Of a stretch of 64,000 bases of DNA, positions 1 through 64,000 are shown piece after piece (position 1 is the stretch's first letter; each line of letters begins with the position of its first letter). This DNA is from Parvularcula marina (GTDB lineage Bacteria > Pseudomonadota > Alphaproteobacteria > Caulobacterales > Parvularculaceae), in assembly GCF_003399445.1 (NCBI RefSeq), contig NZ_QUQO01000001.1:434001-498000 (forward strand), written 5' to 3'. The position numbers and the translations under genes were made by a program. The notes beneath the pieces are model-generated. The model did not search any database. It saw only the letters and a program-made list of their open reading frames with translations, and was not told the DNA's origin.

Positions 1-1253
1 TCAGTACGGGCGAGCCCGCGGGTGAAGAGAAGTGTGCGTGCCGATGACAGCGTCTTTTCATCTATAGGTGAGGTCGTGATCATCAGGTCATCACCAACAA
101 GTTCACAGCGGCTGGTAAAGCAGCCCGCTTCGGCGAGCGCCGCCGTCACCGCCTCTTCGTCAAGCTCACCCTCTTCGGCGCGTAGACGAAGGGCGTAGAG
201 CCTCAATTCCTCGCCTCCCTCACGGACGGGCAGCGGGCGAAGCCGGTCAACCGGCGCGGTGAATACCGGCCCGCCATCCTTTCGGGCGAGGGAGACAATG
301 TCTGAAGCAACCGCAGAGGCCGTGGCCCCTGCCCCGGCTCCGGGCCCGGTGAAGAGAAGCTCGCCCAGCGGGTCAGCGATAACCGCGACCGCATTGCCTG
401 CGCCCTCCATTTTGGAGAAGGCATGCCCCGTGGCCACAAAAGTCGGGCTGACCGCCATCGTGATGTCATCGCCCGCGCGTTTGGCCTCGCCCACGAGTTT
501 GATGACAAAGCCGAAGCGGCGCGCGAAACGGATATCATCAAGCGTGATGTTAGATATGCCGTGCACGGCGAATATATTGTTCTGCTCAGTGATGAGCTCC
601 GGATTTACAGTCCCATCGAAGGCGAGCATGGCAAGGATCGCCAACTTCTGGGCCGCATCGATCCCGTCGACATCGAGCGAAGGATCGGCCTCGGCAAAGC
701 CTGCTTCCTGTGCCTGCACCACCGCATCATCATAGGCGACGCCGTGATTGGCCATCTGGTCGAGAACGAAATTGCAGGTACCGTTCAGGATGCCGGAGAC
801 CGCCTCTACGCGGCAGGGCGCAAGGTTATCGCGCAGTGCCCGGACGATCGGCGTGCCTCCCGCGACCGCCGCCTCGAATTTGAGGGCACCGCCATTTTCT
901 TCGGCCAACCGCGCCAGCTCCTCGCCATGCGCGGCGATAAGTGCCTTGTTTGCAGTGGCAACCGACTTGCCGGCTTTCAGTGCCGCCGTCACCGCCTCGC
1001 GGGCCGGACCTTCCGCGCCGCCCATCAGCTCGACAAATACATCTGTCCCCGGCGCTTCGGCCAGCGCCACGGGGTCGTCATACCAGTCATATGCGTCAAT
1101 CGGGACAGCCCGCGCCTTGTTCTTGGTGCGCGCGGAGACGCCTGTGACCGCGATGTCAGACCCGATCATCCGGGCACGTCCATCTTCCGTCAGAAGCGAT
1201 AAGAGCCCGCCGCCTACTGTACCGAGCCCTGCGATCCCAATTCGTAAAGTCAA
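1..1253 (-). CDS. hom: Homoserine dehydrogenase, 3' end cut by window edge
   Basis: Reduces aspartate semialdehyde to homoserine with NAD(P)H, the branch point to threonine and methionine. About 417 residues are visible. The N-terminus carries the Rossmann motif GIAGLGTVGGG. The middle has the catalytic-region signatures ANKALIA, GGTPIVRALR and GILNGTCNF, then PSLDVDGIDAAQKLAIL. The last 70 visible residues look like the start of an ACT-type regulatory domain. Few residues should be missing, since the family is about 430 long. No ATG fits the N-terminus. I chose a TTG at 1253 because an AGGAAG ribosome site lies about 7 nt upstream and the protein then begins directly at the nucleotide-binding strand. 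A cystathionine gamma-synthase lies 9 kb away, so both methionine-branch enzymes are in the window though not in one operon. Confidence 0.93.
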   Translation of the reverse strand, partial: MTLRIGIAGLGTVGGGLLSLLTEDGRARMIGSDIAVTGVSARTKNKARAVPIDAYDWYDDPVALAEAPGTDVFVELMGGAEGPAREAVTAALKAGKSVATANKALIAAHGEELARLAEENGGALKFEAAVAGGTPIVRALRDNLAPCRVEAVSGILNGTCNFVLDQMANHGVAYDDAVVQAQEAGFAEADPSLDVDGIDAAQKLAILAMLAFDGTVNPELITEQNNIFAVHGISNITLDDIRFARRFGFVIKLVGEAKRAGDDITMAVSPTFVATGHAFSKMEGAGNAVAVIADPLGELLFTGPGAGAGATASAVASDIVSLARKDGGPVFTAPVDRLRPLPVREGGEELRLYALRLRAEEGELDEEAVTAALAEAGCFTSRCELVGDDLMITTSPIDEKTLSSARTLLFTRGLART

Positions 1254-1301
1254 TCTGTCTTCCTCTTCCTCGCCAGTCTGGCGTCCCTGTCCCCTCGGAC
1301 T

Positions 1302-1736
1302 TTACTGAGTTTCATTCTGCGACGGTTTGTTTGGGCTGACTGATGGCAGCACCGGCCGGTTCTGCGAGAGAAGCCCTTCGGCCTTCATCTGCGCCCGGTC
1401 GCGCTCGATCTGCGCCAGCAGACGCTCGGCCCGTCGCAAGAGGGCCTCTTCTTCAGGTGTCAGCCGGTCATCATCGATCTTTGCCCGCAATGCTGCCTGC
1501 TGGGCGAGGATCTGCGCGCGCTCCGCCTGCATCTCCGCCTTGGTCGGCAGTGCCGGCCCTTCAGAGGGCACGTCGTGAAGGTCAGGCGCCGAGGCCTCCC
1601 TTGCCTCAGCTAGGCGTGCCTCGATACGCTCTCCGATGAGCGGATTGGGCGGCTCGGTCAGGGCTGCCTCCTCCTCAGGTGAAGAAGCGCAGGCGACAAG
1701 AAGGAGCCCGAGGGGCAATATGGATAACAACCGCAT
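1302..1736 (-). CDS. Small predicted lipoprotein, coiled-coil, unknown function
   Basis: A 144-residue protein with a lipoprotein signal: a short positive start, a hydrophobic run and the lipobox LVAC with Cys at about residue 16. The mature part is almost all charged helix. Residues about 65-125 are rich in Glu, Arg, Ala and Gln with heptad-like spacing, and the tail is Pro/Ser/Asn rich. It is likely a periplasm-facing lipid-anchored helix. I recognise no family. It lies 48 nt upstream of homoserine dehydrogenase on the same strand and could be co-transcribed, but a functional link is not implied. It is divergent from the PHA synthase gene. Confidence 0.7.
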   Translation of the reverse strand: MRLLSILPLGLLLVACASSPEEEAALTEPPNPLIGERIEARLAEAREASAPDLHDVPSEGPALPTKAEMQAERAQILAQQAALRAKIDDDRLTPEEEALLRRAERLLAQIERDRAQMKAEGLLSQNRPVLPSVSPNKPSQNETQ

Positions 1737-1831
1737 GAAAACCTCGCCTCGCTCCGCGGAGAGCGATATGAGAGCCGAAAATCGCGCACAAGCTCTACGC
1801 CAGTGCGGTGCAACAAGGCAAGGAAACCCCC

Positions 1832-3850
1832 ATGCCCGATGATCAACGCCCTTTGCCTGAGGACAATCAGGCTAAACCGAAGAAAAAGGCCGCTGCCAAG
1901 AAGAAAGCAGCGCCCAAAAAGCCTGCGGCGAAAAAGCCCGCCAAGACAGGCGCTACGAATAAGCTGGCCGATGAGGCAAAGAAAGCCGCATCAAAGCCCG
2001 CTGCTGCGCGTCAGAGTGAGCCTGCCTCATCTGAGAAAAAGGCGAAGTCCCGGGACAATGGTCCCGTCTACTCCGATATGAAGCGCTTCGCCGAATATAT
2101 GGCGGAGATTAATGTCCGTACGCAGGAAATGCTGGAAGACGCAGTCGAACGCCATGCTGATCTTGGCCGCAAGGGCACCAGCCAGCCTGTTGATCCGCTG
2201 AACGTTTCCGAGGCTGGTCAGGAAGTCGCGACCGCCCTCTCCCAGAACCCGCTGCGTATGATGCAGCTGCAGCTTAATCTGTGGGAGAACTACACAAAGC
2301 TCTTCACTTCGACCTGCGAGAAAATGGCAGGGATGGATCCCAAACCCATCGCCCAGCCGCGCCCCGGCGACCGGCGCTTCAATCACGCGGCGTGGGAAGA
2401 AAACCCGATGCTTGATTTCATCAAGCAGTCCTACCTCCTCTTCGGAGAGTGGGTGAATTACGCGATCCAGAATGCCGAAGGGGTTGATGATTCAACCAAG
2501 CGCCGCGCCTATTTCCATGCCGACCAGTTCCTCGCCGCGATGTCGCCGACCAATGTGCCGGCGCTGAACCCTGACGTCATCGACGAGACCCTGAACACGC
2601 AAGGCAATAACTGGCTGGCCGGGTTCAAGAACTTCATGGAAGACCTTGAGCGCGGACATGGCGAACTGGCGATCACGCAGGCCGATCTCGATTTCTTCAA
2701 GGTCGGCCAGAACCTCGCCACGACACCCGGCAAGGTCGTTTATCAAAACGACCTAATGCAGCTGATCCAGTATTCACCGACCACGGAAGAAGTCGCCGAA
2801 CGGCCGATCGTCATCTTCCCGCCCTGGATCAATAAATTCTACATCCTCGATCTGCAGCCTGAGAATTCCTTCATCAAATGGCTGGTTGATCAGGGCCGGA
2901 CGGTGTTTCTCGTCTCTTGGGTAAACCCCGATACGCGGCTGAAGGACAAATCCTTCCCCGACTATATGCGCGAAGGGATCTTTGAGTCGCTCGAAGCCAT
3001 TGAGCGGGCAACAGGCCTGCGCGAGGTCGACACCATCGGCTATTGCATTGGCGGCACGCTGCTCGCTGTTACCCTCGCCTATATGGCGGAAGTCGGGGAC
3101 GACCGGATCAAGTCCGCAACTTTCTTTACATCGCAGATGGACTTCACCGAGGCAGGCGACCTCCTCCTCTTCGTGGACGACAAGCAGCTCCAGAACCTTG
3201 AGAAACAGATGGATGCCTCAGGCGGTGTCCTTGAAGGCTCAGCCATGGCGCGGACTTTCAACATGCTGCGGCCCAACGATCTGATCTGGTCGGCCTTTGT
3301 CGACAATTACTATCTGGGCAAGGAAGCCAAGAAGTTCGACCTTCTATTCTGGAACGCCGATGCGACGCGCATGACGCGAGCCTGTCACCTGTTCTACCTC
3401 AAAAATTTCTACAGGGACAATCTGCTCTCAAAAGGAGAGTTGGAGATCGAGGGCGTACCGATCAAACTTGATGCGGTCGACATCCCGATCTTCATGCAGG
3501 CCGGAGAGAAAGACCACATCGCACCGCCCAATTCCGTCTACCGATCAGCGCGGCTGTTCGACGGCGATGTGCGCTATATGCTGGCGGGCTCGGGCCATAT
3601 TGCAGGCGTCGTCAATCCGCCAGCAAAGAAGAAATATCACTACAAGACCAATTCAGCGCTGCCTGAGTCCCTCGAGGATTGGGTGAAGGGTGCTGAGCAT
3701 CATGAGCATTCATGGTGGCCCTACTGGATGGAATGGCTGTCCTCGCTATCGGACGGTACGGTGCCGGCGCGTATTCCAGGCGAAGGCGGGCTACCCGTCA
3801 TCGAGGATGCGCCGGGCTCCTACGTGCTTGTTAAGAGCGATGATGCCTGA
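1832..3850 (+). CDS. phaC: Class I poly(3-hydroxyalkanoate) synthase with Lys/Ala/Pro-rich N-terminal tail
   Basis: Polymerises hydroxyacyl-CoA into polyester at the surface of storage granules. The protein has 672 residues, against about 570-600 for typical class I enzymes. The alpha/beta hydrolase core has the synthase lipase box GYCIGG with the nucleophile at Cys405. The likely catalytic Asp is in GEKDHIAPP (Asp561) and the His in GSGHIAGVV (His589). The surplus length is an N-terminal tail, about residues 14-73, made almost only of Lys, Ala and Pro, resembling histone H1 or the PhaF tail. I chose the ATG at 1832 over a GTG at 1808 because AGGA sits 8 nt upstream of it. No phaA, phaB or phasin gene is adjacent. 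The catalytic assignment is secure; the role of the tail is inference. Confidence 0.96.
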   Translation: MPDDQRPLPEDNQAKPKKKAAAKKKAAPKKPAAKKPAKTGATNKLADEAKKAASKPAAARQSEPASSEKKAKSRDNGPVYSDMKRFAEYMAEINVRTQEMLEDAVERHADLGRKGTSQPVDPLNVSEAGQEVATALSQNPLRMMQLQLNLWENYTKLFTSTCEKMAGMDPKPIAQPRPGDRRFNHAAWEENPMLDFIKQSYLLFGEWVNYAIQNAEGVDDSTKRRAYFHADQFLAAMSPTNVPALNPDVIDETLNTQGNNWLAGFKNFMEDLERGHGELAITQADLDFFKVGQNLATTPGKVVYQNDLMQLIQYSPTTEEVAERPIVIFPPWINKFYILDLQPENSFIKWLVDQGRTVFLVSWVNPDTRLKDKSFPDYMREGIFESLEAIERATGLREVDTIGYCIGGTLLAVTLAYMAEVGDDRIKSATFFTSQMDFTEAGDLLLFVDDKQLQNLEKQMDASGGVLEGSAMARTFNMLRPNDLIWSAFVDNYYLGKEAKKFDLLFWNADATRMTRACHLFYLKNFYRDNLLSKGELEIEGVPIKLDAVDIPIFMQAGEKDHIAPPNSVYRSARLFDGDVRYMLAGSGHIAGVVNPPAKKKYHYKTNSALPESLEDWVKGAEHHEHSWWPYWMEWLSSLSDGTVPARIPGEGGLPVIEDAPGSYVLVKSDDA

Positions 3851-3864
3851 ATGACACACCCCCG

Positions 3865-3879
3865 TTAACCTCTCATTAA
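3865..3879 (+). promoter_or_regulatory. Candidate full CtrA-binding site (TTAA-N7-TTAA)
   Basis: The sequence TTAACCTCTCATTAACC matches the alphaproteobacterial CtrA consensus TTAA-N7-TTAAC exactly, including the trailing C. A further TTAAC half site follows at 3899-3903. The site is 59 nt upstream of the small gene at 3938. It lies 15 nt past the phaC stop, so it can only act on the downstream genes. An imperfect inverted repeat (ACCAGCC ... GGCTGGT) overlaps its 3' side. CtrA control is inferred from the motif alone. Confidence 0.55.
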
Positions 3880-3937
3880 CCAGCCGGGATCAGATTAGTT
3901 AACGGCTGGTAAAACCAACGAGAGTCAGGGCGGCGTC

Positions 3938-4108
3938 ATGCAGGTCTCACAACAGGCAACAACAAGAGAATTGCTCGAACGGCTTGCAGCAACAGAGCTG
4001 CGCCGCCGGTTGACGGCGGAACGGATTTTCCGCGAGTTGCGCAAGACTGGCGAGGAGCGCGACGGGCCGACATCTGACCTCTCACGGCTCTCACCGAGCC
4101 TCAGATAA
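3938..4108 (+). CDS. Small basic protein, 56 aa, unknown
   Basis: A 56-residue, Arg- and Glu-rich, probably helical protein. The middle contains ELLERLAATELRRRL followed by AERIFRELRK, which could form two amphipathic helices. The Ser-rich tail ends SRLSPSLR. The start is the ATG at 3938, preceded by GAGTCAGGG about 9 nt upstream. The gene lies directly downstream of a CtrA-type box, and the next gene starts 21 nt after its stop, so the two probably form a pair. I recognise no family. The coding case rests on the upstream box, the ribosome site and the non-random charge pattern. Confidence 0.5.
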   Translation: MQVSQQATTRELLERLAATELRRRLTAERIFRELRKTGEERDGPTSDLSRLSPSLR

Positions 4109-4129
4109 AGCCAGGAAGAATGGTAGCGG

Positions 4130-4465
4130 ATGGCCACAAAACCAGACGCTAAAATTCTCCTGAAACCGCTTGTGATCGAAATTCATCACAGTGCTGATGA
4201 GTTTATCACGATACCTTTCAACCAGATCACCCGTATTGAGATATTCAAGCGCGACATTCTGGTCACGGACCTGATCTGCAGCCAGATTTATTATCAGACG
4301 AATGGCGGGATCAGATCCGCCATCATCCATGAAGAGATGACGGGCTTCGATGAGGCACTTTCCCGAATCGCCAAATTTCCCGGTTTCATGACCGGGTGGC
4401 GCGACAGGGTCGTCCTGCCGCCCTTTGAGGAGAACAGGACGACTGTTTTCAGACGGGACGGCTAG
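4130..4465 (+). CDS. Hypothetical protein, 111 aa
   Basis: A 111-residue soluble protein without signal peptide or membrane segment. The first half alternates hydrophobic and charged residues (LLKPLVIEIHH, FITIPFNQITRIEIF), which suggests beta strands. The second half is mixed, with aromatic Phe and Trp near the C-terminus. I do not recognise it. It starts 21 nt after the 56-residue gene and is probably co-transcribed with it from the CtrA-box promoter. Its stop overlaps the 3' end of the convergent pirin gene by 4 nt. Confidence 0.65.
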   Translation: MATKPDAKILLKPLVIEIHHSADEFITIPFNQITRIEIFKRDILVTDLICSQIYYQTNGGIRSAIIHEEMTGFDEALSRIAKFPGFMTGWRDRVVLPPFEENRTTVFRRDG

Positions 4466-5388
4466 TCGATCGGAATGAATTCCTGATCATCCGCCGGCGG
4501 CAAATGAAAGCGACCTTCGCCCCAATTGGCGCGCTTCCATTCTTCTTTGGCTGCCTCGATCCTCTCCTTTGAGGTTGCAACGAAATTCCACCAGATGTGG
4601 CGCGGACCATCGGCCACCGCGCCGCCAAAGATCAGCACGCGCGCCGGAGACTCATTGGCCTTGAGAGTAGCAGCACGGTTATGCCCAAGAATGGCGCATG
4701 TGCCCTCCTCATAGGTCTGCCCGCCGATCTCGACCTTCCCTTCCACCACATAGACCGCGCGGTCCTCATGATCATCCGGCATCGGAAGGGAGGTGCCCGC
4801 CGCAAGTTGGGCATCGAGATAGAGCGTATCGGTATAGGTCGTCGCGGGCGCGGTCTCGCCATAGGCTGTGCCAAGGATCACGCGGAGGCTCGCACCGCCC
4901 TCCTCGATCAAAGGCTGGGCGTCACTGGCGTGGTGCTCAAAAGCTGGCGCGATGTCTTCCTTACCTGCAGGCAGCGCCATCCAGGTCTGGATCCCGGCAA
5001 GGCGCCTATCCGTCTGCCGCGCCTCTTCCGGTGAACGTTCTGAATGGGTGATGCCGATCCCGGCTGTCATCAGATTGACCGCCCCCGGACGAATATCCTG
5101 GGTGTAGCCGAGACTGTCGCGGTGACGCAGCGACCCCTCATAAAGGTAGGTCACCGTCGCAAGGCCGATGTGCGGATGCGGGCGGACATCAATCGCCTCG
5201 CCCGGCGCGAAACCGGCAGGGCCGATCTGATCAAAAAAGATGAAGGGGCCGACCATCTGGCGCTCTTTTGAGGGCAGCGCCCGGCGCACCTCAAACCCGC
5301 CAAGATCGCGCGCGCGCGGGATCAAGACCGTCTCGACAGGTCCGTCGTGATCGATATCCGCGGGCGACAGGTCATCATGGTGGCTCAT
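4462..5388 (-). CDS. Pirin family protein (bicupin)
   Basis: A 308-residue protein of the pirin family, a two-cupin iron-binding fold. Some bacterial members have quercetin dioxygenase activity; many are of unknown role. The N-terminal cupin shows the metal motif PHPHIGLATVTYLYEG with a following RHRDSLG, which supplies the His ligands typical of pirins. Further family signatures are GGFEVRRALPS, GPFIFFDQIGP and GITHSERSPEE. The C-terminal cupin carries the pirin_C pattern (VYVVEGKVEIGGQ, LIFGGA). Length is normal. The start ATG at 5388 has AAGGAG about 8 nt upstream. It lies downstream of gltX on the same strand with a hairpin between them, so it may be separately transcribed. Confidence 0.93.
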   Translation of the reverse strand: MSHHDDLSPADIDHDGPVETVLIPRARDLGGFEVRRALPSKERQMVGPFIFFDQIGPAGFAPGEAIDVRPHPHIGLATVTYLYEGSLRHRDSLGYTQDIRPGAVNLMTAGIGITHSERSPEEARQTDRRLAGIQTWMALPAGKEDIAPAFEHHASDAQPLIEEGGASLRVILGTAYGETAPATTYTDTLYLDAQLAAGTSLPMPDDHEDRAVYVVEGKVEIGGQTYEEGTCAILGHNRAATLKANESPARVLIFGGAVADGPRHIWWNFVATSKERIEAAKEEWKRANWGEGRFHLPPADDQEFIPID

Positions 5389-5422
5389 GGCGGGCTCCTT
5401 GTTTCCTTGCCGAAAACCTAGA

Positions 5423-5454
5423 GACCACCCTACCGCGCAACAATTGCGCTGGTC
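5423..5454 (-). terminator. Possible hairpin terminator between gltX and pirin genes
   Basis: A hairpin with inner stem GCGCAA / TTGCGC (5435-5440 with 5444-5449) and outer arms GACCA / TGGTC (5423-5427 with 5450-5454), the latter with a one-sided bulge. Read leftward it follows the gltX stop by about 25 nt and is followed by a short run TTTTC. The T-run is weak, so this is a tentative terminator or a processing hairpin. Confidence 0.35.
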
Positions 5455-5478
5455 AGTAAAAGACTGTTGCGGCTGAGC

Positions 5479-6831
5479 TTACGCCCGCTTGCCCGCAAAT
5501 CGCGCCCGAGCCTTCTCCGCCCCTATCAGTGCGAAGATCGGGCCCATTTCCGGGCCGTGCTCGGCCCCGGTCAGGGCCTTGCGCAGCGGCATGAAGAGCT
5601 TCTTCCCCTTGGCGCCTGTCTCAGTCTTCACCTTCTCGATCAGCGCCTGCCAGTCGGCTTCGGTGATCTCGCCTTGAGGGACAGCTGCGGCGGCAGCATC
5701 GGTGACAGCCTTGTCCTCATCATCGATGACAGGGTCGATCTCGCCCATCACGACATCGCGCCATTGTCCGATATCGGAGAATAGCTCGATATTGCCCTTG
5801 GCCGTTTCCCAAAGTTCCTGAGAGACACCGGCTTCTTCAAGCCGCTCTTCCATGCGCTCATAGGGCATCATGTGCAGGATCTTCGCATTGAGCTGGTGCA
5901 GCTCATCCATGTCGAAGCGGGCGGGCGCGCGGCCCATGCGGCCGAAATCAAATCCTTCAGCCATCTCCTCCATGGAGATGCGAGGCTCGATCGGATCCGA
6001 TGTCCCGAGCCGTGAAAGGAGCGAGGTAATCGCTTCAGGCTCAAGCCCGGCTTCTCGCATGGCGGAGATCGAGAGCGAGCCCAAGCGTTTGGACAGCCCT
6101 TCCCCATCCTTGCCGACCAGCAGCGAATGGTGCGCAAAGCTCGGCATGATGCCATCGCCGCGGTATTCGATCAGGGCCCGGAAGACCTCAACCTGCGCGG
6201 CGGTATTGGTGACGTGATCCTCACCCCGGATGACGTGCGTGATGCCAAAATCGATATCATCGACGCAGGACGGCAGGGTGTAGAGGAACTGGCCGTCCTC
6301 ACGGATCAGGACCGGGTCGGAAATCGTCGAGGTGTCGAGTTTCGTCTCCCCCCGGATGAGATCGTCCCATGAGACTTCCGAGCGCGACAGTTTGAAACGA
6401 TAATGCGGCTTGCGACCCTCTTCTTCGAGGGCGGCGCGTTCATTCTCAGTCAGCTCAAGGGCGGCACGGTCATAGACCGGCGGCAGGCCACGGGCACGCT
6501 GCAACTTGCGTTTGCGGTCAAGCTCCTCAGCCGTCTCGTAGCAGGGATAGAGCAGACCCTCGCTCATCAGGTGATCGGCGACATCTTCATAGACGCCAAA
6601 GCGCTCTGACTGGCGCGCGAATTCATCATGGACAAGACCAAGCCAGGCGAGGTCTTTCTGGATAAGTTCCTCATACTCGACGGTCGAACGCTCCTTGTCC
6701 GTATCATCGGAACGCAGGAGGAAGCTGCCGCCCTCTTTCTTCGCAAAGAGCCAGTTGAAAAGCGCTGCGCGGATATTCCCTACATGCAGCTTGCCCGTCG
6801 GGGACGGGGCGAAGCGGACCTTGACCGTCAT
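5479..6831 (-). CDS. gltX: Glutamate--tRNA ligase
   Basis: Charges tRNA-Glu (in many alphaproteobacteria also tRNA-Gln, later amidated). The 450-residue protein begins with the class I synthetase start RFAPSPTGKLHVGN, which holds the HIGH-type motif. The KMSKS-type motif is GLSKRLGS. SDDTD replaces the common EDTD at about residue 41, and IRGEDHV is the conserved pocket motif. Length fits discriminating or dual bacterial GluRS. Alphaproteobacteria often have two gltX genes, and I cannot tell which this is. The start ATG at 6831 follows directly on a poorly conserved leader. Confidence 0.96.
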   Translation of the reverse strand: MTVKVRFAPSPTGKLHVGNIRAALFNWLFAKKEGGSFLLRSDDTDKERSTVEYEELIQKDLAWLGLVHDEFARQSERFGVYEDVADHLMSEGLLYPCYETAEELDRKRKLQRARGLPPVYDRAALELTENERAALEEEGRKPHYRFKLSRSEVSWDDLIRGETKLDTSTISDPVLIREDGQFLYTLPSCVDDIDFGITHVIRGEDHVTNTAAQVEVFRALIEYRGDGIMPSFAHHSLLVGKDGEGLSKRLGSLSISAMREAGLEPEAITSLLSRLGTSDPIEPRISMEEMAEGFDFGRMGRAPARFDMDELHQLNAKILHMMPYERMEERLEEAGVSQELWETAKGNIELFSDIGQWRDVVMGEIDPVIDDEDKAVTDAAAAAVPQGEITEADWQALIEKVKTETGAKGKKLFMPLRKALTGAEHGPEMGPIFALIGAEKARARFAGKRA

Positions 6832-6903
6832 TTATGTTCTCTTGAATTTTTCAGCCGAAGCGGGGGTCTACTCCCCCCCGCACAGGAAGGCAAACACTGG
6901 CAA

Positions 6904-7656
6904 CTATTCCGCCAGCTCATCAAGGATGAGGCGCCGCAGCTCACGGATCCGGTCAGCGTTGGCGCCGATATCGGACCGCCCGATGCGGGATTTCGAGCGG
7001 ATGTCGATGACCGACCCCTCATCTGTCGGGCGAACGCGGATGACGACATCATCCCTGAAGCCGAACCAGCGCGTCGTGGCGGTCCCCTCGATCAGGCCGC
7101 GGCTCTTGTCCTTGGTCAAAAGCTCAAGCCCAATGGCGCGCGCTGCTTTCAGCGAAGCGTCAAAGGCGACATCGGCATCAACCGCGACCTCAATCGGCAC
7201 GATGTCAGGATAGGCTTCGAGCTGTTGGGCGGTCTGTTCGGTGTCGTATTCTGCCGGGTTCATGCCCTCTTTGCGCATCGGTGCGGTCGAAACGAATACC
7301 GGTGGATCGCTGACATCTGTCGTAATGTCATGGATCGGGGGGACGTCCTGGGCTGTCTTGAACATCTGGATCGGCCCGAGCGCCATGGTGAGCGAGATGA
7401 TACCGAAGGCAATGGCCGGGCCCATCAGGCCGCGGCGGCCCTTTATGAGGATGAAGACAGCGAGCAGGAGCTCAGCAGCAGCAGCGACGAGCAGCGCGAT
7501 CAGGAGCCACCCAAGTGAGCGGTTCGCACCGACAAGCGTGCCGAACAGCGTTCCAAGGTCAATGGCGCCGGCGCGGAAACCGAGCGTCAGACCGCCATAG
7601 ATCAGTGCGGGCAAGGCACCGGCAAACACCAGCGCAGGCAGCAGAAAACGCGGCAT
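6904..7656 (-). CDS. Membrane protein with C-terminal DUF1499 domain
   Basis: A 250-residue protein with three hydrophobic segments in the first 120 residues (about 3-25, 50-72, 80-100), then a soluble domain of the DUF1499 type (about 120-250). Signatures are PPIHDITTDVSDPPVFV, the central FDASLKAARAIGLEL and the tail VIDIRSKSRIGRSDIGANADRI. The function of DUF1499 is unknown; the N-terminal anchor places it at the inner membrane. It lies 72 nt upstream of gltX on the same strand. The start ATG at 7656 has GAGGGAG a few bases upstream. Confidence 0.85.
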   Translation of the reverse strand: MPRFLLPALVFAGALPALIYGGLTLGFRAGAIDLGTLFGTLVGANRSLGWLLIALLVAAAAELLLAVFILIKGRRGLMGPAIAFGIISLTMALGPIQMFKTAQDVPPIHDITTDVSDPPVFVSTAPMRKEGMNPAEYDTEQTAQQLEAYPDIVPIEVAVDADVAFDASLKAARAIGLELLTKDKSRGLIEGTATTRWFGFRDDVVIRVRPTDEGSVIDIRSKSRIGRSDIGANADRIRELRRLILDELAE

Positions 7657-7757
7657 GGAAACTCCCTCATGAAACCCGTGCGCGCTTTCACGCGTCTGGT
7701 CAGGCCGATTTAGCCGGAAAATCCTTTAAGGGGAATGTGCGGTTATCCCGCGAGGGA

Positions 7758-8618
7758 TCAGTCGAAGCTGATCTTCACGCCGATATAGTCGGCATTGTCG
7801 ACGACCTTGTCGTCCCAGGTCGAAAATTTCGACCGGCGGTGGACATAGTTGAGTGACAGATCGGCGGTGCCGCGAGAGAGCAGGATCCCGGCCTCAAGAT
7901 CACCCATGGTCAGGCTGTCAGAGACATCGACGGAATTCTGAAGGTCAAGAATGCCAGAGGGGCGCTCATCCCAGACAACACGGGTGCCGTCCGCGGCGGC
8001 GTACATGTACCAGCTGTTCTTGCCATCTTCGGATTCTTTAAGCTCACCGACCCGGATCTCACCCTTCACCCCGCGAAGGGTACAGGCGCCATCAAGACAT
8101 TCAGCCAGCGCCGGGGAGAGATAAACCCCGATATCTGACTCATCGTTTTGGCCTTCGGAAGAGAAGGCGAAGCCGCCGGCATCGCAGTCACTCGGCACGC
8201 CGCGCAGCGCAAAGCTGGCACCGTCCCCGGCATAAGCTGCTGCACGATTCTGGAGCTGGTCTGAGGATGGACGCGCGTCAGAACAGGTTTTGTTGTTAGC
8301 AGAGAGAATGAGGTCGAATTCGTCCTTGCGAGGCAACAGCAAAAGGCCACCCTTGCCGTCTTCATCCGGAAGGAACAGCGCTGTTTGCGAAGCATGAGTG
8401 TCTTCGGAGGCGAGCCGACTCTGGGCTGGCGTCTCGACGGTCTCGTCATCTTCGAGGAGCATGACCTCGAAAAGCGGCCGCCATTGTTCTTCCTGCTGGC
8501 GCTTATGGTCTTCGAGAAGCTGGCTATAGTCGATATCGCTCTCGACAAGCTGCGCAGACGCAATACTCCCCGCCGCAAGGCAGGAAAGTCCAGCAATTAC
8601 AGAGATGTATTTTCGCAT
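7758..8618 (-). CDS. Exported protein, possible outer-membrane or periplasmic, unknown
   Basis: A 286-residue protein with a clear Sec signal peptide ending SIASAQ. After a Glu/Gln-rich stretch the protein becomes rich in short alternating strands. The last 100 residues (EIRVGELKESEDGK, GDLEAGILLSRGTADLSLNYVHRRSKF) end in YIGVKISFD, a beta-barrel-like alternation near the C-terminus. Two Cys pairs in the middle may form disulfides. I chose the ATG at 8618 over 8627 because GAGAT sits 7 nt before it. No family recognised. The upstream 238 nt carry no gene. Confidence 0.65.
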   Translation of the reverse strand: MRKYISVIAGLSCLAAGSIASAQLVESDIDYSQLLEDHKRQQEEQWRPLFEVMLLEDDETVETPAQSRLASEDTHASQTALFLPDEDGKGGLLLLPRKDEFDLILSANNKTCSDARPSSDQLQNRAAAYAGDGASFALRGVPSDCDAGGFAFSSEGQNDESDIGVYLSPALAECLDGACTLRGVKGEIRVGELKESEDGKNSWYMYAAADGTRVVWDERPSGILDLQNSVDVSDSLTMGDLEAGILLSRGTADLSLNYVHRRSKFSTWDDKVVDNADYIGVKISFD

Positions 8619-8856
8619 GGCGAACATCTCAACGTCCAGCTTTCACGCTGGTTCCCTATAACACTGCCCCCGCAGCACCCCGGTTCTAGCAGACTCGGCA
8701 CAAAAGTGCATGAGAAATCCACCAGAGACTTAATCCGGCATCTCAGGCGCAAGGATCGCGCCAGACGATGTCGTGAATGTGACCATATCAGGGCAGGGTT
8801 AATTTTCTGTGGGAATTAAGGCCAAACTTGACCCAAATGAGGCTAAAATGTGGCGG

Positions 8857-9528
8857 TCAGCCCGTATGCGTCGCCCGGAACATCATTAAGGCGGCAAAAG
8901 CCGAATAAAGAAGCATCAGCGAAACGATACGTATTGCGGCGCTGACGATGAACGGACGGATGTCCTGCCAGCTCGACTCGCGCGCTGTCTGCGCGACCGC
9001 TGCCGCAATCTCTCGCGACATTGCCGACATGTCCCGTCCAGCAAGGCCGAGGAGGAGTTTCTCGTGCCAGCCCGCCTCCTCCCTATTGTCGATCTCTTTG
9101 AGAACTTCCTCGAAGACCTGCGCGGCGACCAGTTCTGTCACTGCCCGTTTGGGGCGCGGCCCGTGCTTTTTGATCTCCATCGCGACTAGCCGCAGCGTGG
9201 GCCAGCTGGTGATCAGGTCATAAATGATGAAGCAGAGGATCGCCGCCGTCATGATGACTCGGAACCCCGCCCCCGGCAGATAGCCGCCCCAATGAACGAA
9301 CCAGATCACCGACAGGATCAGCGCTTTGATGAGGACGCGGCGCATGAAGGCACGTGTGCCCGAGGTGACAACATGCCGTGCCTGCTCGCGGATCCGCTCA
9401 CGGGCTTCGGCGGATGCGGTCTCGATGATGTTGGTCTTGCGCTTGTCGATTTCGCGCGCGACCGCCTTGCGGCCCACCGACACGCCGGTGGACAAAGCAG
9501 ACAGGACGAGAAGCGCAGCACGGAACAA
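8857..9528 (-). CDS. Hypothetical membrane protein with three TM segments, TTG start
   Basis: A 223-residue protein with no recognised family. Residues 20-60 are a charged helix (Arg, Glu, Lys rich). Two adjacent membrane segments follow (about 65-82 and 88-108), then a long amphipathic region with VTELVAAQVFEEVLKEI, and a last membrane segment at about 195-217. The start is a TTG at 9528, supported by GAGGA 7 nt upstream; no ATG fits. It is divergent from the receiver-like gene at 9696 across 167 nt with no clear promoter. Confidence 0.7.
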   Translation of the reverse strand: MFRAALLVLSALSTGVSVGRKAVAREIDKRKTNIIETASAEARERIREQARHVVTSGTRAFMRRVLIKALILSVIWFVHWGGYLPGAGFRVIMTAAILCFIIYDLITSWPTLRLVAMEIKKHGPRPKRAVTELVAAQVFEEVLKEIDNREEAGWHEKLLLGLAGRDMSAMSREIAAAVAQTARESSWQDIRPFIVSAAIRIVSLMLLYSAFAALMMFRATHTG

Positions 9529-9695
9529 TTGAGGGTCCTCAAAGAAAGCGACCTAGAGAGAGGTAGGACCGCCTGCACCGGAGGTCAAAGCAAGAGCTGG
9601 TAACCATTTGGGCGGGAATGTGGAGGCGCACCGCCATCGACTGGCCGCAAAACGGTTTTAGCCCATGGGCACGGTTAACCCTGTCGGGTGAAAAA

Positions 9696-10067
9696 ATGAG
9701 GCCGCTGATGAATGTCCTGATTGCCCAGACCGATCCTGATCTAGCGCTCTCGCTTGCTGAACAGGTCGCCCGCGCCGGCGGCCGGGTGACGGGCATCGTC
9801 ACGGGCGCTGATGCGGCCTTCGCGGTAATGGGTCGGGACCGGACGGCGGATATCATTTTTCTCGATGCTGCCCTCTCTGAAGAAGCCGATCATGCCGATC
9901 CGACCTTCCGTCAGCGGACGAAGGGGAAAGTCTGGCTCTGCGGCGCATTTGATCAGGCCCAGCCCGGCCAGTGGCGGGTCCTCAAAGATCAGGGCGGGGT
10001 TGACGAGATCCGGCTTGTTCTGATGGCGGCCCGGCATTTTGGCCGCAAACCGGCCGCGCTTCACTGA
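9696..10067 (+). CDS. Receiver-like (CheY-fold) protein lacking key residues
   Basis: A 123-residue protein that reads like a response-regulator receiver domain. The first strand and acidic pocket look like NVLIAQTDPDLA, and the third strand is ADIIFLDAAL with the expected phospho-acceptor at Asp57. The usual Thr/Ser after strand 4 is absent (KVWLCGAF). The conserved Lys-Pro after strand 5 is not seen either. It may be a pseudo-receiver. There is no output domain and no kinase nearby. Two starts are possible, 9696 and 9708. Its stop abuts the convergent cystathionine gamma-synthase gene. Confidence 0.65.
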   Translation: MRPLMNVLIAQTDPDLALSLAEQVARAGGRVTGIVTGADAAFAVMGRDRTADIIFLDAALSEEADHADPTFRQRTKGKVWLCGAFDQAQPGQWRVLKDQGGVDEIRLVLMAARHFGRKPAALH

Positions 10068-11234
10068 TCAGCCGACGGCGGCGGCGAGCGCCGCATCAAG
10101 ATCCGCCCAGAGATCGCCCTCATCTTCGAGCCCGATCGAGAAACGTGCCAGCGTCGGGGTGATCCCCGCTTCCAGCCGCGCTTCCGGCGCCATGCCCGCA
10201 TGGGTCATGCTGTCCGGCAGGCAGACAAGGCTCTCAAAACCGCCAAGCGACTCGGCCAGCGTGATGACATCGAGCGCAGCAAGGAATTTATCCGTATCCG
10301 CATCAGATACCAGCTCTGCGCTCAGCATGGCGCCAAAGCCGTTCTGCTGGCGGGTGGCGACCTCATGGCCCGGATGGGATTTGAGCCCCGGATAATAGAC
10401 CCGCGCAACGCGGGGGTCAGCATCGAGCCGTTCGGCCAGTGCGCCTGCCGTTGCCTGCTGGCGTTCCATCCGCACAGAAAGCGTTCTGATCCCGCGCAAG
10501 GTCATGAAGCTGTCAAACGGTGCGCCAATGACGCCCATACAGTTCGCCCACCAGGCTAGCTCCTCGCCCAAGCTCGCATCCTTCGCAACGACCGCGCCGC
10601 CGACAATGTCGCTATGGCCGTTGATATATTTCGTGGTCGAATGAATGACGATATCGCAGCCAAGCGCCAATGGCTGTTGCAAGACCGGCGACATGAAGGT
10701 GTTGTCGATGGCCGTCAGGGCTCCGGCTTTCTTTGCCCGCGCTACCACGTCTGCGATATCCGTGATCCGCAGCAGCGGGTTTGACGGTGTCTCAATCAGC
10801 ACCATTTTTGGTGTACGCGCAAAAGCGGCATCGAGTGCTGCCTTGTCCGTCTGGTCGATGAACAGAACCTCGAAATGGTTCTTCTTTGCCAGCGCCGTCA
10901 GCAGGCGGTGCGTGCCGCCATAGCAGTCATGCGGCGCGATCAGGACATCGCCCGGTGATAAAATTGTCAGCGGCAGGCCGATGGCCGCCATGCCGGTCGC
11001 ACAGACAATCCCCCTCGCCCCGCCTTCGAGTTCGGCGAGGGTCTCTTCCAGCAGGGCCCGCGTCGGATTGCCGGAGCGCGCGTAGTCGAAAGGTGGGCGG
11101 GTGGTCGCATCGTCCCAGCCGAATGTCGTTGAGAGATAAAGCGGCGGTGAGACCGCCTTATAGGCCGGGTCTTTGACGACCCCTGCGCGGCACAGCTCCG
11201 TTGACGGATTTTTCGGCTCTTTCGGAGAGGACAT
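10068..11234 (-). CDS. metB: Cystathionine gamma-synthase-type PLP enzyme
   Basis: Joins cysteine to an activated homoserine ester, or acts as a related gamma-lyase/synthase; the family is hard to split by sequence. The 388-residue protein has the Cys/Met-metabolism signatures: YARSGNPTR (phosphate/PLP pocket), TGMAAI, PHDCYGGTHRL, ETPSNPL, and the PLP lysine in STTKYINGHSD. The tail has YYPGLKSHPGHEVA. Length is typical. It fits with the homoserine dehydrogenase at the window start. A GGCGCATATTGCGCC inverted repeat lies 24 nt upstream of the start, but I see no SAM riboswitch. Confidence 0.9.
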   Translation of the reverse strand: MSSPKEPKNPSTELCRAGVVKDPAYKAVSPPLYLSTTFGWDDATTRPPFDYARSGNPTRALLEETLAELEGGARGIVCATGMAAIGLPLTILSPGDVLIAPHDCYGGTHRLLTALAKKNHFEVLFIDQTDKAALDAAFARTPKMVLIETPSNPLLRITDIADVVARAKKAGALTAIDNTFMSPVLQQPLALGCDIVIHSTTKYINGHSDIVGGAVVAKDASLGEELAWWANCMGVIGAPFDSFMTLRGIRTLSVRMERQQATAGALAERLDADPRVARVYYPGLKSHPGHEVATRQQNGFGAMLSAELVSDADTDKFLAALDVITLAESLGGFESLVCLPDSMTHAGMAPEARLEAGITPTLARFSIGLEDEGDLWADLDAALAAAVG

Positions 11235-11352
11235 GTCCCATCATCCCTGTCGTCGCTGGCGCATATTGCGCCCGATCAAGGGGAAATGGCGTGTCGGGAA
11301 TGGCCCTGAAAGTCAACTGAAGCGCGCGGCAGTTCTGCTGATGCGCCTTTGA

Positions 11353-12606
11353 CTATTTCAGCGCGCGGGACATGTCCTTCAGATTGCCGTCATTGGCCAC
11401 GGGCTCGACTCCGATGAGATGAGCGAGCAGTGGATAGACAGACGTATTCTCGAAGAGCTTGAGCGTCACCCCTTCGCGGAAGGCCGGACCATGCGCGATG
11501 AAGATCGCATGCATCAGAGGGTCGGCCGGATCATAGCCATGGTCGCCACCCGAATTACGCCAGACCGTCATGCCGGAGGACTCATATCGCCAACCCGTAT
11601 CAGCAAGGCAGATGATCGCCGGAACGCGGGGGTGCGTGCCGTAAACGAACCGCGCGGGCAGCTCGCTTTTACGCCAGCATTCGGCATGGTCCTGACGCCC
11701 AAGCAGCGCCGCCTCAACCTCGTCCTTATGGGCCGGCTCCGGCATCACGCCGATGAAGGCACCGTTGAAGACGACACGGACTTTCTCCGGTGCGATGAGG
11801 TCATCAAGCGACGCGATCCGGTCATCGGCGATGGGCGCCATGCCGTGATCGGCAACGATGACGATATTCGTCGTCTCGGCAAGCCCGCGCGCCGCAAGCC
11901 CATCCATCAGCCGGCCGATGGCGGCATCGACCTGCGCCGCAGCGGAAGTCGTCTTTGGGCTCTCCGGCCCGTAAAGATGCCCTGCCGTATCGACGATGTC
12001 GAAATAGAGGGTCATGAATTCGGGTTGCTCCGCAGGCGGTTGATCGAGCCATGAGAGCACAAGGTCGACACGCGCGAAATCCGGCAGCTTCTGATCGAAA
12101 TTCTCATAAATCCCCGGCCGTGTGTCGTGAATGACATAGTCCGAGCCCGGCCAGAACATGGTCGCAGACTTCACCCCCTGCTGTTCGGCGGTGACCCAGA
12201 GCGGCGTGCCGCCCTCCCACCAGTCAGGGTCCTCGGCGACTTTCCGGTCCCAGATCTGGAAGGTCTGACCCGGCTTTGAGGGGTCTTCCATCGTGTTGTT
12301 GATGACGCCGTGATGATCCGGAGTCAGACCGGTGATGAGCGTGTAATGGTTGGGGAAGGTCTTTGACGGGAAAGACGGCTGCATGACCCCGCGCGCGCCT
12401 TCTTCGGCCATAGCCAACATGACCGGCGTGGCGCCGCGATCAAGATAATCAGGCCGGAAGCCGTCAATCGAGATCAGGATCGTGCGGGTGCCGCTCGCGG
12501 CCTCCACGACAGGATCAGCGGCAGGCTCAGGTGTGGAGGCACATGCCGCAGCCGCCAGCATAAGCCCGATGAGGCAGAGATTTTTCAGATCGCGCATGGG
12601 GCTCAC
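11353..12606 (-). CDS. Lipoprotein phosphodiesterase/nucleotide pyrophosphatase family (alkaline phosphatase fold)
   Basis: A 417-residue exported enzyme of the ectonucleotide pyrophosphatase/phosphodiesterase family, which hydrolyses phosphodiester or pyrophosphate bonds with two metals. A lipobox (AAACAS, Cys about 22) predicts lipid anchoring. Motifs seen are ISIDGFRPDYLDRG (first metal Asp), the nucleophile region PSFPSKTFPNHYTLITG with Thr before FPNHY, YFDIVDTAGHLYGP (metal Asp/His) and VIVADHGMAPI (metal Asp/His), plus a late GGDHGYDP. All metal ligands appear present. It lies 35 nt downstream of an acid-phosphatase lipoprotein gene on the same strand, so the two probably form an extracytoplasmic nucleotide-salvage pair. 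Confidence 0.9.
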   Translation of the reverse strand: MSPMRDLKNLCLIGLMLAAAACASTPEPAADPVVEAASGTRTILISIDGFRPDYLDRGATPVMLAMAEEGARGVMQPSFPSKTFPNHYTLITGLTPDHHGVINNTMEDPSKPGQTFQIWDRKVAEDPDWWEGGTPLWVTAEQQGVKSATMFWPGSDYVIHDTRPGIYENFDQKLPDFARVDLVLSWLDQPPAEQPEFMTLYFDIVDTAGHLYGPESPKTTSAAAQVDAAIGRLMDGLAARGLAETTNIVIVADHGMAPIADDRIASLDDLIAPEKVRVVFNGAFIGVMPEPAHKDEVEAALLGRQDHAECWRKSELPARFVYGTHPRVPAIICLADTGWRYESSGMTVWRNSGGDHGYDPADPLMHAIFIAHGPAFREGVTLKLFENTSVYPLLAHLIGVEPVANDGNLKDMSRALK

Positions 12607-12640
12607 TAACTCAGTTTTGTGACGATGGCATCACGGGCGC

Positions 12641-13354
12641 TCAGCGGCCCGGTCCGGGAACGGCGGCACACGGGTCGCCATACATGGCGCCCTGGTCGAT
12701 GCAGAAGAATGCCCAGTCGCCGGGGCTCGCGGGCTTGTCGCCCTTATTATCACCCAGATAGGCGATGATCTCGACACCGGGGTAGCCCTGCACCGCGAGG
12801 AGTGGCGGCACGAGGTCATAGCGGGCATCCTTGGCGCTGACCCCATCGGGGCGCGCGCGGGTCATCAGAACACGGAAGTCCTCTCCCCGCTTGAGACCAA
12901 GCGCCGCAAGATTGTTCTCGGTCGCCAGCTGCTCCTTGTCCGAGCGGTTGGTGACAAAGGCGACATGGCCGCCGGCGTCATTCACCGCTTCGAGAAAGCT
13001 CGCGACACCGGGGACCAGTGTCGCCGCCTCTTCTTGCGTCCATTCATACCAGCTCTCAGGGGTGTAGCCCTCGCCCAGCTCCTCACGGGCAATCTGGTAG
13101 GCGACATTGTTGATCACGGTCTCATCAAGATCGAGCACCACGGCCCAGCCTTTGGGCGGCAGTCCCGCCGCGGCTTCAAGCACATAACTTGTGGCCCCCG
13201 CATAGACGGCCTCGGCCTCTTCGGCCCAGCCCTCATTCGCCGCGACCCATGCCGTCTCGGGCTTCAACTCGACAGACGGCCCCGGCGCTTCAGTTGTGGC
13301 GCAGGCCGCAAGAACACCCGTCAGGGCAAGGATCAACATCCGCATCGTCTTCAT
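12641..13354 (-). CDS. HAD-type acid phosphatase lipoprotein (e(P4)-like)
   Basis: A 237-residue lipoprotein (lipobox LAACAT, Cys about 19) of the HAD phosphatase superfamily, class B/lipoprotein e(P4) group. This group removes phosphate from nucleoside monophosphates outside the cytoplasm. Motif I is VVLDLDETVINN (the two catalytic Asp), motif II is FVTNRSD, and the last acidic motif is YLGDNKGD. The domain is of normal length. Its neighbour at 11353 is a phosphodiesterase lipoprotein, and guaA lies just upstream on the same strand with a 21 nt gap. Purine scavenging by this neighbourhood is inference. Confidence 0.88.
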   Translation of the reverse strand: MKTMRMLILALTGVLAACATTEAPGPSVELKPETAWVAANEGWAEEAEAVYAGATSYVLEAAAGLPPKGWAVVLDLDETVINNVAYQIAREELGEGYTPESWYEWTQEEAATLVPGVASFLEAVNDAGGHVAFVTNRSDKEQLATENNLAALGLKRGEDFRVLMTRARPDGVSAKDARYDLVPPLLAVQGYPGVEIIAYLGDNKGDKPASPGDWAFFCIDQGAMYGDPCAAVPGPGR

Positions 13355-13375
13355 CTCCCAGAATTGCTCCCCAGC

Positions 13376-14956
13376 CTATTCCCACTCGATTGTGCCGGGA
13401 GGTTTGGAGGTCACATCATAGGTGACGCGGTTGATGCCGCGCACCTCATTGATGATACGCGTTGCCGTCCGCGACAGGAAGTCATGGCTGAAAGCATAGC
13501 TGTCCGCTGTCATTCCGTCGGTCGAGGTCACCGCACGCAAGGCCAGCACCCAGTCATAGGTACGCTCATCGCCCATCACGCCGACCGTCCGTACCGGGAG
13601 GAGAACGGCGAAAGCCTGCCATATCTCGTCATAGAGACCCTCTTTGCGGATCTGGTCGAGATAGATCGCATCCGCCTTGCGGAGGATATCCGCCTTTTCC
13701 TTGCTGACCGCACCAGGAATGCGGATCGCAAGCCCCGGGCCCGGAAAGGGGTGCCGGCCGACAAAGGCTTCGGGCAGGCCAAGCTCCCGGCCCAGTGCCC
13801 GCACCTCGTCCTTGAAGAGCTCGCGCAAGGGTTCGACGAGCTTCATGTTCATGCGCTCGGGCAGGCCGCCGACATTATGGTGCGATTTGATCGTGACCGA
13901 GGGGCCGCCATCGAAGCTGACGCTTTCAATCACATCCGGGTACAGCGTACCTTGCGCAAGGAAATCCGCGCCGCCGATTTTCTTTGCCTCTTCCTCGAAG
14001 ACATCGATGAAGGTGCCGCCGATAATCTTGCGTTTGCGCTCGGGATCATCAACGCCGTCGAGCTTGCCGAGGAACAGATCCTCCGCCTCCACATGAACCA
14101 GCGGGATATTGTAATGCCCCCGGAAGAGCGAGACGACTTCTTCGGCTTCGCCTGCCCGCATCAGGCCGGTATCGACAAAAACGCAGGTCAACTGGCTGCC
14201 GATCGCTTCATGGATCAGGACCGCAGCGACGGCGGAATCAACACCGCCGGAGAGCCCGCAGATCACCCGGCCATCGCCGACCTGATCACGGATCTTCGCG
14301 GTCATCTCCTCACGGAAGGCCGCCATGGTCCAGTCGCCGTGACAGCCGCAGATGTTCCGGGTGAAGTTCGAGAGGAGCCGCGCACCATCTAGGGTGTGCA
14401 CGACCTCCGGGTGGAACTGGACGCCGTAGACGCTGCGCGCCTCATCGGCAATTGCCGCATACGGAGCAGATGGCGTGATCGCGATCGGATGAAAGCCCTC
14501 GGGAAGTTCGACAACGCGGTCGCCATGGCTCATCCAGACCGGATATTTGCCGCCTTTCGCCCAAAGCCCTTGGAACAGCGGGCTTGATTCAACGACCTCG
14601 ACTTCGGCCCGGCCGAATTCGCGATGATCAGCGGTTTCAACTTCCCCGCCAAGCTGCGCAACGATGGTCTGCTCGCCATAGCAGATGCCAAGGATCGGCA
14701 CGCCGAAGGTGAAGACTTCTTCAGTCGCGCGGGGGCTTGTTTCAATCCGTGTACTGGCAGGCCCACCCGAGAGGATGATCCCCTTGGGGCCGTAATCGGC
14801 AAGGAAGGCCGCATCGACCAGATTGAAGGGATGGATTTCGCAATAAATCCCGTCTTCGCGCAGGCGCCGGGCGATCAGCTGGGTGACCTGGCTGCCGAAG
14901 TCGATGACCAGAATGCGTTCGTGATGGCGGGAGGGGTCGGGCGTCGTGTGTTCCAT
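13376..14956 (-). CDS. guaA: GMP synthase (glutamine-hydrolysing)
   Basis: Converts XMP to GMP using glutamine and ATP. The 526-residue protein has the class I glutamine amidotransferase domain first: [14 protein letters not shown], nucleophile Cys in GICYGEQ, and His/Glu in [10 protein letters not shown]. Next is the ATP-PP domain with the P-loop [18 protein letters not shown] and the XMP site region ([11 protein letters not shown]). Last is the dimerisation domain ending in [10 protein letters not shown], the usual GMP synthase C-terminus. Length is normal. CYGEQ in place of CYGMQ is a variation I regard as unremarkable. Confidence 0.97.
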
Positions 14957-15014
14957 GTCGCGGTCTAGTCCCGTCCGCGAAAGGGCTCAAGTCCCGGCAG
15001 GCAATGAAGACTAA

Positions 15015-15833
15015 CTAGAGGCGAGCGTCGATTTTCGGCAGCTCTGAGATCTTGCCGGAGCGGAGCAAGGAGGTCACCGCCTGCGCCGCCTTTTGGATCG
15101 ACTCCCGGATGCGGCCCTCAATGACGGCGGGATCTTCGCCTTCATCGTCGTCTTCTGCCCCCTCCGCGACTGAGGCGATGCGGGTCACAAGCTGGCGTAG
15201 GCTCTCAAGAAACTCATCATGCGATTTCGATTTGGAATCGCTGACCTCCACGTCCTCGATATCGAGCTTGAGGGCGTCGAGGGTCTCCTCGCGTTCAGCT
15301 TTTATCTGATCGATCTGCGCAAGGAGGTCCGATTTGAGCTGCGCCCGGACGGCTTCGGGATCGGGAACATCCGGCGGTGCCTCCGGCGCCGGTTGCTGGC
15401 TCAGGACCTTCTGGGCAGCGGCTTTAAGGGCATTGGCCGTGCTCTCAGGCGAATAGGATGAGGAAATCGCATTGCTGCTGAGGGATTTGACGCTCGCCGA
15501 ATAGGCCGAGACCGCGCGGTCGAGCCGCGCAAGGATGTCCTCGGCCGCACGAGCGGCGGCTTCGGGGTCAATCACTTTGAGGAATTTGAGGGCTTCAAGC
15601 TCGGTTTCCGCGCGGGTCATCTCACGCTGGAGTGTCGCCTGCGCACGGGAGAGCTTGGCTGCGGGATCGGTCATCCGGTCGAGGGTCTCAGCGATGGAGG
15701 CCATCGCCTTGGTTTTCTCCTCGATCGCCTCGCTTTCGCGGGTGCTGGCCGTCAGGAGTTCCGTCAGGCCGCCCGGCTTGGAGGTAGCCGAGAACAGGCT
15801 GAGAGTCGCCGAATTGCCGAAACCGTTGATCAT
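15015..15833 (-). CDS. Coiled-coil protein, 272 aa, unknown
   Basis: A 272-residue protein without signal peptide or membrane segment. Residues about 30-110 and 165-215 are heptad-rich coiled coil (AKLSRAQATLQREMTRAETE, LDALKLDIEDVEVS). A Ser/Ala/Pro-rich linker (SSNAISSSYSPESTA) separates them. The N-terminus has Gly/Ser/Thr-rich MINGFGNSATLSLFSA, a pattern seen in secreted or flagellum-associated rod proteins, but no family can be assigned. The flanking genes are guaA and an I78-type inhibitor, and neither clarifies its role. The start has CAGGAT upstream, a weak ribosome site. Confidence 0.6.
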   Translation of the reverse strand: MINGFGNSATLSLFSATSKPGGLTELLTASTRESEAIEEKTKAMASIAETLDRMTDPAAKLSRAQATLQREMTRAETELEALKFLKVIDPEAAARAAEDILARLDRAVSAYSASVKSLSSNAISSSYSPESTANALKAAAQKVLSQQPAPEAPPDVPDPEAVRAQLKSDLLAQIDQIKAEREETLDALKLDIEDVEVSDSKSKSHDEFLESLRQLVTRIASVAEGAEDDDEGEDPAVIEGRIRESIQKAAQAVTSLLRSGKISELPKIDARL

Positions 15834-15902
15834 GCGGGTTATCCTGCCAGAGGGCTGGCAGGATTTTCTCGCGTTTATCTGAAGGAAGGCTTACCGCCCG
15901 CC

Positions 15903-16202
15903 TCAGCCGCAATAGACGCGGGTGACATTGCCGTCTTCATCGACATCGATATTGAGCCGGTCGAGGCGGTAATCCTTGGTCACCATGTCGCCGGGATGAA
16001 TGATCCGGGCATTGAGGTCATCGGGCAGCGTGACGGCTGCAATCGGGCTGCCGACAAGGCTCTGATAATCCGCAGCGCCGCATTCATCGACGGGCTCATC
16101 CTTTGGCGTGTAATCATGATCATCATCATTATCGACGATGATGACGCAGGCCGAGAGAGCCATGGCGGCGACGGGCAGAAGGGCGAAATTGAATAGGCGC
16201 AT
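15903..16202 (-). CDS. Lipoprotein resembling I78 peptidase inhibitors
   Basis: A 99-residue lipoprotein (lipobox LSACVI, Cys 19), followed by a His/Asp-rich stretch and a domain with the I78 pattern. That pattern is a Cys, then a Gly-x-x-I, then IIHPGDMVTKDYRLDRLN, IDVDEDGNVTRVYCG at the C-terminus. In this family the Cys pair forms a disulfide and the MVTKDYRLDRLN core is diagnostic. Members include small serine-protease inhibitors. The Asp/His run near residues 24-32 could bind metal but may be only a linker. It is divergent from the amidohydrolase gene. Confidence 0.75.
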   Translation of the reverse strand: MRLFNFALLPVAAMALSACVIIVDNDDDHDYTPKDEPVDECGAADYQSLVGSPIAAVTLPDDLNARIIHPGDMVTKDYRLDRLNIDVDEDGNVTRVYCG

Positions 16203-16319
16203 CGGTCGTTCCCCGGATGGTTGCTCCCTTTCTATATGCGCATCCGCCGCACGACCCCAAGGGGGACGGAGGACAGAATCTCGGCTAGCGTAGCTATCGT
16301 CCTGAATTCGGAGATCCAG

Positions 16320-17597
16320 ATGCGCGCACTATTCCTGCTGATCCTTGCCGTTGCCGGCCTGACCGCCCCCGCCGCTGCCGAAACGGTCTATCTGACCGCC
16401 GGACGGATGCTGGATGTCAAAACCGGCCGCTATGTCGAGAACCCGGCGATCCTGATCACCGATGGGACGATCATGGAGATCGGCACGCAAGGCGCTCTTA
16501 CCGCCCCGGCGAATGCAGAAGTAATCGACCTGCCCGGCCACACGCTGCTGCCGGGGTTCATCGACATGCACACCCACCTGACCGGCAAAGCGACTCTTCA
16601 TGGCTATCGCCGTCTTGGGGTCAGCTCTGGCGACAAGGCGGTGACCGCCATCGTCAATGGCGAGAAGACGCTCGCCGCTGGGTTCACCACGGTACGGAAC
16701 CTTGGCAGCGGCGGCTATGAAATTACCTCCGTACGCGACGCGATCAATCGGGGCGAGATTGATGGCCCACGGATCTTCGCGGCCACGGTCTCGCTAGGCG
16801 GCACGGGCGGACATTGCTCTGACAATAACCTCCTGCCGCCCGAGGCCGAAGCCGTTGGCGAAGGCGTTGCCGACGGCCCATGGGCGTTGCGCGCGAAAGT
16901 CCGCCAGAACATCAAATATGGCGCCGACCTGATCAAGATCTGCTCGACGGGCGGCGTTCTCTCGAAAGGCACGATCCCCGGCGTTCAGCAGATGACGGAG
17001 GAAGAAATCCGCGCCGTCGTTGAGGAAGCCCATATGCGGGGGCTGAAAGTCGCCTCGCACTCGCACGGCACCGAAGGCATCAAGGCCGCGATCCGTGGCG
17101 GCGTCGACACGATCGAGCATTCAAGCTTCCTTGACGACGAGGCGATCCGGCTGGCGAAACGCCACGGCACGGCCCTCTCGATGGATATCTACAACACGGA
17201 ATATATCTTAGGCGAAGGCGAGAAGGCCGGGATGCTCGAGGAATCGCTTGCCAAGGAACGCGTTGTCGGCGGCCGCCAGCGCGAGAGCTTCACCCGCGCA
17301 GTCGAGGCCGGGGTCACGGTCGTCTTCGGCTCTGATTCTGCCGTTTATCCGCATGGCGATAATCCCAAGCAGTTCTCCCGCATGGTCCGCTTCGGCATGA
17401 CCGAGCTGCAGGCGATCCGCGCCGCAACGATCACAGCCGCAGAAGTCCTCGGCCAGGGCGAATGGCTGGGCCAGATCACGCCGGGCTATGCCGCCGATAT
17501 CGTCGCGGTGACTGGCGATCCGCTGGAGGACATCACGGCCCTTGAGGGTGTTGATTTCGTGATGAGGGACGGGAAGGTCTACAAAGACGCCCGCTAA
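16320..17597 (+). CDS. Exported amidohydrolase (imidazolonepropionase-like/dipeptidase family)
   Basis: A 425-residue metal-dependent hydrolase with a Sec signal peptide ending APAAAET. The first metal motif is PGFIDMHTHLTG (HxH). DLIKICSTGG carries the position of the bridging Lys, SHSHGTEGIKAAIRGGVDTIEHSS gives two further His, and FGSDSAVYPHG the last metal Asp. The composite site at the end (LGQITPGYAADIVAV) is typical of the superfamily. Homologues are often labelled Xaa-Pro dipeptidase or imidazolonepropionase-like; the true substrate is not deducible. I start it at the ATG at 16320 because the signal peptide begins there. Confidence 0.88.
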   Translation: MRALFLLILAVAGLTAPAAAETVYLTAGRMLDVKTGRYVENPAILITDGTIMEIGTQGALTAPANAEVIDLPGHTLLPGFIDMHTHLTGKATLHGYRRLGVSSGDKAVTAIVNGEKTLAAGFTTVRNLGSGGYEITSVRDAINRGEIDGPRIFAATVSLGGTGGHCSDNNLLPPEAEAVGEGVADGPWALRAKVRQNIKYGADLIKICSTGGVLSKGTIPGVQQMTEEEIRAVVEEAHMRGLKVASHSHGTEGIKAAIRGGVDTIEHSSFLDDEAIRLAKRHGTALSMDIYNTEYILGEGEKAGMLEESLAKERVVGGRQRESFTRAVEAGVTVVFGSDSAVYPHGDNPKQFSRMVRFGMTELQAIRAATITAAEVLGQGEWLGQITPGYAADIVAVTGDPLEDITALEGVDFVMRDGKVYKDAR

Positions 17598-17679
17598 CGT
17601 AACGGCGCCATTTGCCCGGCGCGGCAGGACCGGCTAGTCCTGCCGCTTCGATTCCCGTGGCAGGATTTCAGGGCGGCAA

Positions 17680-19584
17680 ATGGGGCACCCCAAGTCAAAA
17701 AGACTGGATATTCAGGGCCTTCGCGCGATTGCGGTGCTGGCCGTCGTCCTCTTTCACGGGCTGGGCAGCGCCCTGCCCGGCGGGTTTACCGGCGTCGATG
17801 TCTTCTTTGTCGTCTCGGGCTATCTGATCACCGGGATCCTTCTGCGCCCGATGGAAGAAGGCCGGTTCTCGATCCTCGATTTCTACCGACGGCGGGTGCG
17901 GCGGCTGTTCCCCGCGCTCTATACGGTGATGGCCTTCACGCTTCTTGGCGGGCTGATCCTGTTCCCGCCGACGCTGCTGATTGAACTCGTCGAGTCGCAA
18001 TTCTTCACGACGCTGTTTGTCTCGAATTTCTATTTCCTCGACCAGACCGATTATTTTGATCTGCAGGCGGAGTTGATGCCGCTTCTGCACACTTGGTCCC
18101 TGGGGGTGGAGGAACAGTTCTATCTTCTTTTCCCACCACTGCTCTGGGCGCTTCACCGTTTTGCTAAACCGATGATGTGGCAAGTGCTGGCGGGGCTCGC
18201 AGTTCTTTCGCTCGTTGCGTCCCAACGCTGGGTGATGACCGATGGCGATGTTGCTTTTTATCACCCCGCCTCCCGCGCGTTTGAGTTGCTCATCGGATCG
18301 CTCTGTGTGTTGATCGACCGCAAGGGATGGGTCAGCGGGCTTAGCCAACGCGTTCTCGGCGCAGCAGCCCTGCCCGGCATGGCGGTCAGCTTCCTGTTCG
18401 TTTCTGCGGGTTCGCCCTTTCCGGGGGTGCTCGCCCTCCTGCCTTGCCTGTCGACCGCAGCACTGCTTGTCTCCAAAGATGCATTCGCAAACAGGCTGAT
18501 CTCGAATGGCCCGATGGTGTGGGTCGGCGATATCTCCTACTCCCTCTATCTCTGGCACTGGCCGCTGCTGGTCTTTGCCAAATTCATGTTTCCCGGCTCG
18601 ATGCTGGCGATCCTCATCGCGATCATCCTTGCCTTTGGGGCGGCGGGCGCTTCCTACCGGTTCATTGAGCAGCCTTTCCTACGCTCGAAACAGCGCTTCA
18701 TCCTGCCCAAAGGCGTCATCGCTATGGCAGGGTCGGTCGCCATTGCCTTACCAATCTATCTCAATGATGGTGTACCCGGACGGTTCTCGCCGGAGCTGCA
18801 GGCCTATCTTGCCGCCTCTCAGGATTACAATCCCGATCGGCCCCGCTGTCACATGCGCTCGGACCGCCCCATCCCTTACGCGGACACATGCGTCTATGGC
18901 GCCGAAGACACCCCTGCCTCGGTCGCGATCTGGGGCGACAGTCACGGCACGGAGCTCGCCATGATGCTGGGCGAGGAGCTCGCCGATAATGGCCGCGCCG
19001 TGCGCTCGATCACCATGTCGGGGTGCCCGGCCAGCATGAGCCGCTATGAGCTCTGCAATGCCCAGATCGCCTCGACCCTCGCGGCGATGAAAGCGGATCC
19101 GGCGATGAAGACGATTCTTCTCGTTTCAAACCTTCATGGGTCGGATGATTTTGCCATGGACACGATTGCCGGGCTGAAGCGGACCGCTCTCGATCTTAAA
19201 TCCGCTGGCAAACAAGTCGTCTTCGTCTATCCGATCCCGACCATGGATTTCGACCCGCCGTCGAAACTCGCGCTCGACGTTCGCGCCGGCGGTGCGCCTG
19301 AGAATTCCGGCATCTCCCGGCAACGGTATGAGCAGAAAAGCGGCCATCTGGCGCGCGACCTTGCGCAGTTTGTGGCGGAGAATGGCCTGATCGGCGTCAG
19401 CCCGGCGGGTCTCTTCTGTGATGAAGAGAAATGCCGGGTCTATAGCGACGGCGTCGGAGTTCTTTATTACAATCAAGGACATCTGAGCCTCAAAGGCGCA
19501 AGGCTCCTCGCGGTGGAAGTCGAACGCGCGCTCGAAGACGCAAGCCAAGGCACCGCTTCTCCCTCCAGCGCCGCCATCCGCTAA
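17680..19584 (+). CDS. Acyltransferase-3 / SGNH fusion membrane protein (OafA/YrhL type)
   Basis: A 634-residue protein that transfers acyl groups, usually acetyl, to cell-surface polysaccharide. The first about 350 residues are the acyltransferase-3 domain with about ten membrane segments. It has RLDIQGLRAIAVLAVVLFH with the conserved Arg and His, FFVVSGYLITGIL, RRRVRRLFPAL and TWSLGVEEQFYLLFP. The C-terminal part (about 390-634) is an SGNH hydrolase-like domain: nucleophile region AIWGDSHGTELA and a closing NQGHLSLKGA with the catalytic Asp/His position partly altered (N-Q-G-H). No glycan gene cluster is adjacent. Confidence 0.92.
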   Translation: MGHPKSKRLDIQGLRAIAVLAVVLFHGLGSALPGGFTGVDVFFVVSGYLITGILLRPMEEGRFSILDFYRRRVRRLFPALYTVMAFTLLGGLILFPPTLLIELVESQFFTTLFVSNFYFLDQTDYFDLQAELMPLLHTWSLGVEEQFYLLFPPLLWALHRFAKPMMWQVLAGLAVLSLVASQRWVMTDGDVAFYHPASRAFELLIGSLCVLIDRKGWVSGLSQRVLGAAALPGMAVSFLFVSAGSPFPGVLALLPCLSTAALLVSKDAFANRLISNGPMVWVGDISYSLYLWHWPLLVFAKFMFPGSMLAILIAIILAFGAAGASYRFIEQPFLRSKQRFILPKGVIAMAGSVAIALPIYLNDGVPGRFSPELQAYLAASQDYNPDRPRCHMRSDRPIPYADTCVYGAEDTPASVAIWGDSHGTELAMMLGEELADNGRAVRSITMSGCPASMSRYELCNAQIASTLAAMKADPAMKTILLVSNLHGSDDFAMDTIAGLKRTALDLKSAGKQVVFVYPIPTMDFDPPSKLALDVRAGGAPENSGISRQRYEQKSGHLARDLAQFVAENGLIGVSPAGLFCDEEKCRVYSDGVGVLYYNQGHLSLKGARLLAVEVERALEDASQGTASPSSAAIR

Positions 19585-19648
19585 TTTCCACAATTGGCAA
19601 ATCCCGGAGTCTCGGGTTACGCTTGGCCCCGAACGAACGGGGGATCCC

Positions 19649-20107
19649 ATGACGAAAGCACTCTTCACCGGGCTTGCGGCCCTGATCGCCATTGGCGGCG
19701 CAGCTTCTGCGCAGGACGTCTTCCCGAAGGTCAATCCCGGGGAATGGGAATATGTCGCAAAGACAAAAGTGAATGTCGTCAGCAATGGCGTGCCCATCGC
19801 CATCCCGGAACAAGTCAGTACAGAAGTCAAATGTGTGACGGCGGAAGAAGCCGATCTAAAACCCGATGAAGATGATCTCGAGGAAGGCTGCACCATTCTG
19901 GGGGTTCAGTCAGATGCGACCTTTGTGAACATGCAGGTGTCTTGCATCTCCAACGGCCAGAAGATCGACGGCTCTGTTGAGACAAAGGTGCATGACGCAG
20001 GCAACCGGATCCACACTGTCTTCAGTGCCAAGGGCGGAGATGCCGCAACGCAGCTCGACATCAATGCCGTGGTCACCGGCGAGCGCAAAGGTGCGTGCAC
20101 AGAGTAA
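19649..20107 (+). CDS. Exported DUF3617-like protein
   Basis: A 152-residue protein with signal peptide ending GAASAQD, then the DUF3617 pattern: NPGEWEY near the start of the mature part, a Cys in EVKCVTAEE, a second in LEEGCTI, one in VSCISNG, and a last Cys near the C-terminus. Four Cys suggest two periplasmic disulfides. The function of the family is unknown. GGGGGAT lies 4 nt before the ATG. A strong hairpin follows the stop. Confidence 0.75.
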   Translation: MTKALFTGLAALIAIGGAASAQDVFPKVNPGEWEYVAKTKVNVVSNGVPIAIPEQVSTEVKCVTAEEADLKPDEDDLEEGCTILGVQSDATFVNMQVSCISNGQKIDGSVETKVHDAGNRIHTVFSAKGGDAATQLDINAVVTGERKGACTE

Positions 20108-20130
20108 AGAACCGCTCACATTCGAATATG

Positions 20131-20168
20131 AAAACGCCCACGTGACCGAATCGTCGCGTGGGCGTTTT
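20131..20168. terminator. Bidirectional hairpin terminator
   Basis: The perfect 12-bp stem AAAACGCCCACG / CGTGGGCGTTTT (20131-20142 with 20157-20168) has a 14 nt loop and T-runs on both strands. It lies between the convergent DUF3617 and sucB genes and can end both transcripts. Confidence 0.85.
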
Positions 20169-20197
20169 GGTATTCGCTTGGCCGAATGGCTGCCGGA

Positions 20198-21703
20198 TCA
20201 GAGATCCAGCAGCAGGCGTTGCGGATCTTCGAGATTCTCTTTCACGCGGACGAGGAAGGTCACCGCACCTTTGCCGTCGACAATGCGATGATCATAGCTC
20301 ATCGCGAGATACATCATGGGACGGACGACCACCTGGTCATTGATGACCACGGGGCGTTTCTCGATCCGGTGCATCCCCAGAATGCCCGATTGCGGCATGT
20401 TGAGGATTGGCGTTGAGAGCAGCGAGCCATAAATGCCGCCATTGGTGATGGTAAAGGTGCCGCCCTGCATCTCTTCCATGGTCAGCGTGCCTTCACGGCC
20501 ACGGCGACCGAAATCGGCGATGTCCTTCTCGATCTGTGCGAGGGACTTCTGATCCGCATCGCGCAAGACGGGCACGACGAGGCCTTTCTCTGTCCCCACC
20601 GCGATGCCGACATCGTAATGGTCTTTGTAGATGATGTCCGTGCCGTCGATCTCAGCATTGACGTCAGGGATTTCGCGGAGCGCGTGGCAGCAGGCTTTGA
20701 CGAAGAAGGACATGAAGCCGAGCTTGACGCCATGCTTTTTCTCGAAAAGCTCTTTATACTGAGAGCGTGTTTCCATCACCGCCGTCATATCGACATCGTT
20801 GAAGGTGGTGAGCATTGCCGCCGTGTTCTGACTTTCTTTCAGGCGGCGCGCGATAGTCTGGCGCAGGCGGGACATTTTCACCCGCTCTTCCCGCGGGCCA
20901 AGGTCACGCGGGGCCGCCGGTTTGGCTTGCGCAGGTGCCTGGGCGGCATCGCCGCCACTCTTCACATAAGCGAGGGCATCACCCTTGGTGATGCGGCCAT
21001 CTTTGCCCGTGCCGGTGATGCCAGCGGGGTCAACGCCATGTTCCTTGACGACGCGTTCGGATGCCGGGGTCAGCTTCGCGGCGCTCGCAGATGAGCTGCT
21101 CTGCGCCGGGGCCGCCGGTTTGGCGGGCGCCGAGGCCGGCACATCGTCCGAGGTCGAAATAATCGCGAGTACCGTACCCGGGGTGACAGTCGCGCCTTCG
21201 TCAAAGCGGATTTCCTTGACGATGCCGCTGACCGGAGACGGCACATCGACGGCTGCCTTGTCGGTTTCAAGGCTGAGCAGCGTGTCGTCCTGGCTGACCT
21301 GATCACCGACCTTCACCAGCCATTCGCCGATATCGGCTTCGGTTACGCTCTCGCCCGAAGACGGGGCGACGACTTCAATCTCTTCGCCTGCGGAGGAACC
21401 GGCAGCGCTTGAGGCCGCAGCAGCCTTGCCGTTGCCATTGGCCGAGCCATTGGATTTTGCCGAGCCTGCGCCCTCTTCGAGCTGCGCGAGCAGCGCGTCG
21501 AGCTCGACCGTGTCGCCTTCCTGCGCTGCGATCTTGATGATCGTTCCAGCGGACGGGGCCGGTACATTCACTGAGACTTTGTCGGTCTCAAGTTCAACGA
21601 CCGGATCGTCGGCGTTGACGGTATCGCCTTCCTTGACCAGCCACTGGCCGACGGTCGCTTCGGTCACGCTTTCGCCGAGGGTGGGGACGCGGATGTCAGT
21701 CAT
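20198..21703 (-). CDS. sucB: 2-oxoglutarate dehydrogenase E2 (dihydrolipoyl succinyltransferase), two lipoyl domains
   Basis: Transfers the succinyl group to CoA in the oxoglutarate dehydrogenase complex. The 501-residue protein has two lipoyl domains, against one in the common form. The first spans about 1-76 (lipoyl Lys in [12 protein letters not shown]). The second spans about 108-185 (Lys in [12 protein letters not shown]). They are joined by an Ala/Ser/Gly/Asn linker. A peripheral-subunit-binding domain follows ([20 protein letters not shown]), and the catalytic domain ends with [12 protein letters not shown] (catalytic His and Asp). The family with [11 protein letters not shown] and the SucA neighbour point to the oxoglutarate and not the pyruvate complex. 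It starts 9 nt after sucA ends. Confidence 0.95.
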
Positions 21704-21712
21704 TTCTGTCTC

Positions 21713-24685
21713 TTAGCTTTCTGTGCTGAGCGCTTCTTCAAGGAAGGCAGCGAGTTCCTGTTTATGCTGTTTGGCGTGGCCGGTGGCCGTCGCGGCGGCG
21801 GGCGGGCGACCGGCATAGCGCGGCCTGGTATGCTTGGCGTCGATCTGCTGCAGCGTCCATTCAAGATAGCTCTCGATGAAGCTCCAGCCGCCCATATTGC
21901 GCGGTTCTTCCTGGCACCAGAACATCTCCGCCTGCGGGAAGCGTTTGAGTTCGGTCATCAGAGATGCACGCGGGAAGGGATAGAACTGCTCCACACGGAG
22001 CAGATAGACATCCTCAATGCCGCGAGCTTCGCGCTCTTCGAGAAGGTCATAATAAACCTTGCCCGAGCAAAGAACGACGCGCCGGATTTTCTCATCCGGC
22101 ACGAGCATTACGGTCGAGCCGGGCCGGTATTCTGCATCATCCCACAGCACTCGGTGGAAGCTTGAGCCCGGGCCCATCTCGGCTAGCGTCGAAGTCGCTC
22201 GCTTATGGCGGAGCAGCGATTTCGGCGTCATCAGGACGAGGGGCTTGCGGAAATCCCGCTTCATCTGACGACGGAGGATATGGAAATAGTTCGCCGGTGT
22301 CGTGCAGTTTGCGACCTGGATATTGTCCTGCGCACAAGCCTGCAGATAACGCTCAAGCCGTGCGGAAGAGTGCTCCGGCCCCTGCCCCTCATAGCCATGC
22401 GGGAGAAGCTGCACGAGACCGGACATGCGCAGCCATTTGCGTTCACCCGATGAGATGAACTGATCGAAGATCACCTGCGCACCGTTGGCGAAGTCACCGA
22501 ACTGCGCTTCCCAAAGGACGAGCGTTGTCGGGTCGGCCAGCGAATAGCCATACTCAAAGCCGAGCACAGCGAATTCGGAGAGGTTCGAGTCGATGACTTC
22601 GAAGCTCGCCTGATCCTCAGAGAGGTGCCGGAGCGGCGTGTAGCGTTTCTCCGTCTCCTGATCGACGAATTGAGCGTGACGCTGCGAGAAGGTGCCGCGC
22701 GCCGAATCCTGACCGGAGAGGCGCACCCGGTAACCTTCCATGAGCAGCGATCCGAAAGCCAAAGCCTCGCCCGTTGCCCAGTCAATTCCCTCGCCGGATT
22801 CAATCGTCGCCGCTTTGGCTTTGAGGATCCGGTCGAGCGTCTTATGCGTCTTGAAGTCTTTCGGCTTTTTCGTCAGCTTACTGCCGATCAGTTTCAGCCG
22901 ATCGATATCGACCGCCGTATCACCGCGCCGGTCATCTTCGAGCGGCGGCTTGAAGCCGGACCATTTGCCGTCGAGCCAGTCAGCCTTTTTCGGCTCGTAA
23001 GGCTCGCCCTTCTCGAATTCCTCATCAAGGAAGGCTTTGAAGTTGTCGCGCTCGGTCTCGATCCATTCGCGGGTGACAACCCCCTCTTCGACCAGACGGT
23101 CCGCATAGACCTCCCGCGTCGTCGCGTGGTTGCGGATCTTTTTATACATGAGCGGTTGAGTGAAGCTCGGCTCATCGCCTTCATTGTGGCCAAAGCGGCG
23201 GTAGCACCACATGTCGATGACGACATCATGGCCGAATTCCTGACGGAACTCGGTGGCGACTTTCGCAGCGAAAACCACCGCCTCCGGATCATCACCATTG
23301 ACGTGGAAGATCGGCGCCTCAACCATCTTCGCCACATCCGACGGATAAGGAGAACTGCGCGAGAATTTCGGCGCGGTCGTAAAGCCGATCTGGTTATTGA
23401 CGATAAAGTGGATCGTCCCGCCGGTGCGGTACCCCCGCAGGCCGGTGAAGCCGAAACATTCGGCCACGATCCCCTGCCCGGCAAAGGCGGCATCGCCATG
23501 CAACAGCATCGGCAAAACCTGCGTGCGCGGCTGGGTGACCCGTTCGGACGGATGCATGTCCTGCTTGGCGCGTGACTTACCGAGTACGACCGGATCGACG
23601 GCCTCAAGGTGAGAGGGGTTTGCCGCAAGCGACAGGTGGACATTATTGCCGTCAAAGGAACGGTCCGAAGACGCACCCAGATGGTATTTCACATCGCCCG
23701 AGCCGCCGACATCATCGGGGATCGCAGCGCCGCCCTGGAATTCGTGGAAAATCTGGTGATAGGGCTTACCCATCACGGCGGCGAGAACATTGAGCCGCCC
23801 GCGGTGCGGCATACCGATCGAGATTTCCTCAACCCCTAGCGCGCCGCCGCGTTTGATGATCTGTTCCAGCGCCGGCACCATGGCTTCGCCGCCATCAATA
23901 CCGAAGCGCTTCGTACCCGTATATTTCGTGTGCAGAAAGTTCTCGAAGCCCTCGGTTTCAAGAAGTTTCAGGAGGATAGCTTTCTTGCCGTCCTCGGTGA
24001 ACTTGATTTCCTTGTCCATGCCCTCAATGCGGCGCTGGATCCAGTCCTTCTGCGCCGGGCTCGTGATATGCATGAACTCAACAGCGAAAGTACCGCAATA
24101 GGTCCGCTGGAGGATCTCAAGGATGGTCCGCAGATTGGCCGTCTCAAGTCCGAGCACATGGTCGATGAAGATCTCGCGATCGAGATCGTCCTCGGTGAAG
24201 CCGTAATGCTCCGGGGTCAGTTCGGGGTGCCATTCAGGCTCCTCGATCTTCAAGGGATCAAGATCGGCAATCAGGTGCCCGCGGATCCGGTAGGCGCGGA
24301 TCAGCATCAGGGCACGGATGGAATCGCGCACCGCAGCAGCCACATCGGTCGCCGAAATTTCCGGCGAGCGCTGCTCGATCTTCTTCTCGAAATTACCCTC
24401 AACGCCGGACCAGTCCCCGCCAAGCGCGGCAGTCGTCTCATCAGAGGGGCGCGGCGGCCAGTCGGCGCGCGCCCAGCTCGGACCGCGATCGTTTTGAGCG
24501 GCGAGGTCTGAATCTTCCAGATCGTCGAAAAAGGCGCGAAGTTCAGGATCAACCGAAGCAGGGTTCTCGGTGTACTTCCTGTATTGTTCGTTCAGATATT
24601 GGCGATTGCCGCCGGACAAGAAGCTCGTTGCCTGGAGCAAATCCCGTAAGGCGAACACTTCGCCTTGTGAGCCATCGTGGGCCAT
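21713..24685 (-). CDS. sucA: 2-oxoglutarate dehydrogenase E1
   Basis: Thiamine-diphosphate decarboxylase of the oxoglutarate dehydrogenase complex. The 990-residue protein starts with the E1o N-terminal signature SFLSGGNRQYLNEQY. The ThDP/metal motif is present (GDAAFAGQGIVAEC, later NNQIGFT). PHRGRLNVLAAVMGKPY and WEAQFGDFANGAQVIFDQFI are hallmark E1o stretches. The C-terminus has CQEEPRNMGGW. I use the ATG at 24685 because the conserved region begins there; the frame is open upstream but reads unlike the family. A perfect palindrome sits directly before this ATG. Confidence 0.96.
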   Translation of the reverse strand: MAHDGSQGEVFALRDLLQATSFLSGGNRQYLNEQYRKYTENPASVDPELRAFFDDLEDSDLAAQNDRGPSWARADWPPRPSDETTAALGGDWSGVEGNFEKKIEQRSPEISATDVAAAVRDSIRALMLIRAYRIRGHLIADLDPLKIEEPEWHPELTPEHYGFTEDDLDREIFIDHVLGLETANLRTILEILQRTYCGTFAVEFMHITSPAQKDWIQRRIEGMDKEIKFTEDGKKAILLKLLETEGFENFLHTKYTGTKRFGIDGGEAMVPALEQIIKRGGALGVEEISIGMPHRGRLNVLAAVMGKPYHQIFHEFQGGAAIPDDVGGSGDVKYHLGASSDRSFDGNNVHLSLAANPSHLEAVDPVVLGKSRAKQDMHPSERVTQPRTQVLPMLLHGDAAFAGQGIVAECFGFTGLRGYRTGGTIHFIVNNQIGFTTAPKFSRSSPYPSDVAKMVEAPIFHVNGDDPEAVVFAAKVATEFRQEFGHDVVIDMWCYRRFGHNEGDEPSFTQPLMYKKIRNHATTREVYADRLVEEGVVTREWIETERDNFKAFLDEEFEKGEPYEPKKADWLDGKWSGFKPPLEDDRRGDTAVDIDRLKLIGSKLTKKPKDFKTHKTLDRILKAKAATIESGEGIDWATGEALAFGSLLMEGYRVRLSGQDSARGTFSQRHAQFVDQETEKRYTPLRHLSEDQASFEVIDSNLSEFAVLGFEYGYSLADPTTLVLWEAQFGDFANGAQVIFDQFISSGERKWLRMSGLVQLLPHGYEGQGPEHSSARLERYLQACAQDNIQVANCTTPANYFHILRRQMKRDFRKPLVLMTPKSLLRHKRATSTLAEMGPGSSFHRVLWDDAEYRPGSTVMLVPDEKIRRVVLCSGKVYYDLLEEREARGIEDVYLLRVEQFYPFPRASLMTELKRFPQAEMFWCQEEPRNMGGWSFIESYLEWTLQQIDAKHTRPRYAGRPPAAATATGHAKQHKQELAAFLEEALSTES

Positions 24686-24699
24686 GGACTGTACAGTCC
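24686..24699. promoter_or_regulatory. Perfect 14-nt palindrome at the sucA ribosome-binding region
   Basis: GGACTGTACAGTCC is a perfect palindrome touching the sucA start codon, with a GAGAGAGG purine run (read leftward) just beyond it. It could be a protein operator or a small hairpin that holds the ribosome site. It occurs in the 160 nt between sucD and sucA. No regulator is identified. Confidence 0.35.
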
Positions 24700-24845
24700 C
24701 TCTCTCTGCTGCCGAAAGAGGGCCGTATTCCCATGAGGGCCCTTTACGGCGATTTAAAATGGCGCAGTTTTTGCGCCCGTTAAACAACCTATACCTGAAC
24801 TGCCCCGTTAGCCTTCGCAAGCTAATGCGGCGCTTGGACGCTGCC

Positions 24846-25745
24846 TTAGCCGTTCAGGAGTTCAACCATTGCGGTGCCGAGCGCAGCCGGTGACGGTGCC
24901 ACCTTGATCCCGGCCTTGTTCATGGCTTCGATCTTGGCTTCTGCGGTATCCGCGCCGCCCGACACGATGGCGCCTGCGTGGCCCATGCGGCGACCCGGAG
25001 GCGCGGTAACGCCAGCGATGAAGCCGACGGTCGGTTTCTTGACGGAGTTGCTGGCGAGGAACTCGGCCGCTTCTGCTTCGGCAGAGCCGCCGATTTCGCC
25101 GATCATGATGATCTGCTGGGTTTCGTCATCCGCGAGGAACATCTCAAGCACGTCGATAAAGTCGGTGCCCTTCACCGGGTCACCCCCGATGCCCACACAG
25201 GTCGACTGGCCAAGGCCGGCCATCGTCGTCTGGTGAACAGCTTCATAGGTAAGCGTGCCCGAGCGGGAGACAATGCCCACCGTGCCGCGCTTGTGAATGT
25301 GGCCGGGCATGATACCGATCTTGCACTCATCCGGCGTGATGACGCCGGGGCAGTTCGGGCCGATCAAGCGGGTGCTCGAGCCCTCAAGGGCGGCTTTCAC
25401 GCGGACCATGTCGAGGACCGGAATGCCTTCGGTGATCGCGATGACCAGCGGGAGTTCGGCTTCGATGGCTTCGATGATCGAGGCCGCAGCAAATTTCGGC
25501 GGCACATAGACAACCGAAGCATTGGCGCCGGTCTTCTCGACGGCATCCTTCATCGTGTCGAAGACAGGAAGGGTTGCGCCTTTTGCCGGCTCGCCCGCTT
25601 CCCAAGTCTGCCCGCCTTTGCCGGGCACAACCCCGCCGACCATCTTTGTACCGTAAGCAATGGCCTGTTCCGTGTGGAACGTACCGGTCTTCCCGGTGAG
25701 ACCCTGGCAGAGGACTTTGGTGGATTTATCGACGAGGATGGACAT
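24846..25745 (-). CDS. sucD: Succinyl-CoA ligase, alpha subunit
   Basis: Makes succinate and ATP/GTP from succinyl-CoA together with SucC. The 299-residue protein has the CoA-binding Rossmann domain ([27 protein letters not shown]), the [13 protein letters not shown] signature, and the phosphohistidine region [14 protein letters not shown] (active His about residue 250). Length is normal. The usual partner sucC is not next to it; the upstream gene is an exported unknown. It starts the leftward sucD-sucA-sucB block, and the 191 nt upstream presumably holds its promoter, which I cannot pinpoint. Confidence 0.96.
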
Positions 25746-25936
25746 GAAGGCTCCCTTCGGATGGCAGACGCGAGGGTATGGACAAATTTCGTCGGGCCCT
25801 AGACCTGCTCTTCATGGGGGGCAAGGGAGACTGACCCCAGATTCGGCGATTTATCAGCCTGTTTTGAGCTATCCGAACCTGCCCGCGCCGATCCGATACC
25901 CTCAGGCAGGCTGTACCGATACCAGACGGGACAGAG

Positions 25937-26542
25937 TCACTGCTCAATAGCAGGAGCAACCGTCATTTTGCTGTCTCGTCGATAGGTCAGCTGGCCTGTC
26001 ACCGGATAGGTCGCTGGATCAATCGCCAGCTCTACACAATCGGGAACGGATCGCGGCTTTTCGGCTTCACACATCATAGCCCGCTCGACACGGACAGGCG
26101 CGTCAGCAGGCACATAATAGTCGTCGGATTCTTCGGTAAAGCCGCTCGTTTCGAGTGCCCTCTTCACATATCCGAACTCCACCCGCTCGAACTCGATCGT
26201 GCAGTCGCGCACGCCCGGTTCCGGCAGGATGATCCTGGTATCTGTTGTCACCCGCCCCGCAGAGGTCGGACGGCGGCGCGTGAAGGTATAAATCTTGGCA
26301 TCGGAGGACGGCACGCGGGTCAGCCCTGACTGGATCGTCGACGGTGCAGCAGGGATCCAGGTCCGCTCCAGCGCGAGATCCTCGATCGCTTCCGGCGTGC
26401 CGCCGGTGCGGATGCAGATCCCGATAAAGTCACTGACGACGAGGCGCGCGCCGACCGTGCGATCGAGCGTGCTCTGCTCCTGCGCAAAAGCAGCATGTGG
26501 CAAAGCGAGCAGCAGGGCGGGCATAAGGGATAAAATTCTCAT
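25937..26542 (-). CDS. Exported protein, 201 aa, unknown
   Basis: A 201-residue protein with a signal peptide ending HAAFAQEQ. The mature part has four Cys that could pair (GICIRTGG, RDCTIEFE, AMMCEAEK, PDCVELAI), typical of a small disulfide-stabilised periplasmic domain. I recognise no family. The N-terminus is uncertain: I chose the ATG at 26542 where the signal peptide begins, although GGAGGTGAAG lies about 17 nt away and an upstream start is possible. It is divergent from the histidine phosphatase gene. Confidence 0.65.
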   Translation of the reverse strand: MRILSLMPALLLALPHAAFAQEQSTLDRTVGARLVVSDFIGICIRTGGTPEAIEDLALERTWIPAAPSTIQSGLTRVPSSDAKIYTFTRRRPTSAGRVTTDTRIILPEPGVRDCTIEFERVEFGYVKRALETSGFTEESDDYYVPADAPVRVERAMMCEAEKPRSVPDCVELAIDPATYPVTGQLTYRRDSKMTVAPAIEQ

Positions 26543-26665
26543 CACGCGAAAATGGCGCTTCACCTCCGCCACGTCGAGCCATATTCGTGCGCCCAAACGG
26601 CCAAGACCCTTTTCTAGCCATGAAAATCGGGTAACGAAGTGGCATTTAGCGTCGAGGGCTGCCGC

Positions 26666-27310
26666 ATGTTGAGTTTATTTGGCAAAGGCCGGGCAAAGGA
26701 TGAGGGAATGCCGGGCGGCCGGATCGACCTGCCCTTCCCGGTCTGGTTCTCCCGCCATGGCCAGACCGACTGGAACAAGGCCGGCCGGTTCCAAGGCCAT
26801 TCGGACATTCCGCTGAATGAAACCGGTCGTCAGCAGGCCGCAAGGAATGGCCGCGCCCTCCGTGAACGGATCAAAAACCTTGACGAGCTTGTTTTTGTCA
26901 CGAGCCCCCTCGTGCGCGCTGCCGAGACGCTGGAGATCATCCGCGACAAACTTGGCCTGCCCCGACGCCGTTACGGCGTCGATGACCGGCTGATCGAAAT
27001 CGATCTTGGCGACTGGAACGGCAAGACCGTCGATGAGATCAATGCCGAAGACCCCGGTGTCTGGGAGCGTCGGCAGAAAGACAAATGGGCCTATAAGGTG
27101 CCCGGTGGGGAGAGCTATGCCGATGCAGCAGCACGGACCCGCGAATTCCTCCTTGAACTGAAAGGCCCTGCCCTGATCGTCGGGCATGGCGCCTCGGGCC
27201 GTATCCTGCGCGGCTATCTCTGCGGGCTAGATCGGCAGGGGCTGACCCACCTCAAATCGCCGCAGGATCTCGTTTTTGAACTCAAGGGCGGCAAGGAAAA
27301 AACCGTTTAA
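26666..27310 (+). CDS. Histidine phosphatase family protein (phosphoglycerate mutase-like)
   Basis: A 214-residue member of the histidine phosphatase superfamily. The phospho-histidine motif is FSRHGQTDWN, followed by GRFQGHSDIPLNETGRQQA. The second Arg/Glu/His set is seen in FVTSPLVRAAETLEI and IVGHGASGRILRG. It is closest in pattern to cofactor-dependent mutase-like broad phosphatases; glycolytic mutase activity is not shown. The ATG at 26666 has GAGGG about 8 nt upstream. It lies 78 nt upstream of the membrane-protein array and may or may not share transcription with it. Confidence 0.88.
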   Translation: MLSLFGKGRAKDEGMPGGRIDLPFPVWFSRHGQTDWNKAGRFQGHSDIPLNETGRQQAARNGRALRERIKNLDELVFVTSPLVRAAETLEIIRDKLGLPRRRYGVDDRLIEIDLGDWNGKTVDEINAEDPGVWERRQKDKWAYKVPGGESYADAAARTREFLLELKGPALIVGHGASGRILRGYLCGLDRQGLTHLKSPQDLVFELKGGKEKTV

Positions 27311-27320
27311 CCAGAACGGC

Positions 27321-27351
27321 TTCCGCAAATAGTTTGCATCGTTCCGCAAAT
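27321..27351 (+). promoter_or_regulatory. Direct repeat TTCCGCAAAT x2, operator-like
   Basis: Two exact copies of TTCCGCAAAT start at 27321 and 27342, 21 nt apart (two helical turns). The second copy also lies in an inverted repeat GTTCC-GCAAAT-GGAAC (27341-27356), and TTTGC/GCAAA arms overlap it. The repeats sit 38-68 nt before the first gene of the membrane-protein array, in the only intergenic gap of that region. This suggests a regulator-binding site; the regulator is unknown. Confidence 0.45.
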
Positions 27352-27388
27352 GGAACGAAAGTTCTCCCTATTCCATGGGGGGAATGAG

Positions 27389-27931
27389 ATGAATGTCGAC
27401 AATATCAATCGATGGCTGACGCTCGGCGCAAATGTCGGCGTCGTCATCGGACTGATCGTCCTGATCGTCGAGCTGCGGCAGAATTCGAGTCTGACACGCG
27501 CGGCTATGGAGATCGAGCTCACCGCCGTTCAATCCGACCTCGAATTGCGCATGTCGGCGCCGGACATTTCCGCAGTCTGGATGAAGTCGGTCTACCACCC
27601 CGAAGAACTGACACTGGTCGAGATCAAGATGATGGAAGGCCCGCTGGTCGCCGTGACCCAGCAGATCGATCACTTGATGAACATGCAGGAGGCCGGGCTA
27701 GTTTCGCGTAGCCGGGTCGAAAGTCACGTGCGTAACATCGCCCCGTTCTATTTCGGCAGCCGATTTGCCCAGAACTGGTGGCAGGCGAACGAAGTGGGAT
27801 GGCAGGGAACCGGCCTTTATGAGATTGCCGGCCCGATCATCGACGGCGTCGATGAAAATTTCATGCGAGACTATTTCGACAGCCTGACCATTGCGCCTGA
27901 AACACCGCCCACTGAGGGTACCAGCGAATGA
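27389..27931 (+). CDS. Single-pass membrane protein, first gene of the array, unknown
   Basis: A 180-residue protein with an N-terminal membrane segment (about 8-28: LTLGANVGVVIGLIVLIVEL) and a C-terminal soluble part rich in Met, Gln and Trp. Its anchor resembles, but is not the same as, the anchors of the four following genes. ATG 27389 is preceded by GGGGGG and GAGAT-like bases, a strong ribosome site; an upstream ATG at 27350 is less likely. Its stop overlaps the start of the next gene by 4 nt (ATGA). I do not recognise the family; similar small proteins next to such arrays exist in other alphaproteobacteria to my recollection, without known function. Confidence 0.7.
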   Translation: MNVDNINRWLTLGANVGVVIGLIVLIVELRQNSSLTRAAMEIELTAVQSDLELRMSAPDISAVWMKSVYHPEELTLVEIKMMEGPLVAVTQQIDHLMNMQEAGLVSRSRVESHVRNIAPFYFGSRFAQNWWQANEVGWQGTGLYEIAGPIIDGVDENFMRDYFDSLTIAPETPPTEGTSE

Positions 27932-28701
27932 TCCTCCGCCGCATCACCGAACATGTGAAAGCCCAGAACTGGACCGCCGTCGCGCTCGACTTTGTCATTG
28001 TCGTCGTCGGTGTGTTCATCGGTATTCAGGTCGCGAACTGGAACGATGCGCAGGCCAATGGCCGACTTGGAAGAGATTATAAGGAAAGGCTGATCACCGA
28101 AATTCAGAATGATCTTGCGGCCACACAGGTGCTCTCCGGCTATTATGAGGATGTTCTCGACAGCGTCACGCAGACTAACCGGTTATTATCCGTACCCGAA
28201 GCGGATGCAAATGCGCTGGTCATCGCGGCCTATCGCGCCAGCGAATACACAAGCATCCCTTCCAACCGGGCGACCTGGGACCAGATCGTTTCGTCGGGTC
28301 ATCTCGGCCTCCTGCCGGAATCTGCCTTCGAAAGCGGTCTTCCCGATTACTACAAGTTCCAGGAGGCGAACGAGGCGGTCATCGACCGGCTTCAGGATTC
28401 ACCTTACAGAATCGCCGTCCGGTCGCTCATCCCCCTGCCCGTTCAGCTGTCCATCAGAGAAGGCTGCAGCGACTCCTTGGACGAGCTGAGTATCATCGAA
28501 GGATTCATGACGGAATGTCATCTGGAGGTGGAACCGTCCCTGATTGAAGAGGCCGCCGTAGCGCTGCGGACGTCTCCTGCCATTCGCGATACCCTGCGCT
28601 ATCAATATTCCATGGTCGGCCTGGTACAGATCAATAACGCCGGAAATATCGCCCTTCAGGAGCGGGTGCTGGCGGCCCTGACAGCGGAGGAACGAGACTG
28701 A
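27928..28701 (+). CDS. Array membrane protein A (type RRITEHV), unknown
   Basis: A 257-residue bitopic membrane protein. The positive N-terminus (residues 1-14) predicts N-in. Residues about 17-36 form one membrane helix (ALDFVIVVVGVFIGIQ) holding an Asp at position 21. It ends in IQVANWND, a motif shared by all four proteins. The 220-residue remainder should be periplasmic and helical, with a core motif at 116-142 (SSGHLGLL ... PDYY). It contains two Cys (180, 197), a possible disulfide. It is about 96% identical to gene C at 29471 (11 differences in 257). It is coupled to both neighbours by ATGA and TGATG overlaps. Function unknown. Confidence 0.8.
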   Translation: MILRRITEHVKAQNWTAVALDFVIVVVGVFIGIQVANWNDAQANGRLGRDYKERLITEIQNDLAATQVLSGYYEDVLDSVTQTNRLLSVPEADANALVIAAYRASEYTSIPSNRATWDQIVSSGHLGLLPESAFESGLPDYYKFQEANEAVIDRLQDSPYRIAVRSLIPLPVQLSIREGCSDSLDELSIIEGFMTECHLEVEPSLIEEAAVALRTSPAIRDTLRYQYSMVGLVQINNAGNIALQERVLAALTAEERD

Positions 28702-29474
28702 TGATTCTCCGTAGTCTCATGAAGCACGTTCGCGACCAGAACTGGATCGCCGTCGCGCTCGATTTCATCATTGTCGTCGTCGGTGTGTTCATCGGTATTC
28801 AGGTAAGCAACTGGAATGCCGCGAGGGCGGATCATGTGCGCGAAGCCCGTTATCTTGACAATCTTGCCATCGAAATCAGGGAAGAAATTGTTGCTTTGGA
28901 TGAGATGATGCTAGCTCATCGAATGCGTATAACAGTGATTGAAAAGATGTTGACCGATGCTGGCGGTGCTCCGCCCCGACGGGAGAGCAGAATGTCAGCA
29001 CCCGCAAGCGCGGTTGATCTCACCAGAAAGTTTCCGGCGCCGGAGTTTCTTCCCATCACTGAGGAAGAGCGCGACTATTTTCTGAATTACGGTATCTTTG
29101 CGCGGACATTCAATGAAAAGAACTCCACCTTTCGCACCCTGCAATCGACAGGAGACATCACTATTTTTAAGGATGAGACCCTAGCTCTCGATATTACGGA
29201 TTACTACGCCAATATCGAGGATTTGATTTATTTTGAAGACGGCACTGCGCGCCATGCACGCGATGCGACGACAGCGGTTGCGAGGCGTCACGGCTTCAAT
29301 CCTTTTGGCGAAAACTCATATGATCTTGTCGTCACTGCGCTGCAGGAAGATCCGGAGTTCGCCGCCTCTCTGCGTGGGCTTTACAATGTTTCCATCTTGA
29401 ATCACTTCGTTATCGCCACTGTGAAACGTGAAGCAGAGGAGATTTTGGCCAGGCTTCCGGATGGTGAAGAATGA
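28701..29474 (+). CDS. Array membrane protein B (type RSLMKHV), unknown
   Basis: A 257-residue protein with the same anchor plan as its neighbours: MILRSLMKHVRDQNW, then a membrane helix ending IQVSNWN. The rest is diverged from genes A and C. The core motif is still visible without gaps at 143-169 (FRTLQSTGDITIF ... TDYY). It has no Cys pair. The start overlaps the stop of A by 1 nt (TGATG) and its end overlaps C by 4 nt (ATGA). Its N-terminal 15 residues match gene D nearly exactly while its remainder does not, which points to unit duplication followed by divergence or recombination. Function unknown. Confidence 0.78.
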   Translation: MILRSLMKHVRDQNWIAVALDFIIVVVGVFIGIQVSNWNAARADHVREARYLDNLAIEIREEIVALDEMMLAHRMRITVIEKMLTDAGGAPPRRESRMSAPASAVDLTRKFPAPEFLPITEEERDYFLNYGIFARTFNEKNSTFRTLQSTGDITIFKDETLALDITDYYANIEDLIYFEDGTARHARDATTAVARRHGFNPFGENSYDLVVTALQEDPEFAASLRGLYNVSILNHFVIATVKREAEEILARLPDGEE

Positions 29475-30244
29475 TCCTCCGCCGCATCACCGAACATGTG
29501 AAAGCCCAGAACTGGACCGCCGTCGCGCTCGACTTCGTCATCGTCGTCGTCGGTGTGTTCATCGGTATTCAGGTCGCGAACTGGAACGATGCGCAGGCCA
29601 ATGGCCGACTTGGAAGAGATTATAAGGAAAGGCTGATCAGCGAAATTCAGAATGATCTTGCGGCCACACAGGTGCTCTCCGGCTATTATGAGGATGTTCT
29701 CGACAGCGTCACGCAGACTAACCGGTTATTATCCGTACCCGAAGCGGATGCAAATGCGCTGGTCATCGCGGCCTATCGCGCCAGCGAATACACAAGCATC
29801 CCTTCCAATCGGGCAACCTGGGACCAGATCGTTTCGTCGGGTCATCTCGGCCTCCTGCCGGAATCCGCCATCGAAAGCGGTCTTCCCGATTACTACAAGT
29901 TCCAGGAGTCAAACGAGGCGGTCATCGACCGGCTTCAGGATTCACCTTACAGAATCGCCGTCCGGTCGCTCATCCCCCTGCCCGTTCAGCTGTCCATCAG
30001 AGAAGGCTGCAGCGACTCCTTGGACGAGCTGAGTATCAGCCAGGGGTTCATGACGGAATGTCATCTGGAGGTGGAGCCGTCCCTGCTCGAAGAGGCCGCC
30101 GAAGCGCTGCGGACGTCTCCTGCCATTCGAGAAACCGTGCGTTATCAATATTCCATGGTCGGCCTGGTACAGATCAATAACGCCGGAAATATCGTCCTTC
30201 AGGAGCGGGTGCTGGCGGGCCTGACGGCGGAGGAACGAGACTGA
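29471..30244 (+). CDS. Array membrane protein C, near-copy of A
   Basis: A 257-residue near-duplicate of gene A. I count 11 differences: T57S, F134I, A147S, then I190S, E191Q, I206L, V211E, D221E, L223V, A242V and A250G. Three fall in the first 189 residues and eight in the last 68, so the 5' part has been homogenised more recently. Anchor helix, NWND motif, two Cys and the core motif are all conserved, so both copies look functional. It overlaps B by 4 nt and D by 1 nt. Confidence 0.8.
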   Translation: MILRRITEHVKAQNWTAVALDFVIVVVGVFIGIQVANWNDAQANGRLGRDYKERLISEIQNDLAATQVLSGYYEDVLDSVTQTNRLLSVPEADANALVIAAYRASEYTSIPSNRATWDQIVSSGHLGLLPESAIESGLPDYYKFQESNEAVIDRLQDSPYRIAVRSLIPLPVQLSIREGCSDSLDELSISQGFMTECHLEVEPSLLEEAAEALRTSPAIRETVRYQYSMVGLVQINNAGNIVLQERVLAGLTAEERD

Positions 30245-31032
30245 TGATACTCCGAAGTCTTATGAAGCACGTTCGTGACCAGAACTGGACCGCTGTCGGC
30301 CTCGACTTCGTCATTGTCGTCGTCGGGGTGTTCGTCGGAATTCAGGTGTCGAACTGGAATGACCAGCATTTTACAGCTCGCGAAGCGATCGATTCTCGCG
30401 TCCGATTGATCTCTGATCTGCAAAATGACCGGGACGTCCTGGCGGTCCGGCGGAAATTTTACCAGGAGGTCAAGGACGCAGCAAAGCGGATAGAGCATAT
30501 TCTTGAGGCAGACTTTCCAGAAACGACCGAGGCCCAATGGCAACTCATCCGCGACACGGAAAATGCTGGTCTGATCTGGGCGTTCAAGCCGTCGGCACAG
30601 GTTTACGATGAGCTCCTGAATTCGGGAAAGCTCCGTCTCGTGAGTGATACGGAGATCTTACGTCAGATGCGGGATTACTATCAGGATGCCGCGCTGGAAG
30701 CAGCCATGTCGTTCCAAGTCGACACCCCCTATCGGAACAAGTCGCGCAGGCTGATTAGCGGCCCACTGATCGAATACCAACATCACGCCTGCAATATCGT
30801 TGTCGGCGCTGATCCTAGTAATGTGAAAGTCGAGGAACAGCTCTACTTTCCGCCCTGCCCGGCCCCAGCACTCGAGACAGAAATTCTGGAAACCGCCCAA
30901 CGCATTCACGCAGAGGAAGAATTGCTGGGTGATCTCCGATTAGTGCTCAGACATACCGAAGGCGTTCTTTCATTTATTGAGTATCTGGATGATGAGGCAG
31001 AGACCCTGATCACCAAACTGGAGGCAGACTGA
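30244..31032 (+). CDS. Array membrane protein D (type RSLMKHV), unknown
   Basis: A 262-residue protein with the B-type N-terminus and anchor (WTAVGLDFVIVVVGVFVGIQ), then a different periplasmic part. The core motif aligns at 120-146 (YDELLNSGKLRLV ... RDYY). A Cys pair (about 184 and 200) lies in a His/Pro-rich stretch. The last 50 residues are acidic helix. It is the last intact gene of the array. Its stop overlaps by 1 nt an ATG that begins a fossil copy of the A-type start. The convergent prmC gene ends 16 nt beyond. Confidence 0.78.
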   Translation: MILRSLMKHVRDQNWTAVGLDFVIVVVGVFVGIQVSNWNDQHFTAREAIDSRVRLISDLQNDRDVLAVRRKFYQEVKDAAKRIEHILEADFPETTEAQWQLIRDTENAGLIWAFKPSAQVYDELLNSGKLRLVSDTEILRQMRDYYQDAALEAAMSFQVDTPYRNKSRRLISGPLIEYQHHACNIVVGADPSNVKVEEQLYFPPCPAPALETEILETAQRIHAEEELLGDLRLVLRHTEGVLSFIEYLDDEAETLITKLEAD

Positions 31033-31056
31033 TGCTCCTCCGCCGCGTCAGCGCAC
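31032..31056 (+). pseudogene. Fossil 5' end of a further A-type array gene
   Basis: ATGCTCCTCCGCCGCGTCAG matches the start of genes A and C (ATGATCCTCCGCCGCATCAC) with about 4 mismatches over 25 nt and encodes MLLRRVSA against MILRRITE. It sits exactly where the alternation A-B-A-B predicts the next A. Similarity stops at the prmC stop codon (31048-31050). The reading frame closes after 35 codons, so I treat it as a remnant and not a gene. Confidence 0.6.
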
Positions 31057-31875
31057 TGTCACCATGCGCTCATGCCCGGCAAGGTCTTTGTGGACGGACA
31101 CTTCACGCTCAGGCATGTCGGCTTTCATCAGAGAGCTGACGGCCTCGCCCTGCCCTGTTCCGATCTCAAGAAAGGCGTGCCCGCCCGGTGCCAGCCTTTC
31201 GGCAATAACGGGCGCCAGCACACGATAGGCATCAAGCCCGTCTGCGCCCGCGCGCAGGGCAAGCTCTGGCTCATAGCCCGCAACCGATACTGGCAGTTCG
31301 GCAGCGTCCTCGATATAGGGCGGGTTCGACAGGATGATATCAAAGGGGCCGTCCGGCGCATATCTGAAATCGAGCATGCGGAACTCCGCCCAGCGATCGA
31401 GCTTGAGGAGATGCGCGTTCTTCTCCGCGACCTGCAGGGCGCCGGGTGATTTATCGATACCAACACCATGCGCACTCGTCAGCTCACCGAGTACTGAGAG
31501 AAGAAGGCAGCCGGTGCCGGTGCCAAGATCCAAGACGCGGGGGTTAGGCCCCGCCGCTGCCACCGCCGCCTCAACCAGCATTTCGGTCTCAGGCCGCGGG
31601 ATCAGCGTGTCCCGGGTGACCTTGAACATCCGTCCAAAGAATTCCTGTTCACCGGTGATATAGGCGACCGGCTCTCCGCCTGCCCGGCGAGACAGCATGC
31701 GTGCATATTTGCCTGCGGCTTCCTTTGGCACTTCATCCCTGGCGGCAGCAATCAGCCCTGCATGATCGAGCCCCGAGGCGGCACAGAGCAAAACCCGCGC
31801 ATCCAGTGCAGGCGTCGGGGATGTGCCCAGACGCATCGTCCCCTCTGCGAGATGCTGGCTATAGGTCAGCGGCAT
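31048..31875 (-). CDS. prmC: Release factor glutamine methyltransferase
   Basis: Methylates the Gln of the GGQ motif of RF1 and RF2 with SAM. The 275-residue protein has the N-terminal helical domain and a Rossmann methyltransferase domain: VLDLGTGTGCLLLS (SAM loop) and the substrate motif DIILSNPPYIED (NPPY). ITGEQEFFGRMFKV and IPRPETEMLVEA are family signatures. The start lies 15 nt downstream of the prfA stop, the usual prfA-prmC operon. The 3' end meets the membrane-protein array. Confidence 0.95.
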   Translation of the reverse strand: MPLTYSQHLAEGTMRLGTSPTPALDARVLLCAASGLDHAGLIAAARDEVPKEAAGKYARMLSRRAGGEPVAYITGEQEFFGRMFKVTRDTLIPRPETEMLVEAAVAAAGPNPRVLDLGTGTGCLLLSVLGELTSAHGVGIDKSPGALQVAEKNAHLLKLDRWAEFRMLDFRYAPDGPFDIILSNPPYIEDAAELPVSVAGYEPELALRAGADGLDAYRVLAPVIAERLAPGGHAFLEIGTGQGEAVSSLMKADMPEREVSVHKDLAGHERMVTVR

Positions 31876-31890
31876 CGATCGCCAGATCCC

Positions 31891-33009
31891 TTACTCAGCT
31901 TCCATGCTGGCGAGGCGTTCGGTCTGATCCGCGAGCACAAGGGCGTCGATCATTTCATCGACCGCTTCGCCCGCCATCATCTTGTCGAGCTTATAAAGCG
32001 TCAGGTTGATCCGATGATCGGTCACCCGGCTCTGCGGAAAATTATAGGTGCGGATACGCTCCGAGCGGTCGCCGGAGCCAACCTGACCTTTGCGTTCGGC
32101 GGCGCGTTCGGCATCGACACGCGCGCGCTCGGCATCATAAAGACGGGCACGGAGCACTTTCATCGCCTTTGCGCGGTTCTTGTGCTGGGATTTCTCATCC
32201 TGCTGGATGACGACAACGCCGGTCGGCAAGTGCGTGATGCGGACAGCCGAGTCAGTCGTGTTCACCGACTGACCGCCCGGCCCACTGGCGCGGAAGACAT
32301 CGATCCGAAGGTCTGCCTCGCTGATCTCGATATCAACATCTTCGGGCTCAGGCAGCACGGCAACGGTTGCGGCAGAGGTATGGATGCGCCCTTGCGTTTC
32401 GGTCTCGGGCACGCGCTGCACACGGTGGACACCGCTTTCGAATTTGAGCCGGCCGAAGACATTGTCACCTGTGACGCTCGCCTGGACTTCCTTGTATCCG
32501 CCAACCCCGCTTTCGGTCGCGGAGAGGATCTCAACCTTCCAGCCCTGAGTGACCGCATAGCGCTGATACATACGGAAGAGATCGCCTGCGAAGAGCGCTG
32601 CCTCATCCCCGCCCGTGCCTGCGCGGACCTCAAGGATGACCGGCGCGGAATCCGCCTTGTCTTTCGGCAGGAGCATGATCTGAAGCTGTTCCTCAAGCGC
32701 CGGGATTTCTTCCTTCAGGCGCTGGATCTCTTCTTTCGCCATGCCCGCCATCTCGGCATCGTCGCCGGCGAGCATTTCTTCGGCGTCGCCAAGATCCTGC
32801 CGCGCGGTCGTCAGAGCGCTAGCCGCCTCGACCACGGGTTTGAGCTCGGCATGCTCTTTTGACAGCCGAACGATGCGCTCCGCTTCGGTCGCCGAAGACA
32901 TCTCCTCTTCGACCTCGGCGAGGCGCGCAATCAGTGCATCAAGTTTTTCCTGCGGAATCACGTGGCTGGAGGACTTTCTGACAGTATTCGTTTCGGCGGC
33001 ATGTGCCAT
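31891..33009 (-). CDS. prfA: Peptide chain release factor 1
   Basis: Reads UAA and UAG stop codons and releases the peptide. Up to 372 residues, against about 357 usual; the first about 15 residues may be an over-extension, and a start nearer [12 protein letters not shown] is possible, though no ATG is obvious there. The stop-recognition motif is P-E-T in [19 protein letters not shown], the peptidyl-transferase motif is GPGGQSVN, and [14 protein letters not shown] is the C-terminal signature. It is coupled to its methylase prmC downstream. Confidence 0.95.
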
Positions 33010-33081
33010 GACCTGCCAATCTCCGGCAAGAGGGGGTAACTCTTGCTTGCGCGGAGCGGTTCAAGCCCTGAAGATCATCTC

Positions 33082-33450
33082 ATGTCTGTCCGGCCTGAAA
33101 CCCGTGATTACATCCTCGACCAGCTCTCTGCGGCGGGGGACGTTTCAGCCCGCCGCATGTTTGGTGAGATGGGCCTTTACTGTGACGGCAAATTTGTCGG
33201 CGTCATCTGTAATGATGAGCTGTTTTTCAAACAGACCGAACAAGGCCGCGCCTTCCTGCCCCGACTTGGGCTGAGGCCGCCCTATCCCGGCGCGCATCCC
33301 TATCTGCATGTGACGGGTGATGTGCTCGAAGATGCGGGTCGTGCTGCTGAGCTTCTGAAGATCACGACGGCCGCCCTTCCCATGCCGCCGCCGAGACGCC
33401 CCTCCAGACGCAAGCGGGCCATTCGGAGTGAAGGGGAGCCATCCGCGTGA
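33082..33450 (+). CDS. TfoX N-terminal domain protein
   Basis: A 122-residue protein of the TfoX/Sxy N-terminal family: DVSARRMFGEMGLYCDGKFVGVI, then LFFKQTEQ and PYPGAHPYL. The C-terminal TfoX domain is absent, and the tail is Arg/Pro rich (PPPRRPSRRKR). Such stand-alone proteins are common outside the competence regulators and have no defined role. The ATG at 33082 is the likely start. The stop overlaps the GTG start of the next gene by 4 nt, so the two are coupled. Confidence 0.85.
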   Translation: MSVRPETRDYILDQLSAAGDVSARRMFGEMGLYCDGKFVGVICNDELFFKQTEQGRAFLPRLGLRPPYPGAHPYLHVTGDVLEDAGRAAELLKITTAALPMPPPRRPSRRKRAIRSEGEPSA

Positions 33451-34538
33451 AACGCCTGATCGCCTGCGGGCTCGCGGCCAGTTTTGCCGTCACCGCTGCG
33501 TGCGGTGAAGAGCTTGCCGCCACTCTGCCGACAGAAGTTTGCCGGGGCTATCTCTTCCTGCCGCTGACGCTGGAAGAGAAAGAAGACGCGCCCGCCGATC
33601 GGACACTCCATTTCCTCTATGATACCGGCGCCAGCTATTCGATCGTTGATCCAGCCTCGATCTTACGTGTCAGTGGCAAGACGATCGAGCCCGGCAAGAA
33701 TGCCGTTTTCTCCGATGCGACCATGGGGCCGCTCAACGTCAACAGGCTGCGCGCAAGGGTGCAGGACCTCTCGCATCTCTCCATGGCGCTGGGTCGGCCG
33801 ATTGACGGCATTCTCGCCTATGATGCGTTCGGGGAATATCTCGTCCAGATCCATTACCCCGAAGGCGAGATCCGCCTTTATGCAGGCGACCTGCCACGTG
33901 CCGATGGCAACACCATCTTTTCCTCCAAGGGCAAGGACAAGCGCCCATGGGTCAAGCTCGACATTGATGGCCGGAAACGGCGGGTGCTGATCGATTCAGG
34001 GTCTGCCTCGACCCTCGTTCTCAATGACCTTGATCGCTATGAGGTTAAGGAACCGCCCGTCGAGATCCGCTCCGCCGTGCGCCTCAAACGGCTTGAGAAA
34101 CGACGCGGCGCCCGGCTGACCGGAGATGTGACACTGGGGGAGCATCTTTTCACAACACCCGTTGTTACCGAAACACCGGATACGGAACTCTTCGGCAGCG
34201 GGATGCTGAAGGATTTCGTTCTTACCTTCGATGTCGATGACAAGCGGGTACGGTTTACCAGCCAGAGCGAGGGGCCTGTCACCGTGCCGCCGGAACGCTC
34301 AACCGGTCTTTCCCTTCGCCCCATCAAAGACGGTATGCGGATCGAGAAAGTATTGCCCGATAGTCCGGCCGCGTCGCTGGACCTCAAGCCCGGGGATATC
34401 CTCACCCATATTGACGGCATGCCGATTGCCGAACGCGGCTGCCGCGAGATGTCTGACTTCGAAGAAGTCACCTATCGCCGCCGCCGCGGCGAGGATATCG
34501 CCGAAGTCACCGTGCCGATCTTTGTCATAGTCGACTAG
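33447..34538 (+). CDS. Exported retropepsin-like aspartic protease with two D-[TS]-G motifs and a PDZ domain
   Basis: A 363-residue protein with an N-terminal signal or lipoprotein-like segment (ASFAVTAACGEE). Two aspartic-protease half sites are seen: FLYDTGASYSIVDP (DTG at 59-61) and VLIDSGSASTLVLND (DSG at 183-185), so one chain could form a complete bilobed site. Residues about 285-345 are a PDZ domain (GLSLRPIKDGMRIEKVLPDS, PGDILTHIDG). The GTG start at 33447 overlaps the previous stop by GTGA. It is likely a periplasmic protease or peptide-binding regulator. Substrate unknown. Confidence 0.85.
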   Translation: MKRLIACGLAASFAVTAACGEELAATLPTEVCRGYLFLPLTLEEKEDAPADRTLHFLYDTGASYSIVDPASILRVSGKTIEPGKNAVFSDATMGPLNVNRLRARVQDLSHLSMALGRPIDGILAYDAFGEYLVQIHYPEGEIRLYAGDLPRADGNTIFSSKGKDKRPWVKLDIDGRKRRVLIDSGSASTLVLNDLDRYEVKEPPVEIRSAVRLKRLEKRRGARLTGDVTLGEHLFTTPVVTETPDTELFGSGMLKDFVLTFDVDDKRVRFTSQSEGPVTVPPERSTGLSLRPIKDGMRIEKVLPDSPAASLDLKPGDILTHIDGMPIAERGCREMSDFEEVTYRRRRGEDIAEVTVPIFVIVD

Positions 34539-34611
34539 CGCCACCGCCCAAACTGCTTGCCGCCCTCCCCCTGACAGGCGTAGCCCTGTTGCCGGGTGAG
34601 AGGGATTTCAA

Positions 34612-35871
34612 ATGACAGATGACGTCCGGCCGCTGACGGCACCGACCACGTCCTCCGAGCGCTATGCGATCATGGATATCCTGCGCGGCTTTGCGCTGTT
34701 CGGGGTGCTGACGGCCAATCTCGTGGGTCTCGGCGAAGCGCCCTTCATGGCGACGGATGCCCAGATCGAAGCGCTGCCCACCGCCCCTATCGACAGTTTC
34801 TTCTATTTCCTCGTGGACCTATTCATTGCGGACAAGGCGAACACGCTTTTTGCGTTCCTCTTCGGGGTCGGGTTCTGGGTGATGATGGAACGGCTGGAGA
34901 GCCGCGGCGCACCCTTCATGTCGATCTATCTGCGGCGCACAGGTATTCTGTTCCTTTTCGGTCTCATCCATCTCTTCGGGCTTTTTGCCTTCGACATCCT
35001 GCATCTTTACGGCGCGGCGGGGTTCGTTCTTCTCTTCAGCCGGAAACTCCCTGCCCGGATGATGCTTTATATCGGGCTGGCGCTGCTCGTCTTTGGCCGC
35101 CCTGTCGGCGAATGGATCAGCGAAGCGCTCGGCTTCACCGAGGCCTACGGCATTGTCTATAATGATGACGCGGTGCTGGCCCGGCAGGCCGCCGCATGGG
35201 CCGGGAATTACCGCGAATGGATTGCCGGTATGGATCACATGGTCCGCTATGACTGGTTCGCCAGCGGATTACTGGCCTCATGGGTTCTTTACGTCATTGG
35301 CCGATTTTACATCGGTGCGTGGGTAGCGCGTCAGGGATGGCTACAGCATTCGGGCGATCATCTGCCGATGTTCCGAAAATATCTCCCTCTCCTCCTGATC
35401 TCAGGACTGGTCCTACAACTCCTCGGCCAGCTCATCTCGGAGAACACCGGCGAAGAGGCGTCCGCCGCCCTTGGTGTACTGACGACAATCATGCATGCCT
35501 TTGCGACCCCGCTGATCGCGGCGGGCTATGTCTGCGGGCTCGTTCTGATCTTCAATGGCAAGAGCCTGACCTGGCTGATCCGGCCCTTTGCGCCGGTCGG
35601 CCAGATGGCGCTGACCAATTATCTGACCCAGAGCGTGCTGATCATGCTGATCCTCACCAATATCGGGCCGGGGCTGGGGCTTGCCGGACGGGTCGGCACG
35701 GCCAGCTACATCCCCATCGCCATCGGCATTTACGCCGCACAGGCCGTCTTCAGCCATTTCTGGATGAAGGCCTTTGCCTATGGGCCGGCGGAATGGCTGT
35801 GGCGCACGCTGACCTATGGCAAGGCGCCCGCGATCCGGCGCCGCCCGGAGGCACTTGCCCCTGCCGGGTAA
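34612..35871 (+). CDS. DUF418 family membrane protein (YeiB-like)
   Basis: A 419-residue protein with about eight to ten membrane segments. The N-terminus has the family signature RYAIMDILRGFALFGVLTANL. The DUF418 domain lies in the C-terminal third (ISGLVLQLLGQL, RPFAPVGQMALTNYLTQS, LILTNIGPGLGL) with the conserved GQMALTNYL motif. The relation to acyltransferase-3-like proteins is structural; function unknown. The ATG follows GAGAGGG at good spacing. It may be co-transcribed with the DUF3592 gene 35 nt downstream. Confidence 0.9.
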   Translation: MTDDVRPLTAPTTSSERYAIMDILRGFALFGVLTANLVGLGEAPFMATDAQIEALPTAPIDSFFYFLVDLFIADKANTLFAFLFGVGFWVMMERLESRGAPFMSIYLRRTGILFLFGLIHLFGLFAFDILHLYGAAGFVLLFSRKLPARMMLYIGLALLVFGRPVGEWISEALGFTEAYGIVYNDDAVLARQAAAWAGNYREWIAGMDHMVRYDWFASGLLASWVLYVIGRFYIGAWVARQGWLQHSGDHLPMFRKYLPLLLISGLVLQLLGQLISENTGEEASAALGVLTTIMHAFATPLIAAGYVCGLVLIFNGKSLTWLIRPFAPVGQMALTNYLTQSVLIMLILTNIGPGLGLAGRVGTASYIPIAIGIYAAQAVFSHFWMKAFAYGPAEWLWRTLTYGKAPAIRRRPEALAPAG

Positions 35872-35906
35872 GCCGTTTTTCAGAATATCGCGCTAGGCTT
35901 CGCCGC

Positions 35907-36407
35907 ATGAAGGACCGCGCAGACTGGCTCGAGCTGATCAAGGAAACCCTGCTGACGCCGGGCCGCGTGGTCTATGAAACGGCCGGGCTTGAACGCTCCG
36001 ATGTCCATGTCATGATCCTTTACATCGGGATTGTCTTCGCGCTGATCACCGCAAACAGCCTGCGGCGCAATGCGATCCTGAAAGAGCGCGGCGTCCCGGC
36101 CACAGGCAGTGTCATCGGTCTTCAGCGCGATCCCGACGGCCCGGACCGCCCCCGCATCGCCTATAAGGATAAATATGGCGGCGAGTGGACCTTCGTCTCT
36201 GACGTGCCGTGCAAGGATGAAACGAAGTTTATCGGCAGCGAGGTCGATATCCTCTACGATCCCGACCATCCCTCACGCGCGCAGGAAGCAGGCCGGCAGA
36301 TCATGCGAAGCTGGCAGAATGTGATGGCGGTGACGGTCAGTACGATCACGCTGGTGATCGCCTTCATGCCGCTGCCCTTCACAGAGCTGTTTACTCAGAT
36401 GGGCTGA
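35907..36407 (+). CDS. DUF3592-like membrane protein
   Basis: A 166-residue protein with two membrane segments (about 35-55 and 137-158) flanking an extracytoplasmic beta-rich domain. That domain shows the DUF3592 pattern GVPATGSVIGLQRDPDGPDRP ... FIGSEVDILYDPDHPSRA; the VDILYDP motif is the family mark. Function unknown. Its last 13 nt overlap the convergent glycosyltransferase gene. Confidence 0.78.
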   Translation: MKDRADWLELIKETLLTPGRVVYETAGLERSDVHVMILYIGIVFALITANSLRRNAILKERGVPATGSVIGLQRDPDGPDRPRIAYKDKYGGEWTFVSDVPCKDETKFIGSEVDILYDPDHPSRAQEAGRQIMRSWQNVMAVTVSTITLVIAFMPLPFTELFTQMG

Positions 36408-37456
36408 CTGTCCGCTGCGGCGAGTTCCGCCTTCATCAACTCGGTGACACGCTCCGCCATCCGATCCATCGAGAGATGCGCATCGAAAATCTCGCCTGCC
36501 CGACCCGCCAGCGCATCCCGCGCAGCGTCATCCTTCATCAGCCGGTCAATCGCAGCCGCCAGTGCTGCCGGATCATTCGGCGGCACAAGGACGAGACTGT
36601 CATCAGAGAAGATATAATCCCTGATGCTCGGAATATCCGTGACGATGACCGGTTTGCGGTAGGCCATGGCCTGTTGCATCACCATATGACCGGCGCTGGC
36701 CGAGGTATCGCTGAGCGGCACGACGACAAGCTCTGCCGATTGCAGCATGTCGATGAAGTCGCGGCCATGCACTTTGCGGTGAATACGGACCTTTTCAGAG
36801 GCCAGCCGGTCGGGACAGGCATCAAGATTGTCGCAAACGATATCGACCGCATAGTCTGTGTCAGAGATCGCCTCTGCAAGGCAGGCATAATCCCGCTGTG
36901 ACCGCCCGGCCGAGAGGATGGTCCCGGCGCGCGCCTGCTCGCTGTAAGGCTTGGGCGTGAACCCCAGACCAACGCCATAAAGCGTGGTTGAGAATTTCTC
37001 CGCCTGCGATGGAAATACCCGGCGGCAGGCTTCCTCATCGGAGCCCGCATAGGTGATGACCCGCGCACAAAACCCGATGACGATCCGGTGGAAGAGCCGG
37101 TTGAGGCGCCCCACAAGTCCGGTCCCTTTTTCCGAATAAATATAGCCGAGCCAGACAAGACGCGGCTTCGAGGAAAAGCTGAGCAACTTGAGAAGCCCGT
37201 AGCAGAAGAGGATGATATCCGTATGCGCCAGAACGACATCGGGTTTCGGGCGCGCAAAGATGCTCTGCCAGCTCTTCTTTAGCGCAAACCAGATCATTTT
37301 GGGGTATTCGCGGAACAGGAGCGCGGCCTTCGTCCGGTAACGGGGCGAGGCATCACCGCAAAAGATCCGGTAATCGGGGATCTCTGAATCCAGCTTTCGG
37401 CTTAGCGGCCAGTCATCCGCCTCCGCCGAGGCCCCAGTGATATAATGCAGCGTCAT
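36395..37456 (-). CDS. Glycosyltransferase, GT-B fold, family 1-like
   Basis: A 353-residue GT-B glycosyltransferase. The N-terminal half has VVLAHTDIILFCYGLLKL and VWLGYIYSEK. The C-terminal nucleotide-sugar domain has TILSAGRSQRDYACLAEAI (phosphate-binding loop), VDIVCDNLDACP, and the sugar-diphosphate motif HMVMQQAMAYRKPVIVTDIP with the usual EA replaced by QA. It transfers a sugar to an unknown acceptor at the cytoplasmic face of the membrane. It starts 14 nt downstream of ispG on the same strand, so co-transcription is likely even though no biochemical link is obvious. Confidence 0.82.
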   Translation of the reverse strand: MTLHYITGASAEADDWPLSRKLDSEIPDYRIFCGDASPRYRTKAALLFREYPKMIWFALKKSWQSIFARPKPDVVLAHTDIILFCYGLLKLLSFSSKPRLVWLGYIYSEKGTGLVGRLNRLFHRIVIGFCARVITYAGSDEEACRRVFPSQAEKFSTTLYGVGLGFTPKPYSEQARAGTILSAGRSQRDYACLAEAISDTDYAVDIVCDNLDACPDRLASEKVRIHRKVHGRDFIDMLQSAELVVVPLSDTSASAGHMVMQQAMAYRKPVIVTDIPSIRDYIFSDDSLVLVPPNDPAALAAAIDRLMKDDAARDALAGRAGEIFDAHLSMDRMAERVTELMKAELAAADSQPI

Positions 37457-37470
37457 GAAGGAATGCCGGA

Positions 37471-38595
37471 TTACTCCGCAGCCTGAGCTTCGGCAGCCCG
37501 GGCGGCTTCAATCTCGGCAGCCTTTTCCTCGACCAGCTCGACCAGCTTGTCGACCATGTCTTCATTCTTGAGCTTGAAGGCCGGCACACCACCCAGATAG
37601 GCCATGCCCGCTTCCGCGCCACCGCCGGTAAAGCCGATATCGGTCTCCCGCGCTTCGCCGGGGCCATTCACGACACATCCGATCACGGAGAGTGACATGG
37701 GCGTTGAGATATGCGCGAGCCGCGCCTCAAGCTTCTCGACCGTGCGGATGACATCGAACCCCTGCCGCGCACAGGACGGGCAGGAAATCACATTCACCCC
37801 GCGATGGCGCAGGCCCAGCGATTTGAGGATATCAAAGCCGACCTTGATCTCTTCCTCGGGCTCTGCCGAGAGGGACACGCGGATCGTATCGCCGATCCCG
37901 GCCCAGAGGAGCCCGCCAAGCCCGATGGATGACTTGACCGTCCCTATACGGAAACCTCCCGCCTCGGTGACCCCCAGATGCAGCGGCTTGTCGGTTGCCT
38001 CGGCAAGGCCGTGATAGGCGGCAACGGTGAGGAACACGTCGGACGCCTTCACCGAAATCTTGAATTCGTGGAAATCCTCATCCTCAAGGATGCGCGCATG
38101 ATCGAGCGCGCTTTCGACCATCGCCTCGGGACAGGGCTCCCCATATTTTTCGAGCAGGTGCTTTTCCAGCGAGCCACCATTGACCCCGATGCGCATGGAG
38201 CAGCCATTATTGCGGGCAGCACTGATGACTTCGAGTACGCGCTCGCGCTTGCCGATATTGCCCGGATTGATCCTGAGGCAGGCCGCTCCTGCCTCTGCCG
38301 CCTCGATGCCGCGCTGATAATGAAAATGGATGTCTGCCACGATCGGCACCGGCGAGTGTTTGCAGATTTCCTTCATCGCCTCGGTTGAGGCCTTATCCGG
38401 GCAGCTCACCCGTACGATGTCAGCGCCCGCTTCCGCGATCCGCTCGATCTGCTCGAGCGTTGCTTTTGCGTCCGCCGTATTGGTGTTGGTCATGGACTGA
38501 ACGGCGATCGGCGCGCCATCGCCAATGGGCACATTGCCGACCATGATGCGGCGGCTTTCCCGGCGCTCAATATCCCGCCACGGACGAATGCTCAT
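37471..38595 (-). CDS. ispG: 4-hydroxy-3-methylbut-2-enyl-diphosphate synthase
   Basis: Penultimate enzyme of the MEP isoprenoid pathway, with a [4Fe-4S] cluster. The 374-residue protein has [20 protein letters not shown] at the start, a TIM barrel with [11 protein letters not shown] and LRINPGNIG, and the cluster cysteines in [13 protein letters not shown] and [10 protein letters not shown]. Length is normal for the bacterial two-domain form. The Glu/Ala-rich tail is extra. It lies downstream of a RodZ-like gene on the same strand, and the rodZ-ispG order is also found in enterobacteria. Confidence 0.96.
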
Positions 38596-38683
38596 GAGCC
38601 GTCTCCTGCCGTCACAACGGCATTTGTCTCTGGTGATGCAATTAAGCCGAAAGCGGCGTGATCACAATGCGTTCGTACGCCTT

Positions 38684-40144
38684 TTACGGGCGCTGGAAGA
38701 CCACGCGGCTGGTCCGGCCGGCATCGGTCACGGAGGCGCCGCCCTCTTCAGCCGGGAAGAAATCCCAGCGCGAGACGGCAGCCATCGCGGCACGGTTGAA
38801 ACAGGGGTTCGTGGTCGAGGCGACTTCCGGTCCGACAACCTTGCCGTAGCGCGACACGCTGTAGCGGATGGTGACGGTCTCGGTCTCTGCCGCCGAGCTT
38901 TCGCAGCGGGACGGATAGACCGGCTCAATGGCCGTGCGGATGGTTGCCGGCACACGGCTCGCAACCACAGTCTCTTCAACGACCGTTTCAGCGGGCGCAT
39001 TCTCATCGGCGGTGACAATAGCGATGCCGTCATCGGTCATGACGGGCTCATCGGCAGTATCATCTTCGGCGAGCGTTTCCTCCTGGGTGGCAGGCGCCTC
39101 TTCCGTCGTCGTACCCCGGTTCTGGAGCGCCAGACGGTTCAAGGCCTCGGCATTCAGCTCATCGGCTGACTGGACACCAGTATTGGCCTCAGTAGCGGTT
39201 TCGGTTTCTTCGCTGACTGTCTCTGCGGCGGCGCTGTCGATGTCCCCCTCGCCTTCTTCTGCTTCAGTAAGAGGCGACGGGATCTCAACGGCAGCCACTT
39301 GCAGGGCACCGTCATTCTCGGCGGCGCGGGCATTGGCGAGAGACGCGGAACGCGCCTCTTCTTCGCCTGCGGCCAGCGCGCGTTCGAGTTCTTCCGCGGT
39401 GATCTCAAGAACGCCGTCATCCTCACCGGCATCGGCGACACGGGCGGGCGCGGCATCGGAGGGCAGTGACAGCCCGCCGCCCAGCGCGTTCTCGTCGGTC
39501 AGCGAGGTCGTCATCTGATAGTCCGGTACCCCGGTCGAAGACAGCGTGCGCTCAACGAGCGGAATGCCCTCTCCACCTTCGGCCGTCAGGACGGCCTTGT
39601 CCGGGGCAGACGCCTGAAGGATCTGCCAAACGATCCAGAGAACGCCGCCTGTGATCAGCAGGATCGTGAAAAGGCTCATCTGCGGCGCAGGCCCCAGATC
39701 CTTTTGCAGCTTGGGCTCAAGTACGGGCGTCTGGCGCGGCGCGGGATAGCCCGCATCACGGCGGAAACGCTCGACCAGCGCATCCTCGGGCAGTCCAAGC
39801 GTGCGCGCATAAGAGCGCACGAAACCGAGCGTAAAGGTCGGCGCCGGCAGGGCAGATTTGTCGAGCGCCTCAATCGCGGTGAGCCGCTCGGCCTTCACAT
39901 TGATGCGTTTTGAGATTTCCTCGACATCAAGGTCCATCGCCTCGCGGGCGGCGGCGAGCATCTCGCCAGCATGGGAGAAGTCATCCGCTGACGGAATTTT
40001 CCCGTCATTGGTGTGCGGCGCGTCGGCATCCGCTTCAGATGTGGCCGTCGAAGGTGATTCGGACGCAGCCGTCTCATTCCCGTCCGAGGTCCCGTCATGG
40101 GACACATCTCGGTCGCGATGAAGAAGGGTATCGGTCACATCCAT
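38684..40144 (-). CDS. RodZ-like protein with HTH, one TM segment and a TonB-like C-terminus
   Basis: A protein of about 486 residues. An Asp/Ser/Thr-rich start is followed by a helix-turn-helix of the RodZ type (about 60-130: AGEMLAAAREAMDLDVEEIS, FTLGFVRSYARTLGLP). One membrane helix follows (about 158-178, MSLFTILLITGGVLWIVWQI), then a 220-residue acidic disordered region of Glu/Thr/Ala/Val, and a domain of about 90 residues resembling the TonB C-terminal fold (EPVYPSRCES, VTIRYSVSRYGKVVGPEV, AAVSRWDFFPA). Enterobacterial RodZ lacks the last domain. The neighbour ispG supports the RodZ reading; it probably takes part in cell shape. The start is uncertain: a GTG at 40153 is also possible. 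Confidence 0.8.
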   Translation of the reverse strand: MDVTDTLLHRDRDVSHDGTSDGNETAASESPSTATSEADADAPHTNDGKIPSADDFSHAGEMLAAAREAMDLDVEEISKRINVKAERLTAIEALDKSALPAPTFTLGFVRSYARTLGLPEDALVERFRRDAGYPAPRQTPVLEPKLQKDLGPAPQMSLFTILLITGGVLWIVWQILQASAPDKAVLTAEGGEGIPLVERTLSSTGVPDYQMTTSLTDENALGGGLSLPSDAAPARVADAGEDDGVLEITAEELERALAAGEEEARSASLANARAAENDGALQVAAVEIPSPLTEAEEGEGDIDSAAAETVSEETETATEANTGVQSADELNAEALNRLALQNRGTTTEEAPATQEETLAEDDTADEPVMTDDGIAIVTADENAPAETVVEETVVASRVPATIRTAIEPVYPSRCESSAAETETVTIRYSVSRYGKVVGPEVASTTNPCFNRAAMAAVSRWDFFPAEEGGASVTDAGRTSRVVFQRP

Positions 40145-40316
40145 GCGAATCACTGTCTCCGGTGAAACAAATTAACCTGTTCGTTATGGTCCTGAAAGGG
40201 CAACCATCGTGCCGACAAATAATTAATGCGAGAAAAATTCGAGGGTTTGTCATCGAATCAATCTCACCAGACCGGAGAAATGTTGACTTCGTTAGGATTT
40301 CGGTAAGGTGTCTTCC

Positions 40317-41564
40317 ATGGCGACTCACTCTCCCCGCGGGGGGCCGCATTTCACGGCTTCCGTTCACGACCGTCTGGCGAAAGTCAGCGATAAACGGTTA
40401 GCGGCCGTCTCGCTGGTCCTGTCAAAATTGTTCAGCGGGCGAATGGCTCTGTCGACGCTCTTTGACGGGCCGCGCCAGGAAGTCCTGAGCGCGGAGGAAG
40501 AAGCCGACCTCAAGGATCTTGAAGCCGCCTTGCCCGAAGGCGCGATGATCCGCGATCCACTCACGCGGGACCGTTTCGGGGCTGAGCCGCGGATGCTCGC
40601 CTTCCTGCGCCAGCTCGAAGGGCATCGCCCACAGGCCATGGTCGTGCTCTCTCCTGAAGGAGATGACGCCGCCGATGAGGCCGTCGCGGAAGCCCGCGCA
40701 ATGGGATATCTGCTCGTCCCCGGAGAGCGGATGGCAGCCCTCAAACCCCCTTCGGATGTCGAAATCCTGGACAAGACCACGGGCGAGATCCGATTCGGCG
40801 CCGGGACGGACTGGGAGAAGCTCGACGAAGCGGCCGTGACGGCGGGGCTCTGCGCTTTTCCGAAACTCGCGGGACTTTTCGATAATCCGCTGGCCGCAGC
40901 GCGGGCCGGTCTCTTCGGTCCTGTGCGGGAGCGTCGCCGGTCAGGACATTCCTGGCGCGTCGAGGCGACTTTGCCGCCCCTAACCACTATGCCTGAGGAA
41001 CTCGTGTTCCTTTTTGAGGCACGCGAGCCCGCCGAGCGCGTCCTCGCCCGTCTCACCCGGGAAATGGCGCCTCTATATGCTGAGACCTTCCCGGCAAGTG
41101 ACGGCTACATTCTCGCGACCGCCCGGCTGGTCGCCCATCATGGCTGGCTCGACAAGCCAGAGGCGACAGGCCTTCGTCTCTTTATCGGCGGGCCAGAGCC
41201 GGTGCGACGTGCAGCTCTCAAATTCGCCGAAGGCCATGCAAGACGGGCGGGCGGGCGCAAACTCTGGCCGCAGGGCTTGCCGCCACGCGCCGATCTTGAA
41301 GCCATTCTGGCCTCTTGCGGGGCGGCGCGGCTTGAGCGGGCCACTGATCTGGCGCTCCCCACGCCTGAAGGCGCGCGCGTGACCCCGACCTTGCGCGCCA
41401 TTCGCGGCGAAATCGAACAGATCGACGTCATTACCTATTTGCGGGATCTCTCCCGGTCGCTGCCAGAAGCCCAGCAGACGCTCGGCCTGATCGAGGATCC
41501 GGTGCGCCCTCAAAGCCCCGATCTGACCGAGGAAAGCCCCGATTCCGTGCGCGCTCATGGCTGA
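40317..41564 (+). CDS. Degenerate FAD-linked oxidase-like protein
   Basis: A 415-residue protein without signal peptide. Residues about 95-180 read like the FAD-binding PCMH fold of glycolate-oxidase type enzymes: PQAMVVLSPEGDDAADEAVA, then VPGERMAAL where the family has a Gly-rich FAD loop, then RFGAGTDWEKLDEAAVTAGL. The Gly-rich diphosphate loop is missing, so FAD binding is doubtful. The C-terminal 150 residues are Arg/Leu-rich and end in a Pro/Glu tail. It may be a GlcE-like non-catalytic subunit or an unrelated protein. AAGGTG sits 6 nt before the ATG at 40317. Its end overlaps the TusA gene by 8 nt. Confidence 0.6.
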   Translation: MATHSPRGGPHFTASVHDRLAKVSDKRLAAVSLVLSKLFSGRMALSTLFDGPRQEVLSAEEEADLKDLEAALPEGAMIRDPLTRDRFGAEPRMLAFLRQLEGHRPQAMVVLSPEGDDAADEAVAEARAMGYLLVPGERMAALKPPSDVEILDKTTGEIRFGAGTDWEKLDEAAVTAGLCAFPKLAGLFDNPLAAARAGLFGPVRERRRSGHSWRVEATLPPLTTMPEELVFLFEAREPAERVLARLTREMAPLYAETFPASDGYILATARLVAHHGWLDKPEATGLRLFIGGPEPVRRAALKFAEGHARRAGGRKLWPQGLPPRADLEAILASCGAARLERATDLALPTPEGARVTPTLRAIRGEIEQIDVITYLRDLSRSLPEAQQTLGLIEDPVRPQSPDLTEESPDSVRAHG

Positions 41565-41811
41565 CCTGCCTGCTCCGGAACGCCTTGATTTAAGAGGACT
41601 TCGCTGCCCCCTGCCGGTCCTCCGGCTGGAGGCTCGCGCACGCGCCCTTCCAGCAGGCAGCCGCCTCGAAGTGCTCGCCGATGACCCCATCGCAAGGGTC
41701 GATATCCCCCATGCGATGCGCGAGGCGGGGCACGCCTGTGAAGAGGTATCCGCCCCCGAAAATACGCGCGATTATTGCGTCTTCGAGGTCACATTGGGCG
41801 GAAAGGGGTGA
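41557..41811 (+). CDS. TusA-family sulfur carrier
   Basis: An 84-residue protein of the TusA (SirA/YeeD) family, which carries persulfide on a conserved Cys for tRNA thiolation or sulfur transfer. The signature is LDLRGLRCPLPVLRLEARAR with Cys25 of the CPxP motif, followed by GSRLEVLADDPIARVDIPHA. The tail is short and there is a second Cys in DYCVFEV. It is translationally coupled to the FAD-oxidase-like gene upstream by an 8 nt overlap. It lies outside the SUF operon. Confidence 0.88.
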   Translation: MADLPAPERLDLRGLRCPLPVLRLEARARALPAGSRLEVLADDPIARVDIPHAMREAGHACEEVSAPENTRDYCVFEVTLGGKG

Positions 41812-41856
41812 AAAGCGTCACAAGGGGGATGCCAAGGAAGTTAGGAGGTGTTAACA

Positions 41857-41958
41857 ATGGCAGAGACGGAATCCGCCGATGCGCCACGTCGGTGGCTCGG
41901 CTGCAGGGGAGTATGGGAATGGGCTCTAAGCGATTTGCACCGCGTAACGCGCTGTTAG
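41857..41958 (+). CDS. Possible 33-codon leader ORF overlapping the Sel1 gene start
   Basis: An ATG with a near-perfect ribosome site (TTAGGAGGTG, 7 nt spacing) opens a 33-codon frame that ends with TAG inside the signal-peptide coding region of the next gene, in another frame. The peptide contains three Trp and starts MAETESADAPRRW. The ribosome site of the Sel1 gene lies within this frame. This could be a regulatory leader, or the peptide may not be made. Confidence 0.4.
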   Translation: MAETESADAPRRWLGCRGVWEWALSDLHRVTRC

Positions 41959-43274
41959 CGGGGGTGAGCCTCGCTGTTGCGGGCATCTTCACACCGGCAT
42001 TTGCTGACTTCGATGACGCACTACGCGCCTACTCTTATCACCCGAATGGCCAGATTGATCAGGCCAAGGTGCTCGAAGCACTCGACCTGTGGCGCAAATA
42101 TGCGATCGCCGGCGATGTTCAGTCCCGCCAAGTTCTGGGCGATGTCTATTCGAACCAGTCCGTGAATGGCTGCTCGAGTGATTCGCGCGATCTTGCCGGA
42201 CCGAAGCCGGTCGACACCGGCGTCATCCAGGAAGACAAGGTCCGCGCTCTCGCCTGGTACACGATCGCCGCGACCCATGATTTTGAAGATTACAGCCAGA
42301 AGCCTGATTTCTGCGAAATCAATGCCCGCGCTCGCGCCCAAACACGCGTGCCGCAGCTTAAATCCGTCATGACCACCGAGCAGGTTGAGAAGGCAGAAGA
42401 CCTCGTTGTCACGCTCCTCTCCTCCGAATCAGAATTCGACCTCTACCGTCTTGGCGTGATGTACCAGACCGGCAACGGCATGCCGAAGAACAACGTCGAA
42501 GCACTGACCTATTACAATCTCGCCTCCAGCCGGGCGCTGAACGCCAATCCGAATGCGGTGAAGGCAGCCAGCTTCCTGAAGACAATCATGACGCGGGAAG
42601 AGATTGAGGAAGCCGACAAGAAAGCTCGCGAGTGGCAACCGCCGCTTCACGATGCTTTCCAGGGCCCGAGCCCGATTGCGGTCGATATCGAGAATCAGAC
42701 CAAGGTTCTTCAGGCCCGCCGTACGGCCCTTGCCATCGCAGAAATCGAAGCGAATTTCGCCGAAGGCAATGAGCATCTTGTTCAGGGCGCCCTCGCCGCG
42801 CTCGGCCTTTATCTCGATGATATTGACGGCACACGTGGTCCCAAGACCATCGCAGCCATCAAGCGCTTCCAGTACAATCTCGTCGAGGATGACGAGAACC
42901 TGTCAGAAGAGCAAAAGCGTGACAGCATGACGGGTGTCCTCACCCCGCCGCAAAAAGTGAAGCTCATTGAGCGCGCGGCGTCGGTGAACCACCCGCAATC
43001 GCAATACATCTACGGTGTGATGTATGCTGAAGGTATCGGCGTGCCGGTGAATGGCGAACAATCCGTCCGCTGGCTGAAGAAGTCGGCTTCATTCGGATAT
43101 CCGCTCGCCCACTTCGCCCTCGGCAAGTATTACCGCCAGGGCATTTACGGTGACGATCCGATCGAGCCGAGCCGGTCCGAAGCGGCCCACCATCTCGGAC
43201 AGGCAGTCGCTCTTGGCTACAAGCCCGCCGAGAAGGCGCTCGAAGAGCTCTACACCTATGATTACGCGCAGTGA
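41919..43274 (+). CDS. Exported Sel1-repeat protein with peptidoglycan-binding domain
   Basis: A 451-residue protein with a signal peptide ending TPAFADF. Sel1-type repeats flank a central peptidoglycan-binding domain. Repeats are seen at VLGDVYSNQSV, YRLGVMYQTGNGMPKNNVEA, YIYGVMYAEGIGVPVNGEQS and FALGKYYRQGIYG. The PG-binding 1 pattern is VQGALAALGLYLDDIDGTRG with KTIAAIKRFQ. It probably acts as a periplasmic scaffold bound to the cell wall. AGGGGAG is 7 nt before the ATG at 41919. It lies 23 nt upstream of the beta-helix gene and is probably co-transcribed with it. Confidence 0.85.
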   Translation: MGSKRFAPRNALLAGVSLAVAGIFTPAFADFDDALRAYSYHPNGQIDQAKVLEALDLWRKYAIAGDVQSRQVLGDVYSNQSVNGCSSDSRDLAGPKPVDTGVIQEDKVRALAWYTIAATHDFEDYSQKPDFCEINARARAQTRVPQLKSVMTTEQVEKAEDLVVTLLSSESEFDLYRLGVMYQTGNGMPKNNVEALTYYNLASSRALNANPNAVKAASFLKTIMTREEIEEADKKAREWQPPLHDAFQGPSPIAVDIENQTKVLQARRTALAIAEIEANFAEGNEHLVQGALAALGLYLDDIDGTRGPKTIAAIKRFQYNLVEDDENLSEEQKRDSMTGVLTPPQKVKLIERAASVNHPQSQYIYGVMYAEGIGVPVNGEQSVRWLKKSASFGYPLAHFALGKYYRQGIYGDDPIEPSRSEAAHHLGQAVALGYKPAEKALEELYTYDYAQ

Positions 43275-43297
43275 CCTGTCGGGAGAGGGGTGAGAAA

Positions 43298-44476
43298 ATG
43301 AAACTGACTCGGAAAAAGGCAATCGCGGCGCTGATGTCCATGGCGGCAGCCGGCGCCCTTGGCTCCTCGGGCTTTGCTCAGGACAGCACTTTTGGCGGTA
43401 TGCCGACAGTGACGCCGCAAACGGCCAAGAAAATCGAGGACGCCCGTCGTCGTGACGCAGCGACCACGAGCACGAAAAAGCGCAAGCTGCCAGCCTATGT
43501 CGTTGTCGACCAGGGCGGGCCGAACATCAATATGGATCGCGCTGCTGATCCTTCACGGGCTCGCTACACCTCGATCAATGAAGCGATCGAGAATGTGGCA
43601 TGGGGCGGTGTCGTGGTCGTCATGCCCGGCATCTATGAAGAGAATATCGAGCTGAAGCGCTCGGTCAGCCTGCAAGGCGACCGCGGTGCCGGCAGCGGTG
43701 TCCGCATCCGTCAGGTTGCTGAAACCAATGCAGCCGGTGAGCAGAAGCCGTGCCTGAAATTCACGCCACAAAGCTTCAACGAGCATGCACAGATCTCGAA
43801 TATCGATTTCGAGCCGATGGCAAATGCTGGTGTCCCTTGCGTCGATGTCAAAGACGGCATCTTCACCATGATCCAGTCCTCCGTCAAAGGCGGCGGCGGT
43901 GAGCTTGTCTCGATCGAGGGCGGTACGGCCTTCCTTGAGAAGAACACAATCTCGGGCGGCAGCACGGGGATCAGCATCACCCAGACGCATCCGCTCTGGG
44001 ATCGTGCGACCCTCGTCGATAATATCGTGACCGAGAACTACCATCAGGGCATCAACCTCTCTGGCGAAGCCTCCATGCTGGTGACCGGCAACCTTGTGAA
44101 CACCAACGGTGTCGGCATCTCCTATAATGGTGGTGGCGCGGCGACGCTGGTCGGCAACAAGATCCTCAACAACTCCAAGCACGGCATCGAATTGGGCGAG
44201 GATGGTAAGGAAGTGCTGATCCGCCTCAACCAGATCTGGTCGAATGATCAGGACGGCATCAAGGTCACCAACTCGACCGGCCTGATTGAGGACAATGACA
44301 TTGACGGCAATGGCGGCTTTGAGGTCTCGACCATCGGTCACCTCAACACGGTCCCGACCATCATCAATGATGTTGCCCAGAACGTGTCGTCTCCGGCCTA
44401 TAACCGGAACAGCCGCCGCAGCCGCGACCAGTCGCAGTGGCGCGTCGGGAACGGCCCGTCAGGGTCGAGCCGCTAA
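43298..44476 (+). CDS. Exported right-handed beta-helix protein
   Basis: A 392-residue protein with signal peptide ending SSGFAQD. The middle (about 85-350) reads as a right-handed parallel beta-helix: YTSINEAIENV, VVVMPGIYEENIELKR, SLQGDRG, then short repeats of 20-25 residues such as NTISGGSTGISI, NIVTENYHQGINLSG and NKILNNSKHGIELGED. The pectin-lyase/NosD-like pattern is clear. No catalytic residues can be assigned, so it may bind polysaccharide or be structural. The C-terminus is Ser/Arg/Asn rich. The ATG has GGAGAGGGGTGA directly upstream. A strong terminator follows. Confidence 0.85.
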   Translation: MKLTRKKAIAALMSMAAAGALGSSGFAQDSTFGGMPTVTPQTAKKIEDARRRDAATTSTKKRKLPAYVVVDQGGPNINMDRAADPSRARYTSINEAIENVAWGGVVVVMPGIYEENIELKRSVSLQGDRGAGSGVRIRQVAETNAAGEQKPCLKFTPQSFNEHAQISNIDFEPMANAGVPCVDVKDGIFTMIQSSVKGGGGELVSIEGGTAFLEKNTISGGSTGISITQTHPLWDRATLVDNIVTENYHQGINLSGEASMLVTGNLVNTNGVGISYNGGGAATLVGNKILNNSKHGIELGEDGKEVLIRLNQIWSNDQDGIKVTNSTGLIEDNDIDGNGGFEVSTIGHLNTVPTIINDVAQNVSSPAYNRNSRRSRDQSQWRVGNGPSGSSR

Positions 44477-44505
44477 CCGGCGGACACGGACGATCAACGA
44501 ATTGG

Positions 44506-44538
44506 AAAGCCCGGCCGCCGCGCCGGGCTTTTTCTTTT
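44506..44538 (+). terminator. Rho-independent terminator
   Basis: A 10-bp stem AAAGCCCGGC / GCCGGGCTTT (44506-44515 with 44522-44531), a 6 nt loop, and a T-rich tail TTTTTCTTTT. It ends the Sel1/beta-helix transcript. Confidence 0.9.
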
Positions 44539-44622
44539 GGTTAAGCATGAGGCTTCCCAGCTTCACCCTATCCTAGTCCTCTGGGCTTATTCTCCCCGCC
44601 GGTGGTGTGTGTGGAGAGTATG

Positions 44623-45132
44623 ATGACCGAACCCGTAAGTGACAGCCGGCTTGCCCTTTATGAAGGACTGATTTCCCTTGCCTGGGTGGATGAGCGGCTA
44701 GATCCGGCCGAGAAGATCGTCCTTGAAGACATCTTTGCCCAGCATCACGGCCTGACGGATGAGCAGCGCGCCGCCCTCACCCGTGACATCACAACCCCGG
44801 TGCGGCTCGCGGATATCTGGCCGCGCCTGACCGACCCGCAAGACCGCGCGCGCTTTCTCGACATGGCAGATGTGATCTTCAAATCTGATGGGGAAGTCGA
44901 TGACAGCGAGGCGGACATCTATGCCGTCAAACTCGCCAAGCATTTAGGCACACTCGCTCTCGATGGCGTCAAGCGGGAGCTTGATGATCTGCGGACGGAA
45001 TTAACGGAGGCAGATAAAAAAGAGGCCGAAGCCTACCGCGATTACGCGAAGAACTTCGGCCTGTTTGCTTTTGCCAAAAAGCTGATCGGGCGCGGTACGG
45101 ATCGCGAAGACCGTACCGGCACCGAGCTTTAG
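44623..45132 (+). CDS. TerB-like protein
   Basis: A 169-residue protein of the TerB helical family: LALYEGLISLAWVDERLDPAEKIVLEDI, RFLDMADVIFKSDGEVDDSEADIYAVKLAKHLG. In TerB proteins the acidic residues at each repeat bind metal. The tail is Lys/Glu/Arg rich. No other ter genes are present, so tellurite resistance is not implied. GGAG lies 6 nt before the ATG at 44623. Its end meets the convergent rplA gene with 6 nt between. Confidence 0.8.
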   Translation: MTEPVSDSRLALYEGLISLAWVDERLDPAEKIVLEDIFAQHHGLTDEQRAALTRDITTPVRLADIWPRLTDPQDRARFLDMADVIFKSDGEVDDSEADIYAVKLAKHLGTLALDGVKRELDDLRTELTEADKKEAEAYRDYAKNFGLFAFAKKLIGRGTDREDRTGTEL

Positions 45133-45138
45133 GCTGGA

Positions 45139-45840
45139 TTATTCAGCGACAAGAGCGCTTTGCGGGTCGACCTTGATGCCCGGACCCATGGTCGAGGTCA
45201 GGGCGATCCGCTTGATGTAGGTGCCCTTGGCGCCTGACGGCTTCGCCTTGTTCACGGCATCGACGAAAGCGCGGACGTTTTCTTCGAGCTTCGTCGCATC
45301 AAAGCTGGCTTTGCCAACACCGGCGTGAACGATACCGTTCTTCTCGACGCGGAACTGAACAGCCCCGCCCTTGGCATCTTCGACGGCCTTTTTGATGTTC
45401 GGGGTCACCGTGCCGACTTTCGGGTTCGGCATCAGGCCACGCGGGCCGAGTTGCTTACCCAGACGACCGACGAGCGGCATCATGTCCGGCGTTGCGATCA
45501 CGCGATCAAAATCCATTTCGCCATTCTGGATCTGCTCGACGAGGTCTTCGGCCCCGACGATTTCAGCACCAGCCGCGCGAGCTTCTTCCGCCTTGTCGTC
45601 TTTTGCAAAGACAGCAACGCGAACAGAACGGCCCGTGCCATTCGGCAGCGAGACGACACCGCGAACCATCTGGTCCGCATGCCGAGGATCAACACCAAGG
45701 TTCATCGAAATCTCGACCGTTTCGTCAAATTTCGCCGTGGCGTTCTTTTTCACGGTTTCGACCGCTTCGGTCAGGCCGTGCAGTGTCTTGAAATCGATGC
45801 CTTCACGCGCATTGCGCAGACGTTTTCCGACTTTCGCCAT
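45139..45840 (-). CDS. rplA: 50S ribosomal protein L1
   Basis: A 233-residue ribosomal protein L1, which binds 23S rRNA at the L1 stalk and represses its own operon. It starts [16 protein letters not shown] and has [51 protein letters not shown] and [13 protein letters not shown], all standard. Its start lies 3 nt after the rplK stop. No rplJ, rplL or rpoB follows. Confidence 0.98.
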
Positions 45841-45843
45841 GAC

Positions 45844-46272
45844 TTAGCCCTCCACTTTCAGGCCCATGGCCCGTGCGGACCCGGCAATGATGTTGGCGGC
45901 CGCATCAATGTCATTGGCATTGAGGTCAGCCATTTTGGCTTCGGCGATTTCACGAACCTGCGCCATGGTGACGGAGCCAGCGACTTCTTTGCCCGGCAGC
46001 GAACCGCCCTTGGGCAGTTTGGCGGCCTTTTTCAGGTAATAGGACGCAGGCGGCGTTTTGGTTTCGAACGTGAACGACTTGTCCGTGTAGATGGTAATGA
46101 TCGTGGGGATCGGCATCCCCTTATCCATCTCCTGGGTCGCAGCGTTGAACGCCTTGCAGAATTCCATGATGTTGAGGCCGCGCTGACCGAGAGCGGGGCC
46201 GATGGGCGGCGACGGGTTAGCCGCGCCGGCGGGCACCTGAAGCTTCAGGTAGCCTTGGAGTTTCTTTGCCAT
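45844..46272 (-). CDS. rplK: 50S ribosomal protein L11
   Basis: A 142-residue ribosomal protein L11, part of the GTPase-associated centre. It starts [20 protein letters not shown] and has [22 protein letters not shown] and [14 protein letters not shown], all standard. The usual upstream nusG and secE are not adjacent; the upstream neighbour is a beta-lactamase-fold lipoprotein. The 129 nt in front probably hold the promoter. Confidence 0.98.
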
Positions 46273-46401
46273 GTTACACCTTCCGATTATTGGCGAAGGG
46301 AACGCGGTCGGGCTGGATCATGGACTTGCTAAGACCCATAGCCTCCCGCGAAGCGCCGGGCTCTAGCGGCAAAAGCCTGTAAACGCAATCCCTTGGAGGG
46401 C

Positions 46402-47505
46402 TTAGTCTGCGGCGATGGCACCATAGGCGGCGCGGGCCGCAGCGCGGAAGATATCGGCGTCGCCATCGCGTCCGCCGGCCCCCTCGCTGAGGCCAACGAG
46501 CATCAGCCCCTGCCCCTGATCTATGAGCAGGAAAGCGCCCTCACCGGCAGAGAAATAGCTGCCTGCCGTGGCGCCGGGGCCTGTGACCCCGGCAGAGCGC
46601 AGGACCGCAACGCCGAGACCACGACCAATAACCCCCGGCGTCATGTCCTCGCCGAGCCCTGAATTCAGCGCCCATCGGTCATCCGGCAAATGGTCCCGCG
46701 CCATCAGGCTGACCGTCGCGCCATCAAGAATGCGCGCGCCGCCAACCCCGCCGCCCGAGGCGAGGAGCTGGCCGAACCGGGCCATATCCCGCAGGCTCGC
46801 CTCTAAAACGAACGTCCCGCCCGCTCCTTCCGTCAGCCGCATGCTCGTCATGCCCAGCTGGTTGAATATCCGCTCATCGAGATAGACGTCGACCGGCGTG
46901 TCAGAGACATTCTGGATGATCTCCGCCTGCAATTTGAGGTCCGGGCCAGTCGTGCCGTCCCCGGTCATGATCTGCGCAATGGTCGGGCTGTCTTCCTCAG
47001 ACCCGACCGGGCCCAGCCGCCCCTCGGGCAGGTAATAGGCCGCCGGTTCATCGAGCGTGAATTGCCCCTCATCATAGAGCATCAGCATGCCGGCAGTGAT
47101 CACAGGCGCAGCCAGCACGCGGCTCCGCCAGACCGTATCGGCCCCGGCGAGCGCTTCTCCGCCGGGCGCATTGCCAGCCGTCACGAAGGCCGCAACATGC
47201 CCGTCACGGACCAACAGGGCCGTCATGCCCTCGGCACCGCGCGCCTCGACGGCGCTGGCGATCGCCATACGAAAATCGGCAAGCCCCTCAGCCGTCATCC
47301 CGAGCTGTTCGGGAAGGATCGGGGTTTCAAGATCAGGCCAGCCTGTAGAGATCAACGCCAGGGGTAACCGCCCGGCCGTGCTCGTCACCTCGACAATTAC
47401 GGGATCTTCTTCAGCCTCCGCAGGCTCATCGGCGGGCGCGTCCGCACCCCCGCATGCCGCCAATACCAAGCATAGGGCCCCTATGGGACCATACCGCCAA
47501 GACAT
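46402..47505 (-). CDS. Beta-lactamase-fold lipoprotein lacking catalytic residues
   Basis: A 367-residue lipoprotein (lipobox LAACGG) of the serine beta-lactamase class C fold. It shows the order of elements of the family: AGADTVWRSRVLAAPVITAGMLML aligns with the SxxK helix, LDERIFNQLGMTSMRL with the IFxPLGM segment, and EASLRDMARFGQLL with the ATARDMARFG segment. In the first, the Ser and Lys of SxxK are replaced (about VLAA). The Tyr of YxN is also not seen (GPDLKLQAE). I infer a non-catalytic, perhaps binding, protein. The start ATG at 47505 is placed at GGGGGAG spacing of 6 nt. Confidence 0.78.
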   Translation of the reverse strand: MSWRYGPIGALCLVLAACGGADAPADEPAEAEEDPVIVEVTSTAGRLPLALISTGWPDLETPILPEQLGMTAEGLADFRMAIASAVEARGAEGMTALLVRDGHVAAFVTAGNAPGGEALAGADTVWRSRVLAAPVITAGMLMLYDEGQFTLDEPAAYYLPEGRLGPVGSEEDSPTIAQIMTGDGTTGPDLKLQAEIIQNVSDTPVDVYLDERIFNQLGMTSMRLTEGAGGTFVLEASLRDMARFGQLLASGGGVGGARILDGATVSLMARDHLPDDRWALNSGLGEDMTPGVIGRGLGVAVLRSAGVTGPGATAGSYFSAGEGAFLLIDQGQGLMLVGLSEGAGGRDGDADIFRAAARAAYGAIAAD

Positions 47506-47636
47506 CGTCATCTCCCCCTTCGCATCAACCGATGCGCGAGCTTCCGCAGAAGCCACCCTTAACTTTACCAAAAAGTCAGGATGAATGGCAGCCCCGCAGA
47601 CAGGAATTCCACAACTTCAATCAGGCTGAATTGAGG

Positions 47637-48131
47637 CTACTTAGCTGGGCCGGATACCCGTTCATAAACAATGGCTTCCGTCCAGCGTTCGCCTTCGTTG
47701 TTGGTCAGGACGAGCTCGATTGTCTGGCGGCCATCTTCTTCGAGGCGTAGGGTCAGGCCGGAAAAAACGCCTAGGCCAGGCTCTGTCCGCTGCAACTTGA
47801 AAGCGTGAAATCCGTCTTTCTCTTCCCAGCTCGTCATGTCGGCATTGAAGTGTTTGACCCGCAAGGACGGACCTTCCTCAAAGTCAGCAAGATGAAAGAT
47901 CTCCGTAAAGACGATCTTGCCCTCTTCTTCGAGTTGGAGAAGGCCCGTCATGTGCCCACCCGGTCCGGTAACCCAGCACTCCTTGGCAAAACCGTCAAAG
48001 GCCGGGCCTTCCCAACAGCCTTCCAGCCAAGCGAGCTCGTCGAGCGACCATTCGGTGCTCTTATTCTGCGCAAAAGCCGATGACATCAGCATGGCGCCCG
48101 CACCCATCAGGGACAGCAATAAATTCGGCAT
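47637..48131 (-). CDS. Exported DUF6265-like protein
   Basis: A 164-residue protein with signal peptide ending SSAFAQN. The mature part has WSLDELAWLEGCWEG and CWVTGPGGHMTGLLQLEE, the pattern of DUF6265, likely a small lipocalin-like beta-barrel. It contains two Cys. Function unknown. It lies in a leftward series with the gene at 48191 and alaS. Confidence 0.8.
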   Translation of the reverse strand: MPNLLLSLMGAGAMLMSSAFAQNKSTEWSLDELAWLEGCWEGPAFDGFAKECWVTGPGGHMTGLLQLEEEGKIVFTEIFHLADFEEGPSLRVKHFNADMTSWEEKDGFHAFKLQRTEPGLGVFSGLTLRLEEDGRQTIELVLTNNEGERWTEAIVYERVSGPAK

Positions 48132-48190
48132 CCTGAACCTCCCGGTTGAATTTGAAGATACATCAGGAATGCGCAGGATAATAGCCGATT

Positions 48191-48454
48191 TCAGGGGCGC
48201 CGGACATAGCGCCAGAGCAGGTAGCTCACCGCCCCGCCCAAGACGACCGGCGCCCAGACCATGGGGAAGCCCAATAGCGAGACTAGGATGGTCGACAGAT
48301 CGAAGGTCTCGCCCGCCCCTTCCCTACCGAACAGCGGCCGCAGAATCAGCTTCCAGATCCCAAGTCCGGTCAGCAGTACACTGAGGACGAGGAAATAGGC
48401 CGCAAAGACCTTCCTTGCCTTCCGGTATTCTTCTGGATTGCGCTCAGGATTCAT
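48191..48454 (-). CDS. Small membrane protein with two TM segments
   Basis: An 87-residue protein with two hydrophobic segments (about 15-37 and 62-80) and positive charges at both ends, so both termini are probably cytoplasmic. No family recognised. It lies 14 nt downstream of alaS on the same strand, so it is probably co-transcribed. Confidence 0.65.
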   Translation of the reverse strand: MNPERNPEEYRKARKVFAAYFLVLSVLLTGLGIWKLILRPLFGREGAGETFDLSTILVSLLGFPMVWAPVVLGGAVSYLLWRYVRRP

Positions 48455-48468
48455 GACCGGAGGATCAG

Positions 48469-51123
48469 TTAGAGCGCCTGCAGACGCTCCCGCACTTTCG
48501 CGATGGCATCATTCGCGGCATCCGGGTTCGGCCCGCCGCCATGGGCAAGGTCCGGCTTGCCGCCGCCGCCCTGACCGCCTAGGGCCTCAACCGCGAGCTT
48601 GACGAGTTCAGGCGCGCCGATGCGGTCCGTCAGGCCGTCCGCGACGCCGATCGACACGCTCGCCTTGCCGTCATCCGTCGAGATGAACGCGGCAATGGCA
48701 TTGTCACTGGCTTTCTTTGCATCAGCGATCAGCCCACGGAGCTCCTTGGCCGGAATGCCTTCGAGCACCTGGCCGGTGAAGACGATATCGCCGATGGTTT
48801 CGGTTGCGGGCTTGCCGCCTCCGCCGCCCATGGCCGCCTTTTTCTTGGCAGCGACGAGTTCCTTCTCGAGGCGCTTCTTGTCTTCAAGCAGCGCCGTCAC
48901 GCGGTCGGCAACGTCACCGATCTTGACCTTGAGCGTACCGGCCAGCCCGGTTGCGATCCCGGCCTGTTCCTTGAGGTAGTCGCGCGCCGCTTCACCGGTC
49001 ACGGCCTCGATCCGGCGAATGCCGCTCGCGACCGCCGTTTCGGTCGTGATGACGAAAAGCGCGATGTCGCCCGTGCGGGTCACGTGGGTGCCGCCGCAAA
49101 GCTCCATCGAGTAAGGACGCTCAGGGTTGTCGAAATCGTCACCAAGCCTCAGTACACGGACTTCATCGTCGTATTTCTCACCAAAGAGCGCCATGGCGCC
49201 TGCCTCGATCGCGTCATTATAGGGCATGACGGAGACGACACCTTCATCATTCTGACGGATGACACGGTTGACCTCCGCCTCGATGAGATCGAGCTCTTCG
49301 CGGCTGACGCCCGAATTATGCGAGAAGTCGAAGCGGAAATTGTCCGGCCCCACAAAGGAGCCTTTCTGGACGACATGGTCGCCCAGATGACGCCGCAGGG
49401 CCGCGTGAACGAGGTGGGTGGCGGAGTGGTTCCGCTTGATCCGTGCCCGGCGCTCATGATCGATTTCGAGCGTGACGACATCGCCCTCTTTCAGCGTGCC
49501 TTTTTTGACAACCGCGTGATGGACGTGAAGCGCGCCTGCGCCTTTCTTGGTGTCACGGATGATCAGTTCCGCGCCGCTCGCGCTGACAGCCCGGCCGGCA
49601 TCGCCTGCCTGCCCACCCGATTCAGCATAGAATGGCGTCTGGTTGGCAACCAGGCTCACCTCATCGCCTTCCGAGACGCTTTCGACCCGCGCGCCATCTT
49701 TCACGAGCGCGGTGACCGTGCCTTCGGCCTTTTCATGGACATAGCCGATAAATTCCGTGGGCGCCGTATCAGAAAGAATATCGAACCAGACCTTGTCGCT
49801 GGCCGCATCGCCTGAGCCCGCCCAGTTGGCGCGCGCCATCTCTTTCTGGCGGGTCATGGCGGCATCAAAGCCCGCCTGATCAAGGCCATAGCCCTGCCGC
49901 CGCAGCGCATCCTCGGTCAGGTCGAGCGGGAAGCCGAATGTGTCATAGAGCTTGAACGCCGCCTCGCCGGGCAGCGTGCCGCCATCGGGTAATTTGCTCG
50001 TTTCCTCGGCGAGGAGTTTCAGCCCGCGGTCGAGCAGATCGGCGAATTTCTCTTCCTCAACGCGCAGCGTGTCACGCACAAGGCTTTCGGCGCGCGGTAG
50101 CTCCGGAAACGCGCCGCCCATTTCATCCACAAGGGTCGGCACAAGACGCGTCAGCAACGGATCCTTCGCCCCCAGCGCGTGCGCATAGCGCATGGCCCGG
50201 CGCATGATCCGTCTCAAGACATAACCCCGGCCCTCGTTGGACGGCGTCACCCCATCGGCAATCAGGAAGGACGAGGCGCGCAGATGGTCCGCGACAACCC
50301 GGTGGGAGACGAGATCGTCGCCCTCAGGCTTGCGGCCCGTGAGCTCGACCGACGCATTGATCAGTGTTTGGAAGAGATCGGTTTCGTAATTATTGTGAAT
50401 GCCCTGCAGCACCGTTGCGACCCGTTCGAGCCCCATGCCGGTATCGATCGAGGGTTTCGGCAAATCCGTCTGCTCGCCGCCTGCATGTTTCTCGAACTGC
50501 ATGAAGACGAGGTTCCAGATCTCGATGAACCGGTCGCCATCCTCATCCGGGCTGCCCGGCGGGCCGCCCGGAATGTGGGGACCATGATCGTAGAAAATCT
50601 CGGAGCACGGACCACAGGGGCCGGTATCGCCCATCGACCAGAAATTGTCAGACGTCGGAATGCGGATGATTTTCTCATCAGCAAAACCCGTGACCTTCTT
50701 CCACAGGTCAAACGCCTCATCATCGGTGTGATAGACAGTGACCAGCAGCTTTTCGGCCGGCAGGCCGAAGGTGCCGGTCAGCAGCTCCCACGCATTGAGG
50801 ATCGCCTGTTCCTTGAAATAATCGCCGAAGCTGAAATTCCCCAGCATCTCGAAGAAGGTGTGGTGGCGCGCCGTATAGCCGACATTGTCGAGGTCGTTAT
50901 GCTTGCCGCCGGCCCGGACGCATTTCTGCGAGGAGGTCGCGCGGACATAGCTGCGCGTTTCCGTTCCCGTGAACAGGTTCTTGAACGGCACCATGCCCGC
51001 ATTGACGAACAGCAGCGTCGGGTCGTTCTGCGGCACGAGCGGCGCAGACGGCACGATTTCGTGATCGCGGCTCGCGAAGAAGTCGAGAAAGGACTGGCGG
51101 ATATCATTGACGGATGTGACCAT
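48469..51123 (-). CDS. alaS: Alanine--tRNA ligase
   Basis: Charges tRNA-Ala and edits mischarged Ser and Gly. The 884-residue protein starts [21 protein letters not shown]. It has [20 protein letters not shown] and [19 protein letters not shown] in the class II core, the editing domain with [14 protein letters not shown] (HxxxH) and MELCGGTHV (Cys/His), and the C-Ala domain with a Gly-rich stretch. Length is normal. The catalytic and zinc residues appear intact. Confidence 0.98.
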
Positions 51124-51200
51124 CCGCGCGGCTTAATCGGCCCCGCGCCCTTGTGCAATCGGGCTTGCGACGATGGGTGACTTCGCCATATTCGATAGAT

Positions 51201-51761
51201 ATGCGCACGCCCGTCCTCCTCATCGCCCTGATGCTCACCGCCTGCAGCGGTCAGCCCGATTACCGGGCTGAAAATCAGCCGCCGGAAACGGTTCCCCATG
51301 TCGATATCGAGCGCTATCAGGGCCTCTGGTACGAGATCGCGCGCTATCCCAACCGGTTTGAGGACACCCCCGATTACATCTGCACAGCGGTGACGGCCGA
51401 ATATGCCTTGCGCGAGGACGGCAGGATCGATGTCATCAATACCTGCCGAAAGGACACGCCCGAAGGCGAGGTCGACGTCGCAAACGGTGTCGCTCGGGTC
51501 GTCGGCGGGAATGGCGCAAAGCTGAAGGTCAAATTTGCGCCCGCTTGGGTGCCGTTTGCGAGTGGCGATTACTGGGTGCTCGATCTGACAGAGGATTACT
51601 CTGCGGCGCTGGTCGGTAGCCCGGACGGCAAATATCTCTGGCTGCTCTCCCGTACGCCGATCATCCCGGCCGAGACGGGCCGCCGCCTGATGGAAGCCGC
51701 CCGTGCGCGCGGCTATCAAACGGATCCCCTGCAATTCACGCTGCAACCGCCCGCCCGATAA
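51201..51761 (+). CDS. Outer-membrane lipocalin (Blc-like lipoprotein)
   Basis: A 186-residue lipoprotein (lipobox LTACSG) of the bacterial lipocalin family. The lipocalin GxW-like motif is YQGLWYEIARYPNRFE, and the later structurally conserved TxxY-type stretch is seen at VLDLTEDYSAALVG, followed by WLLSRTP. It binds lipid or a hydrophobic ligand at the outer membrane; the ligand is unknown. Internal Cys in DYICTAVT and NTCRKD give the usual disulfide. Length is normal. Confidence 0.9.
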   Translation: MRTPVLLIALMLTACSGQPDYRAENQPPETVPHVDIERYQGLWYEIARYPNRFEDTPDYICTAVTAEYALREDGRIDVINTCRKDTPEGEVDVANGVARVVGGNGAKLKVKFAPAWVPFASGDYWVLDLTEDYSAALVGSPDGKYLWLLSRTPIIPAETGRRLMEAARARGYQTDPLQFTLQPPAR

Positions 51762-51812
51762 TCGGCGAACCTCCGCCCTCCTCATGCGTTATATGGTTGA
51801 GGAGACACGCGA

Positions 51813-51998
51813 ATGACACATCCGCACGAAAAGACCCCTGCCGAAGATACGATCAAGGGCGGCCACCAACCCTATGATGGGGAAGAGGCCGAAGGCGGCG
51901 CGCCGCGCGGCTATGATTCGAACCATGAGCGCTATGACGAGAATGGCGAGCGCATCTATCGGGACAATGAAAATGCGCCCGCAGGCGACGACAAGTAG
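51813..51998 (+). CDS. Very hydrophilic 61-aa protein, unknown
   Basis: A 61-residue protein almost all polar: His, Glu, Asp, Gly, Asn, with repeated Tyr-Asp (QPYDGEE, RGYDSN, ERYDENG). It is probably unfolded. The ATG has GAGGAGA 8 nt upstream, a strong ribosome site, so translation is likely. No family recognised; similar small acidic proteins are sometimes stress-related, which is only a guess here. Confidence 0.6.
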   Translation: MTHPHEKTPAEDTIKGGHQPYDGEEAEGGAPRGYDSNHERYDENGERIYRDNENAPAGDDK

Positions 51999-52000
51999 GA

Positions 52001-52510
52001 CTAGTCCTTATCCGTCACAAGCTTGGTTAGCGCCTCGTCCCAGACGAAATCGACGGCGGGCGCGAGCTCGGTGAGACCAGAACCCTCCGCGCCATTGGCA
52101 ACGAAATCCATTTTCAGGATCGATCCGCCGCCCTCTTTCTCGCCGACACTGAGCGTGAGGGATGTGGCGAGCCCCATTTCCTGCATCGGCCCGAAAGGCG
52201 CATGAAGGCGCAGCATCTCACCATGCATGACGGCCATGATGTGTCCATGGGTGACAGAGCCACCTTCCCAGTCCTCACGCCAGACGCCGCCAGCTTCGAG
52301 TTCAAGCGTCATATGCCCCGGATCGCCTGAGAAGGAATGGAGCCACCATTCCTTCGGCTCGATCAGTTTTGCCCAGAGATCCGCCTTGCTCAGCGTGCTT
52401 TCATGTTCCTGCGTTAGCACCATGCGGGCGGATGATGAGGAGACGACTTCGGCCTGTGCCGTGGCGGTCATCAAAGCAGCGGCGCAAAGCGCGGGAATGA
52501 GACGGGTCAT
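52001..52510 (-). CDS. Exported SRPBCC/START-like protein
   Basis: A 169-residue protein with signal peptide ending TATAQAE. The mature part has features of the SRPBCC fold: a helix-rich start (ESTLSKADLWAKLIEPKEWW), beta strands (GHMTLELEAGGVWREDW), and a long C-terminal helix (ELAPAVDFVWDEALTKLV). It likely binds a hydrophobic ligand. The ATG at 52510 has AGGAGGT at ideal spacing. The 3' end meets the small gene at 51813 with the palindrome AGGACTAGTCCT across both stops. Confidence 0.7.
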   Translation of the reverse strand: MTRLIPALCAAALMTATAQAEVVSSSSARMVLTQEHESTLSKADLWAKLIEPKEWWLHSFSGDPGHMTLELEAGGVWREDWEGGSVTHGHIMAVMHGEMLRLHAPFGPMQEMGLATSLTLSVGEKEGGGSILKMDFVANGAEGSGLTELAPAVDFVWDEALTKLVTDKD

Positions 52511-52578
52511 GGCAATACCTCCTGCCGGACACTCTGCCATAAAGACACCATGGCGCGCCATGCCCTCAACGGAAGGCT

Positions 52579-53511
52579 TTAGCGCAGCCGAGGACGCAAG
52601 AGCCATGTGCCGGATTGCGAAATCAGTCGCCCGCCAGTGCCGAGCTTGAACCGTGCAACACCCGGCGCGTGGTCGGTATCGACCCCGCCAAGGTCGAGCG
52701 TGGTCACGCCTTTTTTCTTCAGCTGGCGGATCGATTGCCAGAGAAGGAGATTCATCGCATTGGCCTCTCGCCCGGACTTTGAGGCCCAGCCGATGTGATA
52801 GGTCGCCGTTGCCCCGTGCCTGAAGAGCAGCATGCCCGCCACTCTTTCCGCGCCGAGTTTCGCTTCGAAACCGATGACGGAATCCTTCCCCGCCTTCTCC
52901 TGCCAGGCGGGCACCATGAGGGGTGATAATGCTCTGTAGCCTAATCTTTTCTGCTGACGACGTTCGGCCTCAAGCAGCCATTTATACTGCTCCGCCCGGC
53001 GCCCCAGTAGATTGATGGTGAGCCCTGCCTTCTCCGCAGCGCGAAGCCGGTTACGCCATTTGCCGTCCGCCCCCGCAAGCAGTGCCTCTTCATCCTGCGT
53101 GAGTTCAAGAAGCACGGTGTGGTAGGGTGAGACAACGCGCCGGAGGCGGAGCTTTTCCTCAGTCCCGCTCCCCTCCCCCTGCGGCATCAGCAAGAAGGCA
53201 TGAAGCCCCTTGATCGGCAGGGTGCGGCCCAGCTCATCGATCAGCGCGGCACGGGTGTCTTCGGCCAGGTCCTCCCGAAGCCAGACCGGGCCCATCATGG
53301 CGGTCGCAAGCCGAAAGCCAGGGAATTTACGGACTGCGATCTGGCAGAGCCCGGCCGTCTCCCCTTCATTGACTAGCTCGGCCCTCACAACCTCGCCACC
53401 ATGCGCCGCAATCACCTCGCCGAAAGCATAAGCCTGCTGGCAGGGCGCTAAAGAGGCGCGTGCGAGCTGCTTCTCCCAGGCTTTCGCAGAAAGACCGTTC
53501 CAGCGAATCAT
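52579..53511 (-). CDS. FemAB/GNAT-like acyl- or aminoacyl-transferase
   Basis: A 310-residue protein of the FemAB-like (BioF2/GNAT) group, which includes peptidoglycan interpeptide transferases and PEP-CTERM-associated enzymes. Signatures are GPVWLREDLAEDTRAA, LRAAEKAGLTINLLG, EAERRQQKRLGYRAL, GMLLFRHGATATYHIGWASK and MNLLLWQSIRQLKKKGVTTLDLGGVD. No PEP-CTERM or exosortase genes are close, so the acceptor is not known. The start is uncertain: ATG at 53511 or 53538. Confidence 0.8.
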   Translation of the reverse strand: MIRWNGLSAKAWEKQLARASLAPCQQAYAFGEVIAAHGGEVVRAELVNEGETAGLCQIAVRKFPGFRLATAMMGPVWLREDLAEDTRAALIDELGRTLPIKGLHAFLLMPQGEGSGTEEKLRLRRVVSPYHTVLLELTQDEEALLAGADGKWRNRLRAAEKAGLTINLLGRRAEQYKWLLEAERRQQKRLGYRALSPLMVPAWQEKAGKDSVIGFEAKLGAERVAGMLLFRHGATATYHIGWASKSGREANAMNLLLWQSIRQLKKKGVTTLDLGGVDTDHAPGVARFKLGTGGRLISQSGTWLLRPRLR

Positions 53512-53552
53512 AGTTGTCTGCGGCGCATCGAATGGCATGGCCGGAGGCTGAA

Positions 53553-53747
53553 TTGATCCGCAAGAAAGCTCAAGAAGTCATGGGGCACCGGCTGGCCTCA
53601 CCTGCCCTCACGAAGACGGGCCTGCGGCTCATCCTGCAATATGTAGCGGCCCCGATTCTGGCGCTGCTGGCGCTGATAGATCTCGGCCTGTTTCTCGTTT
53701 TCAAATATGCCTTCGGCCAGTGCTATGGCGTATGGTGCTGGTTTTAA
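53553..53747 (+). CDS. Small membrane protein, TTG start
   Basis: A 64-residue protein with one membrane segment near the C-terminus (about 30-52: QYVAAPILALLALIDLGLFLVF), ending in Cys-Tyr-Gly-Val-Trp-Cys-Trp-Phe. The TTG at 53553 has GGAGG exactly 5 nt upstream, better than the ATGs on either side. It is divergent from the FemAB-like gene and its end overlaps the convergent A-type carrier gene by 4 nt. No family recognised. Confidence 0.5.
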   Translation: MIRKKAQEVMGHRLASPALTKTGLRLILQYVAAPILALLALIDLGLFLVFKYAFGQCYGVWCWF

Positions 53748-54109
53748 GCGTCAGCTTTCGCCGGGACGATCGTCACGCTCTCCCCACAGCCGCAGGCATC
53801 GGTCTGGTTCGGATTATTGAAGACAAACCGGCTGGAGAGTTTCTCCGTCACGAAGTCGATTTCAGTCCCCAGTAGGAAGAGGATTGCCTTGGGGTCAATC
53901 AGGATGGTGATGCCGTTCTCCTCGACAACCTCGTCGAGCGGCCCCTTCTCGGTGGCGTAATCCATCGTGTATTCCATGCCGGCACAGCCGCCATTTTTCA
54001 CGCCGATCTTCACCCCGATGAAATTCTCATCAGCGGACGACATGATCTCCGTCATGCGCTCGGCAGCGCGGTCGGTCAGTGTCAGGACTTTAGGTCGTTG
54101 TCTTGCCAT
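53744..54109 (-). CDS. sufA: A-type iron-sulfur carrier (SufA/IscA/ErpA family)
   Basis: A 121-residue A-type carrier that passes Fe-S clusters from the scaffold to target proteins. Signatures are LTLTDRAAERMTEIM, GVKNGGCAGMEYTMDY with the first Cys, and the C-terminal Cys pair in DACGCGESVTI. All three ligand cysteines are present. It is the last gene of the SUF operon. The start is uncertain (54109, or 54124 with slightly more N-terminus). The upstream low-GC gene overlaps its first codons. Confidence 0.92.
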   Translation of the reverse strand: MARQRPKVLTLTDRAAERMTEIMSSADENFIGVKIGVKNGGCAGMEYTMDYATEKGPLDEVVEENGITILIDPKAILFLLGTEIDFVTEKLSSRFVFNNPNQTDACGCGESVTIVPAKADA

Positions 54110-54465
54110 ATCTGGTGTACCCATATTAACCCGTGATCGTGCCCACAATTGCGGCAAACCCTGCTAGATATTCCGTAAGGCCCCCATCCGGCTAAAGATA
54201 ATATCGGCTCATTACAATCTGAACATCGAAACAATTTACTGAGCAATATCATACTTGTCAGGAATATTATAAGTGGTGACAAAAAAACGATCCATCCCCA
54301 CCAAGCCAAATGCGGTAACCAGACCATCATCCAAAAATAGGGATGTACGTGAAAAATGCCTGTTATGAAGCATACTAACCAAGCGAGATTCAATCCCCAT
54401 ATAATAATCGTCACCCTTCGACGATTACCCTCTCCTCGAAAGAACTTAGCTGACGTCACAGCCAC
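54082..54465 (-). CDS. Low-GC membrane zinc-ribbon-like protein inserted in the SUF operon
   Basis: A 127-residue protein with two membrane segments (about 18-42 and 57-77) and a C-terminal CxxC...CxxC pair (FRCSDCNEP and SRVCRNCGHDH), probably a zinc ribbon or a metal site at the cytoplasmic side. Base composition of 54160-54460 is visibly more A/T-rich than all its neighbours. It lies between sufT and the A-type carrier, overlapping both (10 nt with sufT; about 28 nt with the carrier). It looks like a later insertion. No family recognised. Confidence 0.68.
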   Translation of the reverse strand: MAVTSAKFFRGEGNRRRVTIIIWGLNLAWLVCFITGIFHVHPYFWMMVWLPHLAWWGWIVFLSPLIIFLTSMILLSKLFRCSDCNEPILSLAGWGPYGISSRVCRNCGHDHGLIWVHQIWQDNDLKS

Positions 54466-54896
54466 CCCAGTTCCAGTTTTGCTTCATCCGACATGCGGTC
54501 CGGCGTCCAGGGCGGATCAAAAGTCATCTCGACCTCGCACCGCTCAATGCCGTCAACGCGCGTGACCGCCTGCTCGACCCAGCCGGGCATTTCGCCCGCG
54601 ACGGGACAGCCGGGCGCGGTCAGCGTCATCTCGATCTTCACATCGCCGGGCTCGTCATAATCGACCTTGTAGATCAGCCCCAGCTCGTAAATATCGACCG
54701 GGATCTCCGGGTCATAAACGGTCTTCAGTGCCTCAACGATCTTCGCCGTCATGTTCGACAGGCGAATCTCGTCCGGGCTCAGCGCTTCTGGCGAGGCCGG
54801 CGGCGAAGGCGCGTCTGTCCGGCCACCCGACAGATCGATCATGTCGCGGCCGCCTGTTTCAGGGTCATATGTCTGTTCGTTGTCGGTCATACTCAT
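54456..54896 (-). CDS. sufT: SUF maturation protein SufT (DUF59/MIP18 family)
   Basis: A 146-residue protein of the DUF59 family found in SUF operons. It aids maturation of Fe-S proteins. The acidic N-terminal extension is followed by the domain: KTVYDPEIPVDIYELGLIYK, LTAPGCPVAGEMP (conserved Cys), ERCEVEMTFDPPWTPDRMSDEA. It overlaps sufS by 4 nt (ATGA). Confidence 0.93.
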   Translation of the reverse strand: MSMTDNEQTYDPETGGRDMIDLSGGRTDAPSPPASPEALSPDEIRLSNMTAKIVEALKTVYDPEIPVDIYELGLIYKVDYDEPGDVKIEMTLTAPGCPVAGEMPGWVEQAVTRVDGIERCEVEMTFDPPWTPDRMSDEAKLELGWL

Positions 54897-56113
54897 CCCA
54901 ACATGTCGTGTGCCTTGGCGCAGGCGTCAACCAGCGCCTCGATATCGGCATGGGTGTTATAGGCGGTGAAGCTGGCCCGCGCGGTCGCGGTGACGCCGAG
55001 CTTCTTCATCAAGGGTTGGCAGCAATGGTGCCCGGCACGCACGGCCACCCCCTGCCGGTCGAGAATCGTCGAGACGTCATGCGGATGCGCCTGCCCGAGA
55101 TTAAAGGCAATGACCGGTCCCTTATCGGGTGCCGCACCATAGACGGTTGCGATATTCGAGCGCCCCAGCGCCTCCATAGCGTGATCGGTCAGCTCTCGCT
55201 CATAGGCTTTGAGGCCCGAAATATCCTGTTCCATCAGCCAACGGAGCGATGCGCCTAGCCCAATCGCCTCCATGATCGGCGGCGTGCCCGCCTCAAACCG
55301 GTGCGGCGGCTCATTATAGGTAATACGCTCCTGCTCGACGATGTCGATCATCTCGCCACCGCCGCGATATGGCGGTAGCCGGTCGAGGATCGCCTTGCGG
55401 CCAAAAAGGACGCCAATGCCAGTCGGACCATAGGCTTTATGTCCGGTCATGACATAGAAATCGACGCCGAGATCCTGCACGTCGACCGGTCCGTGCACGG
55501 CATGCTGGCAGCCATCGGCAAGGAACAGCGCGCCATGTTCATGGGCAATCGCCGCCATCTCTTTAATCGGAGGAAAGGCCCCCAGCACGTTTGACTGTGC
55601 CGACATGGCCACCAGTTTCGTGCGGGAGCTGAACATCTCACGATAGGCGTCAAGATCGACATTCCCGTCGGCATCGACATCGAGCCATTTGAGGACCGCG
55701 CCTTTTCGCTCGCGCAGGAAATGCCACGGCACGATATTGGAATGATGCTCCATGACCGAGAGGATGATCTCATCGCCCTCGCCGATCTCGTCCTGTCCCA
55801 ACACATAGGAGACAAGGTTCATCGCATCCGTCCCGCCCATGGTGAAGATGATCTCATCCGCACTTGCCGCGTTCAGATAGGTCTGCGCCGTCTGGCGAGC
55901 CTCTTCAAAGGCTGTCGTTGTTTCATTGGAAAGTGCATGAAGGCCGCGATGCACATTGGCATAGCTGTGCGTCATCAGCCGCGTCATCTCATCGATCAGC
56001 ACACGCGGTTTCTGGACACTCGCCGCATTGTCAAGATAGACCAGCGGCTTGCCGTAAATCTCGCGGGAGAGGATCGGGAATTCGGCCCGGAATCTGGCGG
56101 GATCAAAACTCAT
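54893..56113 (-). CDS. sufS: Cysteine desulfurase SufS
   Basis: Takes sulfur from cysteine and passes it to SufE/SufBCD. The 406-residue PLP enzyme has YLDNAASVQKPRVLIDEM, VMEHHSNIVPWHFL, the PLP lysine in MTGHKAYGPTGIG, and the active Cys loop VRAGHHCCQPLM. That matches group II (SufS/CsdA). Length is normal. A second, group I desulfurase lies in the same operon at 61682. No sufE is present. It overlaps the genes on both sides by 4 nt. Confidence 0.96.
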   Translation of the reverse strand: MSFDPARFRAEFPILSREIYGKPLVYLDNAASVQKPRVLIDEMTRLMTHSYANVHRGLHALSNETTTAFEEARQTAQTYLNAASADEIIFTMGGTDAMNLVSYVLGQDEIGEGDEIILSVMEHHSNIVPWHFLRERKGAVLKWLDVDADGNVDLDAYREMFSSRTKLVAMSAQSNVLGAFPPIKEMAAIAHEHGALFLADGCQHAVHGPVDVQDLGVDFYVMTGHKAYGPTGIGVLFGRKAILDRLPPYRGGGEMIDIVEQERITYNEPPHRFEAGTPPIMEAIGLGASLRWLMEQDISGLKAYERELTDHAMEALGRSNIATVYGAAPDKGPVIAFNLGQAHPHDVSTILDRQGVAVRAGHHCCQPLMKKLGVTATARASFTAYNTHADIEALVDACAKAHDMLG

Positions 56114-56661
56114 TCGAGGTCCAACAGCTCCCTGACGACGCCTTCGCGGCTTTTCATGCCAGCGGCGCGGCCTTCTTCAATTGCTATGATGGCAGGCACG
56201 CCCCGTTCGGCGCGGTAAAGCGCCCACGCGGCCCCCGCCCTGTTGCCTGATGCACAATGGAGCAGGATCGGATAATCACCTGCTGTCTCCAGCCGCTTGA
56301 TCAGTTTGGGGAGGATGTCGGGGATATCCTCGGCATCGCGCGGCATGGGGATGCTGACATAGCGCAGGCCCAGTGCCTCGGCGGCAGCTTTCTCTTCAGC
56401 GACGCCCGGCTCGTCGGGTTGGCGCAGATCGATCAAGGTCTTGAACCCGGCTGCTTTCGCGCGCGCCACACCATCATCGGCAAGCCGCCCGCCAATCCCG
56501 ATATTGGGCGCAATACGGACGTAATTGGCGACAAAAGACATATCCTGATCGCCGGTCGGCGCGGCAACGCCATCCTCTGCGACCTGATAGGGCGTCGAGA
56601 CCATTTGCGCCGTAGCAGGCGTCGCCATCATGCAGGCTGCAATTGCCAGCCATCTGATCAT
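56110..56661 (-). CDS. Exported CX5R phosphatase-like (DUF442) protein in SUF operon
   Basis: A 183-residue protein with signal peptide ending TPATAQM. The domain is the DUF442/tyrosine-phosphatase-like fold: YVRIAPNIGIGGRLADDGVA, GFKTLIDLRQPDEPGVAEEK, YVSIPMPRDAEDIPDIL, and the loop LHCASGNRAGAAW (CX5R). The motif is intact for phosphatase chemistry; related proteins work as sulfurtransferases or persulfide-linked proteins. Its export out of the cytoplasm, where SUF works, is puzzling. Coupled by 4 nt overlaps to sufD and sufS. Confidence 0.82.
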   Translation of the reverse strand: MIRWLAIAACMMATPATAQMVSTPYQVAEDGVAAPTGDQDMSFVANYVRIAPNIGIGGRLADDGVARAKAAGFKTLIDLRQPDEPGVAEEKAAAEALGLRYVSIPMPRDAEDIPDILPKLIKRLETAGDYPILLHCASGNRAGAAWALYRAERGVPAIIAIEEGRAAGMKSREGVVRELLDLE

Positions 56662-57842
56662 GACATGCCTCCTTCGCCAAAAAAGCCGGTGAGAGCGTCG
56701 CGCAACTTGTCGTTTTCAATCTCCTCCAGCACTTCAGCACTGAAGGCGTCGATCAACAGCCGTTGCGCTGCCGTCTCATCCAGTCCCCGCTGGCGCAGAT
56801 AAAACAACGCCTCCGCATCGAGGGCACCGACGGTGTTGCCATGTGCACATTCGACATCGTCCGCATAGATCTCAAGCTCCGGCTTTGCATAGACCGTCGA
56901 TGCACCGGAGAGCACAAGCGCGTGATGCGCCATCTGAGCATCCGTCTGTTGACCATCACGCTCGACAAGGAATTTGCCCTGAAAGACACCGCGAGCGCGG
57001 TCGTCGGTGATACCCTTGACGAGCTGACGCGTCACCGCGCCCGGCACGCCGTGTGTAACATGGCTGGTCAGGTCATTATGACGGGTACCGTTCAACCGAT
57101 AGAGCCCGTCGAGCCGTACTTTCCCCGTCCCTGCATAATCGACATGTGTTTCATGCCGGGAGAAAGCCGCCCCGCCCGCTTGGGTGAGTTGATGAAACTC
57201 TGCATCTTCTCCGATGGAGATCATGCTCGTCTCAACACTGACAGCTACGTCGGCAGCAGGTTGGAGGATCACACGAGTGACGCTTGCGCCCTTGCCGATG
57301 ACAAGATCGGTCAGGCTGTTTGCAAATGGCGCGCCCGTCAGCCGGTGGGTTTCGATCAGCGTGACCTTCACCCCCGGCGCAACATGGATTTTCACACGAT
57401 CCGCATGGGCGCCCTGCCCCTGGCTGAGATGCCGGATGAAGAGCGGCGCCTCGAGGCTTTCCTCGATACCGATATCAAGCGTGCGGGCCGAAGTGGCCAG
57501 AGAGGCAAGCGGTGCATCGGGGATCAACCGCGGCGCAGCGTCTTTCATCTGGACCCGGATCGAGACCGGCAGGCCCGCCGGCCCTCGCACCGCGCCATTG
57601 GCGATGACAATCTCATATCCGCCGAGCGCCGCCAGCAACGGCTCATCATCTGCAGCGGTATAATCATAGGCTGCGGAGGGCTGACGCGCCTCCTTCAACG
57701 CAGCGCGCAAATCGGACCATTTCCATTCCTCGACCCGGCGGTTCGGCAGGCCGCGCGACCGCAAGGCCTCAAGCAGTGCACCGTCGGGCAGTTGCGCGGC
57801 GAGACGTTCCTCCGCCGGGGTAAGTTGAAGTTGCGTGCTCAC
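56658..57842 (-). CDS. sufD: Fe-S cluster assembly protein SufD
   Basis: A scaffold subunit of the SufBC2D complex. The 394-residue protein has an N-terminal helical part and a right-handed beta-helix, with signatures FIRHLSQGQGAHADRVKIHV, GAAFSRHETHVDYAGTGKV, LVERDGQQTDAQMAHHALVL and DVECAHGNTVGALDAEALFYLRQRG. The family is divergent but the ending ERGLDETAAQRLL-like pattern is clear. It starts directly after the sufC stop. Confidence 0.92.
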   Translation of the reverse strand: MSTQLQLTPAEERLAAQLPDGALLEALRSRGLPNRRVEEWKWSDLRAALKEARQPSAAYDYTAADDEPLLAALGGYEIVIANGAVRGPAGLPVSIRVQMKDAAPRLIPDAPLASLATSARTLDIGIEESLEAPLFIRHLSQGQGAHADRVKIHVAPGVKVTLIETHRLTGAPFANSLTDLVIGKGASVTRVILQPAADVAVSVETSMISIGEDAEFHQLTQAGGAAFSRHETHVDYAGTGKVRLDGLYRLNGTRHNDLTSHVTHGVPGAVTRQLVKGITDDRARGVFQGKFLVERDGQQTDAQMAHHALVLSGASTVYAKPELEIYADDVECAHGNTVGALDAEALFYLRQRGLDETAAQRLLIDAFSAEVLEEIENDKLRDALTGFFGEGGMS

Positions 57843-58589
57843 TTATGCTGCCTCGGTGAATTGTTCGTACCCGCCCTCTTCGAGTGCGCGCGCCAGTTCG
57901 GGCCCGCCGGATTTAACGATCCGCCCCCCGGCGAGAACATGCACCGCATCGGGTTTGATATAATCGAGCAGGCGCTGGTAATGGGTGATGACAAGGAAGC
58001 CGCGCTCCGGCGAACGCAGCGAATTGACGACTTCGCCGACCATTTTGAGGGCATCGATATCGAGCCCTGAGTCGGTCTCGTCCATGATCGCAAAGCGCGG
58101 TTCGAAGAGAGCCATCTGCAGCATTTCCATGCGCTTCTTCTCACCACCCGAATAGCCGTCATTGAACGGACGTTTGAGCTTTTCAGGGGTAAGCCCGACC
58201 ACTTGAGCTTTTTCGCGGAAGACCTTGAGAAATTCAGCCGCTGACATCTCCTCTTCGCCGCGAGCGCTACGCTGAGCATTCAACGCCGTACGGAGGAAGT
58301 TCATCGTCGCCACACCCGGGATTGCAACAGGTGACTGGAAAGAGAGAAAGACACCCTTGGCGGCCCGTTCATTGGGATCGAGGTCCAGAAGGTTTTCACC
58401 ATTGAGGGTGACGCTTCCCTCCTGCGGCGCGTATCCTGGTCGGCCCGCAATCGAGTAAGACAGCGTCGACTTGCCCGAGCCATTTGGCCCCATGATCGCA
58501 TGAACCTCGCCTGCCGGCACGTCTAGCGACAGGCCGTTGAGGATCGGATTCCCCTCAATCGTGAGGTGGAGGTTATTAATGTTCAGCAT
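57843..58589 (-). CDS. sufC: Fe-S cluster assembly ATPase SufC
   Basis: The ABC-type ATPase of the SufBCD complex, cytoplasmic and without membrane partner. The 248-residue protein has Walker A GPNGSGKSTLSYSI, the signature YSGGEKKRMEML, Walker B RFAIMDETDSGLDID, and the H-loop VITHYQRLLDYIKP. All are standard. It is coupled to the cupin gene upstream by a 1 nt overlap. Confidence 0.97.
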   Translation of the reverse strand: MLNINNLHLTIEGNPILNGLSLDVPAGEVHAIMGPNGSGKSTLSYSIAGRPGYAPQEGSVTLNGENLLDLDPNERAAKGVFLSFQSPVAIPGVATMNFLRTALNAQRSARGEEEMSAAEFLKVFREKAQVVGLTPEKLKRPFNDGYSGGEKKRMEMLQMALFEPRFAIMDETDSGLDIDALKMVGEVVNSLRSPERGFLVITHYQRLLDYIKPDAVHVLAGGRIVKSGGPELARALEEGGYEQFTEAA

Positions 58590-58954
58590 TAGTCAGTATC
58601 TTTCATTTTCGGCTCGACGATCAGATATTCTGTCGTCGTTTCGCCAGTATTCATGACCTCATGAACGGTGCCGTCACTCCACCATTCTGCACCTTCTTTG
58701 GTCTCGATCTCTCTCGTGCCATTTGCATCAGAGATGCGCTGTATACCGCCCTTCAGGATATAGCCCCAATGCGGTGCGTGGCGGTGTTTCTCGTGCCCAA
58801 CACCGGGCGGGAACGTACAGCGCAGAACCCGAACCCGCTCATTTTCACGCACCAGTTCACAGACTTTCTCACCCTCCCATCCCGCAACAAGCGGATCGGG
58901 CAGATCGGGTTGAGTACCGATCAACACAAGTGAAATGAGGGCTCTGGCGATCAT
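58589..58954 (-). CDS. Exported or membrane-anchored cupin protein in SUF operon
   Basis: A 121-residue single-domain cupin with a hydrophobic N-terminus (ARALISLVLIG), a weak signal or anchor. The cupin core shows the metal motif PPGVGHEKHRHAPHWGYILKGG and EGAEWWSDGTVHEVMNTG with the later His. It is an iron- or metal-binding fold of unknown activity. It overlaps the NTF2-like gene by 4 nt and sufC by 1 nt. Confidence 0.82.
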   Translation of the reverse strand: MIARALISLVLIGTQPDLPDPLVAGWEGEKVCELVRENERVRVLRCTFPPGVGHEKHRHAPHWGYILKGGIQRISDANGTREIETKEGAEWWSDGTVHEVMNTGETTTEYLIVEPKMKDTD

Positions 58955-59406
58955 TCGGCCACCTCTTCCGGGTAGAGTGTATTCTGGTCATGGACCAGCC
59001 GCCACGCGCCTTCCTCCAGCCGGAAGACCAGCAGCAGCCAACGCTCGCGCGGTTCGCCATCTGGAGTGTCGCGATATTGATAGCGGGTCAGCGCCATGGA
59101 GAGGTCTTCGCCCTCGACAATGCGGATGATCTGCGGCGTCCAGACCCATTGATCGTCTGCGAACCATTCCTCGTGAAAGGCCACGACATTCGAGACACCC
59201 GTCACATCTTCCCCACCGGGGAAGATGACCTGCAGGTCTCCATCGTTCAGTGTCAGGGTTGATTTGAGGGTTTCAAGATCGCGGCCCGCGACCGCGTCGA
59301 GATGCGTCTCCACCGCCATCCTGAAATCAGGACGCGCTGTTTCAGCCTCACCGGAACAGGCCGCAAGGATGGGCAGGAGCAGGAGAACTGTAATCCGTCT
59401 GAGCAT
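58951..59406 (-). CDS. NTF2-like lipoprotein in SUF operon
   Basis: A 151-residue lipoprotein (lipobox LAACSG) with an NTF2/SnoaL-like domain: FRMAVETHLDAVAGRDLETLK, a cone-shaped fold tail WLLLVFRLEEGAWRLVHDQNT. The family binds or turns over small molecules; no role assigned. The start is the ATG at 59406, which overlaps by 1 nt the stop of the gene upstream (TAATG). It has no obvious link to Fe-S work. Confidence 0.8.
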   Translation of the reverse strand: MLRRITVLLLLPILAACSGEAETARPDFRMAVETHLDAVAGRDLETLKSTLTLNDGDLQVIFPGGEDVTGVSNVVAFHEEWFADDQWVWTPQIIRIVEGEDLSMALTRYQYRDTPDGEPRERWLLLVFRLEEGAWRLVHDQNTLYPEEVAE

Positions 59407-59678
59407 TATTCGTCTCCCTTGCCGGGCAGGCTGGCGCCCTTGATATATTTCGCCGGAGCCAGATTGAGCAGCAACGCCGTCACGAGCAGGGACACCCCGC
59501 CGCAGATTGCATCGACCGGAATGCCGGCAAAACCTGCGCGCAGCGCGGTTATCCGCAGATTGACGAAAACCACGGCGAGCAGGACGGCAAAGATAGCGTG
59601 CCCGACAGGCGAAGCCGGCAGTACGAAGGCCCGCTCCCAACCGGCAGTGCCTTTTTTGAAGAGAAAATTATTCATCAC
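59406..59678 (-). CDS. Small membrane protein in SUF operon
   Basis: A 90-residue protein with two hydrophobic segments (about 25-43 and 58-75) and a Lys/Gly-rich C-terminus. No recognised family. It overlaps the sufB stop by 4 nt and the NTF2-like gene by 1 nt, so it is translated as part of the operon. Confidence 0.65.
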
Positions 59679-61207
59679 CCCACACTCCCCTCTAGGCTCA
59701 CGGCGACGAGTTTCTGCGCCTCGACGGCGAACTCCATCGGAAGCTCCTGCAGAACCTCCTTACAGAAACCATTGACGAGCAGTGCGACTGCCTGCTCTTC
59801 ATCGAGCCCTCGCTGTTGTGCATAGAATAGCTGGTCTTCTGAGAGCCGCGAGGTCGTTGCTTCATGCTCAAGGATTGCAGACGACGTCTTGTTTTCGACA
59901 TAAGGCACCGTATGCGCGCCGCAGTTTGAACCGATCAGGAGGCTGTCACATTGCGTGAAGTTTCGCGCATTCTCCGCCTTGCGGCCAATGGAGACGAGCC
60001 CGCGATAGGTCTGATCGGACTGGCCAGCCGAAATCCCCTTGGAGATGATCCGCGAGCGCGTGTTGCGCCCCAGATGCAGCATCTTGGTACCAGTATCCGC
60101 CTGCTGATGATTATTGGTAATCGCGATTGAGTAGAATTCGCCCTGACTGTCATCACCGCGCAGGATGCAGGAGGGATATTTCCACGTCACCGCCGAGCCG
60201 GTCTCGACTTGCGTCCATGACACCTTCGAGCGGTCGCCCCGGCAATCGGCACGTTTAGTCACGAAATTATAGATGCCGCCCTTGCCGTCCTTGTCACCCG
60301 GATACCAGTTCTGGACAGTCGAATATTTGATTTCGGCATCTTCGAGCGCGACCAGTTCCACGACCGCCGCATGAAGCTGGTTCTCGTCCCGCATCGGCGC
60401 CGTGCATCCTTCGAGATAGGAGACGTAAGCGCCCTTGTCGGCAATAATCAGGGTCCGCTCGAACTGGCCGGTATTGGCCTCGTTGATGCGGAAATAGGTC
60501 GACAGCTCCATCGGGCAACGCACACCTGGCGGCACATAGACGAAAGTGCCGTCCGAGAAGACCGCCGTATTGAGGGTCGCAAAGAAATTGTCCGAGGCCG
60601 GTACGACCGAGCCGATATATTCACGCACGAGATCGGGATGCTCACGGATCGCTTCGGAGATCGACATGAAGATGACCCCGGCCTTCTCAAGCTCCTTCTT
60701 GAAGGTCGTTGCTACCGAGACGCTATCAAAGACCGCATCAACGGCAACGCCCGGTTTGGCACGCGCATCGCCCGGCGTCTCGCCCGCGCCTTCGACGCCG
60801 AGCAGGACTTCGGCCTCTTTCAGCGGGATGCCGAGCTTTTCGAAATCGGCGAGAATTTCGGGCGGTACGTCATCAATCGACTCATATTTCGCACCCGATT
60901 TGGGTTCGGCGTAATAGTAGTGGTTCTGATAATTGATGGGCGGATATTTCACCTTTTGCCAGTCCGGCTCTTCCATCTCCAGCCAACGGCGATAGGCCTT
61001 CAGCCGCCAGTCAAGCATCCATTCGGGCTCTTCCTTTTTGGCCGAGATGAACCGGACCGTATCTTCGGAAAGCCCTTTGGGGGCCTTCACGGACTCGATA
61101 TCGGTCGAAAAGCCGTATTTATAGGTTTCGAGATGGCGGACCGTGTCGACGGTTTCCTTCTCGATGCCTTCCTTGACGGCAATATCCGGTTCAGTCGTAT
61201 TCGTCAT
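59675..61207 (-). CDS. sufB: Fe-S cluster assembly protein SufB
   Basis: The scaffold subunit on which clusters are built with SufC and SufD. The 510-residue protein has [20 protein letters not shown] at the start, [40 protein letters not shown], the persulfide-accepting Cys region and [16 protein letters not shown]. Near the end is [26 protein letters not shown]. Length is normal (about 480-510). The start is uncertain: ATG at 61207 or a TTG at 61219. Confidence 0.96.
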
Positions 61208-61226
61208 AGAGACCGACAATCTTTCC

Positions 61227-61685
61227 TTATTTCACAGCGCTGATGGCCTGCATCACCTTGGTTGCGCAATCCCGGCGGGTTGCGATTTTCTCATCGCGGT
61301 TCTCTGGCTGGTCGATCTCTGCCGCCCATGCCTCCGTATCCGCCTTGAGAGCCGAGATCTCTTCATCCGCTCCCGTCTCTTCGGCGGCAGGTTTCAGTTT
61401 TTCCTCGAGCGCCTGTTGCCAAATCGCCGTCACTTCTTCAGCCGTGTCGCGGGCTTTGCTGATCGGCGGCGGCACCTCACCGCCCCTCTCTTCGGCACGG
61501 GCTTCGAGTTCCGCCAGATCGATCTGCGCCAGCGCGACACAGCGGCTCAGCGTCTCGACCTTCTCTTCGGACAGTTCACCGGCGGCAAGGGAGACCAGTT
61601 CTTCAGGGGCCGGCTGGGCCATGGCCGTGAAGGGAATACTCGCTGTCATGCAGGCAGCAGTGCACATGATCAATTTCATCCTCAT
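61227..61685 (-). CDS. Exported helical protein in SUF operon, unknown
   Basis: A 152-residue protein with signal peptide ending TAMAQP. The mature part is helical and rich in Glu, Ala and Lys, with Cys in SRCVALAQ and RRDCATKVM that may form one disulfide. No family recognised. It overlaps the cysteine desulfurase gene upstream by 4 nt (ATGA) and lies 19 nt upstream of the sufB ATG. Confidence 0.7.
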
Positions 61686-62833
61686 GCGACATTCCTCTCC
61701 ACAATTCGTTGGAACTCATTCTTCCACAGACGCAGGAACATATCGGCATCGGCCATCGTGCTGGTCCAGCCGAGTGAGACGCGGATCGCCGAATTCGCTT
61801 CTTCCTCACTGGCGCCCATGGCATCGAGAACGCCGGACTGACGCACCTTGCCGGAGGAGCAGGCAGAGCCCGCTGATATCGCGATCCCGCCCAGATCCAT
61901 CACCATGACCTGGGTTTCCGACCGGAACCCCGGCGCAGAGAAACAGCTCGTATTGGGCAGGCGCGGGGAATTCTGCCCCCAGATGATCACACCTTCAGGC
62001 AGCCCTGCTTCGATCCGGTCACGGATCATGGCAAGCTCGGCATAGCCTTCAGGCCGGGCCAATTTCGCGGCCTGTGAAAATCCAGCGATGGCGATCAGGT
62101 TCTCGGTCCCCGCCCTGCGGGACAGCTCCTGTCCGCCGCCGCGCAAATATGGTGCGAGAGCCAGCCCCGGCTTGATCACCAATGCCCCGACACCTGTCGG
62201 TCCGCCAACCTTATGCGCACCAAGGCTCATCATGTCAGCGCCCATCTGGCCGAAATCGAGCGGCAGTTTGCCAAAGCCCTGCACCGCATCGACGAAGACA
62301 TGTCCGCCCTTGGGCCATGCCAGAGGGCCGAGCTTACCCACCGGCTGGATCACACCTGTCTCATTATTCGCAAGCATGACAGCCAGCAGGAAGGCACCTT
62401 CCGTTTCCTGATCATATCCGGCGAGCCGGTCCGCCAGCCATTCAAGATCGATCACGCCATCACGGGTGACGGGCACGGTTTCAACCGTGACGCCTGCTGT
62501 TTCAGGAAGCCCTTCGGCAGCCGCTTTCACCGCATCATGTTCGATGGCGGAGACCATCAGCCGCCGTACCTTCATCGGGCCATGAACCGCACCGTGAAGC
62601 GCCATGTTGATCGCTTCCGTGCCGCCGCCGGTGAAGATGACGCCTTCCTTGGGTGCACGGACTGTCTCGGCAATCACGCCGCGCGCGTCCTCCAGGATCT
62701 TCTTGCCTGCCCGCCCCTCAGAATGGGTCGAGGACGGATTATGCGCGCCCTTCATGACAGCGATCATCGCGTCCCGTACGCCGGGGCGCAGCGGGCTCGT
62801 CGCATTATGATCAAGATAAAGGCGGTCAGGCAT
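61682..62833 (-). CDS. Cysteine desulfurase, IscS/NifS group
   Basis: A 383-residue PLP cysteine desulfurase of group I. Signatures are YLDHNATSPLRPGVRDAMI, GGTEAINMALHGA, SAIEHDAVKAAAEG, the PLP lysine in LGAHKVGGPTGVGAL, and the active Cys in SAGSACSSGKVRQSGVL. It is the second gene after iscR. Together with SufS at 54893 this gives the operon two desulfurases of different groups, as also seen in some other alphaproteobacterial SUF clusters. It overlaps iscR by 8 nt. Confidence 0.94.
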   Translation of the reverse strand: MPDRLYLDHNATSPLRPGVRDAMIAVMKGAHNPSSTHSEGRAGKKILEDARGVIAETVRAPKEGVIFTGGGTEAINMALHGAVHGPMKVRRLMVSAIEHDAVKAAAEGLPETAGVTVETVPVTRDGVIDLEWLADRLAGYDQETEGAFLLAVMLANNETGVIQPVGKLGPLAWPKGGHVFVDAVQGFGKLPLDFGQMGADMMSLGAHKVGGPTGVGALVIKPGLALAPYLRGGGQELSRRAGTENLIAIAGFSQAAKLARPEGYAELAMIRDRIEAGLPEGVIIWGQNSPRLPNTSCFSAPGFRSETQVMVMDLGGIAISAGSACSSGKVRQSGVLDAMGASEEEANSAIRVSLGWTSTMADADMFLRLWKNEFQRIVERNVA

Positions 62834-63269
62834 GCTCGGCCCTCTCTTTCAGAGGGGCTTCCGCGCCCGCCGCAATATCGGCGAGGGTGATCCCGCCGAG
62901 ATAGGTTTCGATCTCGCGGTCGAGGCCGTGCCACAGCTTGTGGGTCAGGCAGCGCGTGGAGCTGCCCGTGCAGCCAGTTGCCGCGCCCGGCACACAGGCC
63001 GTCGAGCGGATCTCTTCATCGACCGCTTCGACGATGGCGCCGACAGAAATCTCCGCCGATGACTGGGCAAGCAGATAGCCGCCGCCTGCGCCCCGCCGGC
63101 TCGTCACCAGCCCCGCTTTACGCAACTGGCCGAAAATCTGCTCGAGAAAGGCCAGCGACAGCCCCTGACGCACAGCAATATCGCTGAGCGGGACAGGCAC
63201 GTCCCCGCCGAAAGCTGCCATATCAGCCATGGCCGCCACGGCGTTGCGGGCGCGGGATGTCAGTTTCAT
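62826..63269 (-). CDS. iscR: Rrf2-family Fe-S regulator IscR
   Basis: A [2Fe-2S] sensing repressor/activator that controls Fe-S assembly genes. The 147-residue protein has the Rrf2 winged helix (MKLTSRARNAVAAMADMA, AFLEQIFGQLRKAGLVTSRR, GAGGGYLLA) and the cluster cysteines in ACVPGAATGCTGSSTRCLTH, spaced C-x7-C-x6-C. In enterobacterial IscR it is C-x5-C-x5-C. The start is the ATG at 63269 with AGAGG 5 nt upstream. It heads the operon and is preceded by a palindrome overlapping its own promoter. Confidence 0.94.
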   Translation of the reverse strand: MKLTSRARNAVAAMADMAAFGGDVPVPLSDIAVRQGLSLAFLEQIFGQLRKAGLVTSRRGAGGGYLLAQSSAEISVGAIVEAVDEEIRSTACVPGAATGCTGSSTRCLTHKLWHGLDREIETYLGGITLADIAAGAEAPLKERAEHA

Positions 63270-63340
63270 CGGGGCCTCTGAACTTCTGGTCGAGCATTTC
63301 TGGCCACGGCGCGAGAATGTGGTATAGGCCGCGGTCTTTG

Positions 63341-63368
63341 ATAGGTCGGACATAAGAAATCCGACTAT
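63341..63368 (-). promoter_or_regulatory. Inverted repeat, candidate IscR operator
   Basis: ATAGGTCGGA (63341-63350) and TCCGACTAT (63360-63368) form an imperfect inverted repeat about 72-99 nt upstream of iscR. It covers the -10 box and most of the spacer of the promoter proposed below, the position expected of an autorepressor. Its ATAG...CTAT ends resemble the ATA...TAT ends of type I IscR sites. Confidence 0.5.
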
Positions 63369-63377
63369 AACGGTCAA
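63349..63377 (-). promoter_or_regulatory. Candidate sigma-70 promoter of the SUF operon
   Basis: Read leftward: TTGACC (63377-63372), a spacer of exactly 17 nt, then TATGTC (63354-63349). The -35 is close to consensus, the -10 is weaker. It is 80 nt upstream of the iscR start and is overlapped by an inverted repeat. Confidence 0.5.
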
Positions 63378-63424
63378 CTTTCTGCGGTGAAGTTTTTCAC
63401 CGCCTCTAACAGTCTGGACGGCGA

Positions 63425-64000
63425 ATGCCCGAGATTATTTTCAACGGTCCCGAGGGCCGGCTTGAAGGCCGCTATCAGCGCGCCAAAGAAGACAATGCGC
63501 CGATCGCGCTGATCCTTCATCCCCACCCCCAGTTCGGCGGGACGATGAACGACAAGATCACTTATGAAATGTACCACATGTTCGCGCGGCGCGGCTTTGC
63601 GGTAATGCGGTTCAATTTCCGCGGCGTCGGCAAGTCCGAGGGCGAATATGACCAGGGTCAGGGCGAGCTTTCCGATGCCGCCACAGCGCTCGATTATCTG
63701 CAGTCTCTAAACCCTGCGGCGCCATTCGCCTGGGTCGGCGGTTTTAGCTTTGGTGCCTATGTCGGCATGCAGCTCCTGATGCGGCGGCCGGAGATAGTCG
63801 GCTTCATTTCCGTGTCGGCAGCGGCGAATCTCTTTGACTTCTCTTTCCTTGCGCCCTGCCCGTCATCGGGTGTGGTTCTGCACGGCACGGGCGACAAGAT
63901 CTGCCCGCCCGAGCTGACCCGTGATGTCATGGCCAAGACCCGGACCCAGAAGGGCCGCCGGATCGAGTTCCAGACCATTGAAGGCGCCGATCACTTCTTC
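63425..64000 (+). CDS. Alpha/beta hydrolase, 3' end cut by window edge
   Basis: About 192 residues are visible of a cytosolic alpha/beta hydrolase of the short COG2945-like group. It has LHPHPQFGGTMNDK (oxyanion region), FNFRGVGKSEGEYDQGQGEL, the nucleophile elbow GGFSFGAYVGMQL, VLHGTGDKICPP with the likely catalytic Asp, and TIEGADHFF with the His near the window end. All triad residues are therefore visible and few residues are missing. It is divergent from iscR across 155 nt. Substrate unknown. Confidence 0.9.
   Translation, partial: MPEIIFNGPEGRLEGRYQRAKEDNAPIALILHPHPQFGGTMNDKITYEMYHMFARRGFAVMRFNFRGVGKSEGEYDQGQGELSDAATALDYLQSLNPAAPFAWVGGFSFGAYVGMQLLMRRPEIVGFISVSAAANLFDFSFLAPCPSSGVVLHGTGDKICPPELTRDVMAKTRTQKGRRIEFQTIEGADHFF

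Follow-up and report, generated by a model that had tools for sequence, protein, structure and literature searches.

In mosaic tandem families of surface proteins and lipoproteins, such as the staphylococcal lpl clusters, tandem genes with a conserved front end and a variable body undergo unequal crossing-over. Integron cassette arrays hold exchangeable genes in one orientation, with a broken site at the array end and mixed cargo that includes genes of the toxin-antitoxin type. Polyimmunity loci consist of tandem, same-strand, tightly spaced paralogues that vary in number and type between relatives and appear to be equivalent rather than complementary, and known immunity proteins are mostly cytoplasmic (PMC3482391). 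A gene array in a 64,000-nucleotide stretch of the Parvularcula marina genome (the window) resembles each of these in part, and is one example of a widespread, unstudied type of bacterial gene array.

The array comprises five coupled genes (O, A, B, C and D), all on the + strand at 27389-31032, joined by ATGA (O-A), TGATG (A-B), ATGA (B-C) and TGATG (C-D) overlaps; all coordinates and junctions given in the initial annotation were verified. Gene A (27928..28701, 257 aa), which encodes an anchor and an exported helical body, gene B (28701..29474, 257 aa), which has a body of foreign composition, and gene C (29471..30244), a near copy of A, score 30.9, 25.8 and 31.8 bits against PF19578 (DUF6090), exceeding the Pfam whole-protein gathering score of 23.5 bits. 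Gene D (30244..31032, 262 aa) falls just short with 20.7 bits, and matches the DUF6090 family profile A2 over its full length with 217.9 bits. By these profile matches, A to D are members of the uncharacterised family DUF6090, which has the same anchor and SG core. Pfam gives the family no function and no paper naming DUF6090 was found in a literature search, in agreement with the earlier remark that the related proteins have no assigned role. The A and C proteins share 96% identity (their genes differ at 24 nucleotides, with 11 replacement codons), and thus the kinds of body number three, not four. Gene O (27389..27931, 180 aa), the first of the array, encodes an N-terminal hydrophobic helix leading into a helical domain and has no significant Pfam or NCBIfam match; its membership of DUF6090 was rejected, there being no overlap with the matches of the family. 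Relatives of O are coupled to or beside DUF6090 arrays in more than a dozen other loci, and some are fused to SnoaL, NTF2 or cupin domains. Scanning the array for promoters, terminators and Rfam families yielded nothing exceeding expectation.

The anchor through IQV(A/S)NWN that had been proposed as common to four proteins is present in A to D, as is the ungapped 27-residue core, encoded on the + strand at residues 116-142 of A (TWDQIVSSGHLGLLPESAFESGLPDYY; 28273..28353), 143-169 of B (29127..29207), 116-142 of C (29816..29896) and 120-146 of D (30601..30681). By shuffling alone the core is marginal (p 0.055 for A-B, 0.048 for B-D). Among 277 relatives, its G is conserved in 91%, the preceding E in 69%, L in 63%, S in 55% and the two Y residues in 53% and 43%; the D of the DYY ending is not conserved (14%). 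Judged by this conservation, the core is a genuine family signature. The initial annotation had regarded two outcomes as fatal to its proposal, a core matching only by chance and homologues never found in arrays; neither is the case, since the core extends beyond chance matches in the 277 relatives and, elsewhere, coupled arrays are the norm.

The AF2 model of A (pLDDT 94.4, pTM 0.84) predicts a first helix of 73 residues that extends out of the membrane, and that of O has a pLDDT of 89. Cys180 and Cys197 are invariant in a close set of 73 sequences, as expected for an exported disulfide, and the body of B lacks the cysteine pair. A known fold was rejected, as no match at E<=0.001 was found in the PDB for A or O, or among viral structure models searched with A.

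The anchor and the exported body differ in history, to judge from sequence comparisons within and between genomes. The 5' coding segments of A (27928..28047), B (28701..28820), C (29471..29590) and D (30244..30363), all on the + strand, are alike as DNA for approximately 120 nt, beyond which A, B and D diverge abruptly and A is unrelated to any but its copy C. The closest anchor lies within the same genome for 117 of 263 genes and the closest body for 11.5 of 263, where shuffled labels give about 3%. Among the 170 genes whose body has a clear relative elsewhere, the anchor is nearer to an own-genome paralogue in 143, and bodies within a genome are no nearer each other than chance predicts. A DNA-window scan gave 0.48 for residues 1-24, 0.37 for 13-36, 0.18 for 25-48 and 0.06 for 37-60, flat thereafter, the step from anchor to body being located in the first 40 codons. 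At identical residues, the rate of identical codons is 0.61 within loci and 0.47 between loci for anchors, compared to 0.38 and 0.35 for bodies, and is higher in the anchor than in the body in 36 of 36 loci; the 5' coding segments are homogenised within genomes.

Individual genes have the same pattern. The 5' segment of B resembles the anchor of its body-orthologue in L047, a locus of another genus, less than the two bodies resemble each other (dS 0.79 for the anchor, 0.28 for the body), and prfA has a dS of 1.35 between the same genomes. Loci L096 and L117 likewise have a body dS of 0.40 and an anchor dS of 1.10, and wholesale replacement of the anchor next to a conserved body was seen among relatives. 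The bodies of B and D are foreign in GC3 (0.51 for the body of B, 0.74 for its anchor) and the anchors are host-like. On the evidence of dS and base composition, the body of B has moved horizontally. The staphylococcal lpl clusters are similar in their conserved 5' end, variable body, tandem genes and unequal crossing-over, but here the bodies of one genome are unrelated beyond chance and are held in common by different bacterial classes, and translational coupling is near-universal (190 of 233 successive gene pairs overlap, by 4 bases in 144 pairs and by 1 base in 46).

The array is probably a mosaic, with the 5' coding segment common to its genes providing the homology by which whole coupled genes would be gained, lost and swapped. 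A module would consist of a 5' coding segment some 120 nt long, encoding the start codon, a short cytoplasmic tail and the membrane helix, followed by a body of a periplasmic helical domain and a stop codon overlapping the next start. Because each body is flanked by two copies of the 5' segment, homologous recombination between the copies, including unequal crossing-over and gene conversion, could insert, delete, duplicate or swap modules, and exchange at these segments would preserve frame, anchor and translational coupling. Bodies would come from other genomes, and front ends would be kept locally uniform. We infer that homologous recombination is the agent of exchange, from comparisons among loci of which many come from metagenome bins, where misassembly or mis-binning is possible. 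The 5' segment has no measurable co-travel with either flanking body (0.76 for its own body, 0.73 for the next), so that the comparison does not single out an exact crossover path. In the window, the small array lies between a phosphoglycerate-mutase-like gene and prmC, where it would be an insert.

The 3' end of the array carries a broken 5' segment, the remnant of a further gene that has been lost (31032..31056, + strand), which is coupled to the stop codon of D (TGATG) and runs into the 3' end of prmC. It matches the anchor of a relative at 23 of 25 positions, the first 16 nt being identical and the remainder overlapping prmC, and on both strands of the window only this site and the four gene starts match any of 250 anchor 5' ends at 22 or more of 25 positions. 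Broken 5' segments terminate arrays in other genomes also, and are found after unrelated cargo genes, namely two related alpha/beta hydrolases (L059, L084) and a SnoaL-like protein (L046); a ParD-type antitoxin is among the cargo, and one genome has non-coding units of 212-233 bp that open with the same approximately 57 nt. Breaks in 27 of 30 truncated follow-on starts fall within 61 bp, at positions spread between 17 and 61 bp, a confinement that could alternatively reflect selection against half-made membrane peptides. A right-end sequence common to arrays was sought, and only REP-like or local repeats were found, in a few loci. Carriage by phages or plasmids was rejected, as searches of IMG/VR and of phage and plasmid collections turned up no relative. 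A more tentative extension of the mosaic reading is gene capture without an integrase of its own, with the first 60-120 nt or so acting both as anchor code and as mobile boundary for any reading frame; the coupled array would then take in unrelated enzymes, an antitoxin and non-coding units.

As to function, our best guess is an exchangeable repertoire of periplasm-facing binding proteins. With less confidence, we infer that each protein is a lone, inner-membrane-anchored binding protein facing the periplasm; if each acts alone, the array would be a repertoire open to exchange, of protection factors for instance, and not the subunits of one machine. It is possible, if somewhat unlikely, that the array is a homogeneous polyimmunity-like locus, a stockpile of bodies that act in the periplasm, each neutralising its own incoming antibacterial toxin or step of phage entry, different from those of the others. 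The arrays are tandem, in one orientation, with small spacing and one dominant family; they differ in number and type of genes between close relatives, with apparently equivalent members, and are patchy (28 of 62 genomes of the family). The recombining bodies are under purifying selection, and the arrays have companions of the NTF2 fold, which PMC3482391 lists as an immunity fold. Members here are, however, membrane-anchored and exported rather than cytoplasmic, and their common 5' coding segment is locally homogenised. Neither toxin genes nor secretion-system genes recur next to the arrays: no toxin family is among the 25 commonest families listed for 57 cargo and 99 flanking proteins. A known defence system was rejected for DUF6090, as PADLOC models matched none of 73 family members, and defence matches in the flanks are isolated; D has one weak match to ZorA (17.9 bits) in the anchor/stalk region. 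Median body dN/dS is not elevated (0.24), so that pairwise averages carry no arms-race signature, and positive selection on the bodies was rejected on these averages.

The initial annotation had proposed a co-translated hetero-oligomeric envelope complex with paralogous, partly variable periplasmic parts; the subunits of a fixed complex would assemble through the common anchor and core. The coupled paralogues, common anchor and variable exported parts on which it drew are all present, coupling is strict, the core is common to A to D, the A-B adjacency is found again in L047, and relatives of O recur next to arrays. A stoichiometric complex should retain its subunit set, however, and the arrays vary in size, content and order with almost no constraint. 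Across 74 loci, runs range from single genes to 15 genes in succession, and only 3 of 46 types of neighbouring body clusters recur. In the fetched loci, approximately half of the runs of the family consist of one or two genes, and the bodies of one genome are unrelated beyond chance. A fixed complex is thus unlikely.

It is still less likely that an integron-like, site-specific cassette system recombines at the 5' coding segment. The broken segments at array ends and after cargo, the non-coding units with their common start and the antitoxin cargo would fit such a system, but the segment held in common is part of the genes' own coding sequence, at the 5' end, and genes that overlap by 4 or 1 bases leave no room for attC between them. 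An integron was rejected, since none of 10 array-bearing genomes has an integron integrase over the TIGR02249 cut-off, only generic tyrosine recombinases. Break points are spread over many positions instead of a single base, and attC-style movement with the upstream body was rejected (7 pairs in favour, 8 against). Vertical inheritance after an old tandem duplication, in which gene conversion homogenises only the anchor and bodies are not exchanged horizontally, is similarly improbable. It would likewise leave the anchors local and the bodies old, and the A/C pair is a clear local duplication, but the dS of the B body is far below that of prfA, the bodies of B and D are foreign in GC3 beside host-like anchors, and same-genus relatives mostly lack the family. 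Nucleotide-level selection for translational restart is a very improbable source of the uniform 5' ends: all genes restart at overlapping stops and anchor codon identity is raised between loci too (0.47 compared to 0.35), but the uniformity is genome-specific and spans the membrane helix, and replacement of a whole anchor next to a conserved body requires recombination.

The array looks like a store of swappable genes rather than the blueprint of one fixed complex. No earlier description was found of its structure, of the differing histories of anchors and bodies, or of the broken 5' ends. The related arrays are patchy in marine Alpha- and Gammaproteobacteria. If the mosaic reading is right, DUF6090 would be the backbone of exchangeable gene arrays in these bacteria. 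Such arrays would parallel integrons and polyimmunity loci, with exchange taking hold at the sequence that encodes the anchor of the protein itself; operons of this kind should then not be read as multi-subunit complexes, and dozens of unexplained operons would become one testable system.

Five consecutive forward-strand genes, whose coordinates and ATGA or TGATG overlaps agree with the initial annotation, form the array: O (27389-27931), A (27928-28701), B (28701-29474), C (29471-30244) and D (30244-31032). Three of them, A, B and C, exceed the gathering score of Pfam DUF6090 (PF19578); D falls just short of it but aligns full-length with the family profile, and O encodes a distinct protein that matched no Pfam or NCBIfam family. 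The SG-centred core of 27 residues previously noted in the exported parts of A-D is correctly positioned and is a family signature, not chance, its central glycine being present in 91% of 277 relatives. Sequence comparison marks C as a recent duplicate of A: the two are 96% identical, with 24 nucleotide differences that include 11 replacement codons. Excepting this copy, A-D are alike in DNA over roughly the first 120 nt of their coding sequence (the 5' segment, encoding the membrane anchor) and unrelated thereafter (the exported body). The window's genome carries a fifth DUF6090 gene, a solitary one at a different site (G000:C1:2390995-2391246; locus L120:6513-7265).

The AlphaFold2 model of A is confident (pLDDT 94.4, pTM 0.84) and shows a single helix (residues 15-87) that leaves the membrane and continues into the exported region, where it leads to a helical head bearing a small hairpin and a return helix of 36 residues. 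The hairpin cysteines C180 and C197 are invariant across a close set of 73 sequences, and 44% of the wider family has them; the head is presumably exported and disulfide-bonded. No PDB or viral structure matched A at E<=0.001. O is predicted to have a long membrane-to-domain helix and a helical bundle, for which a fold search found no match, the best, insignificant, hits being TolQ/ExbB. This likeness, and a weak PADLOC match of D residues 13-95 to ZorA (MotA/ExbB/TolQ-type, 17.9 bits), are probably generic membrane-stalk similarity.

Among 84,980 species genomes scanned, 214 encoding places were found. The 74 loci fetched (L numbers), many of them metagenome bins, contain 346 family reading frames by simple open-frame choices. 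Homologues do form coupled arrays, as the initial annotation had asked: successive genes overlap by 4 bases in 144 and by 1 base in 46 of 233 pairs (190 together), and the longest run is 15 genes. The hosts are chiefly Parvularculaceae, Hyphomonadaceae and marine Gammaproteobacteria. The Pfam family is present in 28 of 62 genomes of the window's family and in one other of the nine genomes of its genus, and is rare in even samples that count the window's own genome (6/240 in the class, 13/398 in the phylum). No relatives turned up in the viral, phage and plasmid collections searched, and arrays are surrounded by core genes, e.g. gatB and PLP-dependent enzymes, not defence islands.

Anchor DNA and body were compared separately for 263 genes having a genome-mate. 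The nearest anchor lay in the same genome for 117 genes and the nearest body for 11.5, with shuffled labels giving about 3% for both; 143 of the 170 genes whose body had a clear relative in another genome carried an anchor nearer to that of an own-genome paralogue. A windowed scan along the gene revealed a step, from 0.48 (residues 1-24) through 0.37 and 0.18 to 0.06 (residues 37-60), and was flat beyond, conserved core included. At identical residues, codon identity was 0.61 within and 0.47 between loci for anchors, and 0.38 and 0.35 for bodies, with anchor above body in 36 of 36 loci; by these values shared codon usage is not the cause. Loci were gathered via anchor patterns, which would inflate between-genome anchor similarity and therefore works against this result. 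Anchor and body have, by these comparisons, different histories; in one swap case (L096:9237 versus L117:10774) bodies are 84% and anchors 55% identical.

B and its relative in L047 (a 5619-base contig matching G042:C55) differ by a Nei-Gojobori dS of 0.28 in the body and 0.79 in the anchor. Because prfA of the window and of G042 differs by 1.35, the body value demonstrates, at the level of divergence estimates, movement of B's body between genera. GC3 of B's body (0.51) also differs from that of its anchor (0.74) and of adjacent core genes (0.67-0.76).

In many arrays the final stop is coupled to one further start codon, behind which come a short piece of anchor DNA and then unrelated sequence. 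Among 30 such truncated starts the break falls at 17-61 bp in 27 and at or beyond 116 bp in 3; evenly spread breaks in a 760-bp gene would place about 8% within the first 61 bp. Either a real boundary or selection against partial membrane peptides may account for this confinement. The window's remnant, ATGCTCCTCCGCCGCG, immediately follows D and runs into the 3' end of prmC; on both strands of the 64 kb, matches of at least 22/25 to any relative's 5' end occur only there and at the starts of A-D. Remnants likewise lie behind unrelated array-adjacent genes, including related hydrolases in two classes (L059, L084). In one Hyphomonadaceae bin, tandem non-coding units of 212-233 bp, starting with the first ~57 nt of a DUF6090 gene and continuing into REP-like hairpins, adjoin full genes; tandem units were recorded in L172 (G301:C23), L059:6776-8276, L075 and L081. 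In the genome with non-coding units, 12 or 13 of the 23 sites among those listed are followed by no membrane helix.

In integrons a segment travels with its upstream body, whereas the DUF6090 5' segment shows no such sign (own 0.76, next 0.73; 7 versus 8 pairs), and a check of 10 genomes found no integron integrase. A phage-type integrase-like gene lies right behind a nine-gene array (L085:17055-18278), the sole such case seen at an array end. We infer that homologous recombination moves the modules: each body is flanked on both sides by a copy of the shared 5' segment, and recombination between copies would shift entire modules and leave start, anchor and coupling intact. In Marinicaulis-type genomes, differently sized arrays occupy or closely neighbour a single chromosomal site (L047, L064, L066, L067, L094, L114), adjoining a cysteine-synthase-like gene and in several also gatB, a good spot for comparing array turnover.

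Unrelated genes in or beside arrays encode SnoaL/NTF2-like and cupin proteins, M20 peptidases, hydrolases and ParD antitoxins. Some of the SnoaL/NTF2-like and cupin proteins are fused to O-type proteins; O relatives with C-terminal NTF2/DUF4440/SnoaL or cupin fusions (L086:13308-14252, L096:5318-6241, L104:14899-15912, L088:947-1921) hint at small-molecule-type partners for the second half of O. At L106:9328-10004 a ParD-type antitoxin and a 114-aa frame in toxin position are ATGA-coupled into a DUF6090 array, and related ParD genes adjoin arrays in L108 and L118. An SprT-like protein (weak match; L064:7314-8180) has the N terminus MIPWRLTEHVKVQYW, as if fused to a DUF6090 front end. A second small coupled family (MEFEAFRVIAQIAAGLAGFVGILL) lies within arrays (L046:4246-4740, L055:6794-7270) and is 89% identical across two genomes.

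Purifying selection acts on the bodies (median dN/dS 0.24). Members of polyimmunity loci are interchangeable, not complementary (PMC3482391), and DUF6090 members likewise look interchangeable. For that reason a repertoire of independently acting, periplasm-facing putative binding proteins is, very tentatively, favoured over the single complex first proposed.
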